A DNA stretch of 64,000 bases from Acetohalobium arabaticum DSM 5501 (lineage in GTDB: Bacteria; Bacillota; Halanaerobiia; Halobacteroidales; Acetohalobiaceae): positions 1,884,043 to 1,948,042 of the forward strand of contig NC_014378.1 in the NCBI RefSeq assembly GCF_000144695.1, in the 5' to 3' direction. Below the pieces are notes generated by a model, which was not told where the DNA came from, ran no database searches, and was given only the letters and a program-made list of their open reading frames with translations. Position 1 is the stretch's first letter. Every line of letters starts with the position of its first letter. Position numbers and translations under genes: made by a program. Shown here piece after piece: positions 1 through 64,000 of this stretch.

Positions 1-819
1 CTTCTCTAACCACTCTGGATATTCCTCTCTTAAAGTACTACCTCCAGAACCACAGGCAGTCACAATCGCATCTACATCATAACTATTTATCGCTTCTATA
101 TTATTCTTTGCTAATTCTTTAGCCGTATCTACATCCCCATAACTATTTATTGCTAATCCACAACACTGCTGCTCTTCAGGAATTACAACTTCAATATTAT
201 TTTCTGTCAATACATTAACTACTGCTTCTCCAACCTTAGGTTCTATATAATTAATAGCACATCCAGTAAAGAAAGCTACCCTACCTTCAGGATTATCAAC
301 CTCTATCACTTCAGGATATTTATCTCTAAAATGTTCAGTTGCTAAATTAGGTACCACTCTATCTTTATCCAGACCTAATCCCCCTAGTCTTATATTATTA
401 CCAGACTGTGGTCCATCATTCTCTTTAAAAGCTAACCCCTGAAAGTTTGCTCCTAATTTCATAGCAATAGGATATAATGTCTTATTACCTACTATACTGA
501 AAATTCCTTTTTTAAGGACCGATAATCCCTTTTCGTCAGCTAACTCCTCTCGAGCTTTAAGAACCAACTTATCAACTTCTACTCCACAGGGACAGTTATC
601 TGCGCAGGCTTTACATAATAGGCATAATTCCATAAATTCTTTATATTTATCTGTCAATTCTAAGTCTTCATTTAAAACACTTTCCATTAAATTAACCTTA
701 CCCCTGGCTACTGCAGCCTCATTATCCAATTCAGTAAAGATAGGACAAACCTCTCTACAGAGGCCGCATTTTACACAGTTGGCAAGCTCATCTTCAATTT
801 CTTGTAATACTTTACTCAT
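1..819 (-). CDS. glcF: GlcF/LutA-like iron-sulfur oxidoreductase subunit (3' end cut by window)
   Basis: 273 codons are visible and the C-terminus lies beyond position 1. Two [4Fe-4S] ferredoxin motifs sit near the N-terminus (Cys15/18/21/25 and Cys66/69/72/76). A cysteine-rich CCG domain follows, with a GCAINY segment and a QQCCG motif as in heterodisulfide-reductase/glycolate-oxidase Fe-S subunits. The family passes electrons from an FAD 2-hydroxyacid dehydrogenase to a membrane or soluble acceptor. Its ATG overlaps the end of the upstream glcD gene by 8 bases, so the two are probably translationally coupled and form one enzyme. The exact substrate (glycolate or D-lactate) cannot be read from the sequence, although the lactate permease next door favours lactate. 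Confidence 0.85.
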   Translation of the reverse strand, partial: MSKVLQEIEDELANCVKCGLCREVCPIFTELDNEAAVARGKVNLMESVLNEDLELTDKYKEFMELCLLCKACADNCPCGVEVDKLVLKAREELADEKGLSVLKKGIFSIVGNKTLYPIAMKLGANFQGLAFKENDGPQSGNNIRLGGLGLDKDRVVPNLATEHFRDKYPEVIEVDNPEGRVAFFTGCAINYIEPKVGEAVVNVLTENNIEVVIPEEQQCCGLAINSYGDVDTAKELAKNNIEAINSYDVDAIVTACGSGGSTLREEYPEWLEK

Positions 820-2209
820 TATCATCAGCTCCAATTAATTTATGTGGATTAAATAATCCTTTAGGATCTAGAGCATATTTTAGATCTCTTAAAGCCTGTA
901 AACCATCCTCTCCTATCTCTTGAGTCATAAAGCCAACTTTGGCACTTCCGATACCATGTTCACCAGATAATGTGCCATCTAATTCTAACGCTAAATCAAA
1001 GATTTCTTCCACAGCTTTATGCACTCGTTCCATTTCTTCTTCGTCGCGTTCATCAGCTAGAATCGTAGGATGTAAGTTTCCATCTCCAGCATGGCCAAAA
1101 GTTCCAATCTTTAAGTCATATCTCTCTGCTATCTCTCTAATCCCCTTAATCATAGCCGGGATATTACTACGCGGAACTGTTGCATCCTCAAGAATAGTTG
1201 TCGGCTTTTCTCTTGCTAAAGCAGAAAAGGATGATTTTCTGGCTGCTTTGAGCTCATCCCTTTCTTCATCACTTTTTGCCAGTTCAACCTCACGTGCATT
1301 ATGCTCTTCACAAATTTTAATTACTTTCTTATAATCACGTTCTACTACCTCTTCAAGACCATCTACCTCAATTAATAAAACTGCTTCTGCATCAGTAGGC
1401 AGACCGATTTCAGCAAATGCTTCAACTGTCTTAATAGTTACCTGATCCATAATCTCTAAGGTAACAGGTATTACTTTATTACTAATGATACTAGATATTG
1501 TCTCAGCTGCATCATCCAGTTCATCAAATATAGCCAACATAGTCTTGCGGGTATCAGGTGCTGGAATTAATTCTAAAGTTGCTTTTGTTATAATACCTAA
1601 TGTCCCTTCCGAACCGGTATATAAATTTGGTAAGTCATAACCGGTTACATTCTTAACTGTTTTACCGCCTATTTCAATTATTTTACCATTGGGTAAGACT
1701 ATCTCTAGGCCCATTACATAATCCTTGGTAACACCATACTTTAAGCCCCGCAGTCCGCCAGCACACTCAGCAATATTACCACCGATTGTAGAAACTGACA
1801 TACTTCCTGGATCAGGCGGAAACAGTAACTCTTTCGCCTCAACTCTATTACATAATTCTTCAGTAATAACTCCTGCTTCTACTGTCGCTGTTAAGTTCTC
1901 TTCATCAATCTCCAAAATCTTATCCATTCTAGTTAATACAACTACTACACTATTTTCAATCGGAATAGTTCCCCCACATAGATTAGTTCCTGCTCCTCGA
2001 GGAATTATATTGATCTTTTCTTCACTAGCTACTTTAACTACCTCAGCTACTTCTTCTGTATTCGCCGGCTTAACTACCAGCTCAGGCGTCATTGATTCCA
2101 TACCTGCAGTAGAATCATAAGAATAACTGAGTAATTCCTCCTTACTGGTCAAAACATACTCCGCCCCAACAACATCATTAAATTTATCGATAACAGATTT
2201 ACTAAACAA
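812..2209 (-). CDS. glcD: FAD-linked 2-hydroxyacid dehydrogenase (GlcD / D-lactate dehydrogenase type)
   Basis: About 465 residues, full length for the GlcD family. The N-terminal FAD-binding type 4 (PCMH) domain holds PRGAGTNLCGG near residue 70. The C-terminal FAD-oxidase domain holds GHAGDGNLHP near residue 375 and SGEHGIG near residue 418, which shape the substrate site. The reaction is oxidation of a 2-hydroxyacid, probably lactate or glycolate, with electrons going to the overlapping GlcF-like subunit. An in-frame GTG at 2218 lies inside the Shine-Dalgarno sequence, so the TTG at 2209, eight bases after AAAGGAG, is the likelier start. The gene lies downstream of the lactate permease with a TGGT-type palindrome between them. 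It is a paralogue of the Etf-linked enzyme at 5300-6691. Confidence 0.88.
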   Translation of the reverse strand: MFSKSVIDKFNDVVGAEYVLTSKEELLSYSYDSTAGMESMTPELVVKPANTEEVAEVVKVASEEKINIIPRGAGTNLCGGTIPIENSVVVVLTRMDKILEIDEENLTATVEAGVITEELCNRVEAKELLFPPDPGSMSVSTIGGNIAECAGGLRGLKYGVTKDYVMGLEIVLPNGKIIEIGGKTVKNVTGYDLPNLYTGSEGTLGIITKATLELIPAPDTRKTMLAIFDELDDAAETISSIISNKVIPVTLEIMDQVTIKTVEAFAEIGLPTDAEAVLLIEVDGLEEVVERDYKKVIKICEEHNAREVELAKSDEERDELKAARKSSFSALAREKPTTILEDATVPRSNIPAMIKGIREIAERYDLKIGTFGHAGDGNLHPTILADERDEEEMERVHKAVEEIFDLALELDGTLSGEHGIGSAKVGFMTQEIGEDGLQALRDLKYALDPKGLFNPHKLIGADDNE

Positions 2210-2299
2210 TTCACTCACTCCTTTTTAGATTTAAATTATATTATCTATCTTACTTCTAAATTTATAATCTATCAAACCTTTGATCTAAATAAGGACTAG

Positions 2300-2310
2300 T
2301 GGTCTAGCCA
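2300..2310. promoter_or_regulatory. Probable LldR/FadR-type operator, site 1
   Basis: TGGTCTAGCCA is a near-palindrome about 90 bases ahead of glcD. It matches two further sites at 4216-4226 and 8904-8914. GntR/FadR-family lactate regulators (LldR, PdhR) are known to bind ATTGGTnnnACCAAT-like sites. Assignment to the regulator at 4383-5120 is inference. Confidence 0.5.
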
Positions 2311-2334
2311 TTATTACTAAAAAACAAGATGGCC

Positions 2335-2362
2335 GGTAAAGATAAATAGAATTATCTTTACC
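2335..2362 (-). terminator. Hairpin after the lactate permease gene
   Basis: Arms GGTAAAGATAA and TTATCTTTACC enclose a 6-base loop about 60 bases past the permease stop. The T-run on the minus strand starts about ten bases after the stem, so termination may be partial and allow read-through into glcD. Confidence 0.5.
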
Positions 2363-2423
2363 AACCTTATTATTATCTATATCAGCAAATCCCCACTAAT
2401 ATCAGTAACTTAAACCTTAACCT

Positions 2424-4079
2424 TTAGAATATACCAGGCTGAAGGGTAATTAGAATCCAAGCAGCAATTCCAGCTAATAGTCCATAAGCTAAGGCAACAA
2501 ATAAGTTCTTTCTAATAATCAAGCCTTCTTTTCCTACTATCCCTACTGTAGCACAAGCAGCTACTACATTATGGATACAGATCATATTTCCAGCTGCTCC
2601 ACCTATAGCCTGTAGGGCTAAAATGATAGTTCGCGGCGCATTGATTTCCAGAGCTGTAGCATACTGAAAGTTGGCAAACATAATGTCTGATACAGTAGCA
2701 CTACCTGAAATAAAGGAACCTAAAATTCCAGCAATAGAAGCCAGTAAAATCCAGAGTCTACCAGTTAAACTTGCAGCGGCTTTGGCCATTACAACCAACA
2801 TAGAATCGCCGCCAACAGCCGGTCCGGAATTCATCATTATCTTAACCATTCCTAGAGTAAATACTAAAGCAACTGCTGCTGGAAGAAGCGTTTTAAATGT
2901 ATCCTTCCAGGCCTTTGCAACCTTCTCTCCTTTCATGCCATAAATCATCGGCATTAAAATTGCAATAAAGATAAAAGGAAATATTCCCGGATTATAAAAA
3001 GGAGTAATTGTACTACCGGCAGAAGTACCGAAGATTTCAGTCCAGCCGAATGAAACTGACTTTAAAAGCGGCGTCAAACCAAAGACTTCTAATCGACCTA
3101 CTAATAATATTAATCCAATTAAAACATATGGTAACCAAGCCATGAAAGCAGACATTTCAGCTTCAACATCGCTATCACCAGGCTCAATATCTCCTATCCA
3201 GCTACTATCCCATTCACTTTGAGGTTTGAATTCCCATTCATCTTCGGGAACCAGCCAGCCCTGGGAAACTACAAATACTATAATTGGAATCGCTATCAAC
3301 GAACCCATTAAGGCCGGAAGCTCAGGACCACTAATATAAGCAATAATTGTAGAAGGGATAGTATAAGATAAACCTGTAAATAATGCTAAAGGCCAGATTT
3401 CCAGTCCATCTTTAAAAGAACCTTTTGTTATTTTAGTCGTCATTAATACTGCAACTAATGGAATAAAGGAACCAACAATAAAATGTAAGAAAGCAGTATA
3501 GACACCGATATTTTGTAGGAACTGTAAGAAGGTCATGCCTTCTGGTAGGTTAACTACACCTTCCAGCGCAGCAAATCCACCCCAGATTGGAACTCCTACT
3601 GCTCCAAAACTTACCGAAACGCTATCACAGATCAAGGCAACAATTGCAGCTACTAATGGAGGAAAACCTAATCCTACTAATAGCGGCGCACCCACAGCAG
3701 CAGGTGTACCAAAACCAGCAGCTCCCTCAAAGAAAGAACCTAATAGAAAAGCAATTAAAAGCACCTGCACACGACGATCCTTAGTAACTCCAGTTAAACT
3801 AGCTCCAATACTATCAACAGCACCAGCACCCTGAAGAGTCTTCAAAATTAAGATAGCACCAAACACAATTAATAAAATTGAGAAAGCATTTATTACTCCA
3901 CTAATCGTAGAAGCAGTAACCCATTTCATCGGCATATCCCAAAAAACCAGCCCTATTATGGCTGCAGTTAAAAACCCTAACGGCATCGCTTTGTTAGATG
4001 ACCACATAAAGCCTACCATTAAAATCCCTACTACCACAATTGGAAGAGTAGCTATCAAAGCAGACATAGTTAAACTCAT
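2424..4079 (-). CDS. lctP: L-lactate permease, LctP family
   Basis: 551 residues, with about 13 hydrophobic membrane segments spread from residue 10 to the C-terminus and a hydrophilic loop around 280-310. The glycine/alanine-rich [17 protein letters not shown] segment and the [15 protein letters not shown] region are characteristic of LctP lactate/glycolate:H+ symporters. The start is supported by AAGGGGGAT seven bases upstream. The gene has its own consensus promoter at 4334-4362 with a TGGT palindrome downstream of it. It sits between the FadR-type regulator and glcD, within a lactate-oxidation locus, so lactate is the likely substrate. Confidence 0.93.
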
Positions 4080-4215
4080 TAATTTTATCCCCCTTATTGT
4101 AATTTTGATTTTTTACTATAAATATTAATGAATTTTTATTTTTTTACTACAGTTATTTACTCCCCCTTTCCTGATCACTAAAAATTATATGATATTCAAA
4201 TTTATATCCAACTGA

Positions 4216-4226
4216 TGGTATGACCA
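4216..4226. promoter_or_regulatory. Probable LldR/FadR-type operator, site 2
   Basis: TGGTATGACCA lies within the 11+2 palindrome ATGGTATGACCAT. It is in the lctP leader, between its promoter and start codon. This is the best of the three sites and matches the PdhR/LldR-type consensus. Confidence 0.6.
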
Positions 4227-4333
4227 TTCACCCTAAAAAAATATGATCAATGAATTGTAAAAATATTTTATATTATAACAACTAGATAAAAAAATTATCA
4301 TTATGTAAAAGATAATTTATGTTTGTTAGGTTA

Positions 4334-4362
4334 ATTATATTAAATTGTCAGAAAAATGTCAA
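4334..4362 (-). promoter_or_regulatory. Sigma-A promoter for lctP
   Basis: On the minus strand TTGACA (4357-4362) and TATAAT (4334-4339) are separated by exactly 17 bases. It lies immediately after the regulator gene and gives a leader of roughly 250 bases before lctP. Confidence 0.7.
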
Positions 4363-4382
4363 GACTTTAAACTTAATTAATA

Positions 4383-5120
4383 TTAAGTCTCATCTTTTAG
4401 TCTATTGCTTTCTTTAATAATCCACAGTATTTCTTCTCTTGCTGCTTCTAGATGGTGGTACATTGCCTGTTTAGCGCCTCTAACATTCTTTTCCATTATA
4501 TTTTTATATATATTTTTATGCTGCTGAATTATCATTTCTGAATTCCCCTCTACTTTATACATCTGCTGCAGATTCATTCCGATAGAATTATACAATAAAT
4601 CAGCAATTACATGCATTATCTTTACCAAAATTTTATTTCCAGTCCCCTTAGCTACCGCAAAATGAAACTTGAAATCTGCATCAGAAGCCATTTCTCCTGT
4701 AGATCTCTGTTTCCTCATTAAACTCAAAGCCTCTTTCATCTCTTTTAGTTTTTCATCTGTAGCCCGCTCTGCTGCTAAACCTGCATTACCTACTTCAATT
4801 ATTTTGCGAATCTCCAGTAATTCAAAAACATTATCCTGATCTATCATTAATACCAAAGCCAAAGGTTCAATTAAAGCATTTGAATCTGCATCAGTAATAA
4901 AGGTTCCCTCTCCTGGCCTGCTTTCAATTAAACCTAACATTTCCAACACACTAAAGGCTTCTCTAATGGAAGCACGGCTGACATCCAGCTTCTCAGCCAT
5001 AGCTCGCTCTGACATCAATTTATCTCCAGGCTCTAATGTACCATCAGCAATCAATTCTCGAACTTGTTCTATTATCTGTTGATAGATCCTCTTATTTTTA
5101 ATCGGTTTAAAAATTGACAT
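4383..5120 (-). CDS. lldR: GntR/FadR-family transcriptional regulator, probably lactate-responsive
   Basis: 245 residues. Residues 10-75 form a GntR winged helix-turn-helix (EPGDKLMSERAMAEKL, then VSRASIREAFSVLEMLGLIE). An all-helical FCD effector domain spans about 95-225, with candidate metal or ligand residues in FKFHFAVAKGTGN and the later MYHHLEA. FadR-subfamily members in this setting (LldR, LutR-like) repress lactate genes until lactate binds. The gene lies between the Etf-linked dehydrogenase operon and lctP. Three matching palindromes in the locus are its likely targets. The name rests on context as well as family. Confidence 0.82.
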   Translation of the reverse strand: MSIFKPIKNKRIYQQIIEQVRELIADGTLEPGDKLMSERAMAEKLDVSRASIREAFSVLEMLGLIESRPGEGTFITDADSNALIEPLALVLMIDQDNVFELLEIRKIIEVGNAGLAAERATDEKLKEMKEALSLMRKQRSTGEMASDADFKFHFAVAKGTGNKILVKIMHVIADLLYNSIGMNLQQMYKVEGNSEMIIQQHKNIYKNIMEKNVRGAKQAMYHHLEAAREEILWIIKESNRLKDET

Positions 5121-5230
5121 ACTCTCTCTCCTATCTAGTTACTAACTCAACCCTTTAATCTAAATATTCGTCACACTATTCACTTACTTCTATAATAAAG
5201 TAAATTATTCCTGCTATATTTAAAAATAAA

Positions 5231-5260
5231 AAGGGATTCCCCAATATTAGAGAATCCCTT
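5231..5260 (-). terminator. Terminator of the etfB-etfA-lctD operon
   Basis: A perfect AAGGGATTC/GAATCCCTT stem is followed on the minus strand by TTTTTATTTTT. It lies 40 bases after the dehydrogenase stop. Confidence 0.85.
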
Positions 5261-5299
5261 AATGCATTATTCAGAAAGAAGAAAGTTTAGCTTTATAGA

Positions 5300-6691
5300 C
5301 TAGACAGTCTTACCTGGGTTTAGAATGTTCTGTGGATCAAAGACTTCCTTAATCCCTTTCATTAATTCAACCTGTGTCTTGCCTATATCTTCATGAAGAT
5401 ATTCTTTTTTCGCATAAGCAATTCCATGTTCTCCTGATACCTGTCCTTTCATCTCTCTAGCCTTAGCATACATATCATCCATTACAGCTTTATTTCTCTC
5501 ATGCCAAGTCTCTTCATCTAAATCATCTTTTAAAGTATAAATATGCAGATTACCGTCTCCAGCATGGCCGAAACTCCGGATTCTTAAATCATGTTTTTCT
5601 TCTAATTTATGAGTATACTTTACAAACTCAGCAACTCTATTTCTAGGTACAACTACATCACATTCATCTAAATGGCTTACAGCCTTTAGTGCTTCCAGCA
5701 AAGCTCCTCTTGTGTCCCAGATAACATCCTGTCTTTCTTCTGTATTAGCAATATAAACATCATAGGCATCATTATCCAGACATACATCAGCTGCTGCTTC
5801 ATACTTTTTCTCTAACTCTTCATTATCATTACCATAGAAGGTCAATAACAGATAAGCCGGTGCAGAAGTCTCAGGAAATCCCTTTCCTAAGTAATCAGTC
5901 GCTGCCAATAATACTTCCCGTTCCATAAACTCAATTCCAGTCGGAACTATTTTGGCATTAATAATCTCCGGTACAGTATCAATAGCCTCATCTAGGCTAT
6001 CAAAGGGAATTAAGAGAGTAAGCTGCTTTTTAGGTAACGGTATCAGCTTCAAAGTAATTTCAGTAACAATTCCCAATGTTCCCTCAGAGCTGACCATCAA
6101 GTCTTTAATACTGTAACCAGAACTGTTCTTAACTACTTTTCCACCAGTATTAATAACTTCACCATTAGGTAATACAATCTCCATTCCCAATACATAATCC
6201 CTAGTAACGCCATACTTAACAGCTCTCATCCCGCCGGCATTAGTTAAGACATTACCGCCTAAAGTTGCACTCTTTTCCCCGGGATCTGGAGGATACATAA
6301 AGCCTAAATCATTTACTTTTTCGGCAAAGCTCATCAAAATAACTCCCGGTTGAACTTTAGCTGTTAAATTTTCTTCATCAATCTCAATAATCTCATCCAT
6401 GGCAGTAGTTAGTAGCAGAATTCCGCCTTCCATAGCTACTGCTCCACCACAGAGTCCTGTTCCGGTTCCCCGCGGGGTTACCGGAATATTTCTTTCCGAG
6501 GCTAATTTCATAATTTCAGATACCTCTTCTGTTGTTTCAGGTTCCACCATTACCTCAGGATATACTTTAAGCTCAGCCAACTCATCATGAGCATAATCTT
6601 CATTAATGTTTTCTTTTATAGTAACTCGATCAGAGTCTAAGATTTCTTCTAAACACTTTATATCTTCCTCAGTAACCTTATTATAACTCAT
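5300..6691 (-). CDS. lctD: Lactate dehydrogenase (FAD), electron-confurcating Etf-linked type
   Basis: 463 residues of the GlcD family. The N-terminal FAD-binding domain carries PRGTGTGLCGG near residue 73. The C-terminal domain carries FGHAGDGNLHIYTL and VSGEHGIAYAKK. It follows etfB and etfA in the same order as the Acetobacterium woodii lctBCD genes. That complex oxidises lactate with NAD+ while consuming reduced ferredoxin, and assigning the same chemistry here is inference from order and family. The ATG at 6691 is preferred over an upstream TTG because GGAGG lies seven bases before it. A strong terminator follows the gene. It is a paralogue of the GlcD at 812-2209. Confidence 0.9.
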   Translation of the reverse strand: MSYNKVTEEDIKCLEEILDSDRVTIKENINEDYAHDELAELKVYPEVMVEPETTEEVSEIMKLASERNIPVTPRGTGTGLCGGAVAMEGGILLLTTAMDEIIEIDEENLTAKVQPGVILMSFAEKVNDLGFMYPPDPGEKSATLGGNVLTNAGGMRAVKYGVTRDYVLGMEIVLPNGEVINTGGKVVKNSSGYSIKDLMVSSEGTLGIVTEITLKLIPLPKKQLTLLIPFDSLDEAIDTVPEIINAKIVPTGIEFMEREVLLAATDYLGKGFPETSAPAYLLLTFYGNDNEELEKKYEAAADVCLDNDAYDVYIANTEERQDVIWDTRGALLEALKAVSHLDECDVVVPRNRVAEFVKYTHKLEEKHDLRIRSFGHAGDGNLHIYTLKDDLDEETWHERNKAVMDDMYAKAREMKGQVSGEHGIAYAKKEYLHEDIGKTQVELMKGIKEVFDPQNILNPGKTV

Positions 6692-6778
6692 CAATCTTCC
6701 TCCTTTATTTGAGTACTATCACAATAACTACTTAAGTAAATCACATAATTTCTAAGCATAATTATGCAAGAGACTTGC

Positions 6779-7978
6779 TTAACTAGCTAAAATATTCTCT
6801 CCATTCTTGATCTTTTCAATCAATCTAGGAAGAACTTCGTAAAGATCTCCTACTACTCCATAATGTGCTACATCAAAGATATTCGCCTCAGGATCATTAT
6901 TTACAGCAAAGATATTCTCTGAATTCTTCATGCCAGCTACAAACTGAACTGCTCCCGAAATTCCCAATGTAATTATTAATTCTGGACGTACTGTTCTACC
7001 GCTCAAGCCAATCTGTTGCTTATGTTCAGTCCAGCCTTTTTCAATCAGCGGCCGAGTAGTTCCTAATTTCCCCCCTAATAAATCAGCAAGTTCCTGTGCC
7101 ATCTCTAAATCCTTCTCTTCTCTAATTCCTCGACCAACTGCCACAATAACATCAGCATCTTCTATACTTTCTACGTCTGGCTTCTTGGTAATCTCACAAA
7201 TCTTAGCTCTTGTTTCTAATTTTTCTTTCGAAACGCTGAACTCTACAACCTCACCAGTTGGATTCTCAACCCTTGGAATCGGCTCCATAACCTTATAACG
7301 CATAGTAGCCATCTGCGGCCGGTGTCTGGTAGTCAGGATTCTCGCCATAATGTTACCACCGAAGGCAGGCCGAGTCTGTACTAAATCAGTATTCTCTCTA
7401 ACATCCAGAATAGTACAATCAGCAGTTAAACCGGTTCTGAATCTAGTAGCAACCCGCGGAGCAAGAGAACGACCGATAGACGTAGCTCCTATCAATACAA
7501 TAGTAGGCTTAGTTCTTTTAATACAGTCTTCGATTGCTGTTGCATAAGGCTGAACATTATAATGATGTAATTCTTCTTGATCATAAACATACACTTTATC
7601 AGCCCCATGAGCAAGAATTTCATCAGTCTGATCTGTTAGATTATGTCCAAGCAAGATTACATGGAGTTCCTGATCTATCTTATCAGCTAATTCTCTACCC
7701 TTACCCATTAATTCATAAGTTACAGGATGAATCTCGCCTTCCAGCTGTTCAGCAAAGACTAATACATCACTATACTCATCCTTATTAACGGCTTCCCGTT
7801 CATCCTCAACAGGTTGAATAACGCCTTCTGGACAAGTATCAACACAGATTCCACAAGCTTTACAGGCAGCATTTATTTCAACTTTATCATCTACTATTTC
7901 TATAGCATCAAAGGGACAAGCCTCAATACATTCTTCACACAAAGTACAGTTTGCATAATCTATAGTATAGTTGCTCAT
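6779..7978 (-). CDS. etfA: Electron transfer flavoprotein alpha subunit with N-terminal ferredoxin domain
   Basis: 399 residues. The first 60 hold two [4Fe-4S] motifs (Cys11/14/17/21 and Cys39/42/45/49). Ordinary EtfA lacks these, but LctC-type bifurcating Etf proteins have them. The C-terminal FAD domain shows GLSGRTVRPELIITLGISG and the VNNDPEANIF segment that bind the FAD. The protein pairs with EtfB, whose stop overlaps its start by four bases, and feeds or receives electrons from the lactate dehydrogenase 87 bases downstream. The extra clusters probably mediate the ferredoxin step. Confidence 0.93.
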   Translation of the reverse strand: MSNYTIDYANCTLCEECIEACPFDAIEIVDDKVEINAACKACGICVDTCPEGVIQPVEDEREAVNKDEYSDVLVFAEQLEGEIHPVTYELMGKGRELADKIDQELHVILLGHNLTDQTDEILAHGADKVYVYDQEELHHYNVQPYATAIEDCIKRTKPTIVLIGATSIGRSLAPRVATRFRTGLTADCTILDVRENTDLVQTRPAFGGNIMARILTTRHRPQMATMRYKVMEPIPRVENPTGEVVEFSVSKEKLETRAKICEITKKPDVESIEDADVIVAVGRGIREEKDLEMAQELADLLGGKLGTTRPLIEKGWTEHKQQIGLSGRTVRPELIITLGISGAVQFVAGMKNSENIFAVNNDPEANIFDVAHYGVVGDLYEVLPRLIEKIKNGENILAS

Positions 7979-8769
7979 ATCATCTTCAACTCCTTTAACT
8001 CATTATACATTTTATCAGATAATTCTTCGCCAGTTCCATCCCACATAACCTGCTCAATATCATCATCAGGTGGGAATACCTTTTCTACCTGAGTTGGCGA
8101 ACCTTTTAATCCAAAATTCGTCTCATCATCATCAGGTAAATCATCGAATGTAAGAGTATTAATCTCCCTATCCTGGGTTTCTAATTTGAGTTTATAAGAA
8201 GGCAGGCGCGGCTGCTTTACATGCTTAGTTACAGTAATTAAGCCTGGATAACTGAATTCAACTATCTCAATTGTATCAGCCATATCTTTTTCCACAACTA
8301 TCTTATCTTTAGTAGACTCCTCTATCGAACTAACATAAGCTACATGAGGAATGTCTAAAGTTTCTGCTATAGCAGGACCAACCTGAGCAGTATCTCCATC
8401 AGTACTCTCCATACCACAGATAATCAAATCATAGCCATCCTTGAGGCCAATTACTTCTAACCCCTGAGCCAGAGTATAACTGGTAGCTAACACATCAGCC
8501 CCGGCAAACTTAATATCAGATAGAAGATATCCTCTATCTGCTCCCATCATATAGGCTTCTTTAAGTACTTCTTTAGCCTGGGGAGGTCCCATAGTAATAG
8601 CTGTAACTGTTCCTCCATGCTCTTCTTTTAACTGTAATGCAGTTTCAAGAGCATACATGTCATAAGGGTTCATTATAGAATCTACCCCATCACGAATTAA
8701 ATTACCATTTTCATCAACTTCTACATCCTTAGTTTCAGGAACCTGTTTAACACATACTAAAATCTCCAA
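7975..8769 (-). CDS. etfB: Electron transfer flavoprotein beta subunit
   Basis: 264 residues of the EtfB fold, beginning with the family-typical CVKQVPET strand. AITMGPPQAKEVLKEAYMMGAD follows, and the signature CGMESTDGDTAQVGPAIAE lies near residue 118. In bifurcating Etf complexes this subunit binds the second FAD, which splits the electrons. It is the first gene of the etfB-etfA-lctD operon. A consensus promoter and a TGGT palindrome lie upstream. Confidence 0.93.
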   Translation of the reverse strand: MEILVCVKQVPETKDVEVDENGNLIRDGVDSIMNPYDMYALETALQLKEEHGGTVTAITMGPPQAKEVLKEAYMMGADRGYLLSDIKFAGADVLATSYTLAQGLEVIGLKDGYDLIICGMESTDGDTAQVGPAIAETLDIPHVAYVSSIEESTKDKIVVEKDMADTIEIVEFSYPGLITVTKHVKQPRLPSYKLKLETQDREINTLTFDDLPDDDETNFGLKGSPTQVEKVFPPDDDIEQVMWDGTGEELSDKMYNELKELKMI

Positions 8770-8903
8770 CTTATTCTCCTCCTTTGAATATTAATATAAT
8801 AAACTATTTTTTCTTTATCATAATTTGAAAGCTTTTCTGATATTTTACTATTAAATCAAATATTAGAAATCTAATTATGTTATGTAAATAATTAACCATA
8901 TGA

Positions 8904-8914
8904 TGGCCTGACCA
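8904..8914. promoter_or_regulatory. Probable LldR/FadR-type operator, site 3
   Basis: TGGCCTGACCA lies about 15 bases downstream of the etfB promoter -10 box, a natural position for a repressor. It matches sites 1 and 2 at all but two or three positions. Confidence 0.55.
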
Positions 8915-8928
8915 ATATTACTAAATTA

Positions 8929-8957
8929 ATTATACATAATTATCGAAAAAAAGTCAA
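8929..8957 (-). promoter_or_regulatory. Sigma-A promoter for etfB-etfA-lctD
   Basis: On the minus strand TTGACT (8952-8957) and TATAAT (8929-8934) are separated by 17 bases. The operator-like palindrome follows directly, and the leader is about 150 bases. Confidence 0.7.
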
Positions 8958-9014
8958 ACTTTTTATTTAATAATTTAATTCTGAAAATTATAAAAATCAA
9001 AAAGGATAATTAAG

Positions 9015-9047
9015 GAAATATTCGGTATTTTAATGCCGAGTAATTCA
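9015..9047 (+). repeat. Solo IS200/IS605 right-end-like hairpin, or gerMN terminator
   Basis: TCGGTAT and ATGCCGA form a 7-bp stem followed by GTAATTCAC. The last 28 bases match the right end at 46493-46520 at about 24 positions. The match ends exactly at the stop codon of the GerMN gene. A weak minus-strand terminator is the alternative reading. Confidence 0.35.
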
Positions 9048-9563
9048 CTAATTTTCATATTCTATTAATTCATCATTAGGTCCAATAGGATCTGTTAAAT
9101 CAATATGTCCTACTAAACTCTCAATCTTTGTTCCGGCAATTAAGAATTGAACCTGCTTAACTTCAGGAAACTGAGCCATAGTATTAACAATAGAATAGAT
9201 AGTCATAATCTCACCAGTACTGCCACCCCAATGATTCTCCCTAAATTTAGAATTGAAATTTAGAATTAATACTTCCTTTCTTAGCTTAAAATCTATCAAT
9301 TTAGTTCCGTCTGGAAGAGTCTGGCCTAGATATTTATCTGTTGGCCCCTGAATTAACTCTTGAATAGTATTAACATATAATTGGTCTGATTCAACTCTTC
9401 TTACTTCTGATTTCAAATTCTGTCCTTGATTATAACTAAAATAAAGCTTTACTTCTTTCGTTTCACTCTGAGAAGTAGTAAATAAAATAAATAATATAAT
9501 TACTGAAATTAAGGTAATACCCGCAATTAACAGATAATTCTTCTTTTCTTTATCCGTCATCAT
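9048..9563 (-). CDS. GerMN-domain membrane-anchored protein
   Basis: 171 residues. A single membrane segment at about 12-32 (LLIAGITLISVIILFILF) is followed by a GerMN (sporulation/germination) domain, with the family pattern VNTIQELIQGPT, LPDGTKLIDF and the FPEVKQVQFLIAG strand. GerMN proteins are anchored outside the membrane and are linked to spore formation or germination and cell-wall turnover. The start codon shares one base with the stop of the amidase gene (TAATG), so the two are translationally coupled. Its partner's wall-hydrolase role supports an envelope function. The ligand is unknown. Confidence 0.85.
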   Translation of the reverse strand: MMTDKEKKNYLLIAGITLISVIILFILFTTSQSETKEVKLYFSYNQGQNLKSEVRRVESDQLYVNTIQELIQGPTDKYLGQTLPDGTKLIDFKLRKEVLILNFNSKFRENHWGGSTGEIMTIYSIVNTMAQFPEVKQVQFLIAGTKIESLVGHIDLTDPIGPNDELIEYEN

Positions 9564-11902
9564 TAGTTTCCTTCCTCCTTGCCTGTTCGGCTAAAGAAAT
9601 CAACTATTCCTTTATACATTCCTTCAGCTGCCTTCTGCTTAAAACTAGAGCTAGCCAGTAACCTTTCTTCATGACTATTAGTTAAAAAACCAATCTCAAC
9701 CAAAATTGAAGGCATAGTGGTATTCTCCAAAACATAAAATTTATCAAATCTAACACCACGATCAGGAGTTCCTAACTTTTCATGTAATGAGCCCTGTACT
9801 TTTTTAGCCAGTACCAAGTTATCACCATAGCTGCCGGGATAAACGTAGGTTTCAGATCCTGAAGCTTTCTTCTTTTGGTGAGCATTGGCATGAATACTAA
9901 CAAATATATCACAGTTTAATTCATTAGCCTCATTCGCTCGATCCCAGAGTGTAACATACTTATCTTCTTTTCTAGTCATCCTAATCTTAGCTCCAGCCTC
10001 TTTTAAGAGGGATGCTAATTTTTTAGCAACATCTAAATTAACATCTTTCTCCATAGTTCCTCCAGCCCCAATAGCTCCAGGATCAGCTCCTCCATGCCCA
10101 GCATCAATTACAATCGTTTTTCCTACTAAATTCAAGTTATTACTGTTAGTAGCTTGGATTTGAAGATTTATCTCATTGGTCTCTTCCTCTGAAACTACCT
10201 GATAATCAACTGCATGAGATAATTCAAATACTACTCTGGCTATCATTGGATTACGTGAAAACTGGCTCACTCTAACATCCTTAATAACCCCTTTAGCCTC
10301 AGTAATTTCTGTCGGCTTTAAAGCAGCTGCTGCCCCTGGAATATCGATTACCAATCTATCTGGATAATTAAACTTTCTGATTTCATAATTAGAGTCAGTA
10401 TTTAACTTAACCTGCATTGAGGTTTTTTGATTTTGCTGTGTTATATCAACAGCCCTCAACTGTTTGCTTTTCTCCTCAGTTTCCTGCTCAGCAATATCTT
10501 TTTCAGCCTGTGACTTAAGATTCTTAGGCGAATCCAGTTTTACTACTGTAACATAATCATCCGTTTCTTTGTCTACTCTACTTTCAAGCTCATAATCCAC
10601 TAGTTTTTCCAAATCAATTACTGTTCGAACCAGCTCTTTATTGAATTGAGCTATTCTAATTTCTTCTATAAACTCATCTTCTATTGTAATATTCTGGCTT
10701 AAATCCCGGAAAACTGCATTCGGAAAATCGGCAACTAAACGATCCCCTTTTTCTAGCGGAACCACCTGAGGAGTGACCGGATATTCAGTCTTTATTCTAA
10801 CCTCTCCTGCCTGTGAATCATAATTAACATCTATTAACTCAACTCGCCTCTCTGGACGCAATAATAATAGATTATTGTTCTCTGAATCCTGCTCAATATC
10901 CAATTCAAACCATTTTTTCATTTTAAAAATAACCTTTATTACTGGAATTCCTTCCTTTTCTAACTGTGTTAAATTAACATTTTTAACTAACTCATTATCT
11001 ATTACAAACTTATCCTTTACTACATCTAAAATCATATTTGGAAACTTAACTATCATCTTTTTATTATCTTTATCAAATTCTGTTTTATAATTATTCAATT
11101 CATCAGTAGCAGAAATTGAGAATAAACCTTTATTATTATCATATTTAAAACCAGTAATCTTAGAATTCATCTTCAATATTAACTGACAATCTCCATTCTT
11201 GTTAATAACTTCCGTTCTATAATCTAAAGGCTGATATAGATCTAATACAACTCTCGTAACCCCTGGGTTGAACTGACCGCTTCTAATCTGAAATATTGAT
11301 CCATTATTCACAGCAATATCATCAATATCCTCTGCTAACTTAGAATCATATATATCAATCAACAAACGATCCGGAGCAGTTAATTGTTTGATTTCATAAT
11401 CCAGTTGCTCTGTAATTTCAATCTTAATTGCTTCGCCAAACTTCTGATTCTCATATGTAATATCCTTTACCGTACCGGAAGGCTTAGAAAACTGTAGAGT
11501 ATTATCAGTCCAGTCTACTTTATAACCTAATATTTTACTTATAAAATCTACTGGAATCAAGACTCTATCCTTTTCCAATCTAATATCTGAAGATAACTCT
11601 TTAATCCTATCTCCAACCTGCACTTTACTCTCTCCTGCTCTTAATTTAATTACTTTATCATCATATTTTATATTAACTGTTTTAATTAGATTCTTCCAAT
11701 CAACCTCTAAATTAAATCCCTCTGTTAATATTTCAACAGGAATTAATAAAGTATCCCCCATCTGCTTAACTTTTAAATCAGACCGTACAAGCCGATCATT
11801 AATAAATACCTTAGAAACTGTACTCGAAGCCAAAACAGGTGATATATAACATACTAAAGTAAGTAAAATCACTAACATAATTATCCGTTTGTGAATTAGC
11901 AT
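9563..11902 (-). CDS. N-acetylmuramoyl-L-alanine amidase with copper-amine-oxidase-N and AMIN domains
   Basis: 779 residues. A signal peptide (about 1-25) is followed by a copper-amine-oxidase-like N domain (about 30-145) that is typical of Firmicute exported proteins. Several AMIN beta-domains then follow, seen as repeated RLLIDIYD, RVVLDLYQP, RTVIDLEK and RLVIDIPGA strands. A zinc-dependent Amidase_3 domain spans about 594-772. Probable zinc and catalytic residues are His603 in IDAGHGG, Glu618, His671 in SIHAN, and Glu736 in VEIGFLTN. The enzyme cleaves the lactyl-L-Ala bond of peptidoglycan, and the AMIN domains target it to the envelope or division site. It is co-transcribed with gerMN. 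Confidence 0.92.
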   Translation of the reverse strand: MLIHKRIIMLVILLTLVCYISPVLASSTVSKVFINDRLVRSDLKVKQMGDTLLIPVEILTEGFNLEVDWKNLIKTVNIKYDDKVIKLRAGESKVQVGDRIKELSSDIRLEKDRVLIPVDFISKILGYKVDWTDNTLQFSKPSGTVKDITYENQKFGEAIKIEITEQLDYEIKQLTAPDRLLIDIYDSKLAEDIDDIAVNNGSIFQIRSGQFNPGVTRVVLDLYQPLDYRTEVINKNGDCQLILKMNSKITGFKYDNNKGLFSISATDELNNYKTEFDKDNKKMIVKFPNMILDVVKDKFVIDNELVKNVNLTQLEKEGIPVIKVIFKMKKWFELDIEQDSENNNLLLLRPERRVELIDVNYDSQAGEVRIKTEYPVTPQVVPLEKGDRLVADFPNAVFRDLSQNITIEDEFIEEIRIAQFNKELVRTVIDLEKLVDYELESRVDKETDDYVTVVKLDSPKNLKSQAEKDIAEQETEEKSKQLRAVDITQQNQKTSMQVKLNTDSNYEIRKFNYPDRLVIDIPGAAAALKPTEITEAKGVIKDVRVSQFSRNPMIARVVFELSHAVDYQVVSEEETNEINLQIQATNSNNLNLVGKTIVIDAGHGGADPGAIGAGGTMEKDVNLDVAKKLASLLKEAGAKIRMTRKEDKYVTLWDRANEANELNCDIFVSIHANAHQKKKASGSETYVYPGSYGDNLVLAKKVQGSLHEKLGTPDRGVRFDKFYVLENTTMPSILVEIGFLTNSHEERLLASSSFKQKAAEGMYKGIVDFFSRTGKEEGN

Positions 11903-12009
11903 CCCTTCTGCCTCCTAAATATGAAAAATTCAATTATAGGGTTATATTCATTTATTCTACTTTAATTATATATATTCCTGTTTTTAATTGAATTTACAGC
12001 ATAATAAAA

Positions 12010-12035
12010 ATGATTGTGCATAAATGCACAATCAT
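12010..12035 (-). terminator. Terminator of the small zinc-ribbon gene
   Basis: A perfect 12-bp stem (ATGATTGTGCAT and its complement) with a 2-base centre is followed on the minus strand by TTTTTATT. It lies 30 bases past the 55-residue gene. Confidence 0.75.
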
Positions 12036-12066
12036 CAAAAAAAATAATATAGAACTTTAACTACAA

Positions 12067-12234
12067 TTACGGCTTATTGTACTCAATATTGGCTTGTTTA
12101 ATATGACGAAGTGTAAGCTTTTTATGTGATTTTAATATTTCCTGTGATAGCTTATCTACCTTTTCTTCACATTCCTCACAGGTATTACAGAATTTTTGCT
12201 TCGAAATCTTTTTACCACAGATAATACACACCAT
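12067..12234 (-). CDS. Small zinc-ribbon protein (55 residues), function unknown
   Basis: A 55-codon frame starts at ATG 12234 with AAGGGAGTG upstream and ends in its own terminator. Four cysteines at the N-terminus (Cys3, Cys6, Cys16, Cys19) form CxxC-x9-CxxC, with a further Cys22, which is a rubredoxin-knuckle-like zinc ribbon. The rest is lysine- and glutamate-rich helix. I do not recognise a named family. A small regulatory or RNA/protein-binding role would be typical, but nothing shows it. A Rex-like inverted repeat lies about 105 bases upstream. Confidence 0.7.
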   Translation of the reverse strand: MVCIICGKKISKQKFCNTCEECEEKVDKLSQEILKSHKKLTLRHIKQANIEYNKP

Positions 12235-12300
12235 TAATATCACTCCCTTACATTAAATTTAAGCCACCATTAAATATCTATCTAAAATCCAATTACATTT

Positions 12301-12347
12301 AAAATCACTTTATATTTATCAGTAATCGGAATAGTAAAAGTGATTTT
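12301..12347 (-). terminator. Hairpin after the ATPase/PHP/DRTGG operon
   Basis: Arms AAAATCACTTT and AAAGTGATTTT (11 bp) enclose a 25-base loop. The structure lies about 120 bases beyond the last gene of the operon, with a short T-run on the minus strand. It overlaps the Rex-like motif at 12338-12355. Confidence 0.4.
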
Positions 12348-12355
12348 TTTCACAA
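12338..12355. promoter_or_regulatory. Rex-like redox operator candidate
   Basis: On the minus strand TTGTGAAAAAAATCACTT resembles the Rex consensus TTGTGAAnnnnTTCACAA, with three deviations. It lies about 105 bases before the zinc-ribbon gene. The same TTGTGAAAAAAAT half occurs at 15504-15515, ahead of the DRTGG operon. Confidence 0.3.
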
Positions 12356-12466
12356 GGCATCTAAAATAATTATATTTTTTACTTATTACTTATGTTCTAC
12401 ACTAATATATGAATACCTGCTTAAATTCTGAATTTTTTTAATTTAATTTTAATTTTAATAATTCTA

Positions 12467-13030
12467 TTACTTTAATTCTTCTGTCTTTTTAATTTTTTCT
12501 ATATTTTCTGATAAATATTCTTTAATAAACTTAATTACTTCCGGCTTATTAAGCGGCACTCCCTGTAATCTATCTCTAAGATCTGATGTAACAAATGAAA
12601 ATTCTTCATTATCAATTACATGTCGATAATAAAGATCTAAATCAGGATTCCCCTGAATAATTGTTACAATAGTTCCCACAATATCTCCTAAAGGTACCCG
12701 GTCAATATGGCTGTGCTGAAAAGTAGCTTCTACTGTTGTGCCTTTACCCTCTGTAGATGAAATATTTAATTCTCCATTACACTGTTCAGCTGCTGCTTGA
12801 AAGAGCGGCAGACCTAAACCTACTTTTCGAGTAGTCCTGGTTGTAGTAAAGGGATCTAAGACATCTTCAAGAAATTCTTCAGAAATCCCTTGACCATTAT
12901 CAATAATCAAGATCTTCATCTTGTCAGCTGTTAAATCCTCAATTATTTCTATTCTTACTTCTGTAGCTTCAGCCTTGATAGAATTCTGTACTAAATCCAA
13001 AATATGCAGCGATAATTCTTTCACTACCAT
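12467..13030 (-). CDS. GHKL ATPase (anti-sigma/histidine-kinase-like), last gene of redox-signalling module
   Basis: 187 residues with a complete HATPase_c fold: an N-box around LVQNSIKA, a G1 box DNGQGISE near residue 58 and a G2 region VGLGLPLFQAA near residue 91. A C-terminal extension of about 70 residues follows. There is no phosphoacceptor His domain, so it resembles stand-alone GHKL ATPases. Such genes are known to cluster with PHP, DRTGG and [FeFe]-hydrogenase (HydABC/nuoEFG-like) genes in Clostridia and Thermotogae. It is the last gene of the 15447-12467 operon, 12 bases after the PHP gene. Its partner protein is unknown, and the usual hydrogenase genes are not downstream. Confidence 0.8.
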   Translation of the reverse strand: MVVKELSLHILDLVQNSIKAEATEVRIEIIEDLTADKMKILIIDNGQGISEEFLEDVLDPFTTTRTTRKVGLGLPLFQAAAEQCNGELNISSTEGKGTTVEATFQHSHIDRVPLGDIVGTIVTIIQGNPDLDLYYRHVIDNEEFSFVTSDLRDRLQGVPLNKPEVIKFIKEYLSENIEKIKKTEELK

Positions 13031-13042
13031 ATTCCTCCATAA

Positions 13043-13783
13043 TCATTTGTTAATTACTACCTTCCGGTCCTTATCACCTTTAAAAGCCAGATTTATTTCT
13101 GATAAAATTGGTGCTTTTAATTTAAATTTAATATGTGGCGCTATATCAGATATATAATGTGCATCTGAAGACTTTATTAACCGATAAGATTCTGCTGTTG
13201 GAAATTTATTATATAATTCTATTTGGGAACAGAATTTAGAAATTTCCAATACTGAAAAATTAACTTCTTCTGGAATAAAGCCCAAACTGGTCAATATACT
13301 GTACTCTTTTTTATCGACATGAGCCGGAAAGATTATTCCACCCCGTTTTTCTACTTCGGCTACTGTCTCTTCTAAAGAAAGATCCGTCGATATTAAAAGC
13401 AGCTGCTCTATCCTATCTATGAATTGATCCTTCTCATCAGTAATTAACTGAGGACCAAAAACCTCTTCATCATTATCAACCGGCGGCAAATGAGAATAGA
13501 CTAATTTTTGAAAAGACATTACTGCTTTTAAATCAGAAAAAAGAGTAATTAAATGAATTTCCTCTTTAGTCTCAATCTCCATACCTGGGATTATATTAAC
13601 GGTTGAACTCTTAGCCAATTTCAAAGCTACTTCCAAATTTTCAGCCGAATTATGATCAGTAATTGCTAAAATATCTATTCCTTTAGCTTCTGCTGTCTGA
13701 ATAATATTCTGCGGAGTCATTATCAAATCACCACATGGAGACAGAACTGTATGAACATGTAGATCAGCTAAATATTCTATCAT
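13043..13783 (-). CDS. PHP-domain phosphoesterase
   Basis: 246 residues. The metal-binding PHP signature is present: HVHTVLSPCGD at residues 9-19, ITDHNS near 40, the EIETKEEIH strand, a later FPAHVDK, and SSDAHY near 208. The family hydrolyses phosphoesters such as nucleotides, oligoribonucleotides or small phosphates. This short single-domain form lacks polymerase domains. It lies between the DRTGG and GHKL-ATPase genes with gaps of 12-13 bases. That context suggests a signalling or metabolite-phosphatase role in the redox-linked module. The substrate is unknown. Confidence 0.85.
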   Translation of the reverse strand: MIEYLADLHVHTVLSPCGDLIMTPQNIIQTAEAKGIDILAITDHNSAENLEVALKLAKSSTVNIIPGMEIETKEEIHLITLFSDLKAVMSFQKLVYSHLPPVDNDEEVFGPQLITDEKDQFIDRIEQLLLISTDLSLEETVAEVEKRGGIIFPAHVDKKEYSILTSLGFIPEEVNFSVLEISKFCSQIELYNKFPTAESYRLIKSSDAHYISDIAPHIKFKLKAPILSEINLAFKGDKDRKVVINK

Positions 13784-13796
13784 TATATAATACTCC

Positions 13797-14135
13797 TTAA
13801 ACTCCTAATTTATACAGTCGCCCTGCTATTTCATAAGCTGATAGTTCAGTAGTTAATAAGGGAATTTCTTCTTCTTTGGCTTTAATTATAGTTTCTTCAT
13901 CCAGCTCCGCCCCATCAACAATTATAATTCCGGCTAATCCAATTAAAGAGGCTACTGCTACTATATTCTGATGCGTCTGAATAGTAATCCATAAGTCACC
14001 CGGATTAGCCTGGCCCATTACATGGCTCAATAAATCAGAAGAATATCCTCCTGTTACTTCAGAATCTAATTCAATTGATCTATCAACTACTGTTAAGTCC
14101 AATATAGAAATAATTTCTTTTAACTCCAATTTCAC
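13797..14135 (-). CDS. DRTGG-domain protein 2
   Basis: 112 residues forming a single DRTGG domain, the regulatory domain also found in PTA-related and CBS proteins. The pattern VTGGYSSDLLSHVMGQANPGDLWIT and IPLLTTELSAYEIAGRLYKLGV matches the paralogue at 15106-15447. The domain is thought to bind a small ligand, possibly a nucleotide. Two copies flank the CBS-ATPase gene in one tightly spaced operon, so they may form a hetero-complex. No catalytic residues can be recognised. Confidence 0.85.
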   Translation of the reverse strand: MKLELKEIISILDLTVVDRSIELDSEVTGGYSSDLLSHVMGQANPGDLWITIQTHQNIVAVASLIGLAGIIIVDGAELDEETIIKAKEEEIPLLTTELSAYEIAGRLYKLGV

Positions 14136-14164
14136 GCCTCCTTTATATCTATTTCTCTCAAAGC

Positions 14165-15085
14165 TTAATCATCCGACTCCAGATAGATCTCCGCTTCTAT
14201 TTTGGTACCTTGACTGACTTTTGAATCAATATTTAATTCATCTGAATAGCGTTTGATATTGGCTAGTCCCATACCAGCTCCAAACCCTAATTCCCGTATA
14301 TATTCAGAAGCAGTAGAATAACCCGGCTCCATAGCAGATTCTACATCTTTAATTCCAGGGCCTGAATCTTCAACTGTTATTTTAATCCGGCTCTGATCAA
14401 CTTCTAACAATACTTTACCCCGTTTAGCATGAATTATTACATTCATTTCTGCTTCATAGATTACAATAGCTGCCTTTCTAATGACAGCTGCTGAAATTTC
14501 TAATTGCTGCAAGGTCTTCTTAATTCTACTCGAAGCATTTCCTCCCTTCTTGAAATTTCCGCCTTCAATCTGTAATTCAAGAGGCTGAACCTCTTCTTTA
14601 CTCGCTTCTTCATCTTCTTTTCTAACTCCATTTTCAGCAAAAGAATCTTCACTTATCTTTTCTTTAACTTTGGATAATAATTTACGGGTAATATCACCAG
14701 GAGTAATAATTCCTACTAATTTATTATTATTATCTATTACCGGCAGTCTACCAAATTTATACTTCTTAAACTTAAATAAAACATCACCAATAGAATTATT
14801 CTGATTATTAACTGTAATTAAATCTGTACTCATTAAACTATTGATCTTATTATCTAATTTATTATATTCCAATCCCTGAATTATATCATCAATGCTAATA
14901 ATTCCCAACAGTCTTTTATTCTGATCAACAATAGGAATTCCTGAAATCTTTCTAAGGCGCATAATTTCTTTAGCATTCTTTAACTTATTATCAGGATGCA
15001 GGGTAATTACATCAGTAGTCATAATATCATTAATTGTTAAATCAGCCGAAATCTGTTTAACAAATTCCAGTGTAAAATTCTGCAA
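14165..15085 (-). CDS. Paired CBS domains fused to GHKL ATPase
   Basis: About 306 residues from a TTG at 15085, chosen because AAAGGGGGA lies nine bases upstream and the longer frame would run through the previous gene. Two CBS domains (about 15-135; repeats IMTTDVITLHPDNKL and LMSTDLITVNNQNN) sense adenosyl ligands. A 50-residue acidic linker leads to an HATPase domain with EDSGPGI, GFGAGMGLANIKRY and SQGTKIEA. It is likely an anti-sigma-like or switch ATPase whose activity is set by an adenylate ligand. The CBS-GHKL pairing is uncommon outside these redox-linked operons. Confidence 0.85.
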   Translation of the reverse strand: MQNFTLEFVKQISADLTINDIMTTDVITLHPDNKLKNAKEIMRLRKISGIPIVDQNKRLLGIISIDDIIQGLEYNKLDNKINSLMSTDLITVNNQNNSIGDVLFKFKKYKFGRLPVIDNNNKLVGIITPGDITRKLLSKVKEKISEDSFAENGVRKEDEEASKEEVQPLELQIEGGNFKKGGNASSRIKKTLQQLEISAAVIRKAAIVIYEAEMNVIIHAKRGKVLLEVDQSRIKITVEDSGPGIKDVESAMEPGYSTASEYIRELGFGAGMGLANIKRYSDELNIDSKVSQGTKIEAEIYLESDD

Positions 15086-15105
15086 CTTATGCTTCCCCCT
15101 TTGGC

Positions 15106-15447
15106 TTATTCCGCACCTAAACCTGCCTGATACAACCGGCCGCATGACTCATATAAGGTATAATCTGTGTATAATAACGGAATTTCAGTCTCTTGAGCCA
15201 ATTTTACTGCCTCATCACTAGGCTGTTTGCCTCTAACAAAGATAATTGCCGATAAATCAATTAAATCTGCAGTTCTAATCACCTGAAGCTTAGTCAATCC
15301 TGTTAATAAGAGCGTCTTTTCAACAGTAAAGGCTAATACATCACTCATTAAGTCAGCCCCACAAGCAGTAGTGATTTCTAAATCCAGATTGTCTTCACCT
15401 ATTATTATCTCTGATTCTGTAATCTCTTTTACATCTTTAAGCTCCAT
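15106..15447 (-). CDS. DRTGG-domain protein 1
   Basis: 113 residues from the ATG at 15447, which has AAAGGAGG eight bases upstream. A further in-frame ATG at 15471 lacks a good site. It is a single DRTGG domain with GADLMSDVLAFTVEKTLLLT and IPLLYTDYTLYESCGRLYQAG, closely similar in layout to the protein at 13797-14135. It is the first gene of a five-gene operon (DRTGG, CBS-GHKL, DRTGG, PHP, GHKL). A Rex-like half-site lies about 60 bases upstream. Its ligand is unknown. Confidence 0.85.
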   Translation of the reverse strand: MELKDVKEITESEIIIGEDNLDLEITTACGADLMSDVLAFTVEKTLLLTGLTKLQVIRTADLIDLSAIIFVRGKQPSDEAVKLAQETEIPLLYTDYTLYESCGRLYQAGLGAE

Positions 15448-15503
15448 TAACTTTCCTCCTTTTAATTCCATTTTATTCCAACTTTAATTTATAAATTAAG
15501 ATA

Positions 15504-15515
15504 TTTTTTTCACAA
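15504..15515. promoter_or_regulatory. Rex-like half-site ahead of DRTGG operon
   Basis: The minus strand reads CCTTGTGAAAAAAAT, identical over 15 bases to the left half of the motif at 12338-12357. The right half is poorly conserved here. It could be part of the promoter -35 region. Confidence 0.25.
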
Positions 15516-15613
15516 GGGATTCACTTAAAAAGAAATTACATTTTTATATTAATTCTATATTCTAAATCAAATACCTTCTATATATATTAATTTTATGATT
15601 TTTAATTAACTAA

Positions 15614-15641
15614 AACCTCTGACTATACTTAGTCAGAGGTT
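15614..15641 (-). terminator. Terminator of the M23 peptidase gene
   Basis: A perfect 12-bp stem (AACCTCTGACTA and complement) with loop TACT lies 14 bases past the stop, followed by a T-rich minus strand. Confidence 0.75.
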
Positions 15642-15654
15642 CAGCAGAATAACT

Positions 15655-16719
15655 TTAATATTTAGAAGGGAGTTTATTTAATGGATTAATTGGTTCTCCA
15701 TCAAGTAGGATTCTAAAATCAAGATGAGGGCCAGTACTGCGTCCAGTACTTCCTGAACGGGATATAACCTGTCCTTGCTGTACATATTGACCAGTTTTCA
15801 CTAACAATCTAGAATTATGTGCATATAAGGTTTTAATCCGGTCTTTATGTTTAATAATTACGGTATATCCAAAACCTTTAACCCAGGAACTAGTAACTAC
15901 CTTTCCGGGAGCTGCTGCCTTAATGACAGTTCCAGGAGAAACTGCTATATCAACTCCTCCATGAAAATGCCGCTCAGAAGTAATAGGATGAACTCTATAA
16001 CCATAATCAGAACTTATTCTACCCTTAACTGGCCAGATAAATTCAGATCGATGATAATTAGAACCAGTCCTACTTACTTCAACTCCTTGGGCTTTTCTAG
16101 GAATCTTTAAAGTCTGTCCAATTCTAATTCGTTCTCCATTTAGATTATTCAATTCTTTAATTTCAGATATATCACTATTATATCTTTTCGCTAATTCTGA
16201 TAAAGTATCCCCAGCCCTGACTTTATACTCAATAATAATATTATAGAGATCCTTTTCATTTCCGCCCCCTATTGCTATATCAGGAATTATTAATTTTTGT
16301 CCAACTCTAATCATTGAGTCTTTAAGATCATTAGCTTGCTTAATCGCATCAACAGAAACATCATACTCTTCTGCTAAGCCATATAATGAATCACCCGGCT
16401 CTACCTTATATTCTAAATCAATCTTTTTATTCTGTAAATAATAGATGGTTCTAGTTCCTACAATTCCATCAGAGAATAAATCATTTTTTTCTTGAAATTT
16501 CTTTACTATCTTTTTAGTTTCCTTACCAAAGATTCCATCAACTTCTATACTATAACCTAAATTATTTAACCTCTGCTGTAATAATTTAACATCACTTCCC
16601 CGCATTCCAACTTCTAAATCTCTAACTCCTAAACTAGAAGCAAAGGCTACTGTATAAATATTGAGCAAAATTAAAAAAACCAATAATGGAAATAATACTT
16701 TAATTCTCCGCCAATTCAC
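15655..16719 (-). CDS. Exported M23 peptidoglycan endopeptidase with PG-binding and two LysM domains
   Basis: 354 residues starting at a GTG after GGAGGATAAATA. A signal peptide (about 1-27) is followed by a PG_binding_1 domain (about 33-92; GSDVKLLQQRLNNLGY and DGIFGKETKKIV). Two LysM domains come next (about 105-148 and 166-210, each ending in VGQKLIIP or IGQTLKIP). The C-terminal M23 zinc peptidase has RHFHGGVDIA and GPHLDFRI as likely metal-binding and active-site segments. The protein cuts peptide cross-links in the wall outside the membrane. It is transcribed alone with its own terminator. Confidence 0.92.
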   Translation of the reverse strand: MNWRRIKVLFPLLVFLILLNIYTVAFASSLGVRDLEVGMRGSDVKLLQQRLNNLGYSIEVDGIFGKETKKIVKKFQEKNDLFSDGIVGTRTIYYLQNKKIDLEYKVEPGDSLYGLAEEYDVSVDAIKQANDLKDSMIRVGQKLIIPDIAIGGGNEKDLYNIIIEYKVRAGDTLSELAKRYNSDISEIKELNNLNGERIRIGQTLKIPRKAQGVEVSRTGSNYHRSEFIWPVKGRISSDYGYRVHPITSERHFHGGVDIAVSPGTVIKAAAPGKVVTSSWVKGFGYTVIIKHKDRIKTLYAHNSRLLVKTGQYVQQGQVISRSGSTGRSTGPHLDFRILLDGEPINPLNKLPSKY

Positions 16720-16906
16720 TATTTATCCTCCTAAGTTATTCTACTTTCTTATTTTAACCATCTTACAAAGTAATTCAGCAAAGTTTGAGCAAATCCCTTT
16801 TATTTTTTAAAATCTTTACTTAAAATATCTCTTATTCTAACCTCACGTACCACTCTATAATATTATAACCTATAATAGAGAATTTAACATTGGAATAAAC
16901 TAACAA

Positions 16907-16934
16907 AATAGGACATCAGAAATGATGTCCTATT
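16907..16934 (-). terminator. Terminator of pgi
   Basis: A perfect 12-bp stem (AATAGGACATCA and complement) with a GAAA loop starts ten bases after the pgi stop. Confidence 0.75.
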
Positions 16935-16943
16935 AATTGATAT

Positions 16944-18365
16944 CTATATAATTAATCCATCATCCTTTGGAGCTTTTGCTTCATACTCCTCTTTTCTCTC
17001 TTCATATCCTTGTCTCCCCAGTATACCATATGTATAATTCTTTCCCAATTCTACTCCCGGCTGATTAAAGGCATTAATACCATATAATTCACCAGCAAAA
17101 GCAGTCTGTAATTCAAACATATAAAACAGTTGGCCTACTGTAAACTCATTCACTTCCGGTAAAGTAATAGTAGTATTCAGACGTTGATTCTTAGTCAACG
17201 CCAACTCGGTAGCTGTCTGTTCTGTAGTAATTAAGTCGTTAAGTATATGCCCCCCTAGATAAGAAACTTCTTCAATGTCGCTGTATTCTTGAGGAATCTC
17301 TACCTCAGCACCATAAGCATCAACAGTTAAGAAAGTAATTACTTTATCATAAGGGCCGGCCATATATAACTGAACCTGTGAATGCTGGTCGGTAGTTCCT
17401 AAAGCCTTAACCGGCGTAGGACCCACATTTACCACTTTTCCATCTCTATCCTTCTCTTTTCCCAGAGACTCAGCCCATAACTGTCGGTACCAGTCAGCAA
17501 CATCCTTTAATTTATCAACATACGGCATCATAACTGATATATTCTTTCCATCCTGATCTGCTAAATACTGTAACGTAGCATTCAAATAGGCAGGATTCTT
17601 CCAAACATCATCTACAGCACAGATGCGGTCCATATACTCTGCTCCGGCTAATAATTCCTCAATATCAATTCCACAAAAAGCAGCCGGTAATAAACCTACA
17701 GGGGTTAAAACTGAAAACCTACCTCCTACATTTTCAGGAATATAAAAGGTTTCGATCCCTTCTCTTTGGGCAATCTCAATTAACTTTCCGGAATCTTTAC
17801 TTGTAGTAGCAATAAAGTGTTCTGCTACTTTATCTATTCCTAACTCTTTTGCTACCAAATCACGAGCAATCAAGAACTGACTCATGGTCTCTGCTGTTCC
17901 GCCAGATTTAGAAATTACATTAAAGACTGTCTTTTCTAAATCTAGAGCCTCTAACAGTTCTTTGAAATTAGCTGGATCAACATTATCAGAAACAAATAAT
18001 CTAGGTACTTCTTGTTTATAGGAATGAGTAAAGGCTGTACGTAAAGCTTTAGCACCTAAAGCCGACCCGCCGATTCCTAAAACCACAAAGTTATCAAATT
18101 CCTTTCGTTTTTCTGCTGCTGATTCTTTTATTCTACGGGCAACATCTTTTTGGGTCTCAGGAAGTTCCATAAAGCCTAATTCACCCTCTTCTTTTGCTTC
18201 TCTAATAGCTTCATGAGCTGTCTGTAGTTCTTCCTCTAATTCTTCAATATCTTCTGGAGTAAAACCGTGTTCTTCCCCTACCTGACTGGCAAACATATTA
18301 TTAACATCCAATCTAATCTTCATTTCTTTCTGCCATTCCTTCTGCTGATATCTAGGTTTACTCAT
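16944..18365 (-). CDS. pgi: Glucose-6-phosphate isomerase
   Basis: 473 residues from ATG 18365, which has GGAGGGAGA upstream. Longer in-frame starts lack a binding site. The phosphosugar-isomerase signature is seen as IPENVGGRFSVLTPVGLLPAA around residue 215. GIGGSALGAKALR near 78 and SKSGGTAETMSQF near 145 bind the phosphate. The enzyme interconverts glucose-6-P and fructose-6-P in the cytosol. The length fits the Bacillus-type enzyme. It is transcribed alone, with neighbours unrelated to sugar metabolism. Confidence 0.95.
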   Translation of the reverse strand: MSKPRYQQKEWQKEMKIRLDVNNMFASQVGEEHGFTPEDIEELEEELQTAHEAIREAKEEGELGFMELPETQKDVARRIKESAAEKRKEFDNFVVLGIGGSALGAKALRTAFTHSYKQEVPRLFVSDNVDPANFKELLEALDLEKTVFNVISKSGGTAETMSQFLIARDLVAKELGIDKVAEHFIATTSKDSGKLIEIAQREGIETFYIPENVGGRFSVLTPVGLLPAAFCGIDIEELLAGAEYMDRICAVDDVWKNPAYLNATLQYLADQDGKNISVMMPYVDKLKDVADWYRQLWAESLGKEKDRDGKVVNVGPTPVKALGTTDQHSQVQLYMAGPYDKVITFLTVDAYGAEVEIPQEYSDIEEVSYLGGHILNDLITTEQTATELALTKNQRLNTTITLPEVNEFTVGQLFYMFELQTAFAGELYGINAFNQPGVELGKNYTYGILGRQGYEERKEEYEAKAPKDDGLII

Positions 18366-18621
18366 TAACTTCTCCCTCCTAATCATTTTAGTCACTAAAC
18401 TTATATTATGTAACAAAGCTTATATTATGTAGCAAATAATTATTTATAAATGCTAATATCATTATATCATCAAAAATAAGAAAAAGAAACTTATATTCCA
18501 TAAATTTACAGTTCAAATGATTTAATTCACTTTAATAGTAACACTTTACTATCTAACTACATATAATCATATCACAAGCAGTCTGCTTCTAAGCCGCTAC
18601 TAACTTAAAGAGGTGACCTTG

Positions 18622-19044
18622 ATGGTACATAATAAAAAGACTAATACTGCAAAAACTGATAACTGGTTTAAGACAGTTGAACAGAAAACAACAGAAAAAA
18701 ATAATAATAAAATAAATAAGAATAACCAAACAGATATAAGAAAAGAACAGAAATCAAACCACTCTCCTAATTTTAAACAAGAATTAATCAATCACCGTGA
18801 TCAATTTCTACACGTTATTGCCCATAACAATCAAAAATCGGATTCTTTCCAAGGAATTTTAGCTAGAATTGAAGCAGACTTTATAACTCTAATCAATACT
18901 CCAACAGTTATTAAAATTCCGATTAAAAAAATTACAGCAATTATTACTAATCCTAAACAAGTACCAGCATCCACCCTATCTGCTAAAGAGATAAAACCAA
19001 TTATTAAAGAAGTACTTGAAACTTTATTTGATCTAGATATATAA
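18622..19044 (+). CDS. Lsm-like small-barrel protein with basic N-terminal tail
   Basis: 140 residues from ATG 18622, placed five bases after GAGGTGA. The first 60 residues are low-complexity and rich in Lys, Asn, Gln and Thr. The remainder (DQFLHVIAHNNQKS, then FQGILARIEADFITLI and VIKIPIKKITAII) has the same strand pattern as the two divergent genes at 19090-19320 and 19341-19586. That pattern is GIL-x-x-V-x-x-D-F-V-x-L followed by I-P-I-x-x-I-x-A-I. DUF2642/YuzF-type spore-associated small proteins have a similar layout, so a spore-coat or RNA-binding Lsm-like fold is possible. No function can be assigned. It ends at a shared bidirectional hairpin. Confidence 0.6.
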   Translation: MVHNKKTNTAKTDNWFKTVEQKTTEKNNNKINKNNQTDIRKEQKSNHSPNFKQELINHRDQFLHVIAHNNQKSDSFQGILARIEADFITLINTPTVIKIPIKKITAIITNPKQVPASTLSAKEIKPIIKEVLETLFDLDI

Positions 19045-19050
19045 ATATGA

Positions 19051-19080
19051 TAGTCAGAAGGTTGTGCAACCCTCTGACTA
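19051..19080. terminator. Bidirectional terminator between convergent small genes
   Basis: TAGTCAGA and TCTGACTA arms extend through GGTTG/CAACC, with a TATTTTT run on the plus strand. It serves the plus-strand gene ending at 19044 and the minus-strand gene ending at 19090. Confidence 0.8.
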
Positions 19081-19089
19081 TATTTTTCC

Positions 19090-19320
19090 TTATGGGTCCA
19101 TTCTTTCGTCTGCTGCCCCACAGGCCTGCTTTTTAATTGCTGCAATGGATTCAAACGGAACCTCTATTCTTTCATCTCCATCAACCAAAGTAACAAAATC
19201 TACTCCAACCTGACATAATATCCCCTGGTGTAAACAACATCCTTCTCCGGCATTAATTATAACCGCTATAGAATCACCAACTTGATCTTCTAAACCTTCA
19301 ACAAAATCATAATTCATCAT
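19090..19320 (-). CDS. Small Lsm-like protein, paralogue A
   Basis: 76 residues starting at ATG 19320, directly after GGAAGGGGGGGTA. The sequence DQVGDSIAVIINAGEGCCLHQGILCQVGVDFVTLV is followed by ERIEVPFESIAAIKK. Two adjacent cysteines and another in GILCQV are shared with paralogue B next door. The strand pattern suggests a five-strand Sm-like barrel, by eye only. It lies 20 bases after paralogue B, so the two are probably co-transcribed. I do not recognise a named function. Spore-surface or sporulation proteins of this size and style are common in the phylum. Confidence 0.7.
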   Translation of the reverse strand: MMNYDFVEGLEDQVGDSIAVIINAGEGCCLHQGILCQVGVDFVTLVDGDERIEVPFESIAAIKKQACGAADERMDP

Positions 19321-19340
19321 TACCCCCCCTTCCTTTTGAT

Positions 19341-19586
19341 TTATTTCCAATCATCATAACAGTCATCATCATAATAGTCTTCTTCCGAAGCTCCACCAGC
19401 CAACTTTCTAACAGCAGCAATCTGGCTTATAGGTATCTCAATCCGTTCATCATCATGGACTAAAACAATAAAATCATCCCGAATTGAACATAAAATCCCT
19501 CTATGCTTACAGCAGTTTCCGCCCGCCTTAATTATAACCGTCATAAAGTCTCCTATTTGAGCCTGTAGCTGTTCTTCAAAGGTCAT
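19341..19586 (-). CDS. Small Lsm-like protein, paralogue B
   Basis: 81 residues with TAAGGAGGG upstream of ATG 19586. It aligns without gaps to paralogue A over residues 5-60: IGDFMTVIIKAGGNCCKHRG, ILCSIRDDFIVLV and ERIEIPISQIAAVRK. The C-terminus is an acidic, tyrosine-rich tail (EEDYYDDDCYDDW) unlike its sister. The Cys-Cys-x-His motif could bind metal or form disulfides. It is the first gene of a two-gene unit. Function unknown. Confidence 0.7.
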   Translation of the reverse strand: MTFEEQLQAQIGDFMTVIIKAGGNCCKHRGILCSIRDDFIVLVHDDERIEIPISQIAAVRKLAGGASEEDYYDDDCYDDWK

Positions 19587-19743
19587 TCATTTTCCCTCCT
19601 TACAATTTAGTTACAATTTGTTACATATTATGTTGAGTTTTAAAAAAACGTTACCTTTATTATTTTAAAAAATAATTAAAGGACTATTAACAAGTTTATA
19701 AAAATACATATATAAAAGTTTCAATATTTTTTACTATAAAGGA

Positions 19744-19875
19744 GCAACTTTAAGAATTGCCTGGAAAGAAAACTTAAAAATAGGTGTTGCAAAAGAGAAT
19801 ATTTAATTTCAAAATATCGAACCTTAAAGTTAAAGGCCCACTCAGCCCCTACGACAAACATAGGAAGGTTCTGAG
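19744..19875 (+). ncRNA. Structured 5' leader of the hydantoinase gene (riboswitch-like candidate)
   Basis: A first hairpin has nested stems GCAAC (19744-19748)/GTTGC (19786-19790) and TTTAAG/CTTAAA (19749-19754/19773-19778). A second stem pairs GAACCTT (19819-19825) with AAGGTTC (19865-19871), enclosing a small CCTA/TAGG hairpin. The loop segment CTCA at 19841 could pair with TGAG at 19872, which would make an H-type pseudoknot abutting the leader end. It matches no riboswitch class I can name. It is the main content of the 320-base gene-free stretch 19587-19909. Confidence 0.45.
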
Positions 19876-19909
19876 CTAAACTATATAAAATTAACTGGAG
19901 GTGTTTAAT

Positions 19910-21568
19910 ATGCAGTTAGGAATAGATATTGGAGGTACTCATACTGATGGAGTACTATTAGATCAGAATAATCAATTACTCAAACATAATAAATTACCTA
20001 CTCAACCCCAAGATTTGACTAAAACTATTCTTACCAGTTGCCAACAGCTAACATCTAACTTAACCACTAAACAACTAGATCGATTAGTCTTAAGCACTAC
20101 TCTGGCTACCAACTTAATTGTCAAAGAAGAATATCGAGCCGCAGGTTTATTATTAATTCCTGGACCCGGTCTCAATCCAGATTGGTATAGCTACAGCCCA
20201 CATGCCAAGATACTCTCTGGATCTATTGACCACCGCGGTCGAGAAGTGAAATCAATTGATGAAGCAGAAATCAAACAAGCTATAGCCGGCTTTATTAAAA
20301 ATGAAGTGCTCAATATCGGTATCTGCGGTAAATTCTCCACCCGCAATCCTGAGCATGAATTGAAAATTAAAGAAATAATCGAAGATGATTTTTCTGAAGT
20401 CGAAAATATCACCCTCAGCCATAAGCTGTCCGGTAAGTTAAATTATCCCCGGCGAGTAGCTACCACCTATCTCAATACTGGAGTACAGACAGAACAGAAT
20501 AGATTCATATCTGATATTCAAACCGGATTAAATAAGCTGAATTTAGAAGCTCCAGTCTATATCTTAAAGGCTGACGGAGGCACTATGTCTCTACAAGAAG
20601 CTAAAAATGCGCCAATTAAAAGCATTAATTCCGGACCAGCTGCCAGCATCATGGGAATTTTCGGTTTAACTGAACCTTCTGAAACATCATTAGGACTGGA
20701 TATCGGAGGAACCACTACTGATATTTCTCTCTTTATTGGACAGGAACCTATCTTTAAGCCAAAAGGAATTACAATCAATGATTATAAGACATCTGTGCGG
20801 GGGCTCTATAATCAATCTATTGGAGCCGGCGGAGATAGTTTAATTCAAATCAAAAATGGAAATCTTAAAATTGGTCCACAACGCAAGGGACCAGCAGCTG
20901 CTTTTGGTGGACCAGCACCTACACCGACGGATGCCCTGGTCATTTTAGGCTTAACTAACAGCGGAGATAAAGAGAAAGCAACCGCTAGTCTAAAACCCTT
21001 GGCTGAAGAAATGAATCTCTCAATTCAAAAATTAGCCGATAGAATCATAACTGAGTTCTGTTCTCAAATTCAGAATAAAATCAATCAAATGTTAACTAAA
21101 TTAAATAATCAACCAGTCTATACAATTAATAAATTATTAACTAATAATAGAATTCGACCAACTAAAATCACTGGAATCGGCGGTCCAGCAAAAGCGATAA
21201 TTCCTAAATTAGCTGATAGATTAAACTTAAATTATGAAGTCCCTAACTATTCTCCGGTAGCTAATGCTATAGGAGCCGCCCTAGCCCGAACTACTAGGGA
21301 ATGTACTTTATATGCTGATACATCACGTGATTATTATAATATTCCAGAGCTGGGCATTGAAGAAAAAATTACAGCTGAATTCAATTTAAAGAAAGCAGAA
21401 AGAATAGCCAAGCAAAAATTAAAAGCTAACCTTAAAAACCAAACACCTGAAATTGAAATCACTAACAACCAGGCCTTTAATTTAGTCCGTGGATTCAACA
21501 CAACCGGTCAAATTATCGAAGTTACAGCCCAAGTCAAACCAGGAAGGAGGAAGCTAAATGCAAATTAA
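19910..21568 (+). CDS. Hydantoinase/oxoprolinase A-type protein
   Basis: About 552 residues from ATG 19910, which has GGAGGTG six bases upstream. The ASKHA fold is visible as a first phosphate loop GIDIGGTHTDGVLL at the N-terminus and a second LGLDIGGTTTDISLF near residue 260. The family hydrolyses hydantoin- or oxoproline-like rings using ATP. It is the short HyuA-only form with no HyuB partner beside it. Its stop overlaps the deacetylase-fold gene by 11 bases, which implies coupled translation and perhaps a shared substrate pathway. A long folded leader precedes it. The substrate is unknown. Confidence 0.85.
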   Translation: MQLGIDIGGTHTDGVLLDQNNQLLKHNKLPTQPQDLTKTILTSCQQLTSNLTTKQLDRLVLSTTLATNLIVKEEYRAAGLLLIPGPGLNPDWYSYSPHAKILSGSIDHRGREVKSIDEAEIKQAIAGFIKNEVLNIGICGKFSTRNPEHELKIKEIIEDDFSEVENITLSHKLSGKLNYPRRVATTYLNTGVQTEQNRFISDIQTGLNKLNLEAPVYILKADGGTMSLQEAKNAPIKSINSGPAASIMGIFGLTEPSETSLGLDIGGTTTDISLFIGQEPIFKPKGITINDYKTSVRGLYNQSIGAGGDSLIQIKNGNLKIGPQRKGPAAAFGGPAPTPTDALVILGLTNSGDKEKATASLKPLAEEMNLSIQKLADRIITEFCSQIQNKINQMLTKLNNQPVYTINKLLTNNRIRPTKITGIGGPAKAIIPKLADRLNLNYEVPNYSPVANAIGAALARTTRECTLYADTSRDYYNIPELGIEEKITAEFNLKKAERIAKQKLKANLKNQTPEIEITNNQAFNLVRGFNTTGQIIEVTAQVKPGRRKLNAN

Positions 21569-22898
21569 AGCAAAGAATAACCTAGGATTAATCTTCTTTC
21601 CAGCTTTTGATTGGTCTATCTCACCTACCCATCCAGAACGAGAGGAAAGATTATTATATACTAAAGATCAGGTATTGGAAGAAGGGTTATTAGATATAGA
21701 AGGAATAAAAGAATATAATCCTTTAGTAGCTACAGAAGATGATGTTAATCGGACACATATATGTATTCCTGACGCTAAATCAATTATCTCCAAACCTCAT
21801 TTAATCTCAGCCGGAGGTGCTATTAAAGCAGCAGAACTAGTTATGCAGAAAGAAGTTGATAAAGCTTTTGCCATTATTCGCCCTCCTGGCCATCATGCAT
21901 TTCGAGTAGTACATGGAGCCAGAGGATTCTGTACCATTAATAATGAAGCAATCATGGTAGAATACTTACGCAACAAATACGATTCTGACTTAAAGATTGC
22001 TTTTGTTGATACTGATGCTCATCATGCTGATGGAACTCAGAATATCTACTACAATGACCCTAATATATTACATATCTCTATCCACCAAGATGGACGGACA
22101 TTATTCCCGGGAACCGGCTTTACTGATGAGCTAGGAGGACCGGGAGCCTGGGGACGTACAATTAATCTACCTCTGCCGACCAATACTACTGATCAAGGGC
22201 TTCATTATGCACTGGATAATTTGATACTACCTATTTTAGATGACTTCGATCCTGATTTAATCATTAATGCCGCTGGACAGGATAATCATTACAGCGATCC
22301 ATTAACTAGAATGAACATTACCGCCCAAGGCTATGCGGAATTAAATGATAAACTGGATCCTGACCTTGCTATCTTACAAGGCGGCTACTCTATTGAATCA
22401 GCTCTACCTTACATTAATACAGGAATCATGCTGGCCATGGCTGGATTGGACTACAGCTATATTCAAGAACCGGATTATGATCCAACAGTTAAAGAACAGC
22501 CCGCTAAAATTACTGATACTATCAAACAAAGAACCAATAAACTAATTACTAGCTGGCAGAAAAGAGATAAAATCGATCTTCAAGATGAATTTCCCATCAA
22601 GAATATAAATGGAGAGGATTATCATATTAACCATCGGAATATCTTTTATGATACCTCCCAGCTTAGAGAAGAACAAGAAATTAAAATTAAGATCTGTGAT
22701 GACTGTTCGGGAGTAATGATTATTGATTCTCAAGTCAGACCCCATTCAATGGGAGAAACAAGAAGCATTATCCTGCCCTTTGATGTCTGTAACGAATGCC
22801 GCCAGTTAGGTTATGATAAATATGAAGCTTCTAAGCAGGACTTCAGTGCTGTCTATCTGCAGGATAAAGTGGGGGATAAGTTGCTGACTAATCTGTGA
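21558..22898 (+). CDS. Histone-deacetylase-superfamily hydrolase with C-terminal zinc ribbon
   Basis: 446 residues. The deacetylase core is intact: RPPGHHA (108-114, active-site His pair), DTDAHHADGT with zinc ligands Asp153 and His155, Asp242 in AAGQDNHYSDPL, and the catalytic Tyr in LQGGYS. Relatives are AcuC and acetylpolyamine amidohydrolases, which remove acetyl or acyl groups from amines. After about residue 330 comes an unusual extension with two CxxC pairs (Cys380/383 and Cys411/414), probably a zinc ribbon. It is coupled to the hydantoinase-type gene. Its stop codon TGA lies inside the terminal GTGAAC of the adjacent insertion sequence, so the natural C-terminus may have been altered. 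Confidence 0.88.
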   Translation: MQIKAKNNLGLIFFPAFDWSISPTHPEREERLLYTKDQVLEEGLLDIEGIKEYNPLVATEDDVNRTHICIPDAKSIISKPHLISAGGAIKAAELVMQKEVDKAFAIIRPPGHHAFRVVHGARGFCTINNEAIMVEYLRNKYDSDLKIAFVDTDAHHADGTQNIYYNDPNILHISIHQDGRTLFPGTGFTDELGGPGAWGRTINLPLPTNTTDQGLHYALDNLILPILDDFDPDLIINAAGQDNHYSDPLTRMNITAQGYAELNDKLDPDLAILQGGYSIESALPYINTGIMLAMAGLDYSYIQEPDYDPTVKEQPAKITDTIKQRTNKLITSWQKRDKIDLQDEFPIKNINGEDYHINHRNIFYDTSQLREEQEIKIKICDDCSGVMIIDSQVRPHSMGETRSIILPFDVCNECRQLGYDKYEASKQDFSAVYLQDKVGDKLLTNL

Positions 22899-23000
22899 AC
22901 TGCCTCTGAGACAAGCAACGGAGGCTTCAAAAGAAGTGTGGTAATTAAGTCTCCGCCTGCTTAACAGGCAACCCTTATTCTTTTAGGAGTGTCCACAACC
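22895..23000 (-). mobile_element. IS200/IS605-type right end with omega-RNA scaffold
   Basis: On the minus strand the tnpB 3' end runs into hairpin GCCTG/CAGGC (22955-22969, which contains the stop codon). A longer GGAG/CTCC-bounded stem follows, and then GAAGCCTC...GAGGC ending in AGTTCAC at 22895. GAAGC...AGTTCAC is also the end of the element at 46489-46520. In TnpB systems this segment is the guide-RNA scaffold, and the adjoining bases (the end of the deacetylase gene) would be the guide. Confidence 0.65.
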
Positions 23001-24148
23001 CCATTATCCCTAATCTGACGAATCATTTCAGGAATACATTTGTCTTTGAGATATTTACGCATTATATTAAGGCTACCGTTCACATCAGCGTTAAGTATCT
23101 TATTCTTAGTTTTAAATAGACCTCTAGTAGTTCGTCTGGATTTATCATAGTTGGTTTTATTTAATGATTCTAGGTCAATAGCCGAGCAACCAGAAGTATA
23201 GGTTTCATTAACTTTAATTAGCTTAATACCTGCTAGTTTAGCTTTATATTCAATTAACTCTACTAATCTTTGTATTGGTATTTGTACGAATGATTTAAGT
23301 GTATTATTCTGCTTAATATTTTTAATATCACCAATTATAATAGTAGATACTTGATTTTGAATTGCTAAATTAACTATTGTTCTACTAGCTTTGTGGAGAT
23401 AATCCTTGATATAATTGTTACGTTTAATTCTTAGTCTTTTAATTCGCTTAGTATCCTTAACTTTGCTAGTACCCAACTGTTTCATTCTAATTCTTTGGAG
23501 GTTGGCTATCTCTTTATTGAAGTAGCTATTCTTAGATTTAATAGTTTTACCATTAATGATATAGCTTTCGGGACTATCTTTAAATGTTAAGGTAGCTAAA
23601 TTATCTAAACCTAAGTCAATTGACATTATATTGTTACCTTGTGGCTTATCTTTAGGTTCTACCTTGTAAATAATTAATAAGTGCCACTCTTTAGAGATTT
23701 TATCTTGCTTAATCCGTACCTGTTTAAGATTATCTAAGTCTATGTAGCTTTAAACTACTGGAGGTAGCTCAAATTTAAGACTGTCCACTCCATATTTAGA
23801 TTTAATCTCCTTAGATACCGATAATAACAATTTACTATCTCTAATTCTTGTGGCTAAGTTGGTATAGATTACTTGATTTGGGTTGTTATCCATATGTTTA
23901 TAATTAGGTGGCTTAGGTTGACCTTTGTATTTATTAGGATTCTCTTTATATTCTTTAAGACTACTAAAATAAGATTTCCAATCCTGTGCTAATTGTTTAA
24001 GGCAATGTTGCCTGTTGTGACTATGCAACCAATCACAATGCCAATTAGATTTAAACTGTTTATCAAGCCTTGTATATATGGGCTTAATATCATTTTTTCT
24101 AACTTCATAATTAACAATGTTGTACAATTTAGAAGTGTGCCAAAAAAT
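22961..24148 (-). pseudogene. tnpB: Broken IS605-family TnpB (in-frame stop, N-terminus lost)
   Basis: Two same-frame pieces, 24148-23753 and 23749-22961, are separated by a single TAA at 23750-23752. Reading through that codon gives a continuous TnpB: SKLYNIVNYEVRK at the truncated N-terminus, RuvC-I SIDLGLDNLATL, RuvC-III ILNADVNGSLNI. The usual RuvC-II Glu position reads IIIGDIKNI, and a candidate replacement Glu lies in VNETYTSGCS, as in rearranged-site TnpBs. No tnpA is present. The first 20-25 codons are missing because structured repeat copy 1 abuts at 24149. TnpB is an RNA-guided nuclease, and this copy is probably inactive. Confidence 0.8.
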
Positions 24149-24554
24149 ATTGATATATTGTGTCACTTTGATGATATTACAGATTATAGTCAACAATCTC
24201 TTACGCTTGCCATTCGTTCGACGTCCTGTCTCACTCATTCTCAAAAACTGACTCTCCACCATCCCTGGTTTCGAGTCAGTTTTAAGAGTCGCTCCAGAGA
24301 AATGTTGACTATTTGCATTATTACAGAACAAAAGTTTCATTGGATTGGTTTTTAACGCTTCCTCAGATAATTTTGCACAATTGAGTTGATATCTTGCAAC
24401 AAGCGACTTTAAAGCAGCCCCAAAAAAGAGAATGATTATCATATAAGCTATAATTTTCAAATGTAGTTATAAGGATAATTTATTGCTGACTAATTAGGGC
24501 TGATTTTCGGAGCGTTTGCAAGATATCAACTCTAAACTGCAACAATATATCAAT
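24149..24554 (-). repeat. Structured repeat copy 1 (406 bp)
   Basis: Bounded by the 13-bp inverted repeat ATTGATATATTGT. In minus-strand sense it has a 17-bp perfect stem GAGTTGATATCTTGCAA/complement around a 100-base loop. A 3' domain (24311-24187) follows, closed by TAGTCAACA/TGTTGACTA and containing AAAACTGACTC/GAGTCAGTTTT. Copies 2 and 3 share this layout with compensatory changes. It abuts the tnpB remnant on one side and the fxsA terminator on the other. The size and multi-stem form recall HEARO/omega-RNAs of IscB-type elements, but that identity is unproven. Confidence 0.75.
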
Positions 24555-24571
24555 TTAACTCTAAAAAGCAC

Positions 24572-24606
24572 AAAAAGAGTTAGGATTTTTCTTCCTAACT
24601 CTTTTT
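24572..24606 (-). terminator. Terminator of fxsA
   Basis: A perfect 14-bp stem AAAAAGAGTTAGGA/complement with a 7-base loop and T-tail lies 13 bases after the fxsA stop. Confidence 0.8.
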
Positions 24607-24618
24607 GCTAATTTATTA

Positions 24619-25161
24619 TTAAGCTTTATTGTCATCATTATCTTCTTTACTCTCATCATCTACTTCTTCATAGTTAACATCAATTGATTCGGATAAATTA
24701 TCCCAATCATCTTCTTCATCGGTCTGCTGCCAATTATACTGCTGACTATCACTATTGCCTTTATTACCTCCAAAGAAGCTAAACTGAATATTACCTTTAT
24801 CAATCTGCTTCTTTAATGTTTTTTTAACTAATCTCCTGATTGCTTTCCGAGTAAGAGGAATTATCAAACTAAAGCCGGTAATATCAGTCAATAAACCTGG
24901 AGTCAACAGCAGCCCTCCACCAATTAAAATTAATAATCCTTCAATTAAACTATCTGCTGGCAAACTTCCTGCTGCCAATTTATTTCGAATCTGATTAACC
25001 ACTAGAAAACCCTGACTGCGTGCCAATGAAGCACCTACAACACCAGTTACAGCAATTAAACCGATTGTCGGCAGCAGTCCAACATAGCTACCTAGTTGGA
25101 TTAATAAAGCTAACTCCAATATCGGAACTATGGTAAATAAGAGTAATAATCTAATAAACAT
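24619..25161 (-). CDS. fxsA: FxsA family membrane protein
   Basis: 180 residues. Hydrophobic segments occur at about 3-22, 25-45 and 72-105, with the family motif GGGLLLTPGLLTDITGFSLIIP near residue 80. A strongly acidic, low-complexity tail runs from about 140 (DEEDDWDNL, then EEVDDESKEDNDDN). FxsA was named for effects on phage T7 exclusion in E. coli, and its biochemical role is unknown. The acidic tail fits a halophilic host but is weak evidence. It is a single-gene unit with its own terminator. Confidence 0.88.
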   Translation of the reverse strand: MFIRLLLLFTIVPILELALLIQLGSYVGLLPTIGLIAVTGVVGASLARSQGFLVVNQIRNKLAAGSLPADSLIEGLLILIGGGLLLTPGLLTDITGFSLIIPLTRKAIRRLVKKTLKKQIDKGNIQFSFFGGNKGNSDSQQYNWQQTDEEDDWDNLSESIDVNYEEVDDESKEDNDDNKA

Positions 25162-25255
25162 TTTCTCACCTTCTTATAATTACTTTCTAATTTATTTATA
25201 TTACTTTATTATACATAGTATGGTGAAAAAATGCAATTTAATTAGGAATTATTCA

Positions 25256-25993
25256 TTAATAAGCATACATATTACCATACGGCCGATGAGAGACCGGAAT
25301 CAACTTAGAAAATTTAGCCTCCATTATTTCCTCTAAATCCAGATTAAACTGCTGACAATAATCTGTTAAGGAATTCCTAATCTCCTGTCTATCAGCTGGA
25401 GTAGCTTCCGTAACTTTTACTTCCAACCCTGTTAAGTAATCTTCAATTTCATCTCTAATATAGATGACTCCCCCATGCATTCCAACTGCTACATGATTAC
25501 CGATAATCGGTTCATCAGCTTGCCGGTCAAGCCCTAACAGAATCAAACGTCCTCCAGCCATATATTCACCAAAAAAGTCACCAGCCGTACCGCCGACAAT
25601 GATTGTCGGCTGTTTATCCTGATAGCCCTTCATATGAATTCCTACTCGATAACCGACGCTATCTCTAACATAGACTTCACCGCCGCGCATACTGTAGCCT
25701 AAAGTATCCCCTGTCTGGCCGTTAATTACTAATTTACCACCGTTCATAGTATTAGCAATACCATCCTGACCATTGCCGTTAACAACTATTTCTACTCCAT
25801 TAGTAAAAGCTGCCAAATCATTTCCCGGCGTACCGTTGATTATCAATTTAGCATTACTTTCCAAGCCATCGCCGATATAACGTTGGCCGTTAACATTATC
25901 TAAAGTAATCTCTGTTTCGCCACTCTTAAGTAACTCTTTAACCTCTTTATTCAGTTCTTTATAATAGACACCAGCTGCATCTATCGTAGCCAT
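25256..25993 (-). CDS. Glutamate synthase GXGXG-domain subunit (split GOGAT)
   Basis: About 245 residues from ATG 25993, with GGAGGGAAC upstream. The longer frame overlaps the previous gene and has no site. The parallel beta-helix of the GltB C-terminal domain is seen in repeated G-x-x-G units: YIGDGLESNAKLIINGTPGND, NGNGQDGIANTMNGGKLVI, GGEVYVRDSVGYRVGIHM. In split archaeal/Thermotoga-type glutamate synthases this is a separate subunit with a structural role. It is the last gene of a five-gene operon. The product is part of a complex making glutamate from 2-oxoglutarate and glutamine. Confidence 0.88.
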   Translation of the reverse strand: MATIDAAGVYYKELNKEVKELLKSGETEITLDNVNGQRYIGDGLESNAKLIINGTPGNDLAAFTNGVEIVVNGNGQDGIANTMNGGKLVINGQTGDTLGYSMRGGEVYVRDSVGYRVGIHMKGYQDKQPTIIVGGTAGDFFGEYMAGGRLILLGLDRQADEPIIGNHVAVGMHGGVIYIRDEIEDYLTGLEVKVTEATPADRQEIRNSLTDYCQQFNLDLEEIMEAKFSKLIPVSHRPYGNMYAY

Positions 25994-26010
25994 CTTGTTC
26001 CCTCCTATCC

Positions 26011-27279
26011 TTACTTTGCTAATCTTTCTTGACGCCAACCTTTATCAAAAGAAAGATACCCAAAGTCATCACTTAATAACTGATCCTTAACTTCAGCAAT
26101 ATTCTTTTCTTCTTTAATTAAATCGATCAAAATTCCAGCCCGGTCGATATCATTGAGGTAAATAAAGCCTACAATTCGATCATCCCGCAGAACTATCTTC
26201 TTATAAACCTTCTTGTCTTCATCCTTAGTGACTAAGACTTCATACTCCTTACCGTCCGGATTAATAATTCCAGCAGTAATCATCGGCAGTCCAAAGAATC
26301 CAATAGAATTGCGGGGAAAGCTTTCTGCATATTTTTCTGCAACTCCTGCCATATTCATTCCGGCTGTCCGACCTTGATTGTAAGCATCAGGCCAGATAGG
26401 AACTACACTTTTCATTTTGCGCACTAAATCCTCACCTTCAGCTACATCTCCGGCAGCATAGATATCTTCTGTATTTGTTTCTAATCGATCATTGACAATA
26501 ATTCCCTGATTCACTTCTATATCTGTTTCTTTTACTATTTCTGTATTTGGTCTTACTCCTACTGCTACTACGGCTAAATCACAATCTAATTTCTGTTCTG
26601 ATTCTAATTTAACTCCTGTAACTTTCTCACCACCGAGAAATTCAGCAATTGTATCCTCAAATATAAAGTTAATTCCTTTCGCTTCAAGATGCTGTTGAAC
26701 TAACTTGGCCGCTTCCTTATCTAAAATAGCACTTAAAACTTGATCAGCTAACTCTACAACAGTTACTTCTAAGCCCTGTTTAACTAGCGCTTCCGCTGCC
26801 TTCAATCCGATTAAGCCAGCACCTAAAATTACAACCTTGCCTGTTTCTAAGTCTTTAATCTCCCCAGCAATAGATTCAGCATCATCTACCTTAATAAAGT
26901 TATAGATGTTATCCTTATTTATCCCTTCCAGTGGTGGAATAAAAGGAGTACCTCCAGTAGCTACCAATAATTTATCAAACCCTACTTCTTCACCATTAGC
27001 CAAGTTAACACTGTTAGCTGCTTCATTGATTCCTGTAGCCTTCACACCCAATTTAGTCTCAACATTATTTTCAGCATAAAAGTCGTCTGAACGAAACTTC
27101 ATCTGCTCCCAATCTACTTTATCAGCTAAATAATAAGAAATCAGTGGACGCGAATAAGTATGATAGGGTTCATCAGAAATCACTGTTACTCTACTAGCTG
27201 CATCAATCTCTCTAATTCCTTCAATAGCTCCGACCCCTGCTGCTGAATTGCCAATAATTACATAATCCATTTTATCCAC
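26011..27279 (-). CDS. FAD/NAD(P)-dependent oxidoreductase, split GOGAT electron-input subunit
   Basis: 422 residues of the class-I pyridine-nucleotide-disulfide-oxidoreductase fold. It has an N-terminal FAD site IIGNSAAGVGAIEGI, an NAD(P) site VVILGAGLIGLKAAEAL near residue 150, and a second FAD contact YAAGDVAEG near 270. It resembles the NADH-oxidase-like proteins found in Thermotoga glutamate synthase clusters. It would bring electrons from NAD(P)H to the Fe-S and FMN subunits. It lies between the ferredoxin-like subunit (4 bases upstream) and the GXGXG subunit. Confidence 0.85.
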   Translation of the reverse strand: MDKMDYVIIGNSAAGVGAIEGIREIDAASRVTVISDEPYHTYSRPLISYYLADKVDWEQMKFRSDDFYAENNVETKLGVKATGINEAANSVNLANGEEVGFDKLLVATGGTPFIPPLEGINKDNIYNFIKVDDAESIAGEIKDLETGKVVILGAGLIGLKAAEALVKQGLEVTVVELADQVLSAILDKEAAKLVQQHLEAKGINFIFEDTIAEFLGGEKVTGVKLESEQKLDCDLAVVAVGVRPNTEIVKETDIEVNQGIIVNDRLETNTEDIYAAGDVAEGEDLVRKMKSVVPIWPDAYNQGRTAGMNMAGVAEKYAESFPRNSIGFFGLPMITAGIINPDGKEYEVLVTKDEDKKVYKKIVLRDDRIVGFIYLNDIDRAGILIDLIKEEKNIAEVKDQLLSDDFGYLSFDKGWRQERLAK

Positions 27280-27282
27280 CTC

Positions 27283-27729
27283 CTACTCACCTCTATCTTC
27301 AAATACTAAAGCACCATTTGGACAGTTTGTCACACAGGCTGGTTCACTTTCTTCCTCTTCACCACAGAGATCACATTTAGAAATTACTTTCTGGCCAGCT
27401 TCATCTCTTTGAATTACTCCATAGGAACAAGCCATAATACAGGTCCAGCAGCCTACACATTTATCCTGGTCATAAGTTATCTCACCTGTCTTAGGATCCT
27501 TCTGCAGTGCTCCAGTAATACAGGCTCTCGTGCAGTCAGCTTCTTCACAATGGCGGCACTGTAGCGCCAGTGAAAGTACTCCTTTAGATTCAATTACTAC
27601 CCGCGGTGTAATCTTTTCTAATTTATGGGCCTTAATTATATCCTGTGATTCAGAATGATTAGTAACACAGTAAACTTCACAGAGCCTACAGCCCAGACAG
27701 TATTCCTCTTTAGCATAGACTCGTTTCAT
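27283..27729 (-). CDS. Poly-[4Fe-4S] ferredoxin-like subunit of split GOGAT
   Basis: 148 residues. Four cysteine clusters are visible: CLGCRLCEVYC at 12-22, CRHCEEADCTRAC near 60, CVGCWTCIMAC near 93 and CDLCGE with CVTNC near 118-133. That pattern matches HycB/NapG-type electron-transfer proteins with up to four [4Fe-4S] clusters. Its place between the FMN-domain gene and the FAD oxidoreductase suggests it wires the two together. The gene is flanked by gaps of 36 and 4 bases within the operon. Confidence 0.87.
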   Translation of the reverse strand: MKRVYAKEEYCLGCRLCEVYCVTNHSESQDIIKAHKLEKITPRVVIESKGVLSLALQCRHCEEADCTRACITGALQKDPKTGEITYDQDKCVGCWTCIMACSYGVIQRDEAGQKVISKCDLCGEEEESEPACVTNCPNGALVFEDRGE

Positions 27730-27765
27730 TACATCTCCTCCTCGCTTATCAGTTTCAGTCTTAAC

Positions 27766-29268
27766 TTACTCACCAGCATGCTTGATGCCTAGAATATCTA
27801 ACTCTTTTTCTGTTAAATCCATTCCCCGCAGCATTAATCGATTTCCACGTAGACTCTCTAGGGCATTGATACCCATCCCTCCTAAAATCTCTTTAATTTC
27901 ATGGGACCAGCCTTCAATCAAATTCTTGACCCGCTTAACACCAAGTTCTGGATTCAATCGTTTGACTAATTCAGGCTCCTGAGTAGCAATTCCCCAGTTA
28001 CACTTACCTGTATAACACTTCTGACACATATGACAGCCTAAAGCAACTAAAGCTGCCGAAGAAACATAAACAGCATCAGCTCCTAATGCTACAGCCTTTA
28101 CTATATCAGCACTATTTCTGATACTCCCGCTTACCACCAAAGAAACATTATTTCGCAACCTTTCTTCACGTAACCGATCATCCACAGCAGCTAAGGCCAA
28201 TTCAATCGGAATCCCGACATTATCTCGAATCATTGTCGGAGCTGCACCTGTACCACCCCGATAGCCGTCAATAGCAATAATATCAGCACCAGCAGTAGCA
28301 ATTCCAGCAGCAATAGCTGCTACATTATGAACGGCTGAAATCTTAACCGACACCGGCTTTTCATAATCAGTTGCTTCCTTTAACGCATAGATTAACTGAC
28401 GTAGATCCTCAATAGAATAAATATCATGATGCGGTGCTGGTGATAAGGCATCAGAACCTTCAGGAATCATTCGCGTCTCAGATACTTCTTTACCTACTTT
28501 CTCTCCCGGCAGATGGCCGCCGATACCTGGCTTTGCTCCCTGACCAATCTTAATCTCAATTGCTGCTCCAGCATTTAAATACTCCTGATGGACTCCAAAA
28601 CGTCCAGAAGCTACCTGCACAATAGTATTATCCCGATACTGGTATAAATCTTCGTGCAATCCGCCTTCACCGGTATTATACATCATACCCATTTCACTAG
28701 CTGCCTGGGCTAAAGCCTTACAGGCATTGATACTGATGGAGCCAAAAGACATAGCCCCAAACATAATCGGAGTTTCTAACTCTAACTGCGGCGGTAAATC
28801 TTCAACTTCTCCTTCTTCGTTAAATTCTATTTGGTCCGGTTTGCGGCCCAAATAAGTCTTTAACTCCATCGGCTCTCGTAGCGGGTCAATAGAAGGATTA
28901 GTTACCTGACTAGCATTCAATAGAATATGATCCCAATAGATCTTTTTATCTGTAGGATTACCCATTCCTGTCAATAAAATTCCGCCAGTATCTGCCTGCT
29001 TCTGTATATTAGTAATCATTTCTTCTGTCCAGTTACTATTCTGCTTATACTCCAGTGGATATTCTTTAATTACTAAAGCATTAGTTGGACAGAGTGCTAC
29101 ACAGCGATGGCAGTTAACACAATTAATATCTTCTGCCCGCATCTTTTCTAAATCTTCATCATACCAATGGACTTCATTGGCACACTGACGCTCACAGACC
29201 TGACATTCAATACATTTATCCATATTGCGTTCAACTATAAATTCCGGATTCTTTAAATTTAGACTCAT
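27766..29268 (-). CDS. gltB: Glutamate synthase FMN-binding central subunit with ferredoxin domain
   Basis: 500 residues. Two N-terminal [4Fe-4S] motifs (CIECQVCERQC and CVNCHRCVALC) precede the FMN-binding GltB barrel: PIMFGAMSFGSIS, GQGAKPGIGGHLPG, a later AIDGYRGGTGAAP, and the [3Fe-4S] motif CHMCQKCYTGKCNWG near residue 415. This is the archaeal-type GltB core that reduces the iminoglutarate intermediate. It lacks its own glutaminase and GXGXG domains, which are separate genes on either side. Its start overlaps the glutaminase stop by four bases. Confidence 0.93.
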   Translation of the reverse strand: MSLNLKNPEFIVERNMDKCIECQVCERQCANEVHWYDEDLEKMRAEDINCVNCHRCVALCPTNALVIKEYPLEYKQNSNWTEEMITNIQKQADTGGILLTGMGNPTDKKIYWDHILLNASQVTNPSIDPLREPMELKTYLGRKPDQIEFNEEGEVEDLPPQLELETPIMFGAMSFGSISINACKALAQAASEMGMMYNTGEGGLHEDLYQYRDNTIVQVASGRFGVHQEYLNAGAAIEIKIGQGAKPGIGGHLPGEKVGKEVSETRMIPEGSDALSPAPHHDIYSIEDLRQLIYALKEATDYEKPVSVKISAVHNVAAIAAGIATAGADIIAIDGYRGGTGAAPTMIRDNVGIPIELALAAVDDRLREERLRNNVSLVVSGSIRNSADIVKAVALGADAVYVSSAALVALGCHMCQKCYTGKCNWGIATQEPELVKRLNPELGVKRVKNLIEGWSHEIKEILGGMGINALESLRGNRLMLRGMDLTEKELDILGIKHAGE

Positions 29269-30362
29269 ACTCCTTGCCTCCCTTCTAATAATCCAATTAC
29301 TGCTTCGCCGCCTTTCGGTGTTCGAATCTCCTTTGGATTAGAACAGATTTGGCGAATAGCTGACTCTTCACTAGCAACATAGGTTCTCTCATCATCTTTA
29401 GCCACAACTAAGGGACGTAACTTAATTCTATCATTTAAAGCAATAAAACCATCTTTATGGCCTAAAATAACAGAGAATGGTCCATTCAATAAAGCACTAC
29501 TATAAACAGTACGAATCGTTTTAGCAATCTTGGCTTCTTTTTCATCCATCCGCTCAATCTCACTCCATAACGGAGCAGCTACAGCTTTAACTGCTGCTTC
29601 TAAAGGTAGGTCATGCTTTCTTAACATCAAATCGAACAGATAAGTAATTGCTTCTGTATCAGTCTGCATTGCACATTCATAGCCGAACATCTCTAAATAG
29701 CGTTTATTGGCCCCATAGGAAGAGATCTCACCATTATGGACAATAGACCAATCCAACAGAGTAAAGGGATGGGCTCCGCCCCACCAGCCTGGTGTATTAG
29801 TAGGGAACCGACCATGTGCTGTCCATAAATAAGCTTTATACTCCTCTAACTGATAAAACTCACCTATATCTTCAGGATACCCAACTCCTTTAAAGACACC
29901 CATATTCTTACCGCTAGAAACAACGAAAGCACCACGGTAATTAGCATTAATATTCATCACACATTGGGCTACATATTCATCTTCTGTTAAACCAGCAGAT
30001 GTTAACTTCTGCTGGTCTGGTTCAACAAAGTAACGCCAGATAATCGGTGGATTATTAATAACCTCTACTTCTCTTGTTGGAATCTTCTCACTGATTGTAA
30101 TGCTAAAGTGGCGATTTAGAAAGTGGTCTGCCTCCTCCTTAGCTGTTAAGTCATCATAGAACATATGAACAGCATATTTATCCTCATACTCAGGATAGAT
30201 CCCGTAAGCAGCAAACCCGCCACCTAATCCATTGGACCTCTCATGCATCAAAGCAATAGACTCCATAATCTCTGCCCCAGAAAATCTGTTTCCTTTTCGA
30301 TTCAAAATACCACTAATAGCACAGCCTGACATTATCTTTTCTTGTGGTCTACTTCCTCTCAT
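29265..30362 (-). CDS. Glutamate synthase glutaminase (class II GATase) subunit
   Basis: 365 residues beginning at ATG 30362, which has GAGAGGTGA upstream. The class-II amidotransferase nucleophile is Cys14 in MSGCAISGILNRKG. A 13-residue leader must therefore be removed, unless translation begins at the inner ATG. GRFPTNTPGWWGGAHPF and VHNGEISSYGANK are the oxyanion and glutamine-binding segments. The subunit releases ammonia from glutamine for the FMN subunit. It is the first gene of the split GOGAT operon, behind a promoter with a palindrome. Confidence 0.9.
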   Translation of the reverse strand: MRGSRPQEKIMSGCAISGILNRKGNRFSGAEIMESIALMHERSNGLGGGFAAYGIYPEYEDKYAVHMFYDDLTAKEEADHFLNRHFSITISEKIPTREVEVINNPPIIWRYFVEPDQQKLTSAGLTEDEYVAQCVMNINANYRGAFVVSSGKNMGVFKGVGYPEDIGEFYQLEEYKAYLWTAHGRFPTNTPGWWGGAHPFTLLDWSIVHNGEISSYGANKRYLEMFGYECAMQTDTEAITYLFDLMLRKHDLPLEAAVKAVAAPLWSEIERMDEKEAKIAKTIRTVYSSALLNGPFSVILGHKDGFIALNDRIKLRPLVVAKDDERTYVASEESAIRQICSNPKEIRTPKGGEAVIGLLEGRQGV

Positions 30363-30393
30363 CTACTTCACCTCTCACTTTGATCAGTTTTAT

Positions 30394-30408
30394 TTTCATA
30401 ATATGAAA
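30394..30408. promoter_or_regulatory. Palindromic operator candidate for the GOGAT operon
   Basis: TTTCATAATATGAAA is a perfect 7-1-7 palindrome lying about 25 bases past the -10 box. A further TTTCAT/ATGAAA half adjoins it at 30414-30419. The binding protein is unknown. Confidence 0.4.
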
Positions 30409-30434
30409 TTAGTTTTCATTTTTAGAGTATAATA

Positions 30435-30463
30435 ATTATATAATATTTTTTCATTAATTGCAA
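30435..30463 (-). promoter_or_regulatory. Sigma-A promoter of the GOGAT operon
   Basis: On the minus strand TTGCAA (30458-30463) and TATAAT (30435-30440) are separated by 17 bases. Confidence 0.55.
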
Positions 30464-30483
30464 GTAAGTTTTATAATACAAAA

Positions 30484-30507
30484 AGCCCCAGGTTTTATCC
30501 TGGGGCT
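30484..30507 (-). terminator. Terminator of glnA-amtB-glnB
   Basis: A 9-bp GC-rich stem AGCCCCAGG/CCTGGGGCT with TTTTT on the minus strand lies six bases past glnB. It separates this operon from the GOGAT operon. Confidence 0.9.
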
Positions 30508-30512
30508 AGAGC

Positions 30513-30851
30513 TTAAATTGCTTCTTTTCCGACTTCTTTAGTTCTAATTCGAACTGCTTCTTCAATAGAATAAATAAATATTTTACCGTCGCCTACTTCA
30601 CCAGTTCTAGCTGCTGACAGGATTTTATCTACTAAGTCTTCAACTTTCTCTTCGTCTACAACAATTTCTACCTTTAACTTCTCTTTAAATTTCACCTCAT
30701 ACTCTACTCCGCGATAAGTATCCGTCTGACCTTTCTGGTTACCATAGCCAGCGATCTGGGTAATATTCAGACCGCTAATTCCTAACTGTTCTACAGCTAC
30801 TACTAACTCTTCTAACTTCTCCGGTCTAATAATACACTCTACTTTTTTCAT
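30513..30851 (-). CDS. glnB: PII nitrogen regulatory protein
   Basis: 112 residues, full PII length. It begins KKVECIIRPEKLEELVVAV. The T-loop GQTDTYRGVEYEVKF keeps the Tyr used for uridylylation in other bacteria, and the C-terminal signature VGDGKIFIYSIEEAVRIRT is present. PII senses ATP/ADP and 2-oxoglutarate and blocks ammonium channels when nitrogen is plentiful. It sits 18 bases downstream of amtB, the usual glnK-amtB partnership in reversed order. Whether it is modified here cannot be told. Confidence 0.95.
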   Translation of the reverse strand: MKKVECIIRPEKLEELVVAVEQLGISGLNITQIAGYGNQKGQTDTYRGVEYEVKFKEKLKVEIVVDEEKVEDLVDKILSAARTGEVGDGKIFIYSIEEAVRIRTKEVGKEAI

Positions 30852-30869
30852 ATCATCACTCCTTTAGCC

Positions 30870-32204
30870 CTATTCTTGCTTACTGACTTTAATACTCTTT
30901 TTGGCATGCAGTGGGACAAAGTCTGGATAGGAAACAGAGTTATGCTCCGTTAAGTCCAATCCTCTCTTCTCTTCTTCTTCGGATACTCTCATACCGATAG
31001 TCAAATCAACAGCCTTAAAGAGAATATAGGAAGTAGAGAAGGTCCAGACTGCTACACTGATAACTCCCTTCGCCTGGGTTAATAATAGGTTCAATCCCCC
31101 GCCATAAAATAGGCCACCGTCAGTTGCTAATAGACCTACCATTAAGGTACCGAAAGCACCACAGACACCGTGGACCGCTACTGCACCAACTGGATCATCA
31201 GCCTGTAATTTATCTATAAGTTCGACTGCATAAACTACAAGTATTCCTGATAATGCACCGATAATAACTGCTCCTACATTATCAACTGCAGCAGTACCGG
31301 CAGTAATTCCTACTAATCCGGCCAGAGCACCGTTAAGCGTCATACTGACATCAGCTTTACCATATTTAATCCAGCTAGTAAGCATGGCTAAAACTACTCC
31401 TGCAGCTGCTGCTAGATTAGTAGTCACTGCAATCGAGCCAATACTTAAATCAGTTCCGGCCACAGTACTACCGGTATTAAAGCCGAACCAGCCGAACCAG
31501 AGAATAAAGACTCCTAAAGCTGCCATTAATAAATTATGGCCGGGAAGAGCATTGGCTGAACCATCTTTATTATACTTACCTAACCGCGGTCCTAAAACTA
31601 TTGCCGCTGCCAGAGCAGCCCAACCGCCTACTGAGTGAACAACTGTCGAGCCAGCAAAGTCAATCATATTTGATAACCAACCCCCACCCCAAATCCAGTG
31701 GCCAACTACCGGATAAATGACTCCGCTAATTACAATACTGTAGATTAGATAGCCAGTATACTTAGTTCTTTCTGCTGCTGCACCAGAAACAATTGTTGCT
31801 GCTGTAGCAGCAAAAACAGACTGAAAGACCCAGAAAGCCTCTAAAGGAATGTTTAACCCGAGATGTTCATAACTACCGTTTAAAAAGAATCCGTCTAGGC
31901 CAATAAAGCTATTCCCTACACCAAACATAAAGGCAAAACCACAGATCCAATAGACAACCGCTCCAATAGAAACATCCATAATATTCTTCATAATAATATT
32001 TCCTGCATTCTTAGCCCGTGTAAATCCGGCTTCTACCATAGCGAAACCAGCCTGCATAAAGAAGACTAAGAAAGCTGCCAATAAAGTCCAGGTAGTATCA
32101 ATCGCTACTGCATTACTCTCAGCCGTTGTCGCTGCCAGAGCTGTAGGCGACAGTAAAACTACCATCAAAACTAACAACATTAATAGAGCTACTCTTCTAC
32201 TCAT
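30870..32204 (-). CDS. amtB: Ammonium channel/transporter
   Basis: 444 residues. A cleavable-looking signal segment (1-24) is followed by about 11 membrane spans. Family landmarks include DTTWTLLAAFLVFFMQAGFA, FWVFQSVFAATAATIVSGA and HSVGGWAALAAAIVLGPRLG (with the pore His), plus VAVHGVCGAFGTLMVGLLA with the second pore His. The protein conducts NH3/NH4+ and is gated by the PII protein encoded next. It follows glnA with a folded 130-base gap, so it may be partly controlled by attenuation. Confidence 0.95.
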   Translation of the reverse strand: MSRRVALLMLLVLMVVLLSPTALAATTAESNAVAIDTTWTLLAAFLVFFMQAGFAMVEAGFTRAKNAGNIIMKNIMDVSIGAVVYWICGFAFMFGVGNSFIGLDGFFLNGSYEHLGLNIPLEAFWVFQSVFAATAATIVSGAAAERTKYTGYLIYSIVISGVIYPVVGHWIWGGGWLSNMIDFAGSTVVHSVGGWAALAAAIVLGPRLGKYNKDGSANALPGHNLLMAALGVFILWFGWFGFNTGSTVAGTDLSIGSIAVTTNLAAAAGVVLAMLTSWIKYGKADVSMTLNGALAGLVGITAGTAAVDNVGAVIIGALSGILVVYAVELIDKLQADDPVGAVAVHGVCGAFGTLMVGLLATDGGLFYGGGLNLLLTQAKGVISVAVWTFSTSYILFKAVDLTIGMRVSEEEEKRGLDLTEHNSVSYPDFVPLHAKKSIKVSKQE

Positions 32205-32265
32205 TATCTTTCCTCCTCTTTACTAACCATTCATTATTTATTCTCATTATTCTTAAATCAGGGCC

Positions 32266-32316
32266 AAGACAGAGAAGCAATTACTCTCTACTGACTACTT
32301 ATCATCCTCTGCCTTG
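32266..32316 (-). promoter_or_regulatory. Hairpin between glnA and amtB
   Basis: CAAGACAGAG and CTCTGCCTTG pair with one wobble around a 30-base loop that holds a second small AGAGA/TCTCT stem. There is no T-run, so it is not a simple terminator. It could be an mRNA-processing or antitermination structure. Confidence 0.35.
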
Positions 32317-32336
32317 TTACCTAGGGCTTAACTTAC

Positions 32337-33671
32337 TTAAAATGTCTCTAAATAATTATCTAACTCCCACTGGTGGACAGAAGTTCTATAATCATCCCAC
32401 TCTATCTGCTTAGCCTCAACAAAGTGTTTGAGGACATGATCACCTAGAGCATCCTGGATTACTTCATCAGCCAGTAGTTCCTGTACTGCCTGATTAATAT
32501 TGACAGGTAAGCTTTCAATACCTAACTCCTCTTTCTCTTCAGCAGTCATATCATAAATATTTTCCACGACCTCTGTCGGCGGTTCAATCTCGTTTTTAAT
32601 TCCATCTAGCCCTGCCTTTAACATCACAGCAATTGCTAAATAAGGATTAGCTGTAGGGTCTGGATTTCTAAGCTCTAAACGGGTTCCTACTCCACTAGCC
32701 GATGGTATTCGAATCAAGGCACTGCGGTTAGCACTAGACCATGCCTGATAGACTGGTGCTTCATAGCCAGGTACTAAGCGTTTATAAGAATTAACTGTTG
32801 GATTAGTAATTGCTGCTAGCGCTTGAGCATGCTTTAATAAACCACCGATATAGTATTTTGCCGTCTGGCTTAAGCCTAACTCATCGCTTTCATCATAAAA
32901 GGCATTTTCGCTGCCTTCAAATAAAGATTGGTGAACATGCATTCCGGAACCATTCTCTCCAAAGATCGGCTTCGGCATAAAAGTCGCATGTACGTCATAT
33001 TGATTAGCAATCGATTTAACCACAAATTTAAAAGTAGCGATATTATCAGCCGTCCGCAGAGCCTCTTCATATTTAAAGTCAATCTCATGCTGCCCCGGTG
33101 CTACCTCATGATGGGAAGCCTCTACTTCAAAGCCCATCTTCTCTAAAGTCAAGACTATCTCTCGACGAACATCATTGCCTAAATCTACAGGACCCAAATC
33201 GAAGTAGCCTCCCTGGTCATGTGTTTCTATAGTAGCTCTACCATCCTCCGTCTTTTCGAATAAGAAGAACTCCGGTTCTGGCCCTACATTCATGGTATAA
33301 CCCATTTCTTCTGCTTCTTTTAAGACCTTCTTTAGTACATTCCGCGGCCCACCAGCGAAAGCTTCGTCGTTAGGATTATAGACATCACAGACCAATCGTG
33401 CTACTGTCCCGCCGGCTTCAGGCCGCCAGGGAAAGATAGTAAATGTATTGAAGTCCGGCTTAAGGTACATATCCGATTCCTGAATCCGAGTAAAACCGTC
33501 AATTGATGAACCATCAAACATTATCTCTCCTTCTAGCGCTTCCTCTAATTGATCTACTGTAATAGCTACATTCTTAACTACTCCTAAAATATCCGTAAAC
33601 TGTAAGCGAATAAACTTAACATCCAACTCCTCTGCTTTCTGTAATACATCTTCTTTAGTCATACTACTCAT
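32337..33671 (-). CDS. glnA: Glutamine synthetase, type I-alpha
   Basis: 444 residues, the length of the I-alpha class that lacks the 25-residue insertion. Signatures include [17 protein letters not shown] near 50, the metal/ATP segment [10 protein letters not shown] near 127, [14 protein letters not shown], and the active-site [25 protein letters not shown] near 325. NIYDM replaces the classic adenylylation NLYDL segment. The enzyme makes glutamine from glutamate, ammonia and ATP. It leads the glnA-amtB-glnB operon behind a consensus promoter carrying three 11-bp repeats. Confidence 0.96.
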
Positions 33672-33699
33672 CTTTTAACTCCTCCTTATTTCAATTTAG

Positions 33700-33755
33700 T
33701 GTAAGTTTCATGTTATCTTTATGTTAATTATAAGGACTACCACGCCATTTGTCAA
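33700..33755 (-). promoter_or_regulatory. glnA promoter with triple 11-bp direct repeat
   Basis: On the minus strand TTGACA (33750-33755) and TATAAT (33727-33732) are separated by exactly 17 bases. Plus-strand repeats TGTAAGTTTCA, TGTTATCTTTA and TGTTAATTATA fill 33700-33732 without gaps, the last one covering the -10 box. The 11-bp spacing is typical of OmpR/PhoB-family response regulators. The position suggests repression. Confidence 0.65.
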
Positions 33756-33821
33756 GTGAAAATCAGGATTTAATCTATATTTGACATAAACCTAACATCG
33801 ACAGGTATAGTTAATCCCAGC

Positions 33822-34544
33822 TTAAAACTCAGGAATTGGGGGCAGCTGCAGCTTATGACTATTCTCCTCCGCTAAACTTTCTACTTTCCTCTTAACCTGT
33901 TCATCGGCTTCGCCAGTTAAAATATAACGATCTATCTCTTCATAGCTAAGACCCAGCTCTGACTCATCAGTCTGATCGGCCCATAATCCAGCCGAAGGAG
34001 CTTTATTGATGATTCTATTCGGAATTTCTAACAGCTTAGCCACCTCCCTAACTTCTGTTTTTACCAGATTACCCATTGGAGCTAAATCAATCCCTCCATC
34101 ACCGTGCTTAGTGAAGTAACCCAACTTTAATTCACTACGGTTATCGGTGCCAATAACTAGACTATTTCTTAATTGGCCATAATAATATAAGACTGTCATC
34201 CTCAATCTAGGCTTTATATTAGCCTTAGGCATTTTATCATCAAAATTATCCACCGCAGACAATAATGTATTAAGCGTATTATTCAGATCTACTATTTCAT
34301 AATCGATATCAAACTCATCAGCTACTAATTGCGCATCGCGCCGATCCTGCGAATTACTTTCACAGGGCATAATCAACCCTAAGGTTCGTTTAGGAAAAGC
34401 CATCTTGGACAAGACTGCTGTTACCGATGAATCTATTCCGCCAGATAACCCAACCACTGCCCCCTGACAGCCTGCTGATTCCACCTTGTCCTGTATCCAA
34501 TTTTGAAGTTTATAAATTACTTTCTGATAATTCTTATCTAACAT
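33822..34544 (-). CDS. nadE: NH3-dependent NAD+ synthetase
   Basis: 240 residues, the short ammonia-using form without a nitrilase domain. The PP-loop GLSGGIDSSVTAVL is near residue 32. DNRSELKLGYFTKHGDGGIDLAPMG and SAGLWADQTDESELGLSYEEID are the family deamido-NAD-binding segments. It converts nicotinate adenine dinucleotide to NAD+ with ATP and ammonia. It lies 42 bases downstream of a 50-residue gene whose promoter shares the glnA-type repeat array. This implies nitrogen-linked control, fitting its direct use of ammonia. Confidence 0.94.
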   Translation of the reverse strand: MLDKNYQKVIYKLQNWIQDKVESAGCQGAVVGLSGGIDSSVTAVLSKMAFPKRTLGLIMPCESNSQDRRDAQLVADEFDIDYEIVDLNNTLNTLLSAVDNFDDKMPKANIKPRLRMTVLYYYGQLRNSLVIGTDNRSELKLGYFTKHGDGGIDLAPMGNLVKTEVREVAKLLEIPNRIINKAPSAGLWADQTDESELGLSYEEIDRYILTGEADEQVKRKVESLAEENSHKLQLPPIPEF

Positions 34545-34586
34545 AATTCCACTCCTTATATCCGATTATATTTCACTTCTATCAAC

Positions 34587-34739
34587 TTAACCACAGTTGC
34601 ATTCTGTCGCCAACTGATGAAATATCGGTTTATTGCGATCTCTCATTTTTTGATGATACAGCTTACCTATACCAGATCTACGTCGATCATACATCTTCCG
34701 TCTGCCAAGTTCCTTCTGACCATTAGTAGTGCAACACAT
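34587..34739 (-). CDS. Small basic cysteine-containing protein (50 residues), function unknown
   Basis: A 50-codon frame starts at ATG 34739 with a strong CGGAGGGG upstream and stops at 34587. It has Cys-Cys at residues 2-3 and Cys-Asn-Cys near the C-terminus (47-49), enclosing a basic, helical middle (GRRKMYDRRRSGIGKLYHQKMRDRN). The paired cysteines could bind a metal or Fe-S cluster, perhaps as a dimer. It is driven by the repeat-bearing promoter at 34798-34853 and followed by nadE. I do not recognise a family. Confidence 0.65.
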   Translation of the reverse strand: MCCTTNGQKELGRRKMYDRRRSGIGKLYHQKMRDRNKPIFHQLATECNCG

Positions 34740-34797
34740 AATTATCCCCTCCGTTTATTGTTAGTTATCCTTCACCCCAAACAACATTCGGTGTTAG

Positions 34798-34853
34798 TGT
34801 TATACTTATGTTATCTCTACGTTAATTATAGCGGTTATCCCGGCTTCTGTCAA
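34798..34853 (-). promoter_or_regulatory. Promoter of small gene-nadE with triple 11-bp direct repeat
   Basis: On the minus strand TTGACA (34848-34853) and TATAAT (34825-34830) have a 17-base spacer. Plus-strand repeats TGTTATACTTA, TGTTATCTCTA and CGTTAATTATA fill 34798-34830. The last repeat covers the -10 box, exactly as at glnA. Confidence 0.65.
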
Positions 34854-34902
34854 GGAAATATCCACTTTTTATTAAATACCTCACATGAGAAGTAACAAAA
34901 AA

Positions 34903-34929
34903 GGCTTCCCCTGCTAAGCAGGAGAAACC
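34903..34929 (-). terminator. Terminator of asparagine synthetase gene
   Basis: A 12-bp stem GGCTTCCCCTGC/GCAGGAGAAACC with one wobble, loop TAA and a TTTTTTG tail on the minus strand lies ten bases after the stop. Confidence 0.85.
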
Positions 34930-34939
34930 TATATACAGA

Positions 34940-36781
34940 CTACTTAATACTGACATTATACTCTTCTAGCCAGGTATTAACCTGAATTAAGTAAGCAAAT
35001 AGCTGCGGTAGGCGCATCAGCTGCCCAAACCAGGGAATATCGAAATCCTGATCTGCCTTAGTTAACTTTCGTACAGCAGCCACATCTATTAATTCAAGTA
35101 AAGGAGCATTAGGGGTATCTAGAATCTCTAACAGCCAATCCCTTACTGCTGCAAAGTAGTCGGGATTAAAGGTTTTAGGATATGGATTCTTTGGTCTCAG
35201 CCGCACATCCTCAGGCAGAATTCCCTTTAGAGCCTCCCGCAAAATCCCCTTGCGGTTACCGCCGTAATTCTTCATCGACCAGGGGATATTCCAGACATAC
35301 TCCACAAGCCGATGGTCGCAGAAAGGAACTCTAATCTCTAAACCAGTAAGCATACTCATTCGATCTTTGCGGTCTAACAACGTCGGCATCCAGCGGGTGA
35401 GATTGAGATAAAACATTTCCCGCATCCGGGCATTTTTCCCTTCTTCACCCGGCAATCGAGGCACTTCTTCTAACGCTTGCTGATACTTAGCCTGCATATA
35501 TTCCTGCGGCTTAATTCGGGCAGCCAAGTTATTATCTAAGAGCCTAACTCTATCCTCTAGGTTCCGCGACCAGGGAAACGTATCAGCCTGCAGTGCTTCC
35601 TCTCTATGATACCAAGGGTATCCACCGAAAATTTCATCGGCACACTCGCCGGAAACAGCCACAGTAAAGTCCTCTTTAATCGCCCGGCTAAAGAGATAAA
35701 GCGACGTATCTATATCAGCCATCCCCGGCAGATCCCGGGCAGTAACTCCTGCCGGCAGCATTTCTGCCAGCCGGGAATTATCCAAAATTACAGAATGATG
35801 CTTAGTCCCTAGGTAGTTAGAAACGCGTTCTACCCAGACATTATCAGCATCTGGCTGAAATTCATTAGACTCAAAATGTTCATCATTTCCTTCATAATCT
35901 ACCGAATAAGTATGCAACTGTCCCTTACCAGCCTCTTGTAATGCTTTACTGGCTACTGCTGTAATAGCACTGGAATCAAGACCACCGGATAACAGAGTAC
36001 AGATAGGGACATCAGATACTAATTGACGTTCAACTGTATCTACAAATAATTCTCTTACCCTATGCACCGTCTCTTCTGCAGTATCTGTATGCTGTTTGCT
36101 TTCTAGATTCCAATATTGACACTTTCTTAACCCATCACGATCATAAACTAGATAATGTCCCGGCTTTACTTCATCTATTCCACAAAAAACGCCATTACCT
36201 GGAGTCCGGGCCGGCCCCATGACAAAGATCTGACCCAATCCATCAGTATCAATCTCTGCTTCTATATCAGGATGGGCTAACAATGCCTTCAATTCAGACC
36301 CAAATATTAATCTATCCTGCTGTTGAGTATAAAAAAGCGGCTTAACTCCAATCCGATCCCGGGCCAGATATAATGACTCTCTCTTCTGATCCCAGATACC
36401 AAAAGCAAAGATACCATTTAAATGTTTAACACATTCTTCTCCCCATTCAATATAAGATGTAAGTAGTACCTCAGTATCAGAGTGACTATTAAATTCATAT
36501 CCTTTAGTCTTCAATCTTCTTCTCAATTCCTGCGTATTATATAGTTCTCCATTATAAGTAATCACATATGTATTACCTTGGTGTTTTTTTATCATTGGCT
36601 GTTTTCCACCTTCAGGATCAATTACAATCAGCCGCCTATGAGCAAAACCAACATTTTCAGTAAACCATGCTCCTTTTTCATCAGGTCCGCGGCATTCTAA
36701 AGTCTTTCCCATCTCTTCTACAATAGATCGCTGCTGATTCATATTAACTTTCCAGTCTATCCAGCCTGCAATACCACACAT
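34940..36781 (-). CDS. asnB: Asparagine synthase (glutamine-hydrolysing)
   Basis: 613 residues, typical of AsnB. The N-terminal class-II glutaminase has Cys2 as nucleophile (MCGIAGW), RRLIVIDPEGGKQP and YNGELYNTQELR. The C-terminal synthetase domain has the PP-loop LLSGGLDSSAITAVAS near residue 265 and GECADEIFGGYPWYH near 380. It converts aspartate, glutamine and ATP into asparagine. It lies upstream of the nadE/glnA group as its own unit with its own terminator, within the nitrogen-assimilation region. Confidence 0.94.
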   Translation of the reverse strand: MCGIAGWIDWKVNMNQQRSIVEEMGKTLECRGPDEKGAWFTENVGFAHRRLIVIDPEGGKQPMIKKHQGNTYVITYNGELYNTQELRRRLKTKGYEFNSHSDTEVLLTSYIEWGEECVKHLNGIFAFGIWDQKRESLYLARDRIGVKPLFYTQQQDRLIFGSELKALLAHPDIEAEIDTDGLGQIFVMGPARTPGNGVFCGIDEVKPGHYLVYDRDGLRKCQYWNLESKQHTDTAEETVHRVRELFVDTVERQLVSDVPICTLLSGGLDSSAITAVASKALQEAGKGQLHTYSVDYEGNDEHFESNEFQPDADNVWVERVSNYLGTKHHSVILDNSRLAEMLPAGVTARDLPGMADIDTSLYLFSRAIKEDFTVAVSGECADEIFGGYPWYHREEALQADTFPWSRNLEDRVRLLDNNLAARIKPQEYMQAKYQQALEEVPRLPGEEGKNARMREMFYLNLTRWMPTLLDRKDRMSMLTGLEIRVPFCDHRLVEYVWNIPWSMKNYGGNRKGILREALKGILPEDVRLRPKNPYPKTFNPDYFAAVRDWLLEILDTPNAPLLELIDVAAVRKLTKADQDFDIPWFGQLMRLPQLFAYLIQVNTWLEEYNVSIK

Positions 36782-36967
36782 ATCTTACACCTCTCTTTTA
36801 ATTTATTATTATAATATGTTACTCAATTTCATATATTGCATTACATTTTCATTATACGTGAATCAAATAATAAATGTGATAAAATATTTTTTTGCAGGAC
36901 AATTATCTCTTGGCCTTGTAATAATGTAATAAGTTAGAGTATTCTTTATTAAGGAGGGAGAATAAGA

Positions 36968-37921
36968 ATGAAAATAGTAATGTTAGAGCCATTAGCAGTC
37001 AAAGAGGAAATTATCAATGAGCTTAAAGCAAACTTAGAAGAACAAGACCATGAATTTGTAGCTTATGATAATAGAATTGAAGATGAAGACGTGATAATTG
37101 ATAGAGCTTCCGAGGCTGACGCATTAATCATTACCAATTTACCCTTATCTGAAAGAGTTATTGAGGCCTGTTCCAATCTTAAATTGATTTCTGTTGCTTT
37201 TACAGGAGTAGACCATATAGACCTAGAAGCATGCCAAAAACAGGGAGTCACAGTCTGTAATGCTCCTGGTTACTCAACTCATTCAGTAGCTGAATTAGCA
37301 ATAGGATTTATGATCACTGTAATGAGAAATATGGTTCCATGTGATGTTGCTACCAGAAAAGGAAAAACTAGAACAGGATTAATAGGTAATGAACTCAAAG
37401 GAAAAAAGTTAGGAATAATTGGAACAGGAAGTATAGGGCTAAGAGTAGCTGAAATAGGTAAGGTCTTTGGATGTGAATTACTTGGATATAATCGATCTGA
37501 AAAAGAACAGGCCAAAGAATTAGGACTTGAATATGTAAATTTAGATACTCTAATGAAAGAATCTGATATAATAAGCTTACATCTTCCCCATACTGAAGAA
37601 ACTAAAGGAATGATAGATAAAGAAAAGATTAGTCTAATGAAAGAATCAAGCATCTTCATCAATGTAGCTCGAGGCCCTATTGTAGATAATGAAGCACTAG
37701 CAGCTGCCCTAAAAGAAGGCCACATCGCCGGAGCAGGTATTGATGTATTTGAAATGGAACCCCCTATTCCACAAGACCACCCGCTGCTTAATGCCCCTAA
37801 TACAGTGGTAACTCCTCACGTTGCCTTTGCCACTCCAGAAGCTTTTTATAGAAGAGCCAATACAGTATTCGACAATATTGAATCCTGGTTGCAGGATAAT
37901 CCCCAAAATGTAATGAACTAA
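36968..37921 (+). CDS. D-2-hydroxyacid dehydrogenase (NAD-binding, phosphoglycerate/glycerate type)
   Basis: 317 residues with GGAGGGAG upstream. The Rossmann fold has GKKLGIIGTGSIGLRVAEIG near residue 145. The catalytic set is Arg near residue 236 (NVARGPIVDNEAL), Glu in FEMEPP, and His in VTPHVAFATPEA. The family reduces 2-oxoacids to D-hydroxyacids or oxidises them with NAD. SerA, hydroxypyruvate reductase and D-lactate-type activities all occur, and the sequence alone does not separate them. The gene is monocistronic on the plus strand between two minus-strand blocks. Confidence 0.85.
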   Translation: MKIVMLEPLAVKEEIINELKANLEEQDHEFVAYDNRIEDEDVIIDRASEADALIITNLPLSERVIEACSNLKLISVAFTGVDHIDLEACQKQGVTVCNAPGYSTHSVAELAIGFMITVMRNMVPCDVATRKGKTRTGLIGNELKGKKLGIIGTGSIGLRVAEIGKVFGCELLGYNRSEKEQAKELGLEYVNLDTLMKESDIISLHLPHTEETKGMIDKEKISLMKESSIFINVARGPIVDNEALAAALKEGHIAGAGIDVFEMEPPIPQDHPLLNAPNTVVTPHVAFATPEAFYRRANTVFDNIESWLQDNPQNVMN

Positions 37922-37928
37922 AGCAATT

Positions 37929-37961
37929 AAAGCAGGCTAACTTCAAAGTTAGTCTGCTTTT
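37929..37961. terminator. Bidirectional terminator between convergent genes
   Basis: A 15-bp stem AAAGCAGGCTAACTT/AAGTTAGTCTGCTTT (one wobble) with TTTT on the plus strand lies between genes ending at 37921 and 37975. Confidence 0.85.
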
Positions 37962-37974
37962 GACTATACCTGCT

Positions 37975-39522
37975 TTAATACCGCGCATAATGGATCCTGC
38001 CCTTAATAATTGTCTTCATCACTTCAATATCTTTAATCTCATCTGAAGGAACTGTTAGTATATCCCGATTCAAAACAGTCAAATTAGCCGCTTTTCCTAC
38101 TTCGATACTTCCTTTTATATCTGCTTCAAAAGCTGCCTTAGCTGGATTAATAGTAAACAGCTTTAATGCTTCTTTTATAGTTAACTGTTGAGTAGGATTG
38201 GAATGGTTTACTGCTCCATGAATCCCCAATAATGGATCCATCGGCGTTACATCGCTATCAGAGCCTCCGATCATCAAACAATTAGCATCTATAATATCAC
38301 GAAAGGGATTTGTTCTTTTGGCTCTTTTTTCTCCTAATCGAGTACTATACATACCAGCGCTTCCGCCCCAATAATACTCAAATGCCGGCTGCATAGAAAG
38401 CGTTACTCCTAATTCTTTAGCCTTATTTATCTGTTGTTGATTGATCAATTCATTATGTTCTACTCTATGTCTAGGATTATCCCTCGGATACTCTTTCTGG
38501 GCTACTTGATAAGCTTCTAATATCTGGTCAATAGCCCGGCTGCCAATAGCATGGACTGCAATCTGTAGTCCTGCTTTATGGGCTGTAGTTACAAATTCAT
38601 TAATTCTTTTCTGGCTGTGATATAACCGCGCTCTAGTAGTAGGTTCATCGGCATACGGCTCTATTAAGGCTGCTGTTCGGGAACCAATTGAACCATCTAA
38701 AGCAATACAACCTCCGATTCTATCCAATCCTAAACTTAAAACCCTGTCTACATCCATAGTTTGATTAAAGAGTACTATATCCAAAGGATTTTCGTCTTTA
38801 ACTTCCAGCAACAATTGTAAATCCAATTCACTAAATAGGCCTCCGCCTTCCATACTATGAATAGTAGTAATCCCGACCTCCAAAGCCAACCTAGTAGCAA
38901 CTTGTATTGCCTTCATCCGCTTTCTATTAGGAATATTGCCTAATACCCAGTTTCTCACTTCAAAGTTAGCCTTATTTCTGATAACTCCTGTCACCCTACC
39001 TTTTCTATCTCTATCTAAGCCTAAAATATTACGCGGCATATTCAGCAACTGCAAAGCCTTACTATTCACCACACAGGAATGACAGTCAACTCTGCTAAAC
39101 CAGGCAGGATTATCAGGAACCAGCTTATCTAACTGCCATCTAGTAGGCGGCTGTGGATCAGCAAAATTCTCTTCATCAAACCCGACGCCATAAATCCATT
39201 CTCCAGCTGGTAATTTTTGGGCTCTATTCTTGATTAAATTCAACATCTCTTCTCGACTATCTACGCCAGTAAAGTTTAAGAATAACTTATTCAAACCGGT
39301 CTGTACAAAGTGAACATGGCTATCGATAAAGCCAGGCACTACAGTCTTCCCCTCGAGATTAAGCTGTTGGGTATTATCAGTCATAAATTCCTTTATCTCC
39401 TCGTTAGTTCCTACAGCAATAATCTCTTCTTTATTAACTGCAACTGCTTCGACTATCCTATCTGTTCCATCTAAAGTAATAATCTTTCCGTTATACAGAA
39501 TAAGATCAGCTAATGTCTTCAC
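37975..39522 (-). CDS. YtcJ-type metal-dependent amidohydrolase
   Basis: About 515 residues. The GTG at 39522 is preferred because an upstream in-frame ATG is part of the AAAGGAGATG ribosome site. The amidohydrolase-3 fold shows the N-terminal metal pair FIDSHVHFVQTG near residue 65. Further landmarks are AVHAIGSRAIDQILEAY, PRHRVEHNELI and GGSDSDVTPMDPLLG near 430, followed by PAKAAFEADIKGSIEVGKAANL of the closing beta domain. YtcJ relatives hydrolyse amides, but the physiological substrate is unknown. It stands alone between convergent genes. Confidence 0.88.
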   Translation of the reverse strand: MKTLADLILYNGKIITLDGTDRIVEAVAVNKEEIIAVGTNEEIKEFMTDNTQQLNLEGKTVVPGFIDSHVHFVQTGLNKLFLNFTGVDSREEMLNLIKNRAQKLPAGEWIYGVGFDEENFADPQPPTRWQLDKLVPDNPAWFSRVDCHSCVVNSKALQLLNMPRNILGLDRDRKGRVTGVIRNKANFEVRNWVLGNIPNRKRMKAIQVATRLALEVGITTIHSMEGGGLFSELDLQLLLEVKDENPLDIVLFNQTMDVDRVLSLGLDRIGGCIALDGSIGSRTAALIEPYADEPTTRARLYHSQKRINEFVTTAHKAGLQIAVHAIGSRAIDQILEAYQVAQKEYPRDNPRHRVEHNELINQQQINKAKELGVTLSMQPAFEYYWGGSAGMYSTRLGEKRAKRTNPFRDIIDANCLMIGGSDSDVTPMDPLLGIHGAVNHSNPTQQLTIKEALKLFTINPAKAAFEADIKGSIEVGKAANLTVLNRDILTVPSDEIKDIEVMKTIIKGRIHYARY

Positions 39523-39626
39523 TAGTAGCATCTCCTTTTAATCAACAGTTTAAGACAAGTGATTATTATTATAGCAGTGTGAAATTAAAATAACAAAATT
39601 TTCCCTTAATAGCTAATCTTATTCTG

Positions 39627-41708
39627 TTAAATCCCGTATTTTTGTTTCTTCCTTACTACTGTAGGCTGACTTACTCCCAAAACTTCAGCAGCCTTATAGG
39701 TACTACCGTACTTATCTAAAGCCATCTTTACTAAGTCTTCCTCCACCTTCGAAACCCCCTGCTTAAGGGGAATAATATCAAAGATTTCAATATCTAAGTT
39801 ACCCTGTTGTTTTTTCTTAATATGCTCCGGAAGGCAGTCTAAAGTAATCATCTGTTCACTGGTCATCACTACTAATCTTTCAATCAAGTTTTCTAATTCT
39901 CTTACATTTCCCATCCAATCATAATTCTCTAAAGCCTCAATGGCAGCCGAAGCAATTGTTTTATTAACTTCAAACTTTTCATTAAACTCCTGTAGGAAAT
40001 GAGAAATCAATGGAGTAATATCTTCCTTCCTTTCTCGCAGTGGAGGAACATAGATAGGTACTACATTAAGGCGATAATAAAGATCCTCTCTAAACTTTCC
40101 TTCCTTTGTCATCTGCTCTAAATCCTGGTTAGTAGCTGAGATAATTCTAGCATTGATATCAATACTTTCAGTCCCACCGACTCTCATTATCTCTTTTTCC
40201 TGTAAAGCCCGGAGCAATTTAACCTGTAGATTCAGCGGCAGCTCACCTATTTCATCCAAAAATAGAGTACCATCATTAGCTAACTCAAACATCCCCATCT
40301 TCCCTTCGGATTTAGCCCCGGTAAATGCTCCCTCCTCATAACCGAATAATTCTGCTTCCAATAAGTTATCCGGAATTGCCCCACAGTTAACTTTGATTAA
40401 TGACCCATCTCTACGATCACTCACTTTATGGATTGTTCGGGCAATAATCTCTTTACCTACCCCGGATTCACCAGTAATCAAAACAGTAGAATCAACTCTA
40501 CCTACTTGTAAAGCCAGATCAAAGACCCTCTCCATTTTTCCACTCTTAATTACTATTTCATCAAACTCCAATTGTTGGGAACGCAGTTTCTCCAGCTCAG
40601 AATAATATTTTTCACTTAATTCTTTAGTCTTTTCCAACTCTTGTTTAAGGTGATTTAATTCCTCCACATCCCGGGCAGTGGTTACTACTCTAACTATTTC
40701 CCCTTCTTCATTGAAGACAGGATTCCCGGTACTTAAGACCTGTTTTCCTGTTTTGATATCATGCATGACGCTTACCGATTCTTCCTTCTCTAACACCTGA
40801 AAGGTAACTGCTTCAGAGAATATGCCTTCCTCTACTAACTCTTCCATATTCCTGCCCAATACTTCTTCACTCTTAATCCCTGTTATCTCCTCATAGGCAC
40901 TATTAATTCTAATTGTATCTGCATTGCCGTCTGTAACATATAAACCATCTGAAACTGACTCAATAATTGCGTCCAGTTCTTTATTCAAATTCTTAACTGT
41001 ATTTAATTCTTCTGATACCTTCTCCAACTCAGAAATATCCTGAAAGATAGCCATTGAACCCCTTAGCTCTCCATCCTTATAGATTAGACTTCGATTAGTT
41101 AAAGCAACAACATCTCCTACATTTATCTTTTCTCCAAACTCTTCCTCTCCTGTTTCCAATACATTTATCAAACCTGTATTCGGTATAATATCTGCAATCT
41201 GCCTTCCTAAAACTTCCTCTGCTTTATAGCCCAAGATCTCTTCAGCAGCCGAGTTAAAAGTAATAATTCTACCCTCTACATCAATAGCAATAATTCCATT
41301 ATGGGATGAATCCAGTATTGTAGTTAATTCTCCTACCACTTTCTGTGACTGTGTATAAAAAGCTTCAACTAAATCCGTTCTAGTTAAGATACCAACTAAC
41401 CCATTATCTTTATCAACAACCGGCAGCCTTCCTATCTTTATTTTCCAGGCTGATTCTAAAGTCCTATCCTCTGTTATCTTCATTACGTCTGTCTGCATTA
41501 ACTTTCCTACAGCTATGCTGTTTTCCAGCCCTTCTTTAACCGCTTTCATTAAGTGGCTTTTGGTAAAGATACCTATCAATTTATTTTCTGCATCAACAAC
41601 TGGGGCACCATCTATTCTCTCATTATGAAATATCTCTGCTGCCTTTCCGATAGTATCCTCTTTACATAAGGTAATAGGATCTTTAGTCATTATCTCGGCT
41701 ACTTTCAT
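39627..41708 (-). CDS. Sigma-54-dependent activator with CBS and PAS sensor domains
   Basis: 693 residues from ATG 41708, which has GGAGGGGGA upstream. The order is paired CBS domains (about 1-120; IMTKDPITLCKEDTIG), two PAS domains (about 130-245 and 255-365), then the AAA+ domain. The AAA+ domain has Walker A GESGVGKEIIART, the sigma-54 loop GAFTGA, and Walker B GTLFLDEIGEL. A C-terminal helix-turn-helix ends in AAEVLGVSQPTVVRKKQKYG. It contacts sigma-54 RNA polymerase and couples ATP hydrolysis to open-complex formation. It follows the AtoE permease gene, and a -24/-12 promoter precedes the CoA-transferase operon, its likely target. Confidence 0.92.
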   Translation of the reverse strand: MKVAEIMTKDPITLCKEDTIGKAAEIFHNERIDGAPVVDAENKLIGIFTKSHLMKAVKEGLENSIAVGKLMQTDVMKITEDRTLESAWKIKIGRLPVVDKDNGLVGILTRTDLVEAFYTQSQKVVGELTTILDSSHNGIIAIDVEGRIITFNSAAEEILGYKAEEVLGRQIADIIPNTGLINVLETGEEEFGEKINVGDVVALTNRSLIYKDGELRGSMAIFQDISELEKVSEELNTVKNLNKELDAIIESVSDGLYVTDGNADTIRINSAYEEITGIKSEEVLGRNMEELVEEGIFSEAVTFQVLEKEESVSVMHDIKTGKQVLSTGNPVFNEEGEIVRVVTTARDVEELNHLKQELEKTKELSEKYYSELEKLRSQQLEFDEIVIKSGKMERVFDLALQVGRVDSTVLITGESGVGKEIIARTIHKVSDRRDGSLIKVNCGAIPDNLLEAELFGYEEGAFTGAKSEGKMGMFELANDGTLFLDEIGELPLNLQVKLLRALQEKEIMRVGGTESIDINARIISATNQDLEQMTKEGKFREDLYYRLNVVPIYVPPLRERKEDITPLISHFLQEFNEKFEVNKTIASAAIEALENYDWMGNVRELENLIERLVVMTSEQMITLDCLPEHIKKKQQGNLDIEIFDIIPLKQGVSKVEEDLVKMALDKYGSTYKAAEVLGVSQPTVVRKKQKYGI

Positions 41709-41809
41709 GCTCCCCCTCCTCCGTTTAAGATTACCTATCAATATATCATTTTTTAACATTTTTTACAAAGCTAATCTTTACCTTTAGCCCAAAATTTTCT
41801 TCTAAATAT

Positions 41810-41839
41810 AAAGAAACTAGGAAAAATCCTAGCTTCTTT
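41810..41839 (-). terminator. Terminator of the CoA-transferase/thiolase/permease operon
   Basis: A 13-bp stem AAAGAAACTAGGA/TCCTAGCTTCTTT, with one mismatch and an AAAA loop, lies about 50 bases past the permease stop. Confidence 0.75.
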
Positions 41840-41888
41840 ACTCAATCTTTTATCAATTTAAATCTATATATCAGATTAATCTAAATCC

Positions 41889-43211
41889 TTAAAGAAACAT
41901 TAAACCTAAACTTACTATAACTCCACTCCACATTAATACCATTATACAGTAGCCCATAATGTCACGAGCACCCAAACCAGCAATTCCTAATGCAGGTAGA
42001 GCCCAGAAAGGCTGAATCATATTAGTCCAGGCATCTCCCCAGGCAACAGCCATAGAAATCCTAGAGATATCGACTCCTAGATCTGCTGCAGCAGGTACCA
42101 TAATTGGAGCCTGTACAGCCCACTGTCCTCCGCCAGAAGGAACAAAGAAGTTTACAATTCCGGCACTTAAGAAGCTAAAGAAAGGAAGTGTTGTCTGTGT
42201 TGCAATAGAGACAAAGAATTCTGACATGATAGTTGCCAGACCGGAACCTACCATCATTCCCATAATACCTGAATACAGCGGGAACTGTAAGATTATTCCG
42301 CTACAGCCTTTTACAGCTGTTTCAAAAGCATTAAGATAATTCTTCGGAGTTTTATGCAGAAGAATTCCTAAAGTCATGAATAAGAAGATAACAATATTTA
42401 AGTTAAGAGCAAAACCATTGTTAACAAAATAATTAAGCAAATAAGCTGCTCCCATACCGCCTAAAACAAAAGAAACTAACATATTATTTTCTAATCTGTC
42501 TGCTACAGTATTTAACTCAGGTTCAGAATTTCCAGCACTGTCTTCTTCTTTTAATACTTCAGGATCAACAATTACTCTCTCATCCTTATCGGGCAGCATC
42601 ATTCGATTTAAGAAAGGAATTGTAAGCAGTACTACAACAGATATTATAAGATTATAGGAACTGAATATCGTACTTGATATCGGAATAACTCCCATTAAAT
42701 GCTCCATAAAGTGGCCTTCAGTAGCAACTGTTAAAGGTACCGAACCGGCCAAACCAGCATGCCAGATAACAAAACCAGAATAAGCACTGGCTATTAAGAG
42801 GCGATAATCTACACCTTCAACCTGTTTGGCCATCTCTTTTGCCAATAAGGCTCCAATAACTAAACCAAACCCCCAGTTAATCCAGCAACAGAGACCAGAA
42901 ATAAAGGTTGTTAATGCTATTGCTCCTCCAGCCGAATCAGGAATGGAAGCAATCTTTTTCAATATTTTACTGAATAAATCCGTATTAGCTAACGCATGGC
43001 CAGTAATTAAGACCAAACACATCTGCATAGCAAAAGCCAATAGATTCCATAAGCCGTCGCCCCAATGTCCAATCATCTCCATTGGACCATTTCCAGCAAT
43101 TACAATTCCTAAAACATAAACAACTGCAGTTAAAGCAATCGCAAATAAGAACGGGTCAGGTAGATATTCTTCAATTAAGGACACAAAGAACTTGGACAAT
43201 TTTTTTACCAC
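41889..43211 (-). CDS. atoE: Short-chain fatty acid transporter, AtoE family
   Basis: 440 residues with about 11 membrane spans. The GLCCWINWGFGLVIGALLAKEMAK segment near 110 and the C-terminal FFVPSGGGQWAVQAPIMVPAAADLG and MAVAWGDAWTNMIQPFWALPALGIAG are the family signature. AtoE-type proteins import acetoacetate or short-chain fatty acids. It follows the thiolase gene by 26 bases and completes a CoA-transferase - thiolase - permease operon for activating and cleaving or building short acyl-CoAs. Confidence 0.9.
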   Translation of the reverse strand: MVKKLSKFFVSLIEEYLPDPFLFAIALTAVVYVLGIVIAGNGPMEMIGHWGDGLWNLLAFAMQMCLVLITGHALANTDLFSKILKKIASIPDSAGGAIALTTFISGLCCWINWGFGLVIGALLAKEMAKQVEGVDYRLLIASAYSGFVIWHAGLAGSVPLTVATEGHFMEHLMGVIPISSTIFSSYNLIISVVVLLTIPFLNRMMLPDKDERVIVDPEVLKEEDSAGNSEPELNTVADRLENNMLVSFVLGGMGAAYLLNYFVNNGFALNLNIVIFLFMTLGILLHKTPKNYLNAFETAVKGCSGIILQFPLYSGIMGMMVGSGLATIMSEFFVSIATQTTLPFFSFLSAGIVNFFVPSGGGQWAVQAPIMVPAAADLGVDISRISMAVAWGDAWTNMIQPFWALPALGIAGLGARDIMGYCIMVLMWSGVIVSLGLMFL

Positions 43212-43236
43212 TTTAATCCCCCCTGAAATTTATTAT

Positions 43237-44415
43237 TTATCTTTCTACTACTGTAGCAGCTCCCTGTCCACCGCCGATACAAAGAGTGGCTAGTCCATAC
43301 TTAGAGTCCTGCTTCTTCATCTCATGTAACAGAGTAATTAAGATCCTTGCTCCACTAGCACCAATCGGATGGCCTAAAGCAATTGCTCCTCCATTTACAT
43401 TTACCTTTTCAGTATCCAATCCTAAATCTTGAACTACTGCAAGAGACTGGGATGCAAAAGCTTCATTGGCTTCTACTAAGTCCATATCTTCTACTGTTAA
43501 GTCCGCCTCCTGTAATGCCTTCTTAGAAGAAGGAATCGGGCCGGTTCCCATAATAGCTGGATCTACTCCTGCTGAAGCATAACTCTTAATAGTAGCCAGT
43601 GGCTCTACTCCTAATTCCTCAGCTTTACTCTTAGTCATTACCACTAATGCAGCTGCTCCGTCATTGATTCCTGATGCATTACCGGCAGTTACTGTTCCAT
43701 CCTTCTTAAAGGCCGGACGTAAGTTAGCCAATCCTTCAGCTGTTACTCCACTGCGGGGATATTCATCTTTATCGAATACAACTGGGTCTCCTTTTCGCTG
43801 CGGTACTTCTACAGGTACTATCTCATCTTCGAATTTACCTTCCTCTAATGCCGCTTCAGCTCTCTGCTGACTGGTTGCAGCAAACTCATCCTGTTCCTCA
43901 CGACTAATATCCCACTGTTCAGCTACATTTTCAGCAGTAATACCCATATGATAATCATTGAATGCACACCAAAGGCCGTCTTGAATCATTGTATCTACTA
44001 ATTTGCCGTGGCCCATTCTCTCTCCCCAGCGGGCTTTATTCTGAACATAAGGCGCCTGGCTCATATTCTCCATACCGCCAACAACAAATACATCTCCATC
44101 TCCGGCTTTAATTGCCTGGGCAGCTAAATTAACTGCCTTTAGACCTGAACCACAGACTTTATTGATAGTCATAGCCGGTGTCTCCACAGGTAAGCCGGCA
44201 TTAACTGATGCCTGACGAGCCGGGTTCTGGCCTGAACCAGCCTGTAAGACATTCCCCATAATTACTTCATCTACTTCACCAGCATCTAATTCAGCTCTTT
44301 CTAAAGCTGCTTTAATTGTAGTTGTTCCCAACTCAATAGCAGAAACCTTCTTTAAACTTCCACCAAAACTGCCAATTGCTGTTCTCACTGCACTTGCAAT
44401 TACAATTTCTTCCAT
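43237..44415 (-). CDS. atoB: Acetyl-CoA C-acetyltransferase (thiolase)
   Basis: 392 residues. The catalytic triad is seen as Cys88 in [11 protein letters not shown], His349 in [11 protein letters not shown]-type sequence, and Cys379 in CIGGGQGAA. It condenses two acetyl-CoA to acetoacetyl-CoA or does the reverse. With the adjacent CoA transferase it would turn acetoacetate plus acyl-CoA into acetyl-CoA units. GGAGGGATTAACA precedes the ATG. The biosynthetic or degradative direction depends on conditions. The AtoE permease favours uptake and breakdown. Confidence 0.95.
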
Positions 44416-44437
44416 TGTTAATCCCTCCTGTTAATTG

Positions 44438-45097
44438 TTAAACTTCCATTTCCTCTAGATCATCTGGAATAATTAATTCAGCTTCTGTTGCTTCCTGCAC
44501 TTCATCTACTGTAAACTCAGGATTTATTTCTCTTAATACTAATCCGTCTTCTGTAACCTTCATAACTCCCATTTCTGTTACAATTAAATCAACCTGTTTT
44601 TTGGCTGTTAAAGGTAGATCACATTCTTTTAAAATTTTAGGATTTCCTTTAATAGTATGGGCTGTACCAATAATTACCTGTTGAGCTCCGACTACTAAAT
44701 CCATTGCTCCTCCCATACCGGGTACTAACTTACCTGGAATCATCCAATTAGCAAGATTCCCTTGTTCATCTGCCTGCAGTGCTCCTAGAACAGTAATATC
44801 AACATGTCCACCGCGAATAATTGCAAAAGAATCAGCACTATCGAAAAAGGCTCCACCTTCTTTAATAGTTACTGGCTGTGCGCCAGCATTAACTAAGTCT
44901 TTATCCTCATCTCCCTCTTCAGGTGCTGGCCCCAAGCCTAAAAATCCATTCTCAGACTGTAGAGTAATATCAATATCATCCGATACATAGTCCCCTACCA
45001 TAGTCGGCAGTCCAATACCTAAATTAACTATATCGCCGTCATTCAACTCTGCCGCAATTCTGTTAGCAATAATCTCTCTTTTAGTTTGCTTATCCAT
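44438..45097 (-). CDS. atoA: 3-oxoacid/short-chain acyl-CoA transferase, beta subunit
   Basis: 219 residues. The catalytic glutamate is Glu49 in LQSENGFLGLG, the SENG motif of class-I CoA transferases. VNLGIGLPTMVGDYV near 24 and GGAMDLVVGAQQVIIGTAHT near 128 are typical. It moves CoA between acetyl-CoA (or butyryl-CoA) and acetoacetate or a fatty acid through a glutamyl-CoA thioester. It is paired with the alpha subunit two bases upstream. Acid specificity cannot be read directly. Confidence 0.93.
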   Translation of the reverse strand: MDKQTKREIIANRIAAELNDGDIVNLGIGLPTMVGDYVSDDIDITLQSENGFLGLGPAPEEGDEDKDLVNAGAQPVTIKEGGAFFDSADSFAIIRGGHVDITVLGALQADEQGNLANWMIPGKLVPGMGGAMDLVVGAQQVIIGTAHTIKGNPKILKECDLPLTAKKQVDLIVTEMGVMKVTEDGLVLREINPEFTVDEVQEATEAELIIPDDLEEMEV

Positions 45098-45099
45098 AA

Positions 45100-45753
45100 T
45101 TACTCTTCACCTCCAACAATGATATCTACAAAGGCAGCCGGAGTCATTACTTCATTAGGATCAATCTCTCCAGTTTCAACGATCTCTTCTGCTTCTACTA
45201 TTACTAAGTCAGCTGCCATTGCTATTAATGGATTGAAGTTTCTCGCACTCTTACGATAAACGAGATTTCCTTTCTTATCAGCCTTCCAGGCTTTAACTAA
45301 AGCTACATCTGCTGTAATAGGAAGTTCTAATAAATACTCTTGACCATCAATCTCAATCTTATCCTTTCCCTCTTCTACTACAGTACCTACTCCAGTAGGT
45401 GTTAGGAAACCTCCTAAACCTGCACCAGCTGCTCTAATCTGTTCTACTAAAGTACCTTGAGGAACTAAATCTACTTCCAACTCTCCATCATTCATCTGGT
45501 CACCTGTTTCTGGATTAAGCCCAATATGACTAGCAATTACTTTTTCAGCTTGTTTATTACGAATTAATCTTCCTATTCCATCATTTGTTTTTCCTGTATC
45601 ATTAGCAATAATAGTTAAATCCTTAACTTCTCTTTCTACCATACCTTTAACTATTTTTCTAGGTGTCCCACAAGACATAAATCCACCAATCATTACTTCC
45701 ATTCCATCTTTAACTTGATCTAATGCTTCATCTAGTGAAGTTACTTCAGCCAT
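45100..45753 (-). CDS. atoD: 3-oxoacid/short-chain acyl-CoA transferase, alpha subunit
   Basis: 217 residues. Motifs are GGFMSCGTPRKIV near 23 (CoA-binding G-x-G-type loop), AAGAGLGGFLTPTGVGTVVEEGK near 108 and KGNLVYRKSARNFNPLIAMAADLVIVEAEE near 165, all standard for AtoD/CtfA. It forms the enzyme with the beta subunit encoded next. It is the first gene of the four-gene operon, and a sigma-54 promoter lies about 60 bases upstream of the ATG. GGAGGTGTAGTAA precedes the start. Confidence 0.93.
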   Translation of the reverse strand: MAEVTSLDEALDQVKDGMEVMIGGFMSCGTPRKIVKGMVEREVKDLTIIANDTGKTNDGIGRLIRNKQAEKVIASHIGLNPETGDQMNDGELEVDLVPQGTLVEQIRAAGAGLGGFLTPTGVGTVVEEGKDKIEIDGQEYLLELPITADVALVKAWKADKKGNLVYRKSARNFNPLIAMAADLVIVEAEEIVETGEIDPNEVMTPAAFVDIIVGGEE

Positions 45754-45811
45754 TTACTACACCTCCAAATTATTATTTTTAATCTCTTTATTAACCTTCA
45801 CCTATTAATAA

Positions 45812-45829
45812 TTGCAAGCTTCATTCCAA
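45812..45829 (-). promoter_or_regulatory. Sigma-54 (-24/-12) promoter of the ato-like operon
   Basis: The minus strand reads TTGGAATGAAGCTTGCAA, with GG and GC exactly ten bases apart as in the TGGCAC-N5-TTGC consensus. A sigma-54 activator gene ends the same cluster. No clear upstream activator palindrome was seen in the 200 bases beyond. Confidence 0.65.
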
Positions 45830-46029
45830 CTATACTGAAATTAAAGAAAAAAATTTATATCCCCCGCCATATCAGTGATTGAGCGATTTTATAAATAATA
45901 GATATAAAAATTAAATTGAAAAAGATATTCATTTTTGATTCATAACTGTATCATTATCTTTCATTCTATAATAATAAAACCACTAAAATACTGGCTATAA
46001 CATAGTACTAAAGAACTCATAGAAAATAA

Positions 46030-46078
46030 AAAACCGATGCGTAGATGTATTAGAGTAATACATCTACGCATCGGTTTT
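46030..46078 (-). terminator. Strong 23-bp hairpin, probable uppS terminator
   Basis: A perfect 23-bp inverted repeat has a 3-base centre. The minus strand continues into a T-rich run. It is separated from uppS by the inserted RNA element at 46200-46520. With that element, the 20-bp palindrome and the sigma-54 promoter, it accounts for the 790-base gene-free stretch 45754-46541. Confidence 0.7.
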
Positions 46079-46136
46079 GTGCTTTTATTTTAATTCCTGT
46101 TTAAAATAAAAGACTTCTCATTATTAGTTAGGAAAT

Positions 46137-46178
46137 AATCCTTATATCTCCCATTTTCAAATGGGAGATATAAGGATT
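46137..46178. repeat. Perfect 20-bp palindrome without T-tail
   Basis: Arms AATCCTTATATCTCCCATTT (46137-46156) and the exact complement (46159-46178) meet at a 2-base centre. No U-run follows on either strand, so it is not an intrinsic terminator. It sits 22 bases before the promoter of the structured RNA. Confidence 0.7.
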
Positions 46179-46199
46179 AGCAAATATTAATTTAAACAA

Positions 46200-46228
46200 T
46201 TGATATTTGCTTCATAATTTGTTATAAT
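46200..46228 (+). promoter_or_regulatory. Sigma-A promoter of the stand-alone structured RNA
   Basis: TTGATA (46200-46205) and TATAAT (46223-46228) have a 17-base spacer. Transcription would start near 46235. Confidence 0.5.
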
Positions 46229-46234
46229 TTGAAT

Positions 46235-46520
46235 ATGGATTACAAGTGAATATTGGAGGTTGCAGTAGCTAAACTTCTACTGTGTAAAATATTCAGGGTG
46301 CTCGTTGTAGATAGAAGACACTAAATCTTCTAGTAAGCACTTATAGAGGTGCTTACACTTCTATCTTGAGCAAAGTAAAAGTATCTCTGAGTCTAGCACT
46401 TATGCTAGATAGGAGTAGTGGCGTTGGACACGCCAATTGGGTAACTTGCTTGATATTATGGGTAACTCCCATAAAAGCAGGCGACCATGAAGCTCGGTAT
46501 TTCAATACCGAGTAGTTCAC
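46235..46520 (+). ncRNA. tnpB-less omega-RNA-like structured RNA ending in an IS605 right end
   Basis: About 286 nt with at least six hairpins: TGAATATT/AATATTCA around AGTAG/CTACT; GTAAGCAC/GTGCTTAC; TCTAGCA/TGCTAGA; GGCG/CGCC; ATGGG/CCCAT inside TGCTT/AAGCA. The last is GAAGC plus CTCGGTAT/ATACCGAG ending AGTTCAC (46489-46520). The TAACTTGC, GGGTAACTCCC, AGCAGG, GAAGC, GTTCAC order is that of TnpB 3' ends. No reading frame longer than about 40 codons is present. It is either a decayed element or a retained guide-RNA gene. Confidence 0.6.
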
Positions 46521-46541
46521 AGAAGTCTCTTGAGCTTATTT

Positions 46542-47189
46542 TTATCCTCCATATGTAATATCCTGCTTATCATACCACTCCAGCGCTTCATAAAACTGCT
46601 CTGGCTCAAAATCAGGCCAGTACTCATCTACAACATAAAAGTCAGCATAGACTGACTGGACCGGCAAAAAGCCGCTTAACCTTCTACGATTCCCCCAACG
46701 GATAACTAAATCAACCTGGGAAACCTGATTGGAATTCAACTGATTTTTAAGCTTCCGCCGTGATACTTCATCTGCCTGACTTAGACTATTTAAATCCCAT
46801 TTCCAGCCATAATTGACTAAAAAGTTAACTTTAATTTCATTATTTCCAAAGGGCTGCCGCTCTTCAGTATACGACTCTAACTCATCCGGAAATTCATCGG
46901 CCTGCCTATCACCAATTACCAACAAAGATGCATCTTCATTAGCCAACATCTCAACGGCATCTACACATGCCTGTCTGAAAGCAGTAATCTGTTTCGGCGG
47001 CCGCTCAGTATTATCAGTAGTAAATCCGTAATAAGTAACCTCATTAACCCCAACTTCTTTACAGAGCCTAAGCAGTTTCACTCCTGGACTGAGTCCATGT
47101 GTATAGCCCTGTTCTTTAGAAAGCCCCTTGCTTTCAGCCCAACGACGATTGCCGTCAGGAATAATTCCTATATGGTCTGGCACTCTCAT
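46542..47189 (-). CDS. Undecaprenyl-diphosphate-synthase-like cis-prenyltransferase
   Basis: 215 residues. The cis-prenyltransferase P-loop reads HIGIIPDGNRRWAES with catalytic Asp12. YGFTTDNTERPPKQI and the C-terminal VDLVIRWGNRRRLSGFLPVQSVYADFYVVDEYWPDFE follow the family. The region normally reading RTSGE is RWGNRR, so the second-substrate site deviates, and the protein is about 20-30 residues short. It may be a diverged paralogue making a different prenyl chain, rather than the housekeeping UppS. It is monocistronic. An RNA element now separates it from its terminator. Confidence 0.8.
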   Translation of the reverse strand: MRVPDHIGIIPDGNRRWAESKGLSKEQGYTHGLSPGVKLLRLCKEVGVNEVTYYGFTTDNTERPPKQITAFRQACVDAVEMLANEDASLLVIGDRQADEFPDELESYTEERQPFGNNEIKVNFLVNYGWKWDLNSLSQADEVSRRKLKNQLNSNQVSQVDLVIRWGNRRRLSGFLPVQSVYADFYVVDEYWPDFEPEQFYEALEWYDKQDITYGG

Positions 47190-47325
47190 ACCTTTACCTC
47201 CTCACTCTATTCTACTTCTATTATTGCCGAGGAGTGGAAGATTAATTACATTAAACGTATTTTTTCTTGTTGTCTAGAAGATTATGCTTTTTGCAAGTTG
47301 GAGAAAGCTTTTATCATAAAATTAA

Positions 47326-47752
47326 ATTGATATAATGTGTCAATTCCTATTTGCAGCCAATATAGTTTCATTCATGATATTGCAAATTATAGTCAACAAA
47401 TCTCTTACGCTTGCCATTCGTTCGACGTCCTGTCTCACTCATTCTCAAAAACTGACTCTCCACCATCCCTGGTTCCGAGTCAGTTTTAAGAGTCGCTCCA
47501 GAGAAATGTTGACTATTTACAGCACAAAATTTTCATTAATCTGATTTTAAACGCTTCCCCAAATAATTTTGCACAATTTAGTTGATATCTTGCAAAAAGC
47601 GACTTTAAAGCAGCCCCATAAGAGAGAAATGGTTAAACATATAAGCTAGGATCTTCAAATGTAGCTATAAAGATAATTTATCGCTGGTTGACTAGGGCTG
47701 ATTTTCGGAGCGTTTGCAAAATATCAACTCTAAACTGCAACATTATATCAAT
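47326..47752 (-). repeat. Structured repeat copy 2 (427 bp)
   Basis: It is bounded by ATTGATATAATGT inverted repeats, which differ from copy 1 at the same position on both ends. The 3' domain at 47515-47390 is almost identical to copy 1. The region nearer the inverted repeat carries an insertion of about 20 bases relative to copy 1. It fills most of the gene-free stretch 47190-47821, which otherwise shows nothing. Confidence 0.75.
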
Positions 47753-47821
47753 ATTCCTTTAAAAAGTAGTAGAAGCAAATTTATAGAATGAGCACCGATA
47801 GACCATTAGTGAAAATAATTC

Positions 47822-49219
47822 TTATTGAGAGTTCTCTGTAGCAACAGAAGTACTCTGCAATTCAGTAAAGAGGGTACGAAAAGTAATAACCATCCAGATA
47901 ATTATTCCCACTGCAGCAATAAATTCAGCAATCGGTAGAGCATACCAGAGAGTATCCAAACCATATATTTCACCTAATACATACATAATTGGAAAGAGGA
48001 AAAAAACCTGTCTAGTAACAGAATGAATCAAACTAGGTACTCCCTTCCCCACAGCCTGAAAAGTAGCAGAAGCAACTAAAGCTGGTCCCATAATTGGAAA
48101 AGCAAGTGTTAGCTTTTTTAAAGCCGTTACCCCCATCTCCAATAATTCAGGACTACGGTTAAATAACTGAATCAACTCCTGGGGAAAGAGCTGAAAAGTA
48201 ATAAAACCGATAGTAGTAAAGACAGAACTAACTGCTAACCCCAGTTTAATTGTTTTTTTCATTCGCTCCGGATTCTTATGACCGTAATTATAGCCCACAA
48301 TCGGCATATATCCCTGGTTCAAACCAACAATCGGTAAAAAAACAAAAGACTGCAGCCTAAAGTAAATACCAAAAACTGCAATAGCCAGAGTGCTATAGCC
48401 AGCTATAATCTTATTAACTCCGGCAATCATCACACTGGCCGACAGCGGCATAGCCATAGCTGGCAGTCCAACCCGGTAAATCTCTTTAATCAGCTGAAAA
48501 TCAAATTCAAACTTCTTTACACTAAACTCAATCTGATTCTGCTGCAAAAATAATATATAAGCAATAAAGATTCCGCCGATCAATCTGGACAGAATAGTAG
48601 CCACAGCAGCACCCTGAATACCTAACTTAGGGAAGATACCGATACCAAAGATTAAAAAAGGATCAAGAATAATATTTAACACCGCTCCAATAACCAACAT
48701 CACCATTGGAGCAAAAGTATTCCCGGCTCCCCGCAGAATATTATTAGCAATCATCGGAAAGAATATTGCCAGCGATCCCATCATAATAACTCTAATATAT
48801 TCAACTGCCATAGCAATTAAAGTAGAATTATCAGTAAAAATATTAATTAATTCATCAGACCATAATATTCCTAGTAGACAGAATACCAAACCATAGACTA
48901 AAGTAATCAACATTACATGTCCAGCTGCATTACTGGCTCTATCCTCTCTTCCTTGCCCTAACAGGCGAGAAATCAATGAACTAATTCCTACTCCGGTCCC
49001 TGCTCCGATAGCAATCAATATCATCTGAACCGGAAAGGCTAGGGAGACAGCTGAAAGAGCTTCTTTACTTAAACGTCCTATATAGATGCTATCAATTACA
49101 TTATATAACGACTGAGTTGACATTCCTATAATCCCCGGTACCGAAAGTTTAATAAGCAGCGGCAATATTTCTTCTGTTCCCAATCGATCTGAATCTTTAG
49201 TTAATTTAACTCCAAGCAT
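47822..49219 (-). CDS. MATE family multidrug efflux transporter 1
   Basis: 465 residues with 12 predicted membrane segments in two six-helix halves. Family landmarks are LPLLIKLSVPGIIGMSTQSLYNVIDSIYIGRL at the N-terminus, IANNILRGAGNTFAPM near 165, and VGLNQGYMPIVGYNYG near 300 in the second half. Such pumps extrude cationic drugs or metabolites using Na+ or H+. In a halophile Na+ coupling is likely, but this is inference. It is 33 bases downstream of the half-size permease gene and probably co-transcribed. Confidence 0.92.
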   Translation of the reverse strand: MLGVKLTKDSDRLGTEEILPLLIKLSVPGIIGMSTQSLYNVIDSIYIGRLSKEALSAVSLAFPVQMILIAIGAGTGVGISSLISRLLGQGREDRASNAAGHVMLITLVYGLVFCLLGILWSDELINIFTDNSTLIAMAVEYIRVIMMGSLAIFFPMIANNILRGAGNTFAPMVMLVIGAVLNIILDPFLIFGIGIFPKLGIQGAAVATILSRLIGGIFIAYILFLQQNQIEFSVKKFEFDFQLIKEIYRVGLPAMAMPLSASVMIAGVNKIIAGYSTLAIAVFGIYFRLQSFVFLPIVGLNQGYMPIVGYNYGHKNPERMKKTIKLGLAVSSVFTTIGFITFQLFPQELIQLFNRSPELLEMGVTALKKLTLAFPIMGPALVASATFQAVGKGVPSLIHSVTRQVFFLFPIMYVLGEIYGLDTLWYALPIAEFIAAVGIIIWMVITFRTLFTELQSTSVATENSQ

Positions 49220-49252
49220 GATAAAACCTCCAGCAGATTAATCAATAACTTA

Positions 49253-49762
49253 TTAAAAAAACAGATAAACTAAAAGCCCGCCTATTATCGGCACCGGCAA
49301 AGCAAGTAATACTCTTAATCCGATAATCTTAGGTTCAAAAAAGAAGAATCCATATGGTATTCTAGCTAAACCGATAGCTCCATACCCTAATAACATCGCT
49401 ATTACGACACTAATGTGGGCTCCTTTATCATAGATTGATTTAATAATTGGATAGACAGCATAAGGACCGCCCTGCAGAACACCGCCTAATAGACCGCCTC
49501 GGATAATTCCTAAAACCCCCGTCTCTTCCCCAAACCACTGATAGATTGTCTCCTCTGGCAGCAAAAGTCCAATAGCTCTAGAAATCAATAGAGCTGCAAA
49601 AATAAGAGTAAATAAGTTTAAAAATGTTTTGCCGGCACCATTAATTCCTTCTTTGGCTACCTCTGGTTTAGTAAAGCCTAAGTATATGTAAAGTATAACA
49701 GCCCCTAAAATGATTATTCTCTGCGGCCATCCTTTACCAAAGATGATCGCTAACCAATTCAT
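49253..49762 (-). CDS. Half-size ArsP/DUF318-like permease
   Basis: 169 residues with about five membrane spans. The segments LLISRAIGLLLPEETIYQWFGEETG and GGLLGGVLQGGPYAVYPIIKSIY resemble one half of the ArsP_1/DUF318 permease family, which normally has 300 or more residues in two repeats. The charged loop between the halves is absent, so it may work as a homodimer. The substrate is unknown. It is upstream of, and probably co-transcribed with, the MATE gene. Confidence 0.65.
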   Translation of the reverse strand: MNWLAIIFGKGWPQRIIILGAVILYIYLGFTKPEVAKEGINGAGKTFLNLFTLIFAALLISRAIGLLLPEETIYQWFGEETGVLGIIRGGLLGGVLQGGPYAVYPIIKSIYDKGAHISVVIAMLLGYGAIGLARIPYGFFFFEPKIIGLRVLLALPVPIIGGLLVYLFF

Positions 49763-49836
49763 ATCTATCCTCCTAACAGAGAATTCTATTTACTTACTAT
49801 AATATATCAAAATAATTGCCACATCAAATATTTTTA

Positions 49837-49863
49837 TAAGTGTGGGGGACACCCCCACACTTA
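49837..49863 (-). terminator. Terminator of the LysM gene
   Basis: A perfect 12-bp GC-rich stem TAAGTGTGGGGG/complement with loop ACA is followed on the minus strand by an A/T-rich run (TAAAAA). Confidence 0.85.
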
Positions 49864-49887
49864 AATCATTCCATAATATCTACCCTA

Positions 49888-50418
49888 TTATTCTTCATCA
49901 GAAGGTATAATTAAGATCCGTCCCGGATAAATAAGCTCCGGGTTGCTGATGCTATTAAAGAAGACAAGTTCATTAACAGTAGTATTAAATCTTCTTGCTA
50001 ATTCAAATAGTGTATCCCCCATTCTAACAGTATACTCAAAGTAATCCTCCGGCGGCTGCGGTAAAATAATCGGCAGCTTAATCCTCATTCCTACCTGAAT
50101 ATCATCCGGGTCCTCAATACCAGGATTTACCCGCAGAAGATTAGCTATAGTAGTATTATATCGTTGCGCAATTAAGAAAAGTGTATCCCCCCGCTGAACT
50201 ATATATTCTGCATACCGCACTCCCGACGGCGGCATTGGTATCTCCAATTTTTCAATTAATTCATTCAGTAATTGAAGCTGCTGTCTCTGTAACCTCCGTA
50301 ATCGATTTACAATCTCATCCAACTCTTCATCAGTAACCTGCTGGTCTAAGCGGCGGTAGAGAAAGCATAATACCCTTTCCTGAACCAAAATATTGCGAGC
50401 AACTGATAGGCCGTCCAT
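49888..50418 (-). CDS. LysM repeat protein with helical N-terminus
   Basis: 176 residues with no signal peptide. The first 65 residues form a Leu/Gln/Arg-rich helical region (VNRLRRLQRQQLQLLNELIEKLEI). Two LysM domains follow: AEYIVQRGDTLFLIAQRYNTT...VGMRIKLP and FEYTVRMGDTLFELARRFNTT...PGRILIIP. Proteins of this layout (SafA/YaaH-like) are common on spores and bind peptidoglycan in the cortex or coat. The lack of a signal peptide fits synthesis inside the mother cell, though this is inference. It is monocistronic with its own terminator. Confidence 0.85.
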   Translation of the reverse strand: MDGLSVARNILVQERVLCFLYRRLDQQVTDEELDEIVNRLRRLQRQQLQLLNELIEKLEIPMPPSGVRYAEYIVQRGDTLFLIAQRYNTTIANLLRVNPGIEDPDDIQVGMRIKLPIILPQPPEDYFEYTVRMGDTLFELARRFNTTVNELVFFNSISNPELIYPGRILIIPSDEE

Positions 50419-50499
50419 TCTATCCCTCCTTTCTTATCTGCTTTATGGTATATTTATGTGCCAGATTCTGTTACGTGCATTTGGGATTAAACAGAGTTA

Positions 50500-50983
50500 A
50501 GTTGATATGTTGTTGCAGTTTAGAGTTGATATCTTGCAAACGCTCCAGAAATCAGTCCTAGTCACTCAGCAGTAAATAAATCTTAGTGTTATGATTTAAA
50601 GTCGCTCTTTGCAAGATATCAACTAAATTGTGCAAAATTATCTGAGGGAAAGCGTTAAAACCCAAACCAATGAAATTTCTGTTCTGTAATACCATAAATA
50701 GTCAATATATGCTTTCAATAACTCTCATTGGTGATAATCACAGCAATATATTTTATTATCAATAGTCAATATGTGTCCAGAGCGACTCTTAAAACTAACC
50801 CGGAACCATGGACGGTGAAGGGTTAGTTTTTGAGAGTGAATGAGGCAGGAGGCCGAATGAACGGCAAGCGGCGGATATATATTGACTATCCCTGTAATAT
50901 CATAAATGCATACATTGATTATATTAGGTAATTACAAATAAGAAGTATATGTTAAAATATTGCAAGTGACATAATATATCAAT
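50500..50983 (+). repeat. Structured repeat copy 3 (484 bp), inverted relative to copies 1 and 2
   Basis: It has the same order in plus sense: a terminal ATTGATAT-type inverted repeat, a GAGTTGATATCTTGCAA stem, then a 3' domain at 50763-50888. The domain stems read TAGTCAATA/TATTGACTA and AAAACTAACCC/GGGTTAGTTTT, with pairing kept although the bases differ from copies 1 and 2. A 64-base insertion (50699-50762) duplicates the TAGTCAATA arm. No protein is encoded. It occupies the gene-free stretch 50419-51059. Confidence 0.75.
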
Positions 50984-51000
50984 AAAATTGCAATCTAAAA

Positions 51001-51031
51001 AAGGCACCTCTCGAAATTCCAAAGGTGCCTT
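51001..51031 (-). terminator. Terminator of the chemoreceptor gene
   Basis: A 9-bp stem AAGGCACCT/AGGTGCCTT with a 13-base loop and TTTTTT-rich minus-strand tail lies 28 bases beyond the stop. Confidence 0.8.
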
Positions 51032-51059
51032 CAATTGCTGATATTAAATTTAATACTCT

Positions 51060-52946
51060 TTATACCTCAAACTGTTTAACCATACTTTCTAAGTCTTCTG
51101 CCAGATGAGCCAATTCCACTGAAGCATCTGTAATCTCATCAGAAATAGCCTCAATCTGGTCGGTTGCTCTGGCCACTTCATCGCTGTTACTGGCCAACTG
51201 CTGAGTAGCAGAACTAGTCTCCTGCACCTGAGTCGAGGTTTCCTCAATAGCCTGAGTAATCTCTTCAAAGGCATTACCGGCTTCAGTAATAATCCTTTCT
51301 CCTTTATCTACCGCTGCTACTCCAGCATTGATAGCTTCTGTTGCTTCTTTAGATCCTTCCTGAGTTTCAGTAATTAGACCAGCAATCTCTTCAGTAGCTT
51401 CTCCTGTCTGTTCTGCCAATTCCCTAATCTCATCTGCTACTACTGCAAAACCGTGGCCGTGTTCTCCAGCCCGGGCTGCTTCAATAGCAGCATTCAGAGC
51501 CAATAGATTCGTCTGATCTGCTATATCAGTAATCAACTGAATAATCTTTTCAATCTCTTCTGATGTCTCACTTAAATCTTTAACTACTGTTTCAACATCA
51601 TTAACTTTTTGATCAATTTCTTTCATCTGTTCTACTGCTGTTTCAATATTCTCATTACCCTCATGAGCTGTAGCAGTTGCCTCTTCAGAAAAAGCATTTA
51701 CTTCCTGACTGCTGGCAGCAACCTGCTGAATACCACCGGCCATCTGGTCAACCTGGTCACTGGTAGTCTCAATTGTTGCATCGGCTTCTTCAGCCGAAGC
51801 AGACAGCTCCTGTCCTGCTGATGCAACCTCATCAGCCATATTTATCAGTTTATTAATAGTTTCAGCAAAGCTATCAAAGGTTCGATTTATAGCATCAGCC
51901 ATTCTGCCCAACTCATCATTCGTTTTAGACTCAGCCCTTTCAGTTAAATCTCCATCAGCTGCTTTGTCTAAGACATCTAAAATCTCATTTATAGTTTTGC
52001 CAATTGAATTAGAAATAAAGAAGACTACTGCTGCAATAATTAAAAATAAAGCTATGTAACCGATAGTAGATTGAGTTACAATCTTTTTGCCGGCTGCCGT
52101 CAATTCTTCAACCGGTACAATTAGAGCAAGCGACCAGTCTGTCCCTTCAACCGGATGATAATAAACATACTGTTCCTGACCTTGATAAGTATACCGATCA
52201 GTTCCCTTCTTTTCAGCAACCATCTTCTTACCGATATTAGCCAAGTTTTTAGTTATTGCTTCCTGACTACTATCTAATATATTTAATTCCAGTGCTTGAG
52301 TTGGATGAGCAATTACTTGTCCATCTCCCTCGACTAAATAGGCATAACCGGTCTCACCCAATCCCATATTATTTACAATCTGCTGGAGCGGTTTCAATAA
52401 AGTAGTACCGCTCAATACAGCCACCGTCTTACCAGTTTCATTCTTAACTGGTAGAGAAATAGTAAAGATATGTTCTCCTGTCATTTTAGAACGCATCGCT
52501 TCACTAACTATTAACTCATTCTTTCTCTTAGCTTCAAGAAAATAATCTCTATTGCTGACATCATGAATAGATCTATCCTGAGTTGTCCAGGCCCGACCAG
52601 TACGGTCAATTAACATCAAGGATTCGAAGGTATCCTCGAGAGCCTCTCGGTCCAGTTTATCTACTAATGCCCAGACATCTCTATTTTCCGACCACCCTTC
52701 TTCTAATTCCAGAGTTTTAGCCAATATCCTTGTTTCATTCTTTTTGGCTTCCAGCCAGTTATCAATTACCTGAGTATAGCCTTCTGTCTGCTGTAAGCTA
52801 GTCTCCTCTACTGTTTCTGTTATAGATGTTGTTACTGCTGTATAATTTCTATAAAGCAATATCACCGAAATTATAAATAATGGAATTAGAATAAAAAGCA
52901 ATAACTTATTGCGTACTGTAATTCGTTCTTTAATTGATTCTAACAT
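51060..52946 (-). CDS. Methyl-accepting chemotaxis protein with dCache sensor
   Basis: 628 residues. Transmembrane helix 1 is at about 15-35. A periplasmic dCache_1 domain follows at about 40-280 ([42 protein letters not shown]), then transmembrane helix 2 near 295-315 and a HAMP linker. The long coiled-coil signalling domain carries the hairpin tip [50 protein letters not shown]. It has no C-terminal receptor-modification pentapeptide. It senses an external small molecule, perhaps an amino or organic acid, and controls CheA. It is 18 bases downstream of the HD-GYP gene, so the two are probably co-transcribed. Confidence 0.93.
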
Positions 52947-52964
52947 CTTATCCCTCCAATAGAA

Positions 52965-54833
52965 TTAATTTGCCTTTTCTAATATCTGTCTATTATTCTC
53001 TAAAACATTTAAACAAGCATCTACTACTCTAGAATTATATTTGAGGCCTTTATTCTTTTTAATTTCATTTATAGCAGCATCAATTCCTAAGCTTGGGCGA
53101 TAAGGACGGTGTGAAGACATAGCTTCCACTACATCAGCAACTGCTAAAATCTTTGCTTCTAGTAATATATCTTCACCGCTTAAGCCCTGCGGATAACCGG
53201 AACCATCAATCCGTTCATGATGCTGCAGAGCAACCTCTGCTATGGGCCAATCAAACTCAACCTCCTGTAGAATATCATATCCATGCCGACAATGCTGCTG
53301 GATCAACTGGAACTCCTCATCAGTTATTTCACCTGGTCTAGACAGAATCTCCGCCGGCACCTTTATCTTACCAATATCATGTAGAATACCTGCTACTTTA
53401 ATTCCTTCAATCATATCAGAATGGAGATTCATCTCTCTTCCAATCTCTACTGCTAATTCTGCAACCCGCTGCTGATGTCCAGCAGTATAAGGATCTCGTA
53501 AGCTGATAACAGAACCCAAAGTATCTACCATAGAATTAAAAGTCTTCTCTAACTGCTTATGGCTGTACTCTAGCTTCTGCTTTGTTTTCTTCTCTTCAGT
53601 AATATTCTCTATCTGGCTGATAAAGTAAAGAGGATCATCATTCTCATCTCTAACTAAAGTTAAATTAATATCAGCCCAGACAATATATCCGTCCTGATGT
53701 AAGTATCTCTTTTCAAACTCAACTGTTCGCTCTCCGCCATCAATTAACTGATTCCATAGGTTAATGCTTCTTTCTCTATCATTAGGATGTGTTATATCAA
53801 TAAATGTCTTCTGCAGCATCTGCTCTTTACTATAACCGAGCATATTACAGAAGGCATCATTAGCCTTTATAAACTCTTTATCTAGATTAATAATTGTCAT
53901 CCCGATATTGGCTTTTTCAAAACTGCTGTAAAGTAATTCTGCATTCTTTCTAAACTCATCTTTAATCTCTTTCTTTTCTGTTATATCAAGCAGCGAAACT
54001 ATAATCTCAGTAGTTTCCGGAATTAAACCTGCTGATATCGAAACATGCTTAGTCCGCTGGTCTTTAGTAATAAATCTTACTTCTTCTTCAGATAATAACA
54101 AATTACTACTGTTCATCTTTTGCTGCAGATACCCCCTGACTTTATCTACATCATCCTGATGAATAAAATCCATCATCTCTACATCTTCTGGCAGTTCCTC
54201 AGTATAGCCTGATAACTTCTTAAATTCATCATTGGCAGCAATGATTTGCCAGGAAGAATCTAAAACAACAGCTGCTGTTTCTATTGTATTAAATAACTTC
54301 CTTTTCTCAACTTCGGTCTTATACAGCTCATAATGATTACCCAACATCTCAGCTGTTATGTTAAATAATTTAAGCTCACTTTCTGACCAAAACTTTGGAG
54401 TTTGCCTCTTAGCAGCACCGATAATCCCTACGAGTCTTTCTTCAGCATCAAAAATCGGCACTAATACCAAAGCTGATACATCTAAAGACTGTATAATCAC
54501 CTGCTCCTCAATTAATTCTTTGGATAATTGAGAGCTATTATTGATAATATATTCTTCATCTTGAACCAATTTGCGAAACTTCCAACCTAATTCTTCTATC
54601 TTAGCCTGGGATAAATCCTTAAATAACGGTTGATAATCCATAGCTGTCCATTCATCAATTTGTTTATACTTAACCATAAAATTAAATATAAAGATACTAT
54701 CAACTTCAACTTCATCACCTATAATCTCCAATATCGGCTCAAAATCAGCTTCTTTAGTTAACCGCAGCTGGTTAGCTATCTCCATAACTGCATCATCTAG
54801 AATTAAGTTCTGTTGGTTATCCTCTGCTTTCAC
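52965..54833 (-). CDS. GAF-PAS-PAS-HD-GYP cyclic-di-GMP phosphodiesterase
   Basis: 622 residues starting at a GTG after AAGGAGGGG. A GAF domain (about 20-165) and two PAS domains (about 170-290 and 300-420; QDGYIVWADINLTLVRDENDDPLYF) precede the HD-GYP domain. That domain has GHQQRVAELAVEIG, HDIGKIKVP and HHERIDGSGYPQGL, so all metal-binding and GYP residues are present. It probably degrades cyclic di-GMP to linear products in response to an internal signal. The coupled chemoreceptor gene suggests joint control of motility. Confidence 0.92.
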   Translation of the reverse strand: MKAEDNQQNLILDDAVMEIANQLRLTKEADFEPILEIIGDEVEVDSIFIFNFMVKYKQIDEWTAMDYQPLFKDLSQAKIEELGWKFRKLVQDEEYIINNSSQLSKELIEEQVIIQSLDVSALVLVPIFDAEERLVGIIGAAKRQTPKFWSESELKLFNITAEMLGNHYELYKTEVEKRKLFNTIETAAVVLDSSWQIIAANDEFKKLSGYTEELPEDVEMMDFIHQDDVDKVRGYLQQKMNSSNLLLSEEEVRFITKDQRTKHVSISAGLIPETTEIIVSLLDITEKKEIKDEFRKNAELLYSSFEKANIGMTIINLDKEFIKANDAFCNMLGYSKEQMLQKTFIDITHPNDRERSINLWNQLIDGGERTVEFEKRYLHQDGYIVWADINLTLVRDENDDPLYFISQIENITEEKKTKQKLEYSHKQLEKTFNSMVDTLGSVISLRDPYTAGHQQRVAELAVEIGREMNLHSDMIEGIKVAGILHDIGKIKVPAEILSRPGEITDEEFQLIQQHCRHGYDILQEVEFDWPIAEVALQHHERIDGSGYPQGLSGEDILLEAKILAVADVVEAMSSHRPYRPSLGIDAAINEIKKNKGLKYNSRVVDACLNVLENNRQILEKAN

Positions 54834-54968
54834 AACTTTACCCCTCCTTCTTACAATATTTATCGAATATTTTAGGTTATTTTACAAAGTAAGTCTAAAT
54901 CAGATATATGCTAACATTTTTCCCTTTCTAATTATAAACATCAGACTTACAATTCACTTACAAAATAA

Positions 54969-54994
54969 AAAACAGCACAATTAAGTACTGTTTT
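54969..54994 (-). terminator. Terminator overlapping the stop of the large activator gene
   Basis: AAAACAG/CTGTTTT arms with an inner AC/GT pair enclose the stop codon itself, followed on the minus strand by TTTTTTATTTTG. Confidence 0.6.
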
Positions 54995-57900
54995 CTAAAG
55001 TCAATTTCTGATAATAATCTTCTATCTCGGAAATTGGATTGATATTTAATTCTTTGTTCAAAATCCCCTTACATTTCTGATAAGTCTTAACAGCAAAGGA
55101 ACGCTGCCCTAATTGCTCGTAACTCTTCATCTTATATAAATATGCCTGTTCAAAATATTTATCGATGGCCAAGATTCTATCTGCTAACTGAATAGATTCT
55201 TCATATTCCCCTTGCTTAAAGTAATACTCTATCAAATTATTGGCTGTATCTAAAAATAATCTAATTAACCGCTCCCGTTCTATATTAATCCATGACTTAT
55301 ATAGGTCATGAACCAAAAAATCATCTTGATAGAGTTCAACAGCCTGTTGATAATAATTCATTTTTACTACTCCATCTTTAGTCCTATCTCCTCTCTTGAT
55401 TGCTTCCTCAAAATCGGCTACATCATATGAATAACTTATTCTCCGATTCAGACCATAAGATAAATTATGCCGAACGATAAAGTAAGGCTCTGCTCCAGAC
55501 TCTCTATTTGGCTCTAATATCTGATTTAAATTATTTAAGGCTACATTAAAGCTGCGTTTAGCTTTATCAATCTCTTTATCAGGCCACAGCAGACTACAGA
55601 TTCTTTCCCTAGGAATCAACTCATCATAATTAACCAAAAATAACTTAAAAAGCTCTTTAGACTTTTTACGAGTCCACTCCTCCTCCACAACCTCTTCTTT
55701 ACCACAGCGGCGCCAGAGTCTAAACTCTCCGAAAGCCTTTATCTTCAAACAATAACCGGGATGTCTATCTAAATTAGATAGATTAAATTCACTTAATAAT
55801 TCATTAACATAATCAGCTTCAATCCCTCTATCCCTGGCCTCAATTAAAACCGGTATGAAATCATTAAGACTTTTCACTCCAATAAATGTTTCTTTTAAAA
55901 ATAGATAATCATAAGAGTTTTCTCTGGCTAACTTAAGTGTCTGTTCTATAGTAGGCTCAAACTTAGTCTCACAGCCTAATTCATATGTTACTGCTGAAAT
56001 CAACATTAATACAGTACATAAATATAATTTATTATCCAGTTTTTCAAAACAATTCTTAGCTTCTTCAAAATATTTTAATGAATCTTCTGAATTTTGAGAA
56101 CTATGATAATTTAACCCAATGCCATAATATGTTATAGCTACTCCATACTCTGTTTTAGCGAATTTTGTTAAACATTCTTTTCCAGATTCAATCCCCAGTT
56201 CTGGATTTCCATAATATGCTTCCCAGAAAATCAAGTCAACCATTAACATACTTAAATACCAGCAAGAAGAATCTAAATTATTCTTTAAAGTCTCAAAGTA
56301 TTTTCTTTTAGATATTTCCTCTTTCCGCCTGCCGGCCATCCGATCAACAGTTGCCCCTATATATTCAAAAAAAGTCTTTTCAATTCCCTTAGCAGCAACT
56401 ATTTTACGCCAAACTAATTCCTGGGCTTGATGAATATTACCGCGAAATAGATTAATTACAATTCTTATATAATCAAGGAAATATGAATATCTCTCCTGAT
56501 TAATCATTATTTCTTTTATCAATTTCTGAGCCTGCAGTAAATCACCACTTAGAAAGGCTAACTCTGCCTTTAAAGTATTACATTCAATATCATGTGATTT
56601 TAATTTAAGTATCATTTCCTTTGTTTGGCCTATCTCCCCCTGATAAAAACAGGCTTTTGCTTTTAAATATAGAAACTCTTTCTGCTGCTTATCAGAAAAG
56701 AGATGCTTGTAATTTATTAATTCATTAAAGTATTCTACTCCTTTAATTGAATGTAAGAAAAAATATAGTCTGCTGAGTTTAAATAAAGCTGAAATTAACC
56801 CTTTCTTATTCTGCTGATCTTGAAAATACTCCCTTGCTGTCTGGTACTCTTTAGCAGCTAAATCATACTCTTCCTCCTGATAATATATATCACCTTGATA
56901 AATATGTAGATATGGATGGGATAAATAAGTGTCCTGGGATAAAAAATCTAGACATTTTTCCAATAGATTAAATTTTTCTCGCTCTTTCCAATCACTTATA
57001 TTCTCAATTACCAACTTTACAATTTCTTCCTCATCACCTACCTGTAAGATATGATAAACCACTCCATCATCCCGACCTTCATTATAATAAATCTCTTTGG
57101 CTTTATTATGTAATAGATTATAATCATACTTCTGTTTAGCTGTATATTCCAAAAATTCCTTAAAGAGATTATGATAACAATATCCATCATCATCATCTAT
57201 TTGATAGAGAAATGCCTGACTGGAAAGAAGCTGTTCTAATATCTGTTGGCTAATATTAATATCTAATAATTGATTACAGATATCAACTTCTAATTTTTTT
57301 AATATAGAAGTCTGCAGTAAAAAATTTATCAGATAAGGATCCTTATCTGATAAATAATCCAAAACCTCACAATTAAAGTATTCAACAAGTAGACTAAAGC
57401 TTTTACTATCCTCAGCCATAACTTCTTCTGGATTATTTCCCTTATCCATTTCCCTAAGCATTAAATCAACTGCTAAAATCCAGCCTTCACTCTCTTTTAA
57501 TATTTCTTCTATTCTTTCCGAGGTAAGCTGTAGGTCATACTGTAATAAAGCAAATTCTTCTATCTGCTGTCTGTTTAAAATAAAGTTCTCTTCTTCTATT
57601 TTCAAGACTCGTCTTTCTATCTGCCAGGAATATAGACTTGGAAAATTAACTTCCAAGCGGGTAAGCAGTATTAAATGTACAGAAGAAGGGAGAAACTTAA
57701 TAAAGTAATTAAGTGAATCAATAATATCTTTATCCTCACAGGCAACATAAAAATTATCAATGATTAAATATTTATTACCGTTTAATTTATTGATCAATAA
57801 ATTAATTAAATGTACAACAACCTCTTCTACTCCTATCCCTCCTTGATTTAATTCAATTATTAACTCGTCCAATAAATCTGTAATCTCTTCTTCCCTAAAT

Positions 57901-58178
57901 CCAATAGCTCTACAGATATTGGACCAAAAAGAAATAATATTAACCTCCGCTTTCTCAATACTGTACCAATAAAAATCAGCAGAATATTCCTGATGAATAA
58001 ATCCAACTAAACTAGTAGTCTTTCCATAGCCGGCTTTAGCCTCAATAATTGTTAATGGATATGTAGATATATTTTTATATTTATTCCATACCTTTTTATT
58101 TTTCCAGCTGGCAATATTATAATTAGATGGTATAAACTTAGATTGAATTTCTACTCTATCCTCCATTCCTTCCTTCAT
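54981..58178 (-). CDS. Large MalT/BTAD-type ATP-dependent transcriptional activator
   Basis: About 1065 residues from ATG 58178, which has AAGGAGG seven bases upstream. An NTPase domain comes first (Walker A EAKAGYGKTTSLVGF near 48; KYLIIDNFY Walker B near 138). A helical TPR-rich middle follows at about 350-780. A C-terminal winged-helix plus BTAD region includes GEFRLWRRCGKEEVVEEEWTRKKSKELFKLFLVN and RERICSLLWPDKEIDKAKRSFNVALNNLNQIL. This order (MalT-like NTPase fused to a SARP-like DNA-binding/BTAD end) marks signal-integrating activators. The ligand and targets are unknown. A relic DUF503 gene overlaps its start by one base. Confidence 0.88.
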   Translation of the reverse strand: MKEGMEDRVEIQSKFIPSNYNIASWKNKKVWNKYKNISTYPLTIIEAKAGYGKTTSLVGFIHQEYSADFYWYSIEKAEVNIISFWSNICRAIGFREEEITDLLDELIIELNQGGIGVEEVVVHLINLLINKLNGNKYLIIDNFYVACEDKDIIDSLNYFIKFLPSSVHLILLTRLEVNFPSLYSWQIERRVLKIEEENFILNRQQIEEFALLQYDLQLTSERIEEILKESEGWILAVDLMLREMDKGNNPEEVMAEDSKSFSLLVEYFNCEVLDYLSDKDPYLINFLLQTSILKKLEVDICNQLLDINISQQILEQLLSSQAFLYQIDDDDGYCYHNLFKEFLEYTAKQKYDYNLLHNKAKEIYYNEGRDDGVVYHILQVGDEEEIVKLVIENISDWKEREKFNLLEKCLDFLSQDTYLSHPYLHIYQGDIYYQEEEYDLAAKEYQTAREYFQDQQNKKGLISALFKLSRLYFFLHSIKGVEYFNELINYKHLFSDKQQKEFLYLKAKACFYQGEIGQTKEMILKLKSHDIECNTLKAELAFLSGDLLQAQKLIKEIMINQERYSYFLDYIRIVINLFRGNIHQAQELVWRKIVAAKGIEKTFFEYIGATVDRMAGRRKEEISKRKYFETLKNNLDSSCWYLSMLMVDLIFWEAYYGNPELGIESGKECLTKFAKTEYGVAITYYGIGLNYHSSQNSEDSLKYFEEAKNCFEKLDNKLYLCTVLMLISAVTYELGCETKFEPTIEQTLKLARENSYDYLFLKETFIGVKSLNDFIPVLIEARDRGIEADYVNELLSEFNLSNLDRHPGYCLKIKAFGEFRLWRRCGKEEVVEEEWTRKKSKELFKLFLVNYDELIPRERICSLLWPDKEIDKAKRSFNVALNNLNQILEPNRESGAEPYFIVRHNLSYGLNRRISYSYDVADFEEAIKRGDRTKDGVVKMNYYQQAVELYQDDFLVHDLYKSWINIERERLIRLFLDTANNLIEYYFKQGEYEESIQLADRILAIDKYFEQAYLYKMKSYEQLGQRSFAVKTYQKCKGILNKELNINPISEIEDYYQKLTLENST

Positions 58179-58372
58179 CAACTAACCTCCTTAAAACTCT
58201 CTATAAACTTCACCACTTTACTTAACAGCTGATCTATATACTTACTGTCATTATTGATAGTTACTATCCCGATAGTTGCCAACTTTAAATTATCATTCTT
58301 ATCCACTTCAGCCACTGCTGCATTAAATTAATTCTTAAACCTTTTTATCATACTTTTGATGTCTAATCAACC
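58178..58372 (-). pseudogene. Relic of a DUF503 (YlxP-like) gene
   Basis: The minus strand encodes FNAAVAEVDKNDNLKLATIG, then IVTINNDSKYIDQLL and KVVKFIESF, to a TGA at 58178-58180. This resembles the C-terminal two-thirds of DUF503 proteins. An in-frame TAA at 58328-58330 interrupts it. Upstream, IKSMIKRFKN-type residues continue in the same frame, and more N-terminal matches need a frameshift. No intact start is visible. Its TGA shares a base with the activator's ATG, so the two were once coupled. Confidence 0.5.
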
Positions 58373-58453
58373 CCTTTTTCCTAACTAATTCATATAACAA
58401 TTTCACCATTATAATTTCTGAATATAAACTAATATCAAATTAAATTAGCAAAA

Positions 58454-58483
58454 TTGACATAATAACTTAATAATGTTATTATG
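58454..58483 (+). promoter_or_regulatory. Promoter and overlapping operator of MATE gene 2
   Basis: TTGACA (58454-58459) and TATTAT (58477-58482) have a 17-base spacer. A perfect 9-bp inverted repeat CATAATAAC/GTTATTATG (58458-58466 and 58475-58483) spans the spacer and -10 box, the typical placement for a MarR/TetR-type repressor. Together with the DUF503 relic it accounts for the 358-base gap 58179-58537. Confidence 0.55.
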
Positions 58484-58537
58484 CAATGGATAGAATAATC
58501 TTAAAATCAAAATAATCGGTTAGGAGGCTATTACATA

Positions 58538-59929
58538 ATGGCTAAAAAATTCAAAAAACAGTTAGGTAAACAGGTCGATTCAACTAAAGGATCTATTATT
58601 AAATCACTCTTTCATCTATCCTGGCCGATTATCTTAAGCAACTTAATGCATATGACATATAACTTAGTTGATACTATCTGGGTAGGAAAGGTAGGAGCTA
58701 AAGCAGTAGCGGCTATCTCATTAAGCTTTCCTATTGTCTTTGTTCTATTATCCTTAGGTATCGGCTTTACAATTGCTGGTACTACCTTAGTTGCCCAGTA
58801 TACCGGAGCTGAGGAAGGTGAAAAAGTAAACCACGTAGTTGGACAGATATTTAGCTTCGTACTCAGTATTGCTCTTTTCTGTTCAGTAATCGGCATCATC
58901 TTTACTCCTGATTTCCTCAAGTGGATGGGAGCTTCTAAAGAAGTACTACCGCTGGCAGTAAGCTATATGCGGGTCCTCTTTGGCGGTATGACGTTTATGT
59001 TTATCTTTTTTATTTTTTCAGCCTTGCTGCGCGGCAGCGGCAATAGCATTACACCTATGAAGCTAATGTTTGTTTCAACTTTAATTAATATTATTCTCGA
59101 TCCATTCTTAATCTTTGGAGTCAGCTTTTTTCCTGAATTAGGGGTCACCGGAGCAGCAGTAGCTACTATCTTTTCCCGAGCAGTAGTAGCTGTTATAAGT
59201 ATTTATTTCTTATGGACAGGAAAGTATGGTCTACACCTAAAATGGCATCATTTAAAGTTTGACTTTAAATTAATTAAAGAAATAGTTGTTTTAGGAGCCC
59301 CTGCTGCTATTGAACAGTCAACAAGAGGACTAGGAATGACAGTTATGATGAGCATTGTTGCCCACTTTGGAACTATGGCAGTAGCTGCTTTCGGTATCTG
59401 TACTAGGATTTTATCCTTGGTAATAATGCCTTCTCGGGGCTTTTCTACAGCCACAACTACTATGGTAGGACAGAACTTAGGAGCTAATAAAGTCAGCCGG
59501 GCTGAAAAAAGCGCTTATATCAGTACTGGATTGAATTTTATTCTCCTATCTATTTTAGGAGCTATCTTCTTTACAGTTCCTCAACTTGTCATTAAAGTAT
59601 TTAATGATAATCCTGAAGTAATAAGAATAGGCAGCTCATTTATACAGATTAATGGACTCTTCTTTGGATTTATGGGAGGGTTAATAGTAATTAATGGTGG
59701 ATTTCGCGGAGCTGGAAATACTCTTTCAGCTATGTTCTTTTCCATCTTCTCCCTCTGGATTATAAGAATTCCTTTAGCTAATATCTGGAGTAAGGTCTTT
59801 GAATGGGGGACTAATGGGATCTGGTGGGCTTTTGTTATCTCTAATGTCCTCGGAAGTTTAACCGCTATTCTCTGGTTTAAACGAGGCCATTGGAAGAAAA
59901 GCATTATTAATAAGGATAAAAAAGCCTGA
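58538..59929 (+). CDS. MATE family multidrug efflux transporter 2
   Basis: 463 residues with 12 membrane spans. The N-terminal HLSWPIILSNLMHMTYNLVDTIWVGKVG and the FSALLRGSGNSITPM segment near 163 mark the first half. MPSRGFSTATTTMVGQNLGANK near 300 and GGFRGAGNTLSAMFFSI near 390 mark the second. It differs clearly from the MATE gene at 47822-49219. It exports cationic compounds using an ion gradient. It is divergent from the large activator and convergent with the RND pump, and it has its own operator-bearing promoter. Confidence 0.93.
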   Translation: MAKKFKKQLGKQVDSTKGSIIKSLFHLSWPIILSNLMHMTYNLVDTIWVGKVGAKAVAAISLSFPIVFVLLSLGIGFTIAGTTLVAQYTGAEEGEKVNHVVGQIFSFVLSIALFCSVIGIIFTPDFLKWMGASKEVLPLAVSYMRVLFGGMTFMFIFFIFSALLRGSGNSITPMKLMFVSTLINIILDPFLIFGVSFFPELGVTGAAVATIFSRAVVAVISIYFLWTGKYGLHLKWHHLKFDFKLIKEIVVLGAPAAIEQSTRGLGMTVMMSIVAHFGTMAVAAFGICTRILSLVIMPSRGFSTATTTMVGQNLGANKVSRAEKSAYISTGLNFILLSILGAIFFTVPQLVIKVFNDNPEVIRIGSSFIQINGLFFGFMGGLIVINGGFRGAGNTLSAMFFSIFSLWIIRIPLANIWSKVFEWGTNGIWWAFVISNVLGSLTAILWFKRGHWKKSIINKDKKA

Positions 59930-59967
59930 GACCTATAAAACCATAAATCTCAGACTATAGTACTAAC

Positions 59968-62900
59968 TTAACCTGCTATTTTATCCTTTAACTTTCCGGG
60001 AACGGTAATAAGAAAGTCCTTAATCTTTTCTAAGCTTAAATATAAAGTAGGAATTACTAATAGGGTTAAGAAGGTTGCTGTTGTTAATCCTCCGATTACT
60101 GCAATCCCCATTGGAGCCATTCCTTCAGAACCGCTACCCCAACCAGCCGCTACTGGTATTAAGCCTAAAATCGTCGTCAAGGCTGTCATTAATACTGGAC
60201 GCAGTCGAACAGGACCAGCCTTTAAAATTGCTTCCCTCCTCCTTAAACCTCTATCACGAAGAAGATTAATATAATCAACTAAAACGATAGCATTATTAAC
60301 TACTATTCCAGCCAGCATAATAACCCCAATCATAGAAGTAGCACTGATAGTTTCTCCGGTTAAGAAGAGAGCTGCTAAAACCCCGATTAACGTCAAAGGT
60401 AGAGTCAGCATTACTGTAAATGGATGCAGCAGCGATTCAAACTGGGAAGCAAGCACCATATAAACCAGTACAATGGCTACTGCCAGAGCCATGCTTAAAT
60501 TTTTGAAGGTTTCCTGCATATCCTCGTTCTCACCGCTGTATTCAATGCTATAATTAGGCGGTAATTCAATATTTGATTCTACTCTGTCGCTTATATCAGC
60601 AACTACACTTCCTAAATCACGATCTCCTAAATTACTATAAATACTGACATGGCGCTGCTGATCCTCACGAGTAACCTTTGTCGGACCTTCTGTTTGAACT
60701 ATCTTAGCTACAGAATTCAGCGGAATAAACCGGCCTTTAGAAGTCATAATCTTCATTGAATTCAACTGTTGTATCTTTGTTCGATCTGCTTTAGCTAATC
60801 TGACCTTAATATCAACAGTATCACCATCTTCAGTTCCATGATACTGAGTTGCAGTCCTTCCATTAACATAAGTTTCAACTGTCTTTCCTATTTTATTTAC
60901 TCCTAAACCGAGATCTGCTGCCCGCTTGCGGTCTACATCAACCCTAATTTCAGGCTTTCCTTCATCAACAGAGCTGTGAACATCTCTAGTACCTTTTACT
61001 TTCTCGACTTCTTTTTTGACTTGATCAGCTATAGACTCAAGTCTATCCAAGTCACCACCAAAGATCTTAATTGATAATGGAGAATCATCGCCTCCACCGC
61101 CACCGATCATACTGGCTTCAGCAAATCTTATCTCTGCTCCAGGAATAGACGGTAACTTTGATCGAATTGATTCTTGAATCTCACTAGTGCTTCTCTCCCG
61201 GTTCTCTTCATCTACTAATCGAACCATAAACATTGCTTCATTAGAACCGCTAGTACTTCCTTTGCCGCCAGTATCTCCTACTAAATTAAAAGCTACCTGT
61301 ACTTCCGGTATCTGTGTAACTATCTTTTCTATTTTCTTTGCTTCTTGATTAGTAGTTTCTAAACCAGTCCCTACAGGCAGTTCTATCATTATCCGGAAAG
61401 AATCCCGTTCAGAATCAGGCATAAACTCCTTACCAATAAAGGGAAACAAAGCCAGTGAAGCAGCAAATAAGATTACTGCTATAGCAAGTACTGTTTTACG
61501 GTGATCTAAACACCAATCTAATATCTGGCGGTATATATTCAGCACCTTATTGGCAGCCCTAACAGTTATTTTTTCTTCTTGAGCATCATCTTCTTTTACA
61601 TTACTAAAGCTTAATAATCTAGCCGATGACATCGGTACAAAAGTAACAGCAATAATAAATGATGCCAGTAGTGCAAAAGCGATCGTCATTGAAAACGGCC
61701 CAAATAATTCCCGCGCTATTCCTTCGACAAATGAAATCGGAATAAAGACAGCTAATGTAGTCATTGTCGAAGCAAAAACTGCTGTACCTACTTCATCACT
61801 ACCCTGTTTAGCAGCTCTAATAGGGTCGGCCCCTTCGTGACGCAGATGGCGGAATATATTCTCCAACACTACAACTGAATTATCAACTAACATTCCTACT
61901 CCTAAAGCTAATCCGCCAAGCGTCATCAAGTTGAGAGTATATCCACTATAATACAGCAAACCAAAAGCTGCAACAACAGTTATTGGAATAGCAGCTCCAA
62001 TAATAAAAGTACTGCGAAAGCTTCTTAAGAATAAAAAGAGTATAATAACCGCAAATAATCCTCCAACAAGCACATTCTGCTGGACAGTAGCAATAGACTT
62101 TTTGATAAATTTAGACTGATCACGCGAAATGTCTATATAAATATCTGATGGAAGATCCTCTCTTATTTTATCCAGTTTCTCTTTAGCCCGGTCAATAACT
62201 TCTACAGTATTGGCACCAGACTGTTTGGTAACCATTGCTCCTACAGTTTTTCTTTCATTAACCCGAACATAAACACTTCGGTCTTTATATCCATCCTCAA
62301 TTTCAGCAACATTCTTGATTGTAATCGGCTTCTGCTGACGCATAGTAATAATTACATTTTCTATATCTTCAATACTTTCAAACTGTCCTTCAGTCCGCAG
62401 GAGATATTCAGTAGGCCTTTCTGTAATCTCACCACCAGGTAGATTAACATTCTCCTGGTGCAGAGCAGCTGTCACTTGATTAATCGACAAATTATAGCCT
62501 TCTAACTTTTTACGATCAACATTGATATTAATCTGCCGGTTTTCTCCACTTACAATTGAAGCTGAAGCTAAACCGGGAATCTTTTCTAACTCATCTTTGA
62601 TATTATCCTCAGCAAACTCTTTTAGCTCCAATCCGCTCCGGTGATCAGATGAAATACCAAAAATCATAATCGGTATTTGGTCTAAATCTATTTTCCTTAC
62701 TATCGGATCATCTGCTTCATCAGGTAAATGCTCTTTAATTTGACTGACCTGTTCTCTAACATCAACAGCCGCCATATCCATATCAGTTCCCCAGTCAAAC
62801 TCCAAAGTTACCTGGGATAGATTTTCTCTAGATGTTGAACTTACGGAATCTATATCATCTACTGTAGCCAATCCTTCCTCTAACGGCCGAGTAACTGACT

Positions 62901-63081
62901 CTTCTATCTCCTCTGGTGCAGCACCGGAATATCGAGTAGATACTGAAACAACCGGTATCGTCATATCAGGATATAAGTCCACACTCAAACGTGTAAAGGC
63001 AATACCACCTAGTACTATAATAATTAAAATTACCATTACTGTTGTTACAGGACGGTCAACTGAAAAGTCCGATAACTTCAT
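59968..63081 (-). CDS. RND efflux transporter (AcrB/MmpL-like HAE1 type)
   Basis: 1037 residues with the two-fold RND layout: membrane helix 1 near 12-30, a large pore domain at 35-330, a helix bundle at 335-540 and the second repeat thereafter. GGLALGVGMLVDNSVVVLENIFRH near 390 carries the proton-relay Asp, and FRIMIELPVGTGLETT and TREDQQRHVSIYSNLGDRD lie in the second half. In a single-membrane or diderm Firmicute it works with the adaptor encoded upstream, whose stop overlaps its start by four bases. Halanaerobiales are diderm, so a trans-envelope pump is plausible. No outer-membrane channel gene is visible. Confidence 0.94.
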   Translation of the reverse strand: MKLSDFSVDRPVTTVMVILIIIVLGGIAFTRLSVDLYPDMTIPVVSVSTRYSGAAPEEIEESVTRPLEEGLATVDDIDSVSSTSRENLSQVTLEFDWGTDMDMAAVDVREQVSQIKEHLPDEADDPIVRKIDLDQIPIMIFGISSDHRSGLELKEFAEDNIKDELEKIPGLASASIVSGENRQININVDRKKLEGYNLSINQVTAALHQENVNLPGGEITERPTEYLLRTEGQFESIEDIENVIITMRQQKPITIKNVAEIEDGYKDRSVYVRVNERKTVGAMVTKQSGANTVEVIDRAKEKLDKIREDLPSDIYIDISRDQSKFIKKSIATVQQNVLVGGLFAVIILFLFLRSFRSTFIIGAAIPITVVAAFGLLYYSGYTLNLMTLGGLALGVGMLVDNSVVVLENIFRHLRHEGADPIRAAKQGSDEVGTAVFASTMTTLAVFIPISFVEGIARELFGPFSMTIAFALLASFIIAVTFVPMSSARLLSFSNVKEDDAQEEKITVRAANKVLNIYRQILDWCLDHRKTVLAIAVILFAASLALFPFIGKEFMPDSERDSFRIMIELPVGTGLETTNQEAKKIEKIVTQIPEVQVAFNLVGDTGGKGSTSGSNEAMFMVRLVDEENRERSTSEIQESIRSKLPSIPGAEIRFAEASMIGGGGGDDSPLSIKIFGGDLDRLESIADQVKKEVEKVKGTRDVHSSVDEGKPEIRVDVDRKRAADLGLGVNKIGKTVETYVNGRTATQYHGTEDGDTVDIKVRLAKADRTKIQQLNSMKIMTSKGRFIPLNSVAKIVQTEGPTKVTREDQQRHVSIYSNLGDRDLGSVVADISDRVESNIELPPNYSIEYSGENEDMQETFKNLSMALAVAIVLVYMVLASQFESLLHPFTVMLTLPLTLIGVLAALFLTGETISATSMIGVIMLAGIVVNNAIVLVDYINLLRDRGLRRREAILKAGPVRLRPVLMTALTTILGLIPVAAGWGSGSEGMAPMGIAVIGGLTTATFLTLLVIPTLYLSLEKIKDFLITVPGKLKDKIAG

Positions 63082-64000
63082 TCAGTTTCACCCCATTCTG
63101 TAACTTCAACCTCGGTACCGGACTGCAGATTAGCAGGGCCGCGAACAACAGCCTTCTCACCCGGTTTGAGTCCTTCAGTAACTACAATTCGATTATTATT
63201 AGCTGGACCTGTCTCGACATCTCTATTTTCTACAGTTCCATTCTTCACAACTAAAATCTGCTGACTGCTATTCTGCTCTTTGACTGCCGCTTTAGGTACT
63301 ACCAAAACATTTTCTAATTCATCAACTAAGATTCTGCCCGCTGCAAACATTCCCGGCTTAAGCAGTAGTTCTTCATTAGCCAGCTGAACTGTTACTTTAA
63401 GACCGCGATTTGACGGATTTACTGTAGGAGCTACTTTATTGACTTCACCTGTAAAAGTCCGTTCAGGATAACTATCTACTTCAACAGTTACACTTTGGCC
63501 CACTTCAACCTTAGTTAAGTCAGTAGTAGATATACTCCCTTCAAATTCTAATGGTCTCAACTGAACTATTTTAGCTACAGGATTACCGGTTGTGGCCATC
63601 TCCCCTAATTCTACTCTTTTCTGAGCAATAACTCCCTTAATGGGACTTTCGATTGTTGTTTTATTCAATTGAGTCTCGGCTGAATTCAAGGATGCTTTAG
63701 CCTGCTTCAGCTGAGCTCGAGCTACTTCATACTTGCTTTTAGTAGAATCATATTCACTTTTAGAAATTACATTCTTTTCATACAGACTTTTAATCCTTTT
63801 AAACTTTTTACGAGCATTATCTAAACGAGACTTAGCTACTTCTAAATTTCCTTCTACCTTTTCAACTTCTGCCTGTTCCATAGCCTGATCCAGTTTTAAT
63901 AATAACTGTCCCTTATTTACCTGGTCATTCTCTTCAAACTTTATCTCTCTAACAACTCCCGAAATCTCCGGTACAAGATTTACTTCTCGATAAGCTGCTA
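63078..64000 (-). CDS. RND periplasmic adaptor (membrane fusion protein), 5' end cut by window
   Basis: About 307 codons are visible, and the N-terminus lies beyond 64000. The visible part begins in the first lipoyl half (VPEISGVVREIKFEENDQVNKGQLLLKLDQA). A coiled-coil hairpin follows (VEGNLEVAKSRLDNARKKFKRI to ARAQLKQAKASLNSAETQL). Next come the second lipoyl half (TIESPIKGVIAQKRVELGEM), a beta-barrel, and the closing domain ending VTEWGETE. The frame is open to the window edge, so no start can be set. It links the RND pump to the outer envelope. It is the first of the two coupled genes. Confidence 0.92.
   Translation of the reverse strand, partial: AAYREVNLVPEISGVVREIKFEENDQVNKGQLLLKLDQAMEQAEVEKVEGNLEVAKSRLDNARKKFKRIKSLYEKNVISKSEYDSTKSKYEVARAQLKQAKASLNSAETQLNKTTIESPIKGVIAQKRVELGEMATTGNPVAKIVQLRPLEFEGSISTTDLTKVEVGQSVTVEVDSYPERTFTGEVNKVAPTVNPSNRGLKVTVQLANEELLLKPGMFAAGRILVDELENVLVVPKAAVKEQNSSQQILVVKNGTVENRDVETGPANNNRIVVTEGLKPGEKAVVRGPANLQSGTEVEVTEWGETE

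Follow-up and report, generated by a model that had tools for sequence, protein, structure and literature searches.

We found that the three copies of a repeated element in the window, the whole 64,000-nucleotide stretch of Acetohalobium arabaticum DSM 5501 DNA that was analysed, belong to a large dispersed family built around a folded core. Our preferred reading, which we hold with about even confidence, is a REPIN-like non-autonomous mobile family whose essential part would be this core, folding as one strand. The comparison of aligned copies strongly supports that the fold was retained for a long time while its letters changed, and that selection acts on folded RNA or single-stranded DNA.

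The original prediction of a three-copy element with terminal inverted repeats, an internal stem and a 3' domain was confirmed, and all three copies have the outer limits TTGA..TCAA. The copies and their parts are as follows.

24150..24553, no strand: copy 1, complete composite element between terminal repeats
24150..24165, plus strand: terminal inverted repeat of copy 1, TTGATATATTGTGTCA
24188..24311, minus strand (the sense strand): folded core (INNER) of copy 1, P1-P2/P3-P4, 137.8 bits with model R1
24385..24530, plus strand: STEM module of copy 1, the second structured module, GTTGATATCTTGCAA...TTGCAAGATATCAAC, paired GCAGCCC/GGGCTG
24538..24553, minus strand: terminal inverted repeat of copy 1, TTGATATATTGTTGCA
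47327..47751, no strand: copy 2, complete composite element
47391..47515, minus strand: folded core of copy 2, R1 145.3 bits
47581..47728, plus strand: STEM module of copy 2, weak R1 match (26.2 bits, E 7e-4)
50502..50982, opposite overall orientation: copy 3, complete composite element
50525..50623, minus strand: STEM module of copy 3, shortened (99 nt), R1 32.5 bits, E 2e-5
50763..50887, plus strand: folded core of copy 3, R1 147.2 bits
22961..24148, minus strand: broken IS605 OrfB/tnpB gene adjoining copy 1, outside the element (OrfB_IS605 2e-19, Cas12f1-like_TNB 3e-11)

The three paired substitutions were found exactly as claimed, two in the main stem and one in the closing stem. The claim that no transposase accompanies any copy fails for copy 1, which the broken tnpB gene adjoins; tnpB does not recur at the other copies. 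The Pfam match of this remnant spans 22961-23626 only, and its N-terminal part is lost at the element side. The tnpB remnant at copy 1 is a single case. No recurrent protein family was found beside the copies, where only housekeeping paralogues (ABC transporters, response regulators) recur.

The suggested resemblance to HEARO/omega-RNA elements found no support: the HEARO model (RF02033) matched neither own nor related copies when Rfam was scanned with E limits as loose as 1-10, and no neighbouring protein recurs. Like the HEARO/IscB omega-RNAs, the family is structured, non-coding and dispersed without a gene. Unlike them, it has no Rfam match and no IscB association among the proteins beside the copies. 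Rfam scans at family thresholds likewise gave no matching family for the core.

The core of about 125 nt consists of an outer stem, P1, that encloses the hairpins P2/P3 and P4. P3 carries an AYGGAY-type loop in most copies, with GGA on either side as read from the sequences, and P4 has two tandem G·A steps between Watson-Crick pairs and a loop AGGAY or ACGGAY. To evaluate this fold, a hand-drawn structure of 35 pairs (P1 15, P2 10, P3 3, P4 7) was compared with two alignments. In the first (A1, MAFFT, 31 core sequences from five genomes), the structure was 93.7% paired, two-sided changes occurred at 24/35 pairs, and covariation was 0.456 versus 0.05-0.10 when the partners were slid by 1-3 columns. 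The second (A3, 107 distinct sequences) was fitted to the model and hence leans towards structure; it gave 96.4% paired, two-sided changes at 34 of the 35 pairs, and covariation of 0.685 versus 0.07-0.10 with slid partners. Uncorrelated stem changes in further copies had been named as a possible refutation, and the stems of these copies covary instead.

Imperfect pairs were counted on the strand with GAGCGACTC. We found 115 G·U and 18 A·C, with G·U in 30/35 pair columns versus A·C in 13. This excess says which strand folds, and alone it cannot separate RNA from single-stranded DNA. Each core also folds far better than its shuffled versions (z of -5.7 to -8.4 for the sense strand), and to a similar degree on the complementary strand; the core is quasi-palindromic and gives matches on both strands. 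Together, the covariation and the G·U excess strongly support the predicted selection on a folded RNA or DNA, not on protein.

The stems differ in other genera of the own family. Examples of the closing stem are TAGTCAATATACCTC/GAGGTATATTGAC and GTTGATATGTTTCAA/TTGAAACATATCAAC, and the second stem reads AAACAGTTT/AAACTGTTT, CAGCCT/AGGCTG or TAGCCC/GGGCTA. In the STEM module, GCAGYCC and GGRCTG likewise change as a pair; the module matches the core model weakly, so that it is probably a relative without P4.

Paired changes would not need selection if one arm of a quasi-palindrome were copied from the other (hairpin correction). The quasi-palindromic core would allow this for its long arms, P1 and P2 among them. 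However, covariation extends to the short helices P3 and P4, the G·A steps and loop letters are fixed, and the imperfect pairs are G·U, not A·C, on one strand. We therefore regard this already disfavoured explanation as very improbable.

The genome of A. arabaticum, a single contig of 2,469,596 bases in which the window spans 1,884,043-1,948,042, contains many more copies. Searched at the DNA level, copy 1 matched 64 segments, and pattern searches gave 113 sites for the STEM motif and 103 for the terminal repeat. A whole-genome search with a covariance model found the core at 95 places, far beyond three copies; about 67 are near full length, and a few places were counted via both strands. From 63 retrieved stretches, 59 elements were resolved with terminal inverted repeats on both sides. 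The elements are 0.3-0.7 kb long, mostly extragenic and non-coding. They are mosaics of terminal repeats, INNER core, linker and STEM module, in which the core occurs in either orientation, once or twice, with an extra domain in some. Core and STEM module usually stand back to back. Four 532-bp elements (L036, L040, L072, L073) agree in module layout and core score but have unrelated flanks, which suggests recent movement. The common layout with unrelated flanks shows that the elements are dispersed and mobile.

Several copies carry further parts. About twenty own copies have a domain of about 100 nt in place of the P3 loop, and an extra hairpin after AGCGACT is common to some copies of INNER and of STEM. 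This hairpin domain, of the GCGCTAACCGCAAC.TCCTG type, was seen in both modules (L039, L092, L034, L075, L088). A second dispersed hairpin module, CAGCCTGGGAAGTTTCTCCG...AACCCAG(G/A)CTG, adjoins cores or a terminal repeat (L249, L250, L254, L116). An IS3-like insertion sequence of about 1.3 kb, recognised by eye from open reading frames, lies inside two elements (L049 1600-2940, L088 1440-2790). It was considered as an autonomous partner with matching ends and rejected as a passenger.

The element ends are of the TTGATATATTGTG(T)CA/TTGTTGCA type with sharp boundaries, A|TTGATAT...ATATCAA|T. The insertion site is palindromic and AT-rich, with the target consensus TRAAAYTWWA|TTGATAT; the weak flank consensus TRAAAYTWWA is read outwards, and 84% of the ends have T at -10 and 95% have A at -1. 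We found no target-site duplication, as there was no consistent left-right identity excess at lengths 1-39 in the 59 elements. The terminal repeats had been described as changing in step at both ends. This holds for copies 1 and 2, but not in general: where copies 1 and 2 differ, the two ends of the 59 elements are T/T in 33, T/A in 13, A/T in 7 and A/A in 6. The terminal repeats lie outside the covarying fold and are not co-varying partners. The ends were also considered as a 26-bp dyad, TGCAACTATAT-TGAT-ATATTGTTGCA, of a tyrosine recombinase; this reading was rejected, since the central bases, which do not vary at either end, misfit a simple conservative exchange.

Such ends raise the alternative that the elements are common MITEs with terminal repeats, that a DDE transposase acting in trans moves them, and that the core is a passenger brought in by nested insertion. 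Like bacterial MITEs, the elements are of 0.3-0.7 kb, mostly extragenic and non-coding, and their terminal inverted repeats are clear. Moreover, some cores of the own genome lie outside such ends, and two genomes of the sister family f2 (G006, G009) have short elements whose ends are of the same family. These elements, many and about 110-150 bp long (L131-L145), have the ends TTGATATATAGTGTCA and TTACAATTATGTGTCA; their flanks are alike and their interiors unrelated, and both genomes are without the core. However, the family differs from bacterial MITEs in that no target duplication was detected and the core covaries strongly. The core also persists in other families without these ends, and passenger status leaves covariation over such distances unexplained. 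The one candidate longer element that was tested, a long end-to-end pair in G006, contains host genes only and was rejected as an autonomous element. We consider this explanation unlikely.

To determine the distribution of the core, 199 related genomes were searched, and it was found in 16 genomes of 14 genera. All five genomes of the own family carry it and none of the eight of sister family f2 does, and scattered carriers occur in families f3, f4, f6, f7 and f50, with some copies at 60% GC. DNA identity to the core in other genera of the own family is 71-89%. The closed 3.93 Mb genome G030 has 73 core places and G014 has seven; nine copies in G097 are among those listed. The surroundings of the core vary among genomes: the P1 sequence, the leaders and the outer repeats are all different. 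Pattern scans of GTDB genomes and IMG/VR gave few matches, including putative ones in Herbaspirillum and an Acidobacteria bin. One core copy adjoins a tRNA, and another (L156, G138) separates a 23S from a 5S rRNA gene and shares their strand.

Among known motifs, TwoAYGGAY (RF01731, clan CL00106) is the nearest by architecture. This is a likeness of topology and a putative relation: both have a variable stem on the outside, a pair of hairpins whose loops are of the (A)YGGAY kind, and tandem G·A (PMC4333381). The best RF01731 match in the own genome is 26.1 bits versus a threshold of 43, in one copy and with a shifted alignment, and window copy 3 gave no match at E 10. In G014, a core carrier, RF01731 matches of 51.7 and 27.7 bits (L207, L209) lie in dispersed palindromic repeats of about 200 bp. 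Since these matches form a dispersed palindromic repeat, TwoAYGGAY may itself be a mobile repeat.

This likeness brings in a further alternative, namely that the core is a CsrA/RsmA-binding RNA spread by mobile elements, in which two GGA-loop hairpins sequester CsrA. The loops AYGGAY and ACAGGAYGU resemble CsrA sites. Most core-bearing genomes have one csrA, the sub-threshold RF01731 match of the own copy fits such a relation, and CsrA binding was proposed for TwoAYGGAY, in which the tandem G·A was reported (PMC4333381). However, G097 has CsrA only below the cut-off and G138 has none, yet their core loops retain GGA, and the eight f2 genomes all have csrA and lack the core. The cores of the own genome also show no bias to the transcribed direction. 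We consider this explanation rather improbable. As a necessary partner, CsrA was rejected on these grounds and on its absence from G054. The persistence of the loop sequences across families could nevertheless reflect a cellular RNA-binding partner instead.

The orientation of the core was compared with genes and with replication. In the own genome, 23 cores lie with the neighbouring genes, 20 against and 12 mixed, indicating no bias, and no replichore bias was found there. In G030, 65/73 cores lie against the direction of replication (Fisher p about 5e-11), including all of the first 17 copies (17/17). Some of the exceptions are a second core subtype, divergent to the first within one composite. 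Composites that pair two different core subtypes divergently were seen at L280, L285, L286 and L301 of G030, and divergent pairs of structured modules occur in the own genome as well. Gene direction in G030 is confounded with replication; among the few loci with head-on genes, three (L151, L268, L284) follow replication. In G003/G004, 8/8 flanks have the opposite skew sign, and G002, G014, G097 and the own genome are mixed, so a universal replication-strand rule was rejected. The strand bias is real in single lineages, lineage-specific and no rule. Because its sign flips among lineages, it is lacking in the own genome, and gene direction largely confounds it in G030, it is no proof of a single-strand mechanism.

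The missing orientation bias to genes in the own genome, together with the missing associated protein, also counts against the alternative that the element has its own structured RNA, a guide or something like a ribozyme, that acts in trans in its mobility. The preference for G·U would fit such an RNA, and so would the peripheral domains, which both modules carry at fixed places of the core (the P3 loop and after AGCGACT) in the manner of large structured RNAs. Weighing both sides, we give it a slim chance. The broader proposal is that the core represents a new structured-RNA class, which acts in trans for its own element (as guide, catalyst or protein scaffold) and is the common part of gene-less mobile elements widespread among Halanaerobiales-like Firmicutes and related bacteria; it appears to us quite improbable.

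We return to the REPIN-like reading. REPINs are short, non-autonomous, dispersed hairpins of single-stranded DNA or RNA with nested or adjacent insertions (PMC3116915). The family resembles REPIN/REP with RAYT (TnpA_REP) in its dispersed non-autonomous extragenic hairpins, its nesting and its inverted module pairs; cores within or adjoining other cores were found in the own genome and G097. It differs in that its fold is far larger, resembles that of an RNA and has two GGA hairpins, and in the long terminal repeats of its composites. A Y1 transposase (IS200/RAYT type) was rejected as a necessary partner, since it is absent from the core carriers G001, G097 and G138. As the RAYT link fails in these genomes, we keep the family apart from REPINs proper.

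Four sets of observations support the REPIN-like reading: the 95 places, the four 532-bp elements with unrelated flanks, the sharp ends and the lack of a detected target duplication; the covariation and G·U excess on one strand; the core in 16/199 genomes while P1 and the surroundings differ; and the nested or adjacent cores, divergent module pairs and lineage-specific strand bias. Against it count the lack of Y1 in three carriers, the lack of a recurrent neighbour protein, the fact that no mobilising enzyme was found, the strand bias that changes sign among lineages, and the cellular RNA-binding partner that the persistent loop sequences may reflect. In the proposed mechanism, the core would fold as a single strand, either as DNA exposed at replication or as RNA. 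An enzyme supplied in trans would recognise the folded strand, and the element would thereby be moved or copied. Composites of core and STEM would insert at AT-rich palindromic sites, leaving no detectable target duplication.

Taken together, these results suggest that the family is a little-known kind of mobile element whose action depends on folding. It is a rare case of a fold kept across many genera, outside the Rfam families, in gene-less repeats at 70-95 places per genome. It raises the question whether TwoAYGGAY and its CsrA hypothesis really concern mobile elements, and it offers a concrete system for how non-autonomous repeats spread without a transposase in sight.

Follow-up and report, generated by a model that had tools for sequence, protein, structure and literature searches.

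The window analysed here is a stretch of 64,000 nucleotides from the genome of the halophilic anaerobe Acetohalobium arabaticum, which forms one contig of 2,469,596 bases. Its minus strand carries glnA, amtB and glnB behind one promoter and, behind a second, an operon that leads from a small protein gene into nadE (Table 1).

Table 1. Genes, core promoters and half-site arrays of the two nitrogen operons in the window
Feature	Position	Strand	Remarks
glnB, PII protein	30513..30851	-	named by reading and synteny
amtB, ammonium transporter, 3' of glnA	30870..32204	-	named by reading; relatives' homologues match PF00909
glnA, glutamine synthetase	32337..33671	-	Pfam PF00120, PF03951
glnA putative repressor array, three TNACA units, 11-bp period	33695..33727	-	spans -10 box to ~+26
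glnA core promoter	33727..33755	-	TTGACA 33755-33750, 17 bp, TATAAT 33732-33727
glnA opposed upstream pair, TGTTA-N6-TGTCA along transcription	33781..33802	-	ends 54 bp before unit 1
nadE, ammonia-dependent NAD synthetase	33822..34544	-	Pfam PF02540
Small protein, 50 aa, Cys-rich at both ends, first gene of nadE operon	34587..34739	-	
Small protein-nadE operon, three TNACA-type units starting at -10 box	34793..34825	-	
Small protein-nadE core promoter	34825..34853	-	TTGACA 34853-34848, 17 bp, TATAAT 34830-34825
nadE upstream half-sites TGTTA, TGTGA	34881..34897	-	ends lie 67 and 55 bp ahead of unit 1; spacing 12 bp instead of 11

The 50-aa small protein falls into no family, and no homologue was found in any other of the 59 genomes. 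Differing small proteins that start with MC... recur as the first gene after the repeats (34587-34739 in the window, L141 7477-7719, and L214 near 793267 of G005), standing ahead of nadE, glnA or amtB; they are possible small regulators of nitrogen enzymes. The Acetohalobium genome also holds a second nadE-glnA pair (L118 4254-6492, G000:C1 around 2362256-2364500).

Repeats at the two window promoters

The first-pass annotation of this DNA had described TTGACA-17-TATAAT at both promoters, with three gapless 11-bp repeats lying over the -10 box. The minus-strand reading bears out each of these points: the promoter-proximal unit touches or covers the -10 box, and the register given earlier (33700-33732 and 34798-34830) is another phasing of the same repeats. 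The glnA units are TTAACATAAAG, ATAACATGAAA and CTTACACTAAA, and those of the nadE operon are TTAACGTAGAG, ATAACATAAGT and ATAACACTAAC; read along transcription, the consensus is roughly yTNACATnAAn.

With up to one mismatch allowed, three TNACA units at N6 spacing occur four times in the window against 0.45 expected, a number reached by none of 100 shuffles; the four are both sites, an overlapping register of the glnA site, and one match at 54936. Across the genome, a 22-letter pattern in the earlier register (<=3 mismatches) hits four places and its backward control none. A generic repeat finder run on the window reported nothing at either promoter, because the units are too diverged for such a tool. 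The profile built from relatives, with the window sites left out, nevertheless recovers both, the glnA site at 30.8 bits (E 7.9e-7) and the nadE site at 22.1 bits (E 4.3e-4). The canonical GlnR/TnrA palindrome TGTNA-N7-TNACA has no match in the window, in keeping with its reported absence from these promoters.

Conservation, target genes and upstream half-sites

The same architecture is found in the glnA upstream regions of relatives. Lack of the repeats there had been named beforehand as an outcome that would count against the first-pass proposal; all ten genomes of the order in which glnA is linked to amtB, glnB, nadE or asnB (G000, G002, G004, G006-G012) carry the site before glnA. The linked glnA copy is missing from G001, G003 and G005. 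In G005 the site precedes a unit of small protein and amtB, and in G001 a weaker site (E 0.0018) lies ahead of a nadE remnant and a glutamate-synthase-like gene, while the profile scan gave no convincing site in G003 (best E 0.29). One relative's glnA (L127 6156-7487, G004:C14) is broken in the assembly by a single in-frame TGA, which is either a sequencing error or a broken gene.

The profile, 38 columns built from 16 sites of relatives, was run on the 13 genomes of the order and gave 40 matches at E<=1e-3, namely the 16 training sites and 24 new ones. A column-reversed control profile gave 0 matches at this threshold and 7 at E<=0.1. Sixteen of the 24 new matches precede glnA (2), the nadE operon (1), amtB or amtB-chemoreceptor fusions (5), nifV (2), nifH (1), a short GlnR (1), family-3 solute-binding proteins (2), PucR (1) and a cupin regulator (1) whose next gene, named by eye, is hydantoinase-like. 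Four more stand before aminotransferases (2), an M20 peptidase and a sodium:solute symporter, three before an MCP, an EAL protein and an Nramp transporter, and one at a contig end. Thus the new matches fall mainly at nitrogen genes and are not scattered at random. Targets and conservation together support the proposed common nitrogen regulon, marked by an operator of 11-bp direct repeats that overlies the start site, and the target genes (glnA, amtB, nifH, nifV, PucR, amino-acid binding proteins and the short GlnR) form a GlnR/TnrA-like set.

Several observations go with these searches. The Nramp match, a third strong site in Acetohalobium (G000:C1:530162-530193, L221; E 6.9e-5), precedes a metal transporter gene and shows no clear TATAAT in the usual position. 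Fusions of AmtB with a chemoreceptor signalling domain occur repeatedly behind the nitrogen operator (L130 8613-10898, L134 8246-10495, L203 3118-5373, L215 2922-5171), and the domains of the L203 fusion are Ammonium_transp and MCPsignal. In Halanaerobium the site stands ahead of amtB, and glnA is without the tandem. What Halanaerobium-like glnA promoters (L014-L018, L020-L022, L024, L026) have in common is a partly palindromic element, CTGTATACAGGTATTTAAAA, which lies some 100 bp ahead of the core promoter and has variants in other families; the loci noted for it also include L012, L029, L031 and L032, and it is possibly the site of another regulator.

We refer to promoters with half-sites over the -10 box and downstream as type A, and to those with half-sites over the -35 box as glnRA-type. 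Thirty-five type A promoters were collected, 18 from a matrix scan and 17 of the 26 listed profile matches, those having a -10 box; the set excludes the nine without one, the contig-end match in G009:C105 and the Halanaerobium amtB sites, and several of the 35 are orthologues in sister genomes and hence not independent. Upstream of the -35 box, 17/35 carry TGTNA-N6-TGTNA (shuffle mean 0.33, maximum 4 in 300), any other spacing of TGTNA pairs is found in at most one promoter, and the palindrome spacing N7 in none of the 35 upstream regions. The 17 pairs end 53-56 bp (12), 44-46 bp (4) or 86 bp (1) before unit 1, and all single TGTNA words less than 90 bp from unit 1 fall on a ladder of about 11-bp period (43-46, 53-57, 64-68, 76-77 and 86-88). 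This ladder, in brief 45, 55, 66, 77 and 87 bp, is a feature that had not been reported before. Since it faces the downstream TNACA units, the promoter lies between two opposed tandem arrays. In 11/35 promoters neither 43-46 nor 53-56 holds a half-site, so an upstream array is frequent without being universal. At glnA of the window the upstream half-sites end 54 and 65 bp before unit 1, and the pair is itself a profile match on the other strand (G000:C1:1917812-1917842, E 0.001). The nifH promoters of two genomes have four units upstream and two downstream.

GlnR and the other candidate binders

Judged by its letters, the repeat unit of both window promoters is the GlnR/TnrA half-site TNACA. 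In the published structures, the half-site TGTNA/TNACA is contacted by two arginines and a tyrosine (PMC9249791). Its second base is free, and it is indeed variable in the third, upstream and glnRA-type units, though hardly so in the second units. A MerR-type GlnR is present in 13/13 genomes of the order; the ten copies read are 128-142 aa long. The Acetohalobium protein (L146; 133 aa, start at about base 89562 of the genome) matches GlnR structures and retains the DNA-reading residues R-Q-I-R-Y, and its gene adjoins no nitrogen genes.

In other families of the class, glnR stands immediately before glnA, and the promoters there, like that of the second glnA of the order, are of the glnRA type. 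TNACA-N6-TNACA, its second unit forming the -35 box, occurs in 27 of 34 such promoters, the Acetohalobium glnR promoter among them, against 0-2 of 34 for each other spacing. These 34 comprise 20 glnR and 14 second-copy glnA upstream regions (not included were L147, L148, L151, L152, L154, L170, glnR copies lacking a locus, the short GlnR copies and outgroup L157, mostly for a gene just upstream or a contig end; L163 and L164 are nearly identical). Four of the 20 glnR promoters read are without the tandem. The canonical palindrome stands alongside the tandem region in 7/34, including Acetohalobium glnA2, the second copy noted above, whose promoter is of this type.

Elsewhere in the Bacillota, the palindrome is found in 40 of 47 glnR promoters, at varying distance from the next TNACA. 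The 47 are those of 80 loci with a pattern-found glnR-like frame and enough upstream DNA, four Halanaerobiia loci having been dropped, and are mostly from Paenibacillus. From palindrome to the TGACA of the -35 box the spacing is N5 in 26, N6 in 13 and N7 in 6 of the 47; as a third half-site this TGACA was rejected, since at so variable a distance it is probably just the -35 box. In Halanaerobiia glnRA-type promoters, N6 is the only frequent spacing. Hence, the move from palindrome to tandem is visible at the promoter of glnR itself.

These data speak against a reading in which the common sequence is no more than a strong core promoter whose start region is AT-rich, or else an element in the leader RNA. 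Admittedly, the first unit overlaps the -10 box and the leader is transcribed. However, further half-sites cover the -35 box of glnRA-type promoters and, in type A promoters, stand 43-88 bp ahead of unit 1, always spaced by about one DNA turn, and the targets are mainly nitrogen genes; we regard this reading as barely credible. The leader RNA element in particular was dropped, because the position of the half-sites relative to the start differs between type A, glnRA-type and far-upstream occurrences while they keep to about one DNA turn.

The first-pass annotation had instead proposed an OmpR/PhoB-type site and a nitrogen repressor different from GlnR. Such a protein could be PhoP, linking phosphate to nitrogen, or a nitrogen-specific relative comparable to the Streptomyces GlnR. 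Direct repeats of 11 bp are the usual form of PhoB/PhoP sites (PMC4415409), and the sites of the OmpR-type GlnR before Streptomyces amtB are 11-nt direct repeats (PMC5826061). Moreover, Pho boxes in these genomes are TTAACA repeats, some of which score with our profile (the Acetohalobium pstS site at E 0.079); three profile matches outside the class, and one inside it (G052, before pstB), are or look like Pho boxes; and the second nitrogen units agree with Pho units at the third base, A in 33/35.

The comparison of units within the same genomes nevertheless separates the two kinds of site. For Pho units we took one pair from each of 19 pstS upstream regions of the order (25 regions scanned, from 32 matches). 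The first base is T in 38/38 of the chosen pairs, with the limit that, where a region offered several pairs, one starting with T was taken and overlapping pairs starting with G, which do occur, were left out; nitrogen second and third units start with T, A or C. The third base is A in 36/38 for Pho, as against 13/29 nitrogen third units (p 9e-6) and 12/27 first units of glnRA-type sites (p 7e-6), and position 10 also differs. No Pho gene is found among the readable ones of the 40 order matches at E<=1e-3.

The distribution across the class points the same way. Of the 36 class genomes that have GlnR, 23 give profile matches, against 1 of the 23 that lack it (59 genomes; the presence cut-off of E<1e-10 was chosen after the list was seen), so that 13 GlnR-bearing genomes have none. 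The sole match in a GlnR-less genome is the one before pstB, and no nitrogen-gene match is left where GlnR is gone. Part of this association is owed to shared ancestry. The search for an orphan response regulator also turned out unfavourably for the earlier proposal: the three OmpR-family regulators of the Acetohalobium genome adjoin a MacAB-like exporter, a PhoR-like kinase and pst genes, and none is beside nitrogen genes. Taken together, the gapless 11-bp direct repeats of that proposal stand, while the OmpR/PhoB identity does not fit a unit that is the GlnR half-site in an order with GlnR in every genome. A separate, non-GlnR repressor is disfavoured by the same 11-bp tandem at glnRA-type promoters. 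We consider an OmpR/PhoB-family binder unlikely, and GlnR the better candidate.

A BldC-like small protein might also fill the repeats, either a GlnR copy reduced to its DNA-binding domain or the adjoining 77-aa helix-turn-helix-like protein. Short GlnR copies (about 79-93 aa) that consist of the DNA-binding domain alone lie near glnA in six order genomes, some of them behind the same operator. In Natroniella, the short GlnR gene and the 77-aa protein gene are both behind the operator, and BldC sets the precedent of head-to-tail binding to direct repeats (PMC5859096). Against this, Acetohalobium has the operators and no short copy, only full-length GlnR and a distant MerR match; the short GlnR matches GlnR/TnrA in the PDB, with BldC absent from its 31 matches; and the 77-aa protein has only a below-threshold HTH_17 match. 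We hold this alternative to be very improbable. Small proteins of this helix-turn-helix-like kind (77-80 aa, HTH_17 below cut-off) are encoded with the short GlnR in Natroniella at L130 7986-8219 and L010 831-1073.

Accordingly, our preferred reading, which we consider likely, is that the repeats are putative arrays of GlnR/TnrA half-sites, placed head-to-tail at 11-bp period, that bring both window promoters into the regulon of a MerR-type GlnR. What speaks against it is that the published GlnR/TnrA sites are palindromes bound by a symmetric dimer (PMC9249791, PMC5859096), and the palindrome is absent at the window promoters and at type A sites. GlnR of Bacilli dimerises through an N-terminal segment (PMC9249791, PMC9938897). 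In the class this segment has diverged while the DNA-reading residues are conserved, which fits, without proving it, a changed mode of GlnR assembly. The C-tails have diverged as well: KGDLSR-type tails in some members bridge to the Bacilli tail, the part that binds feedback-inhibited glutamine synthetase there, and that of Acetohalobium is LSSLYPVSNRADL.

A putative GlnR operator of tandem half-sites

Regulation at these promoters is probably repression by GlnR together with feedback-inhibited glutamine synthetase. Under nitrogen excess, the inhibited enzyme would activate GlnR, whose subunits would occupy the three downstream units (about -7 to +26, with the start assumed 7 nt after the -10 box) and block RNA polymerase, much as GlnR site II of the Paenibacillus nif promoter is thought to do (PMC6191146). 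The opposed upstream array, on the same helix face, may raise occupancy, either if GlnR on the two sides of the promoter cooperates or if the GlnR tails are bound to a single glutamine synthetase particle. Under nitrogen scarcity, the strong core promoter would be freed.

GlnR has been described as monomeric with a small dimer face, and inhibited glutamine synthetase as holding two GlnR tails at a distance of 7 A, on linkers long enough to reach across more than 90 A (PMC9249791). Such arrays could be filled by several GlnR domains tethered to a single enzyme particle. It is conceivable, and we put it forward only tentatively, that Halanaerobiia turned the GlnR palindrome into opposed tandem arrays, filled by monomeric GlnR head-to-tail or by domains that are linker-tethered to one glutamine synthetase particle clamping the promoter from both sides. 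If so, the repression complex would be built on the enzyme as its scaffold, and its strength would be set by how many repeats, from 2 to 4, each array contains.

The best reading of these sites is a putative new operator syntax for a known regulator family. GlnR/TnrA operators have so far been described as palindromes bound by a weak dimer. In the open-licence literature, including PMC5859096, PMC5826061, PMC4415409, PMC9938897 and PMC5045206, we found no description of GlnR with direct repeats, of GlnR in Halanaerobi- taxa, or of nitrogen regulation in Acetohalobium. If the reading is true, a regulator can change the grammar of its operator and yet keep its DNA letters, a MerR-like protein would for the second time, after BldC, bind direct repeats, and the class would offer a natural setting in which to test the model that GlnR monomers are brought together by glutamine synthetase. 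The work further sketches a nitrogen regulon that takes in nif genes, for an anaerobe group without one that we found described in that literature.

Among known systems, the closest is the GlnR/TnrA regulon of Bacilli (TGTNA-N7-TNACA), which shares the half-site, the regulator family with its reading residues, glnRA autoregulation and the target genes. It differs in its palindrome, where we find tandem N6 half-sites in two opposed arrays, and in the C-tail and N-terminal dimer segment, which have diverged here; several genomes of this group also have copies with only the DNA-binding domain. In the nif promoter of Paenibacillus polymyxa, GlnR sites likewise flank the promoter and the downstream one represses, although they are described as single palindromes 118 bp apart (PMC6191146), whereas here arrays of 2-4 half-sites stand in fixed helical register.

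The remaining systems share the direct repeats. Streptomyces BldC has a MerR-like winged helix-turn-helix domain that binds head-to-tail to direct repeats in variable number, and was the only such regulator its authors were aware of (PMC5859096); it belongs to another sequence family, has another recognition word, takes 9 bp per subunit and is not known to be linked to glutamine synthetase. Streptomyces GlnR, of the OmpR type (GTnAC-n6-GTnAC), also uses 11-nt direct repeats, which precede amtB and further nitrogen genes. However, it is of an unrelated protein family and an activator under nitrogen limitation, and no nitrogen-linked OmpR-type candidate was found in the Acetohalobium genome. Finally, the Pho box of PhoP/PhoB resembles our sites in its 11-bp direct repeats and TTAACA-like letters; in the same genomes it differs at the first base, the third base and position 10, and it precedes pst genes.
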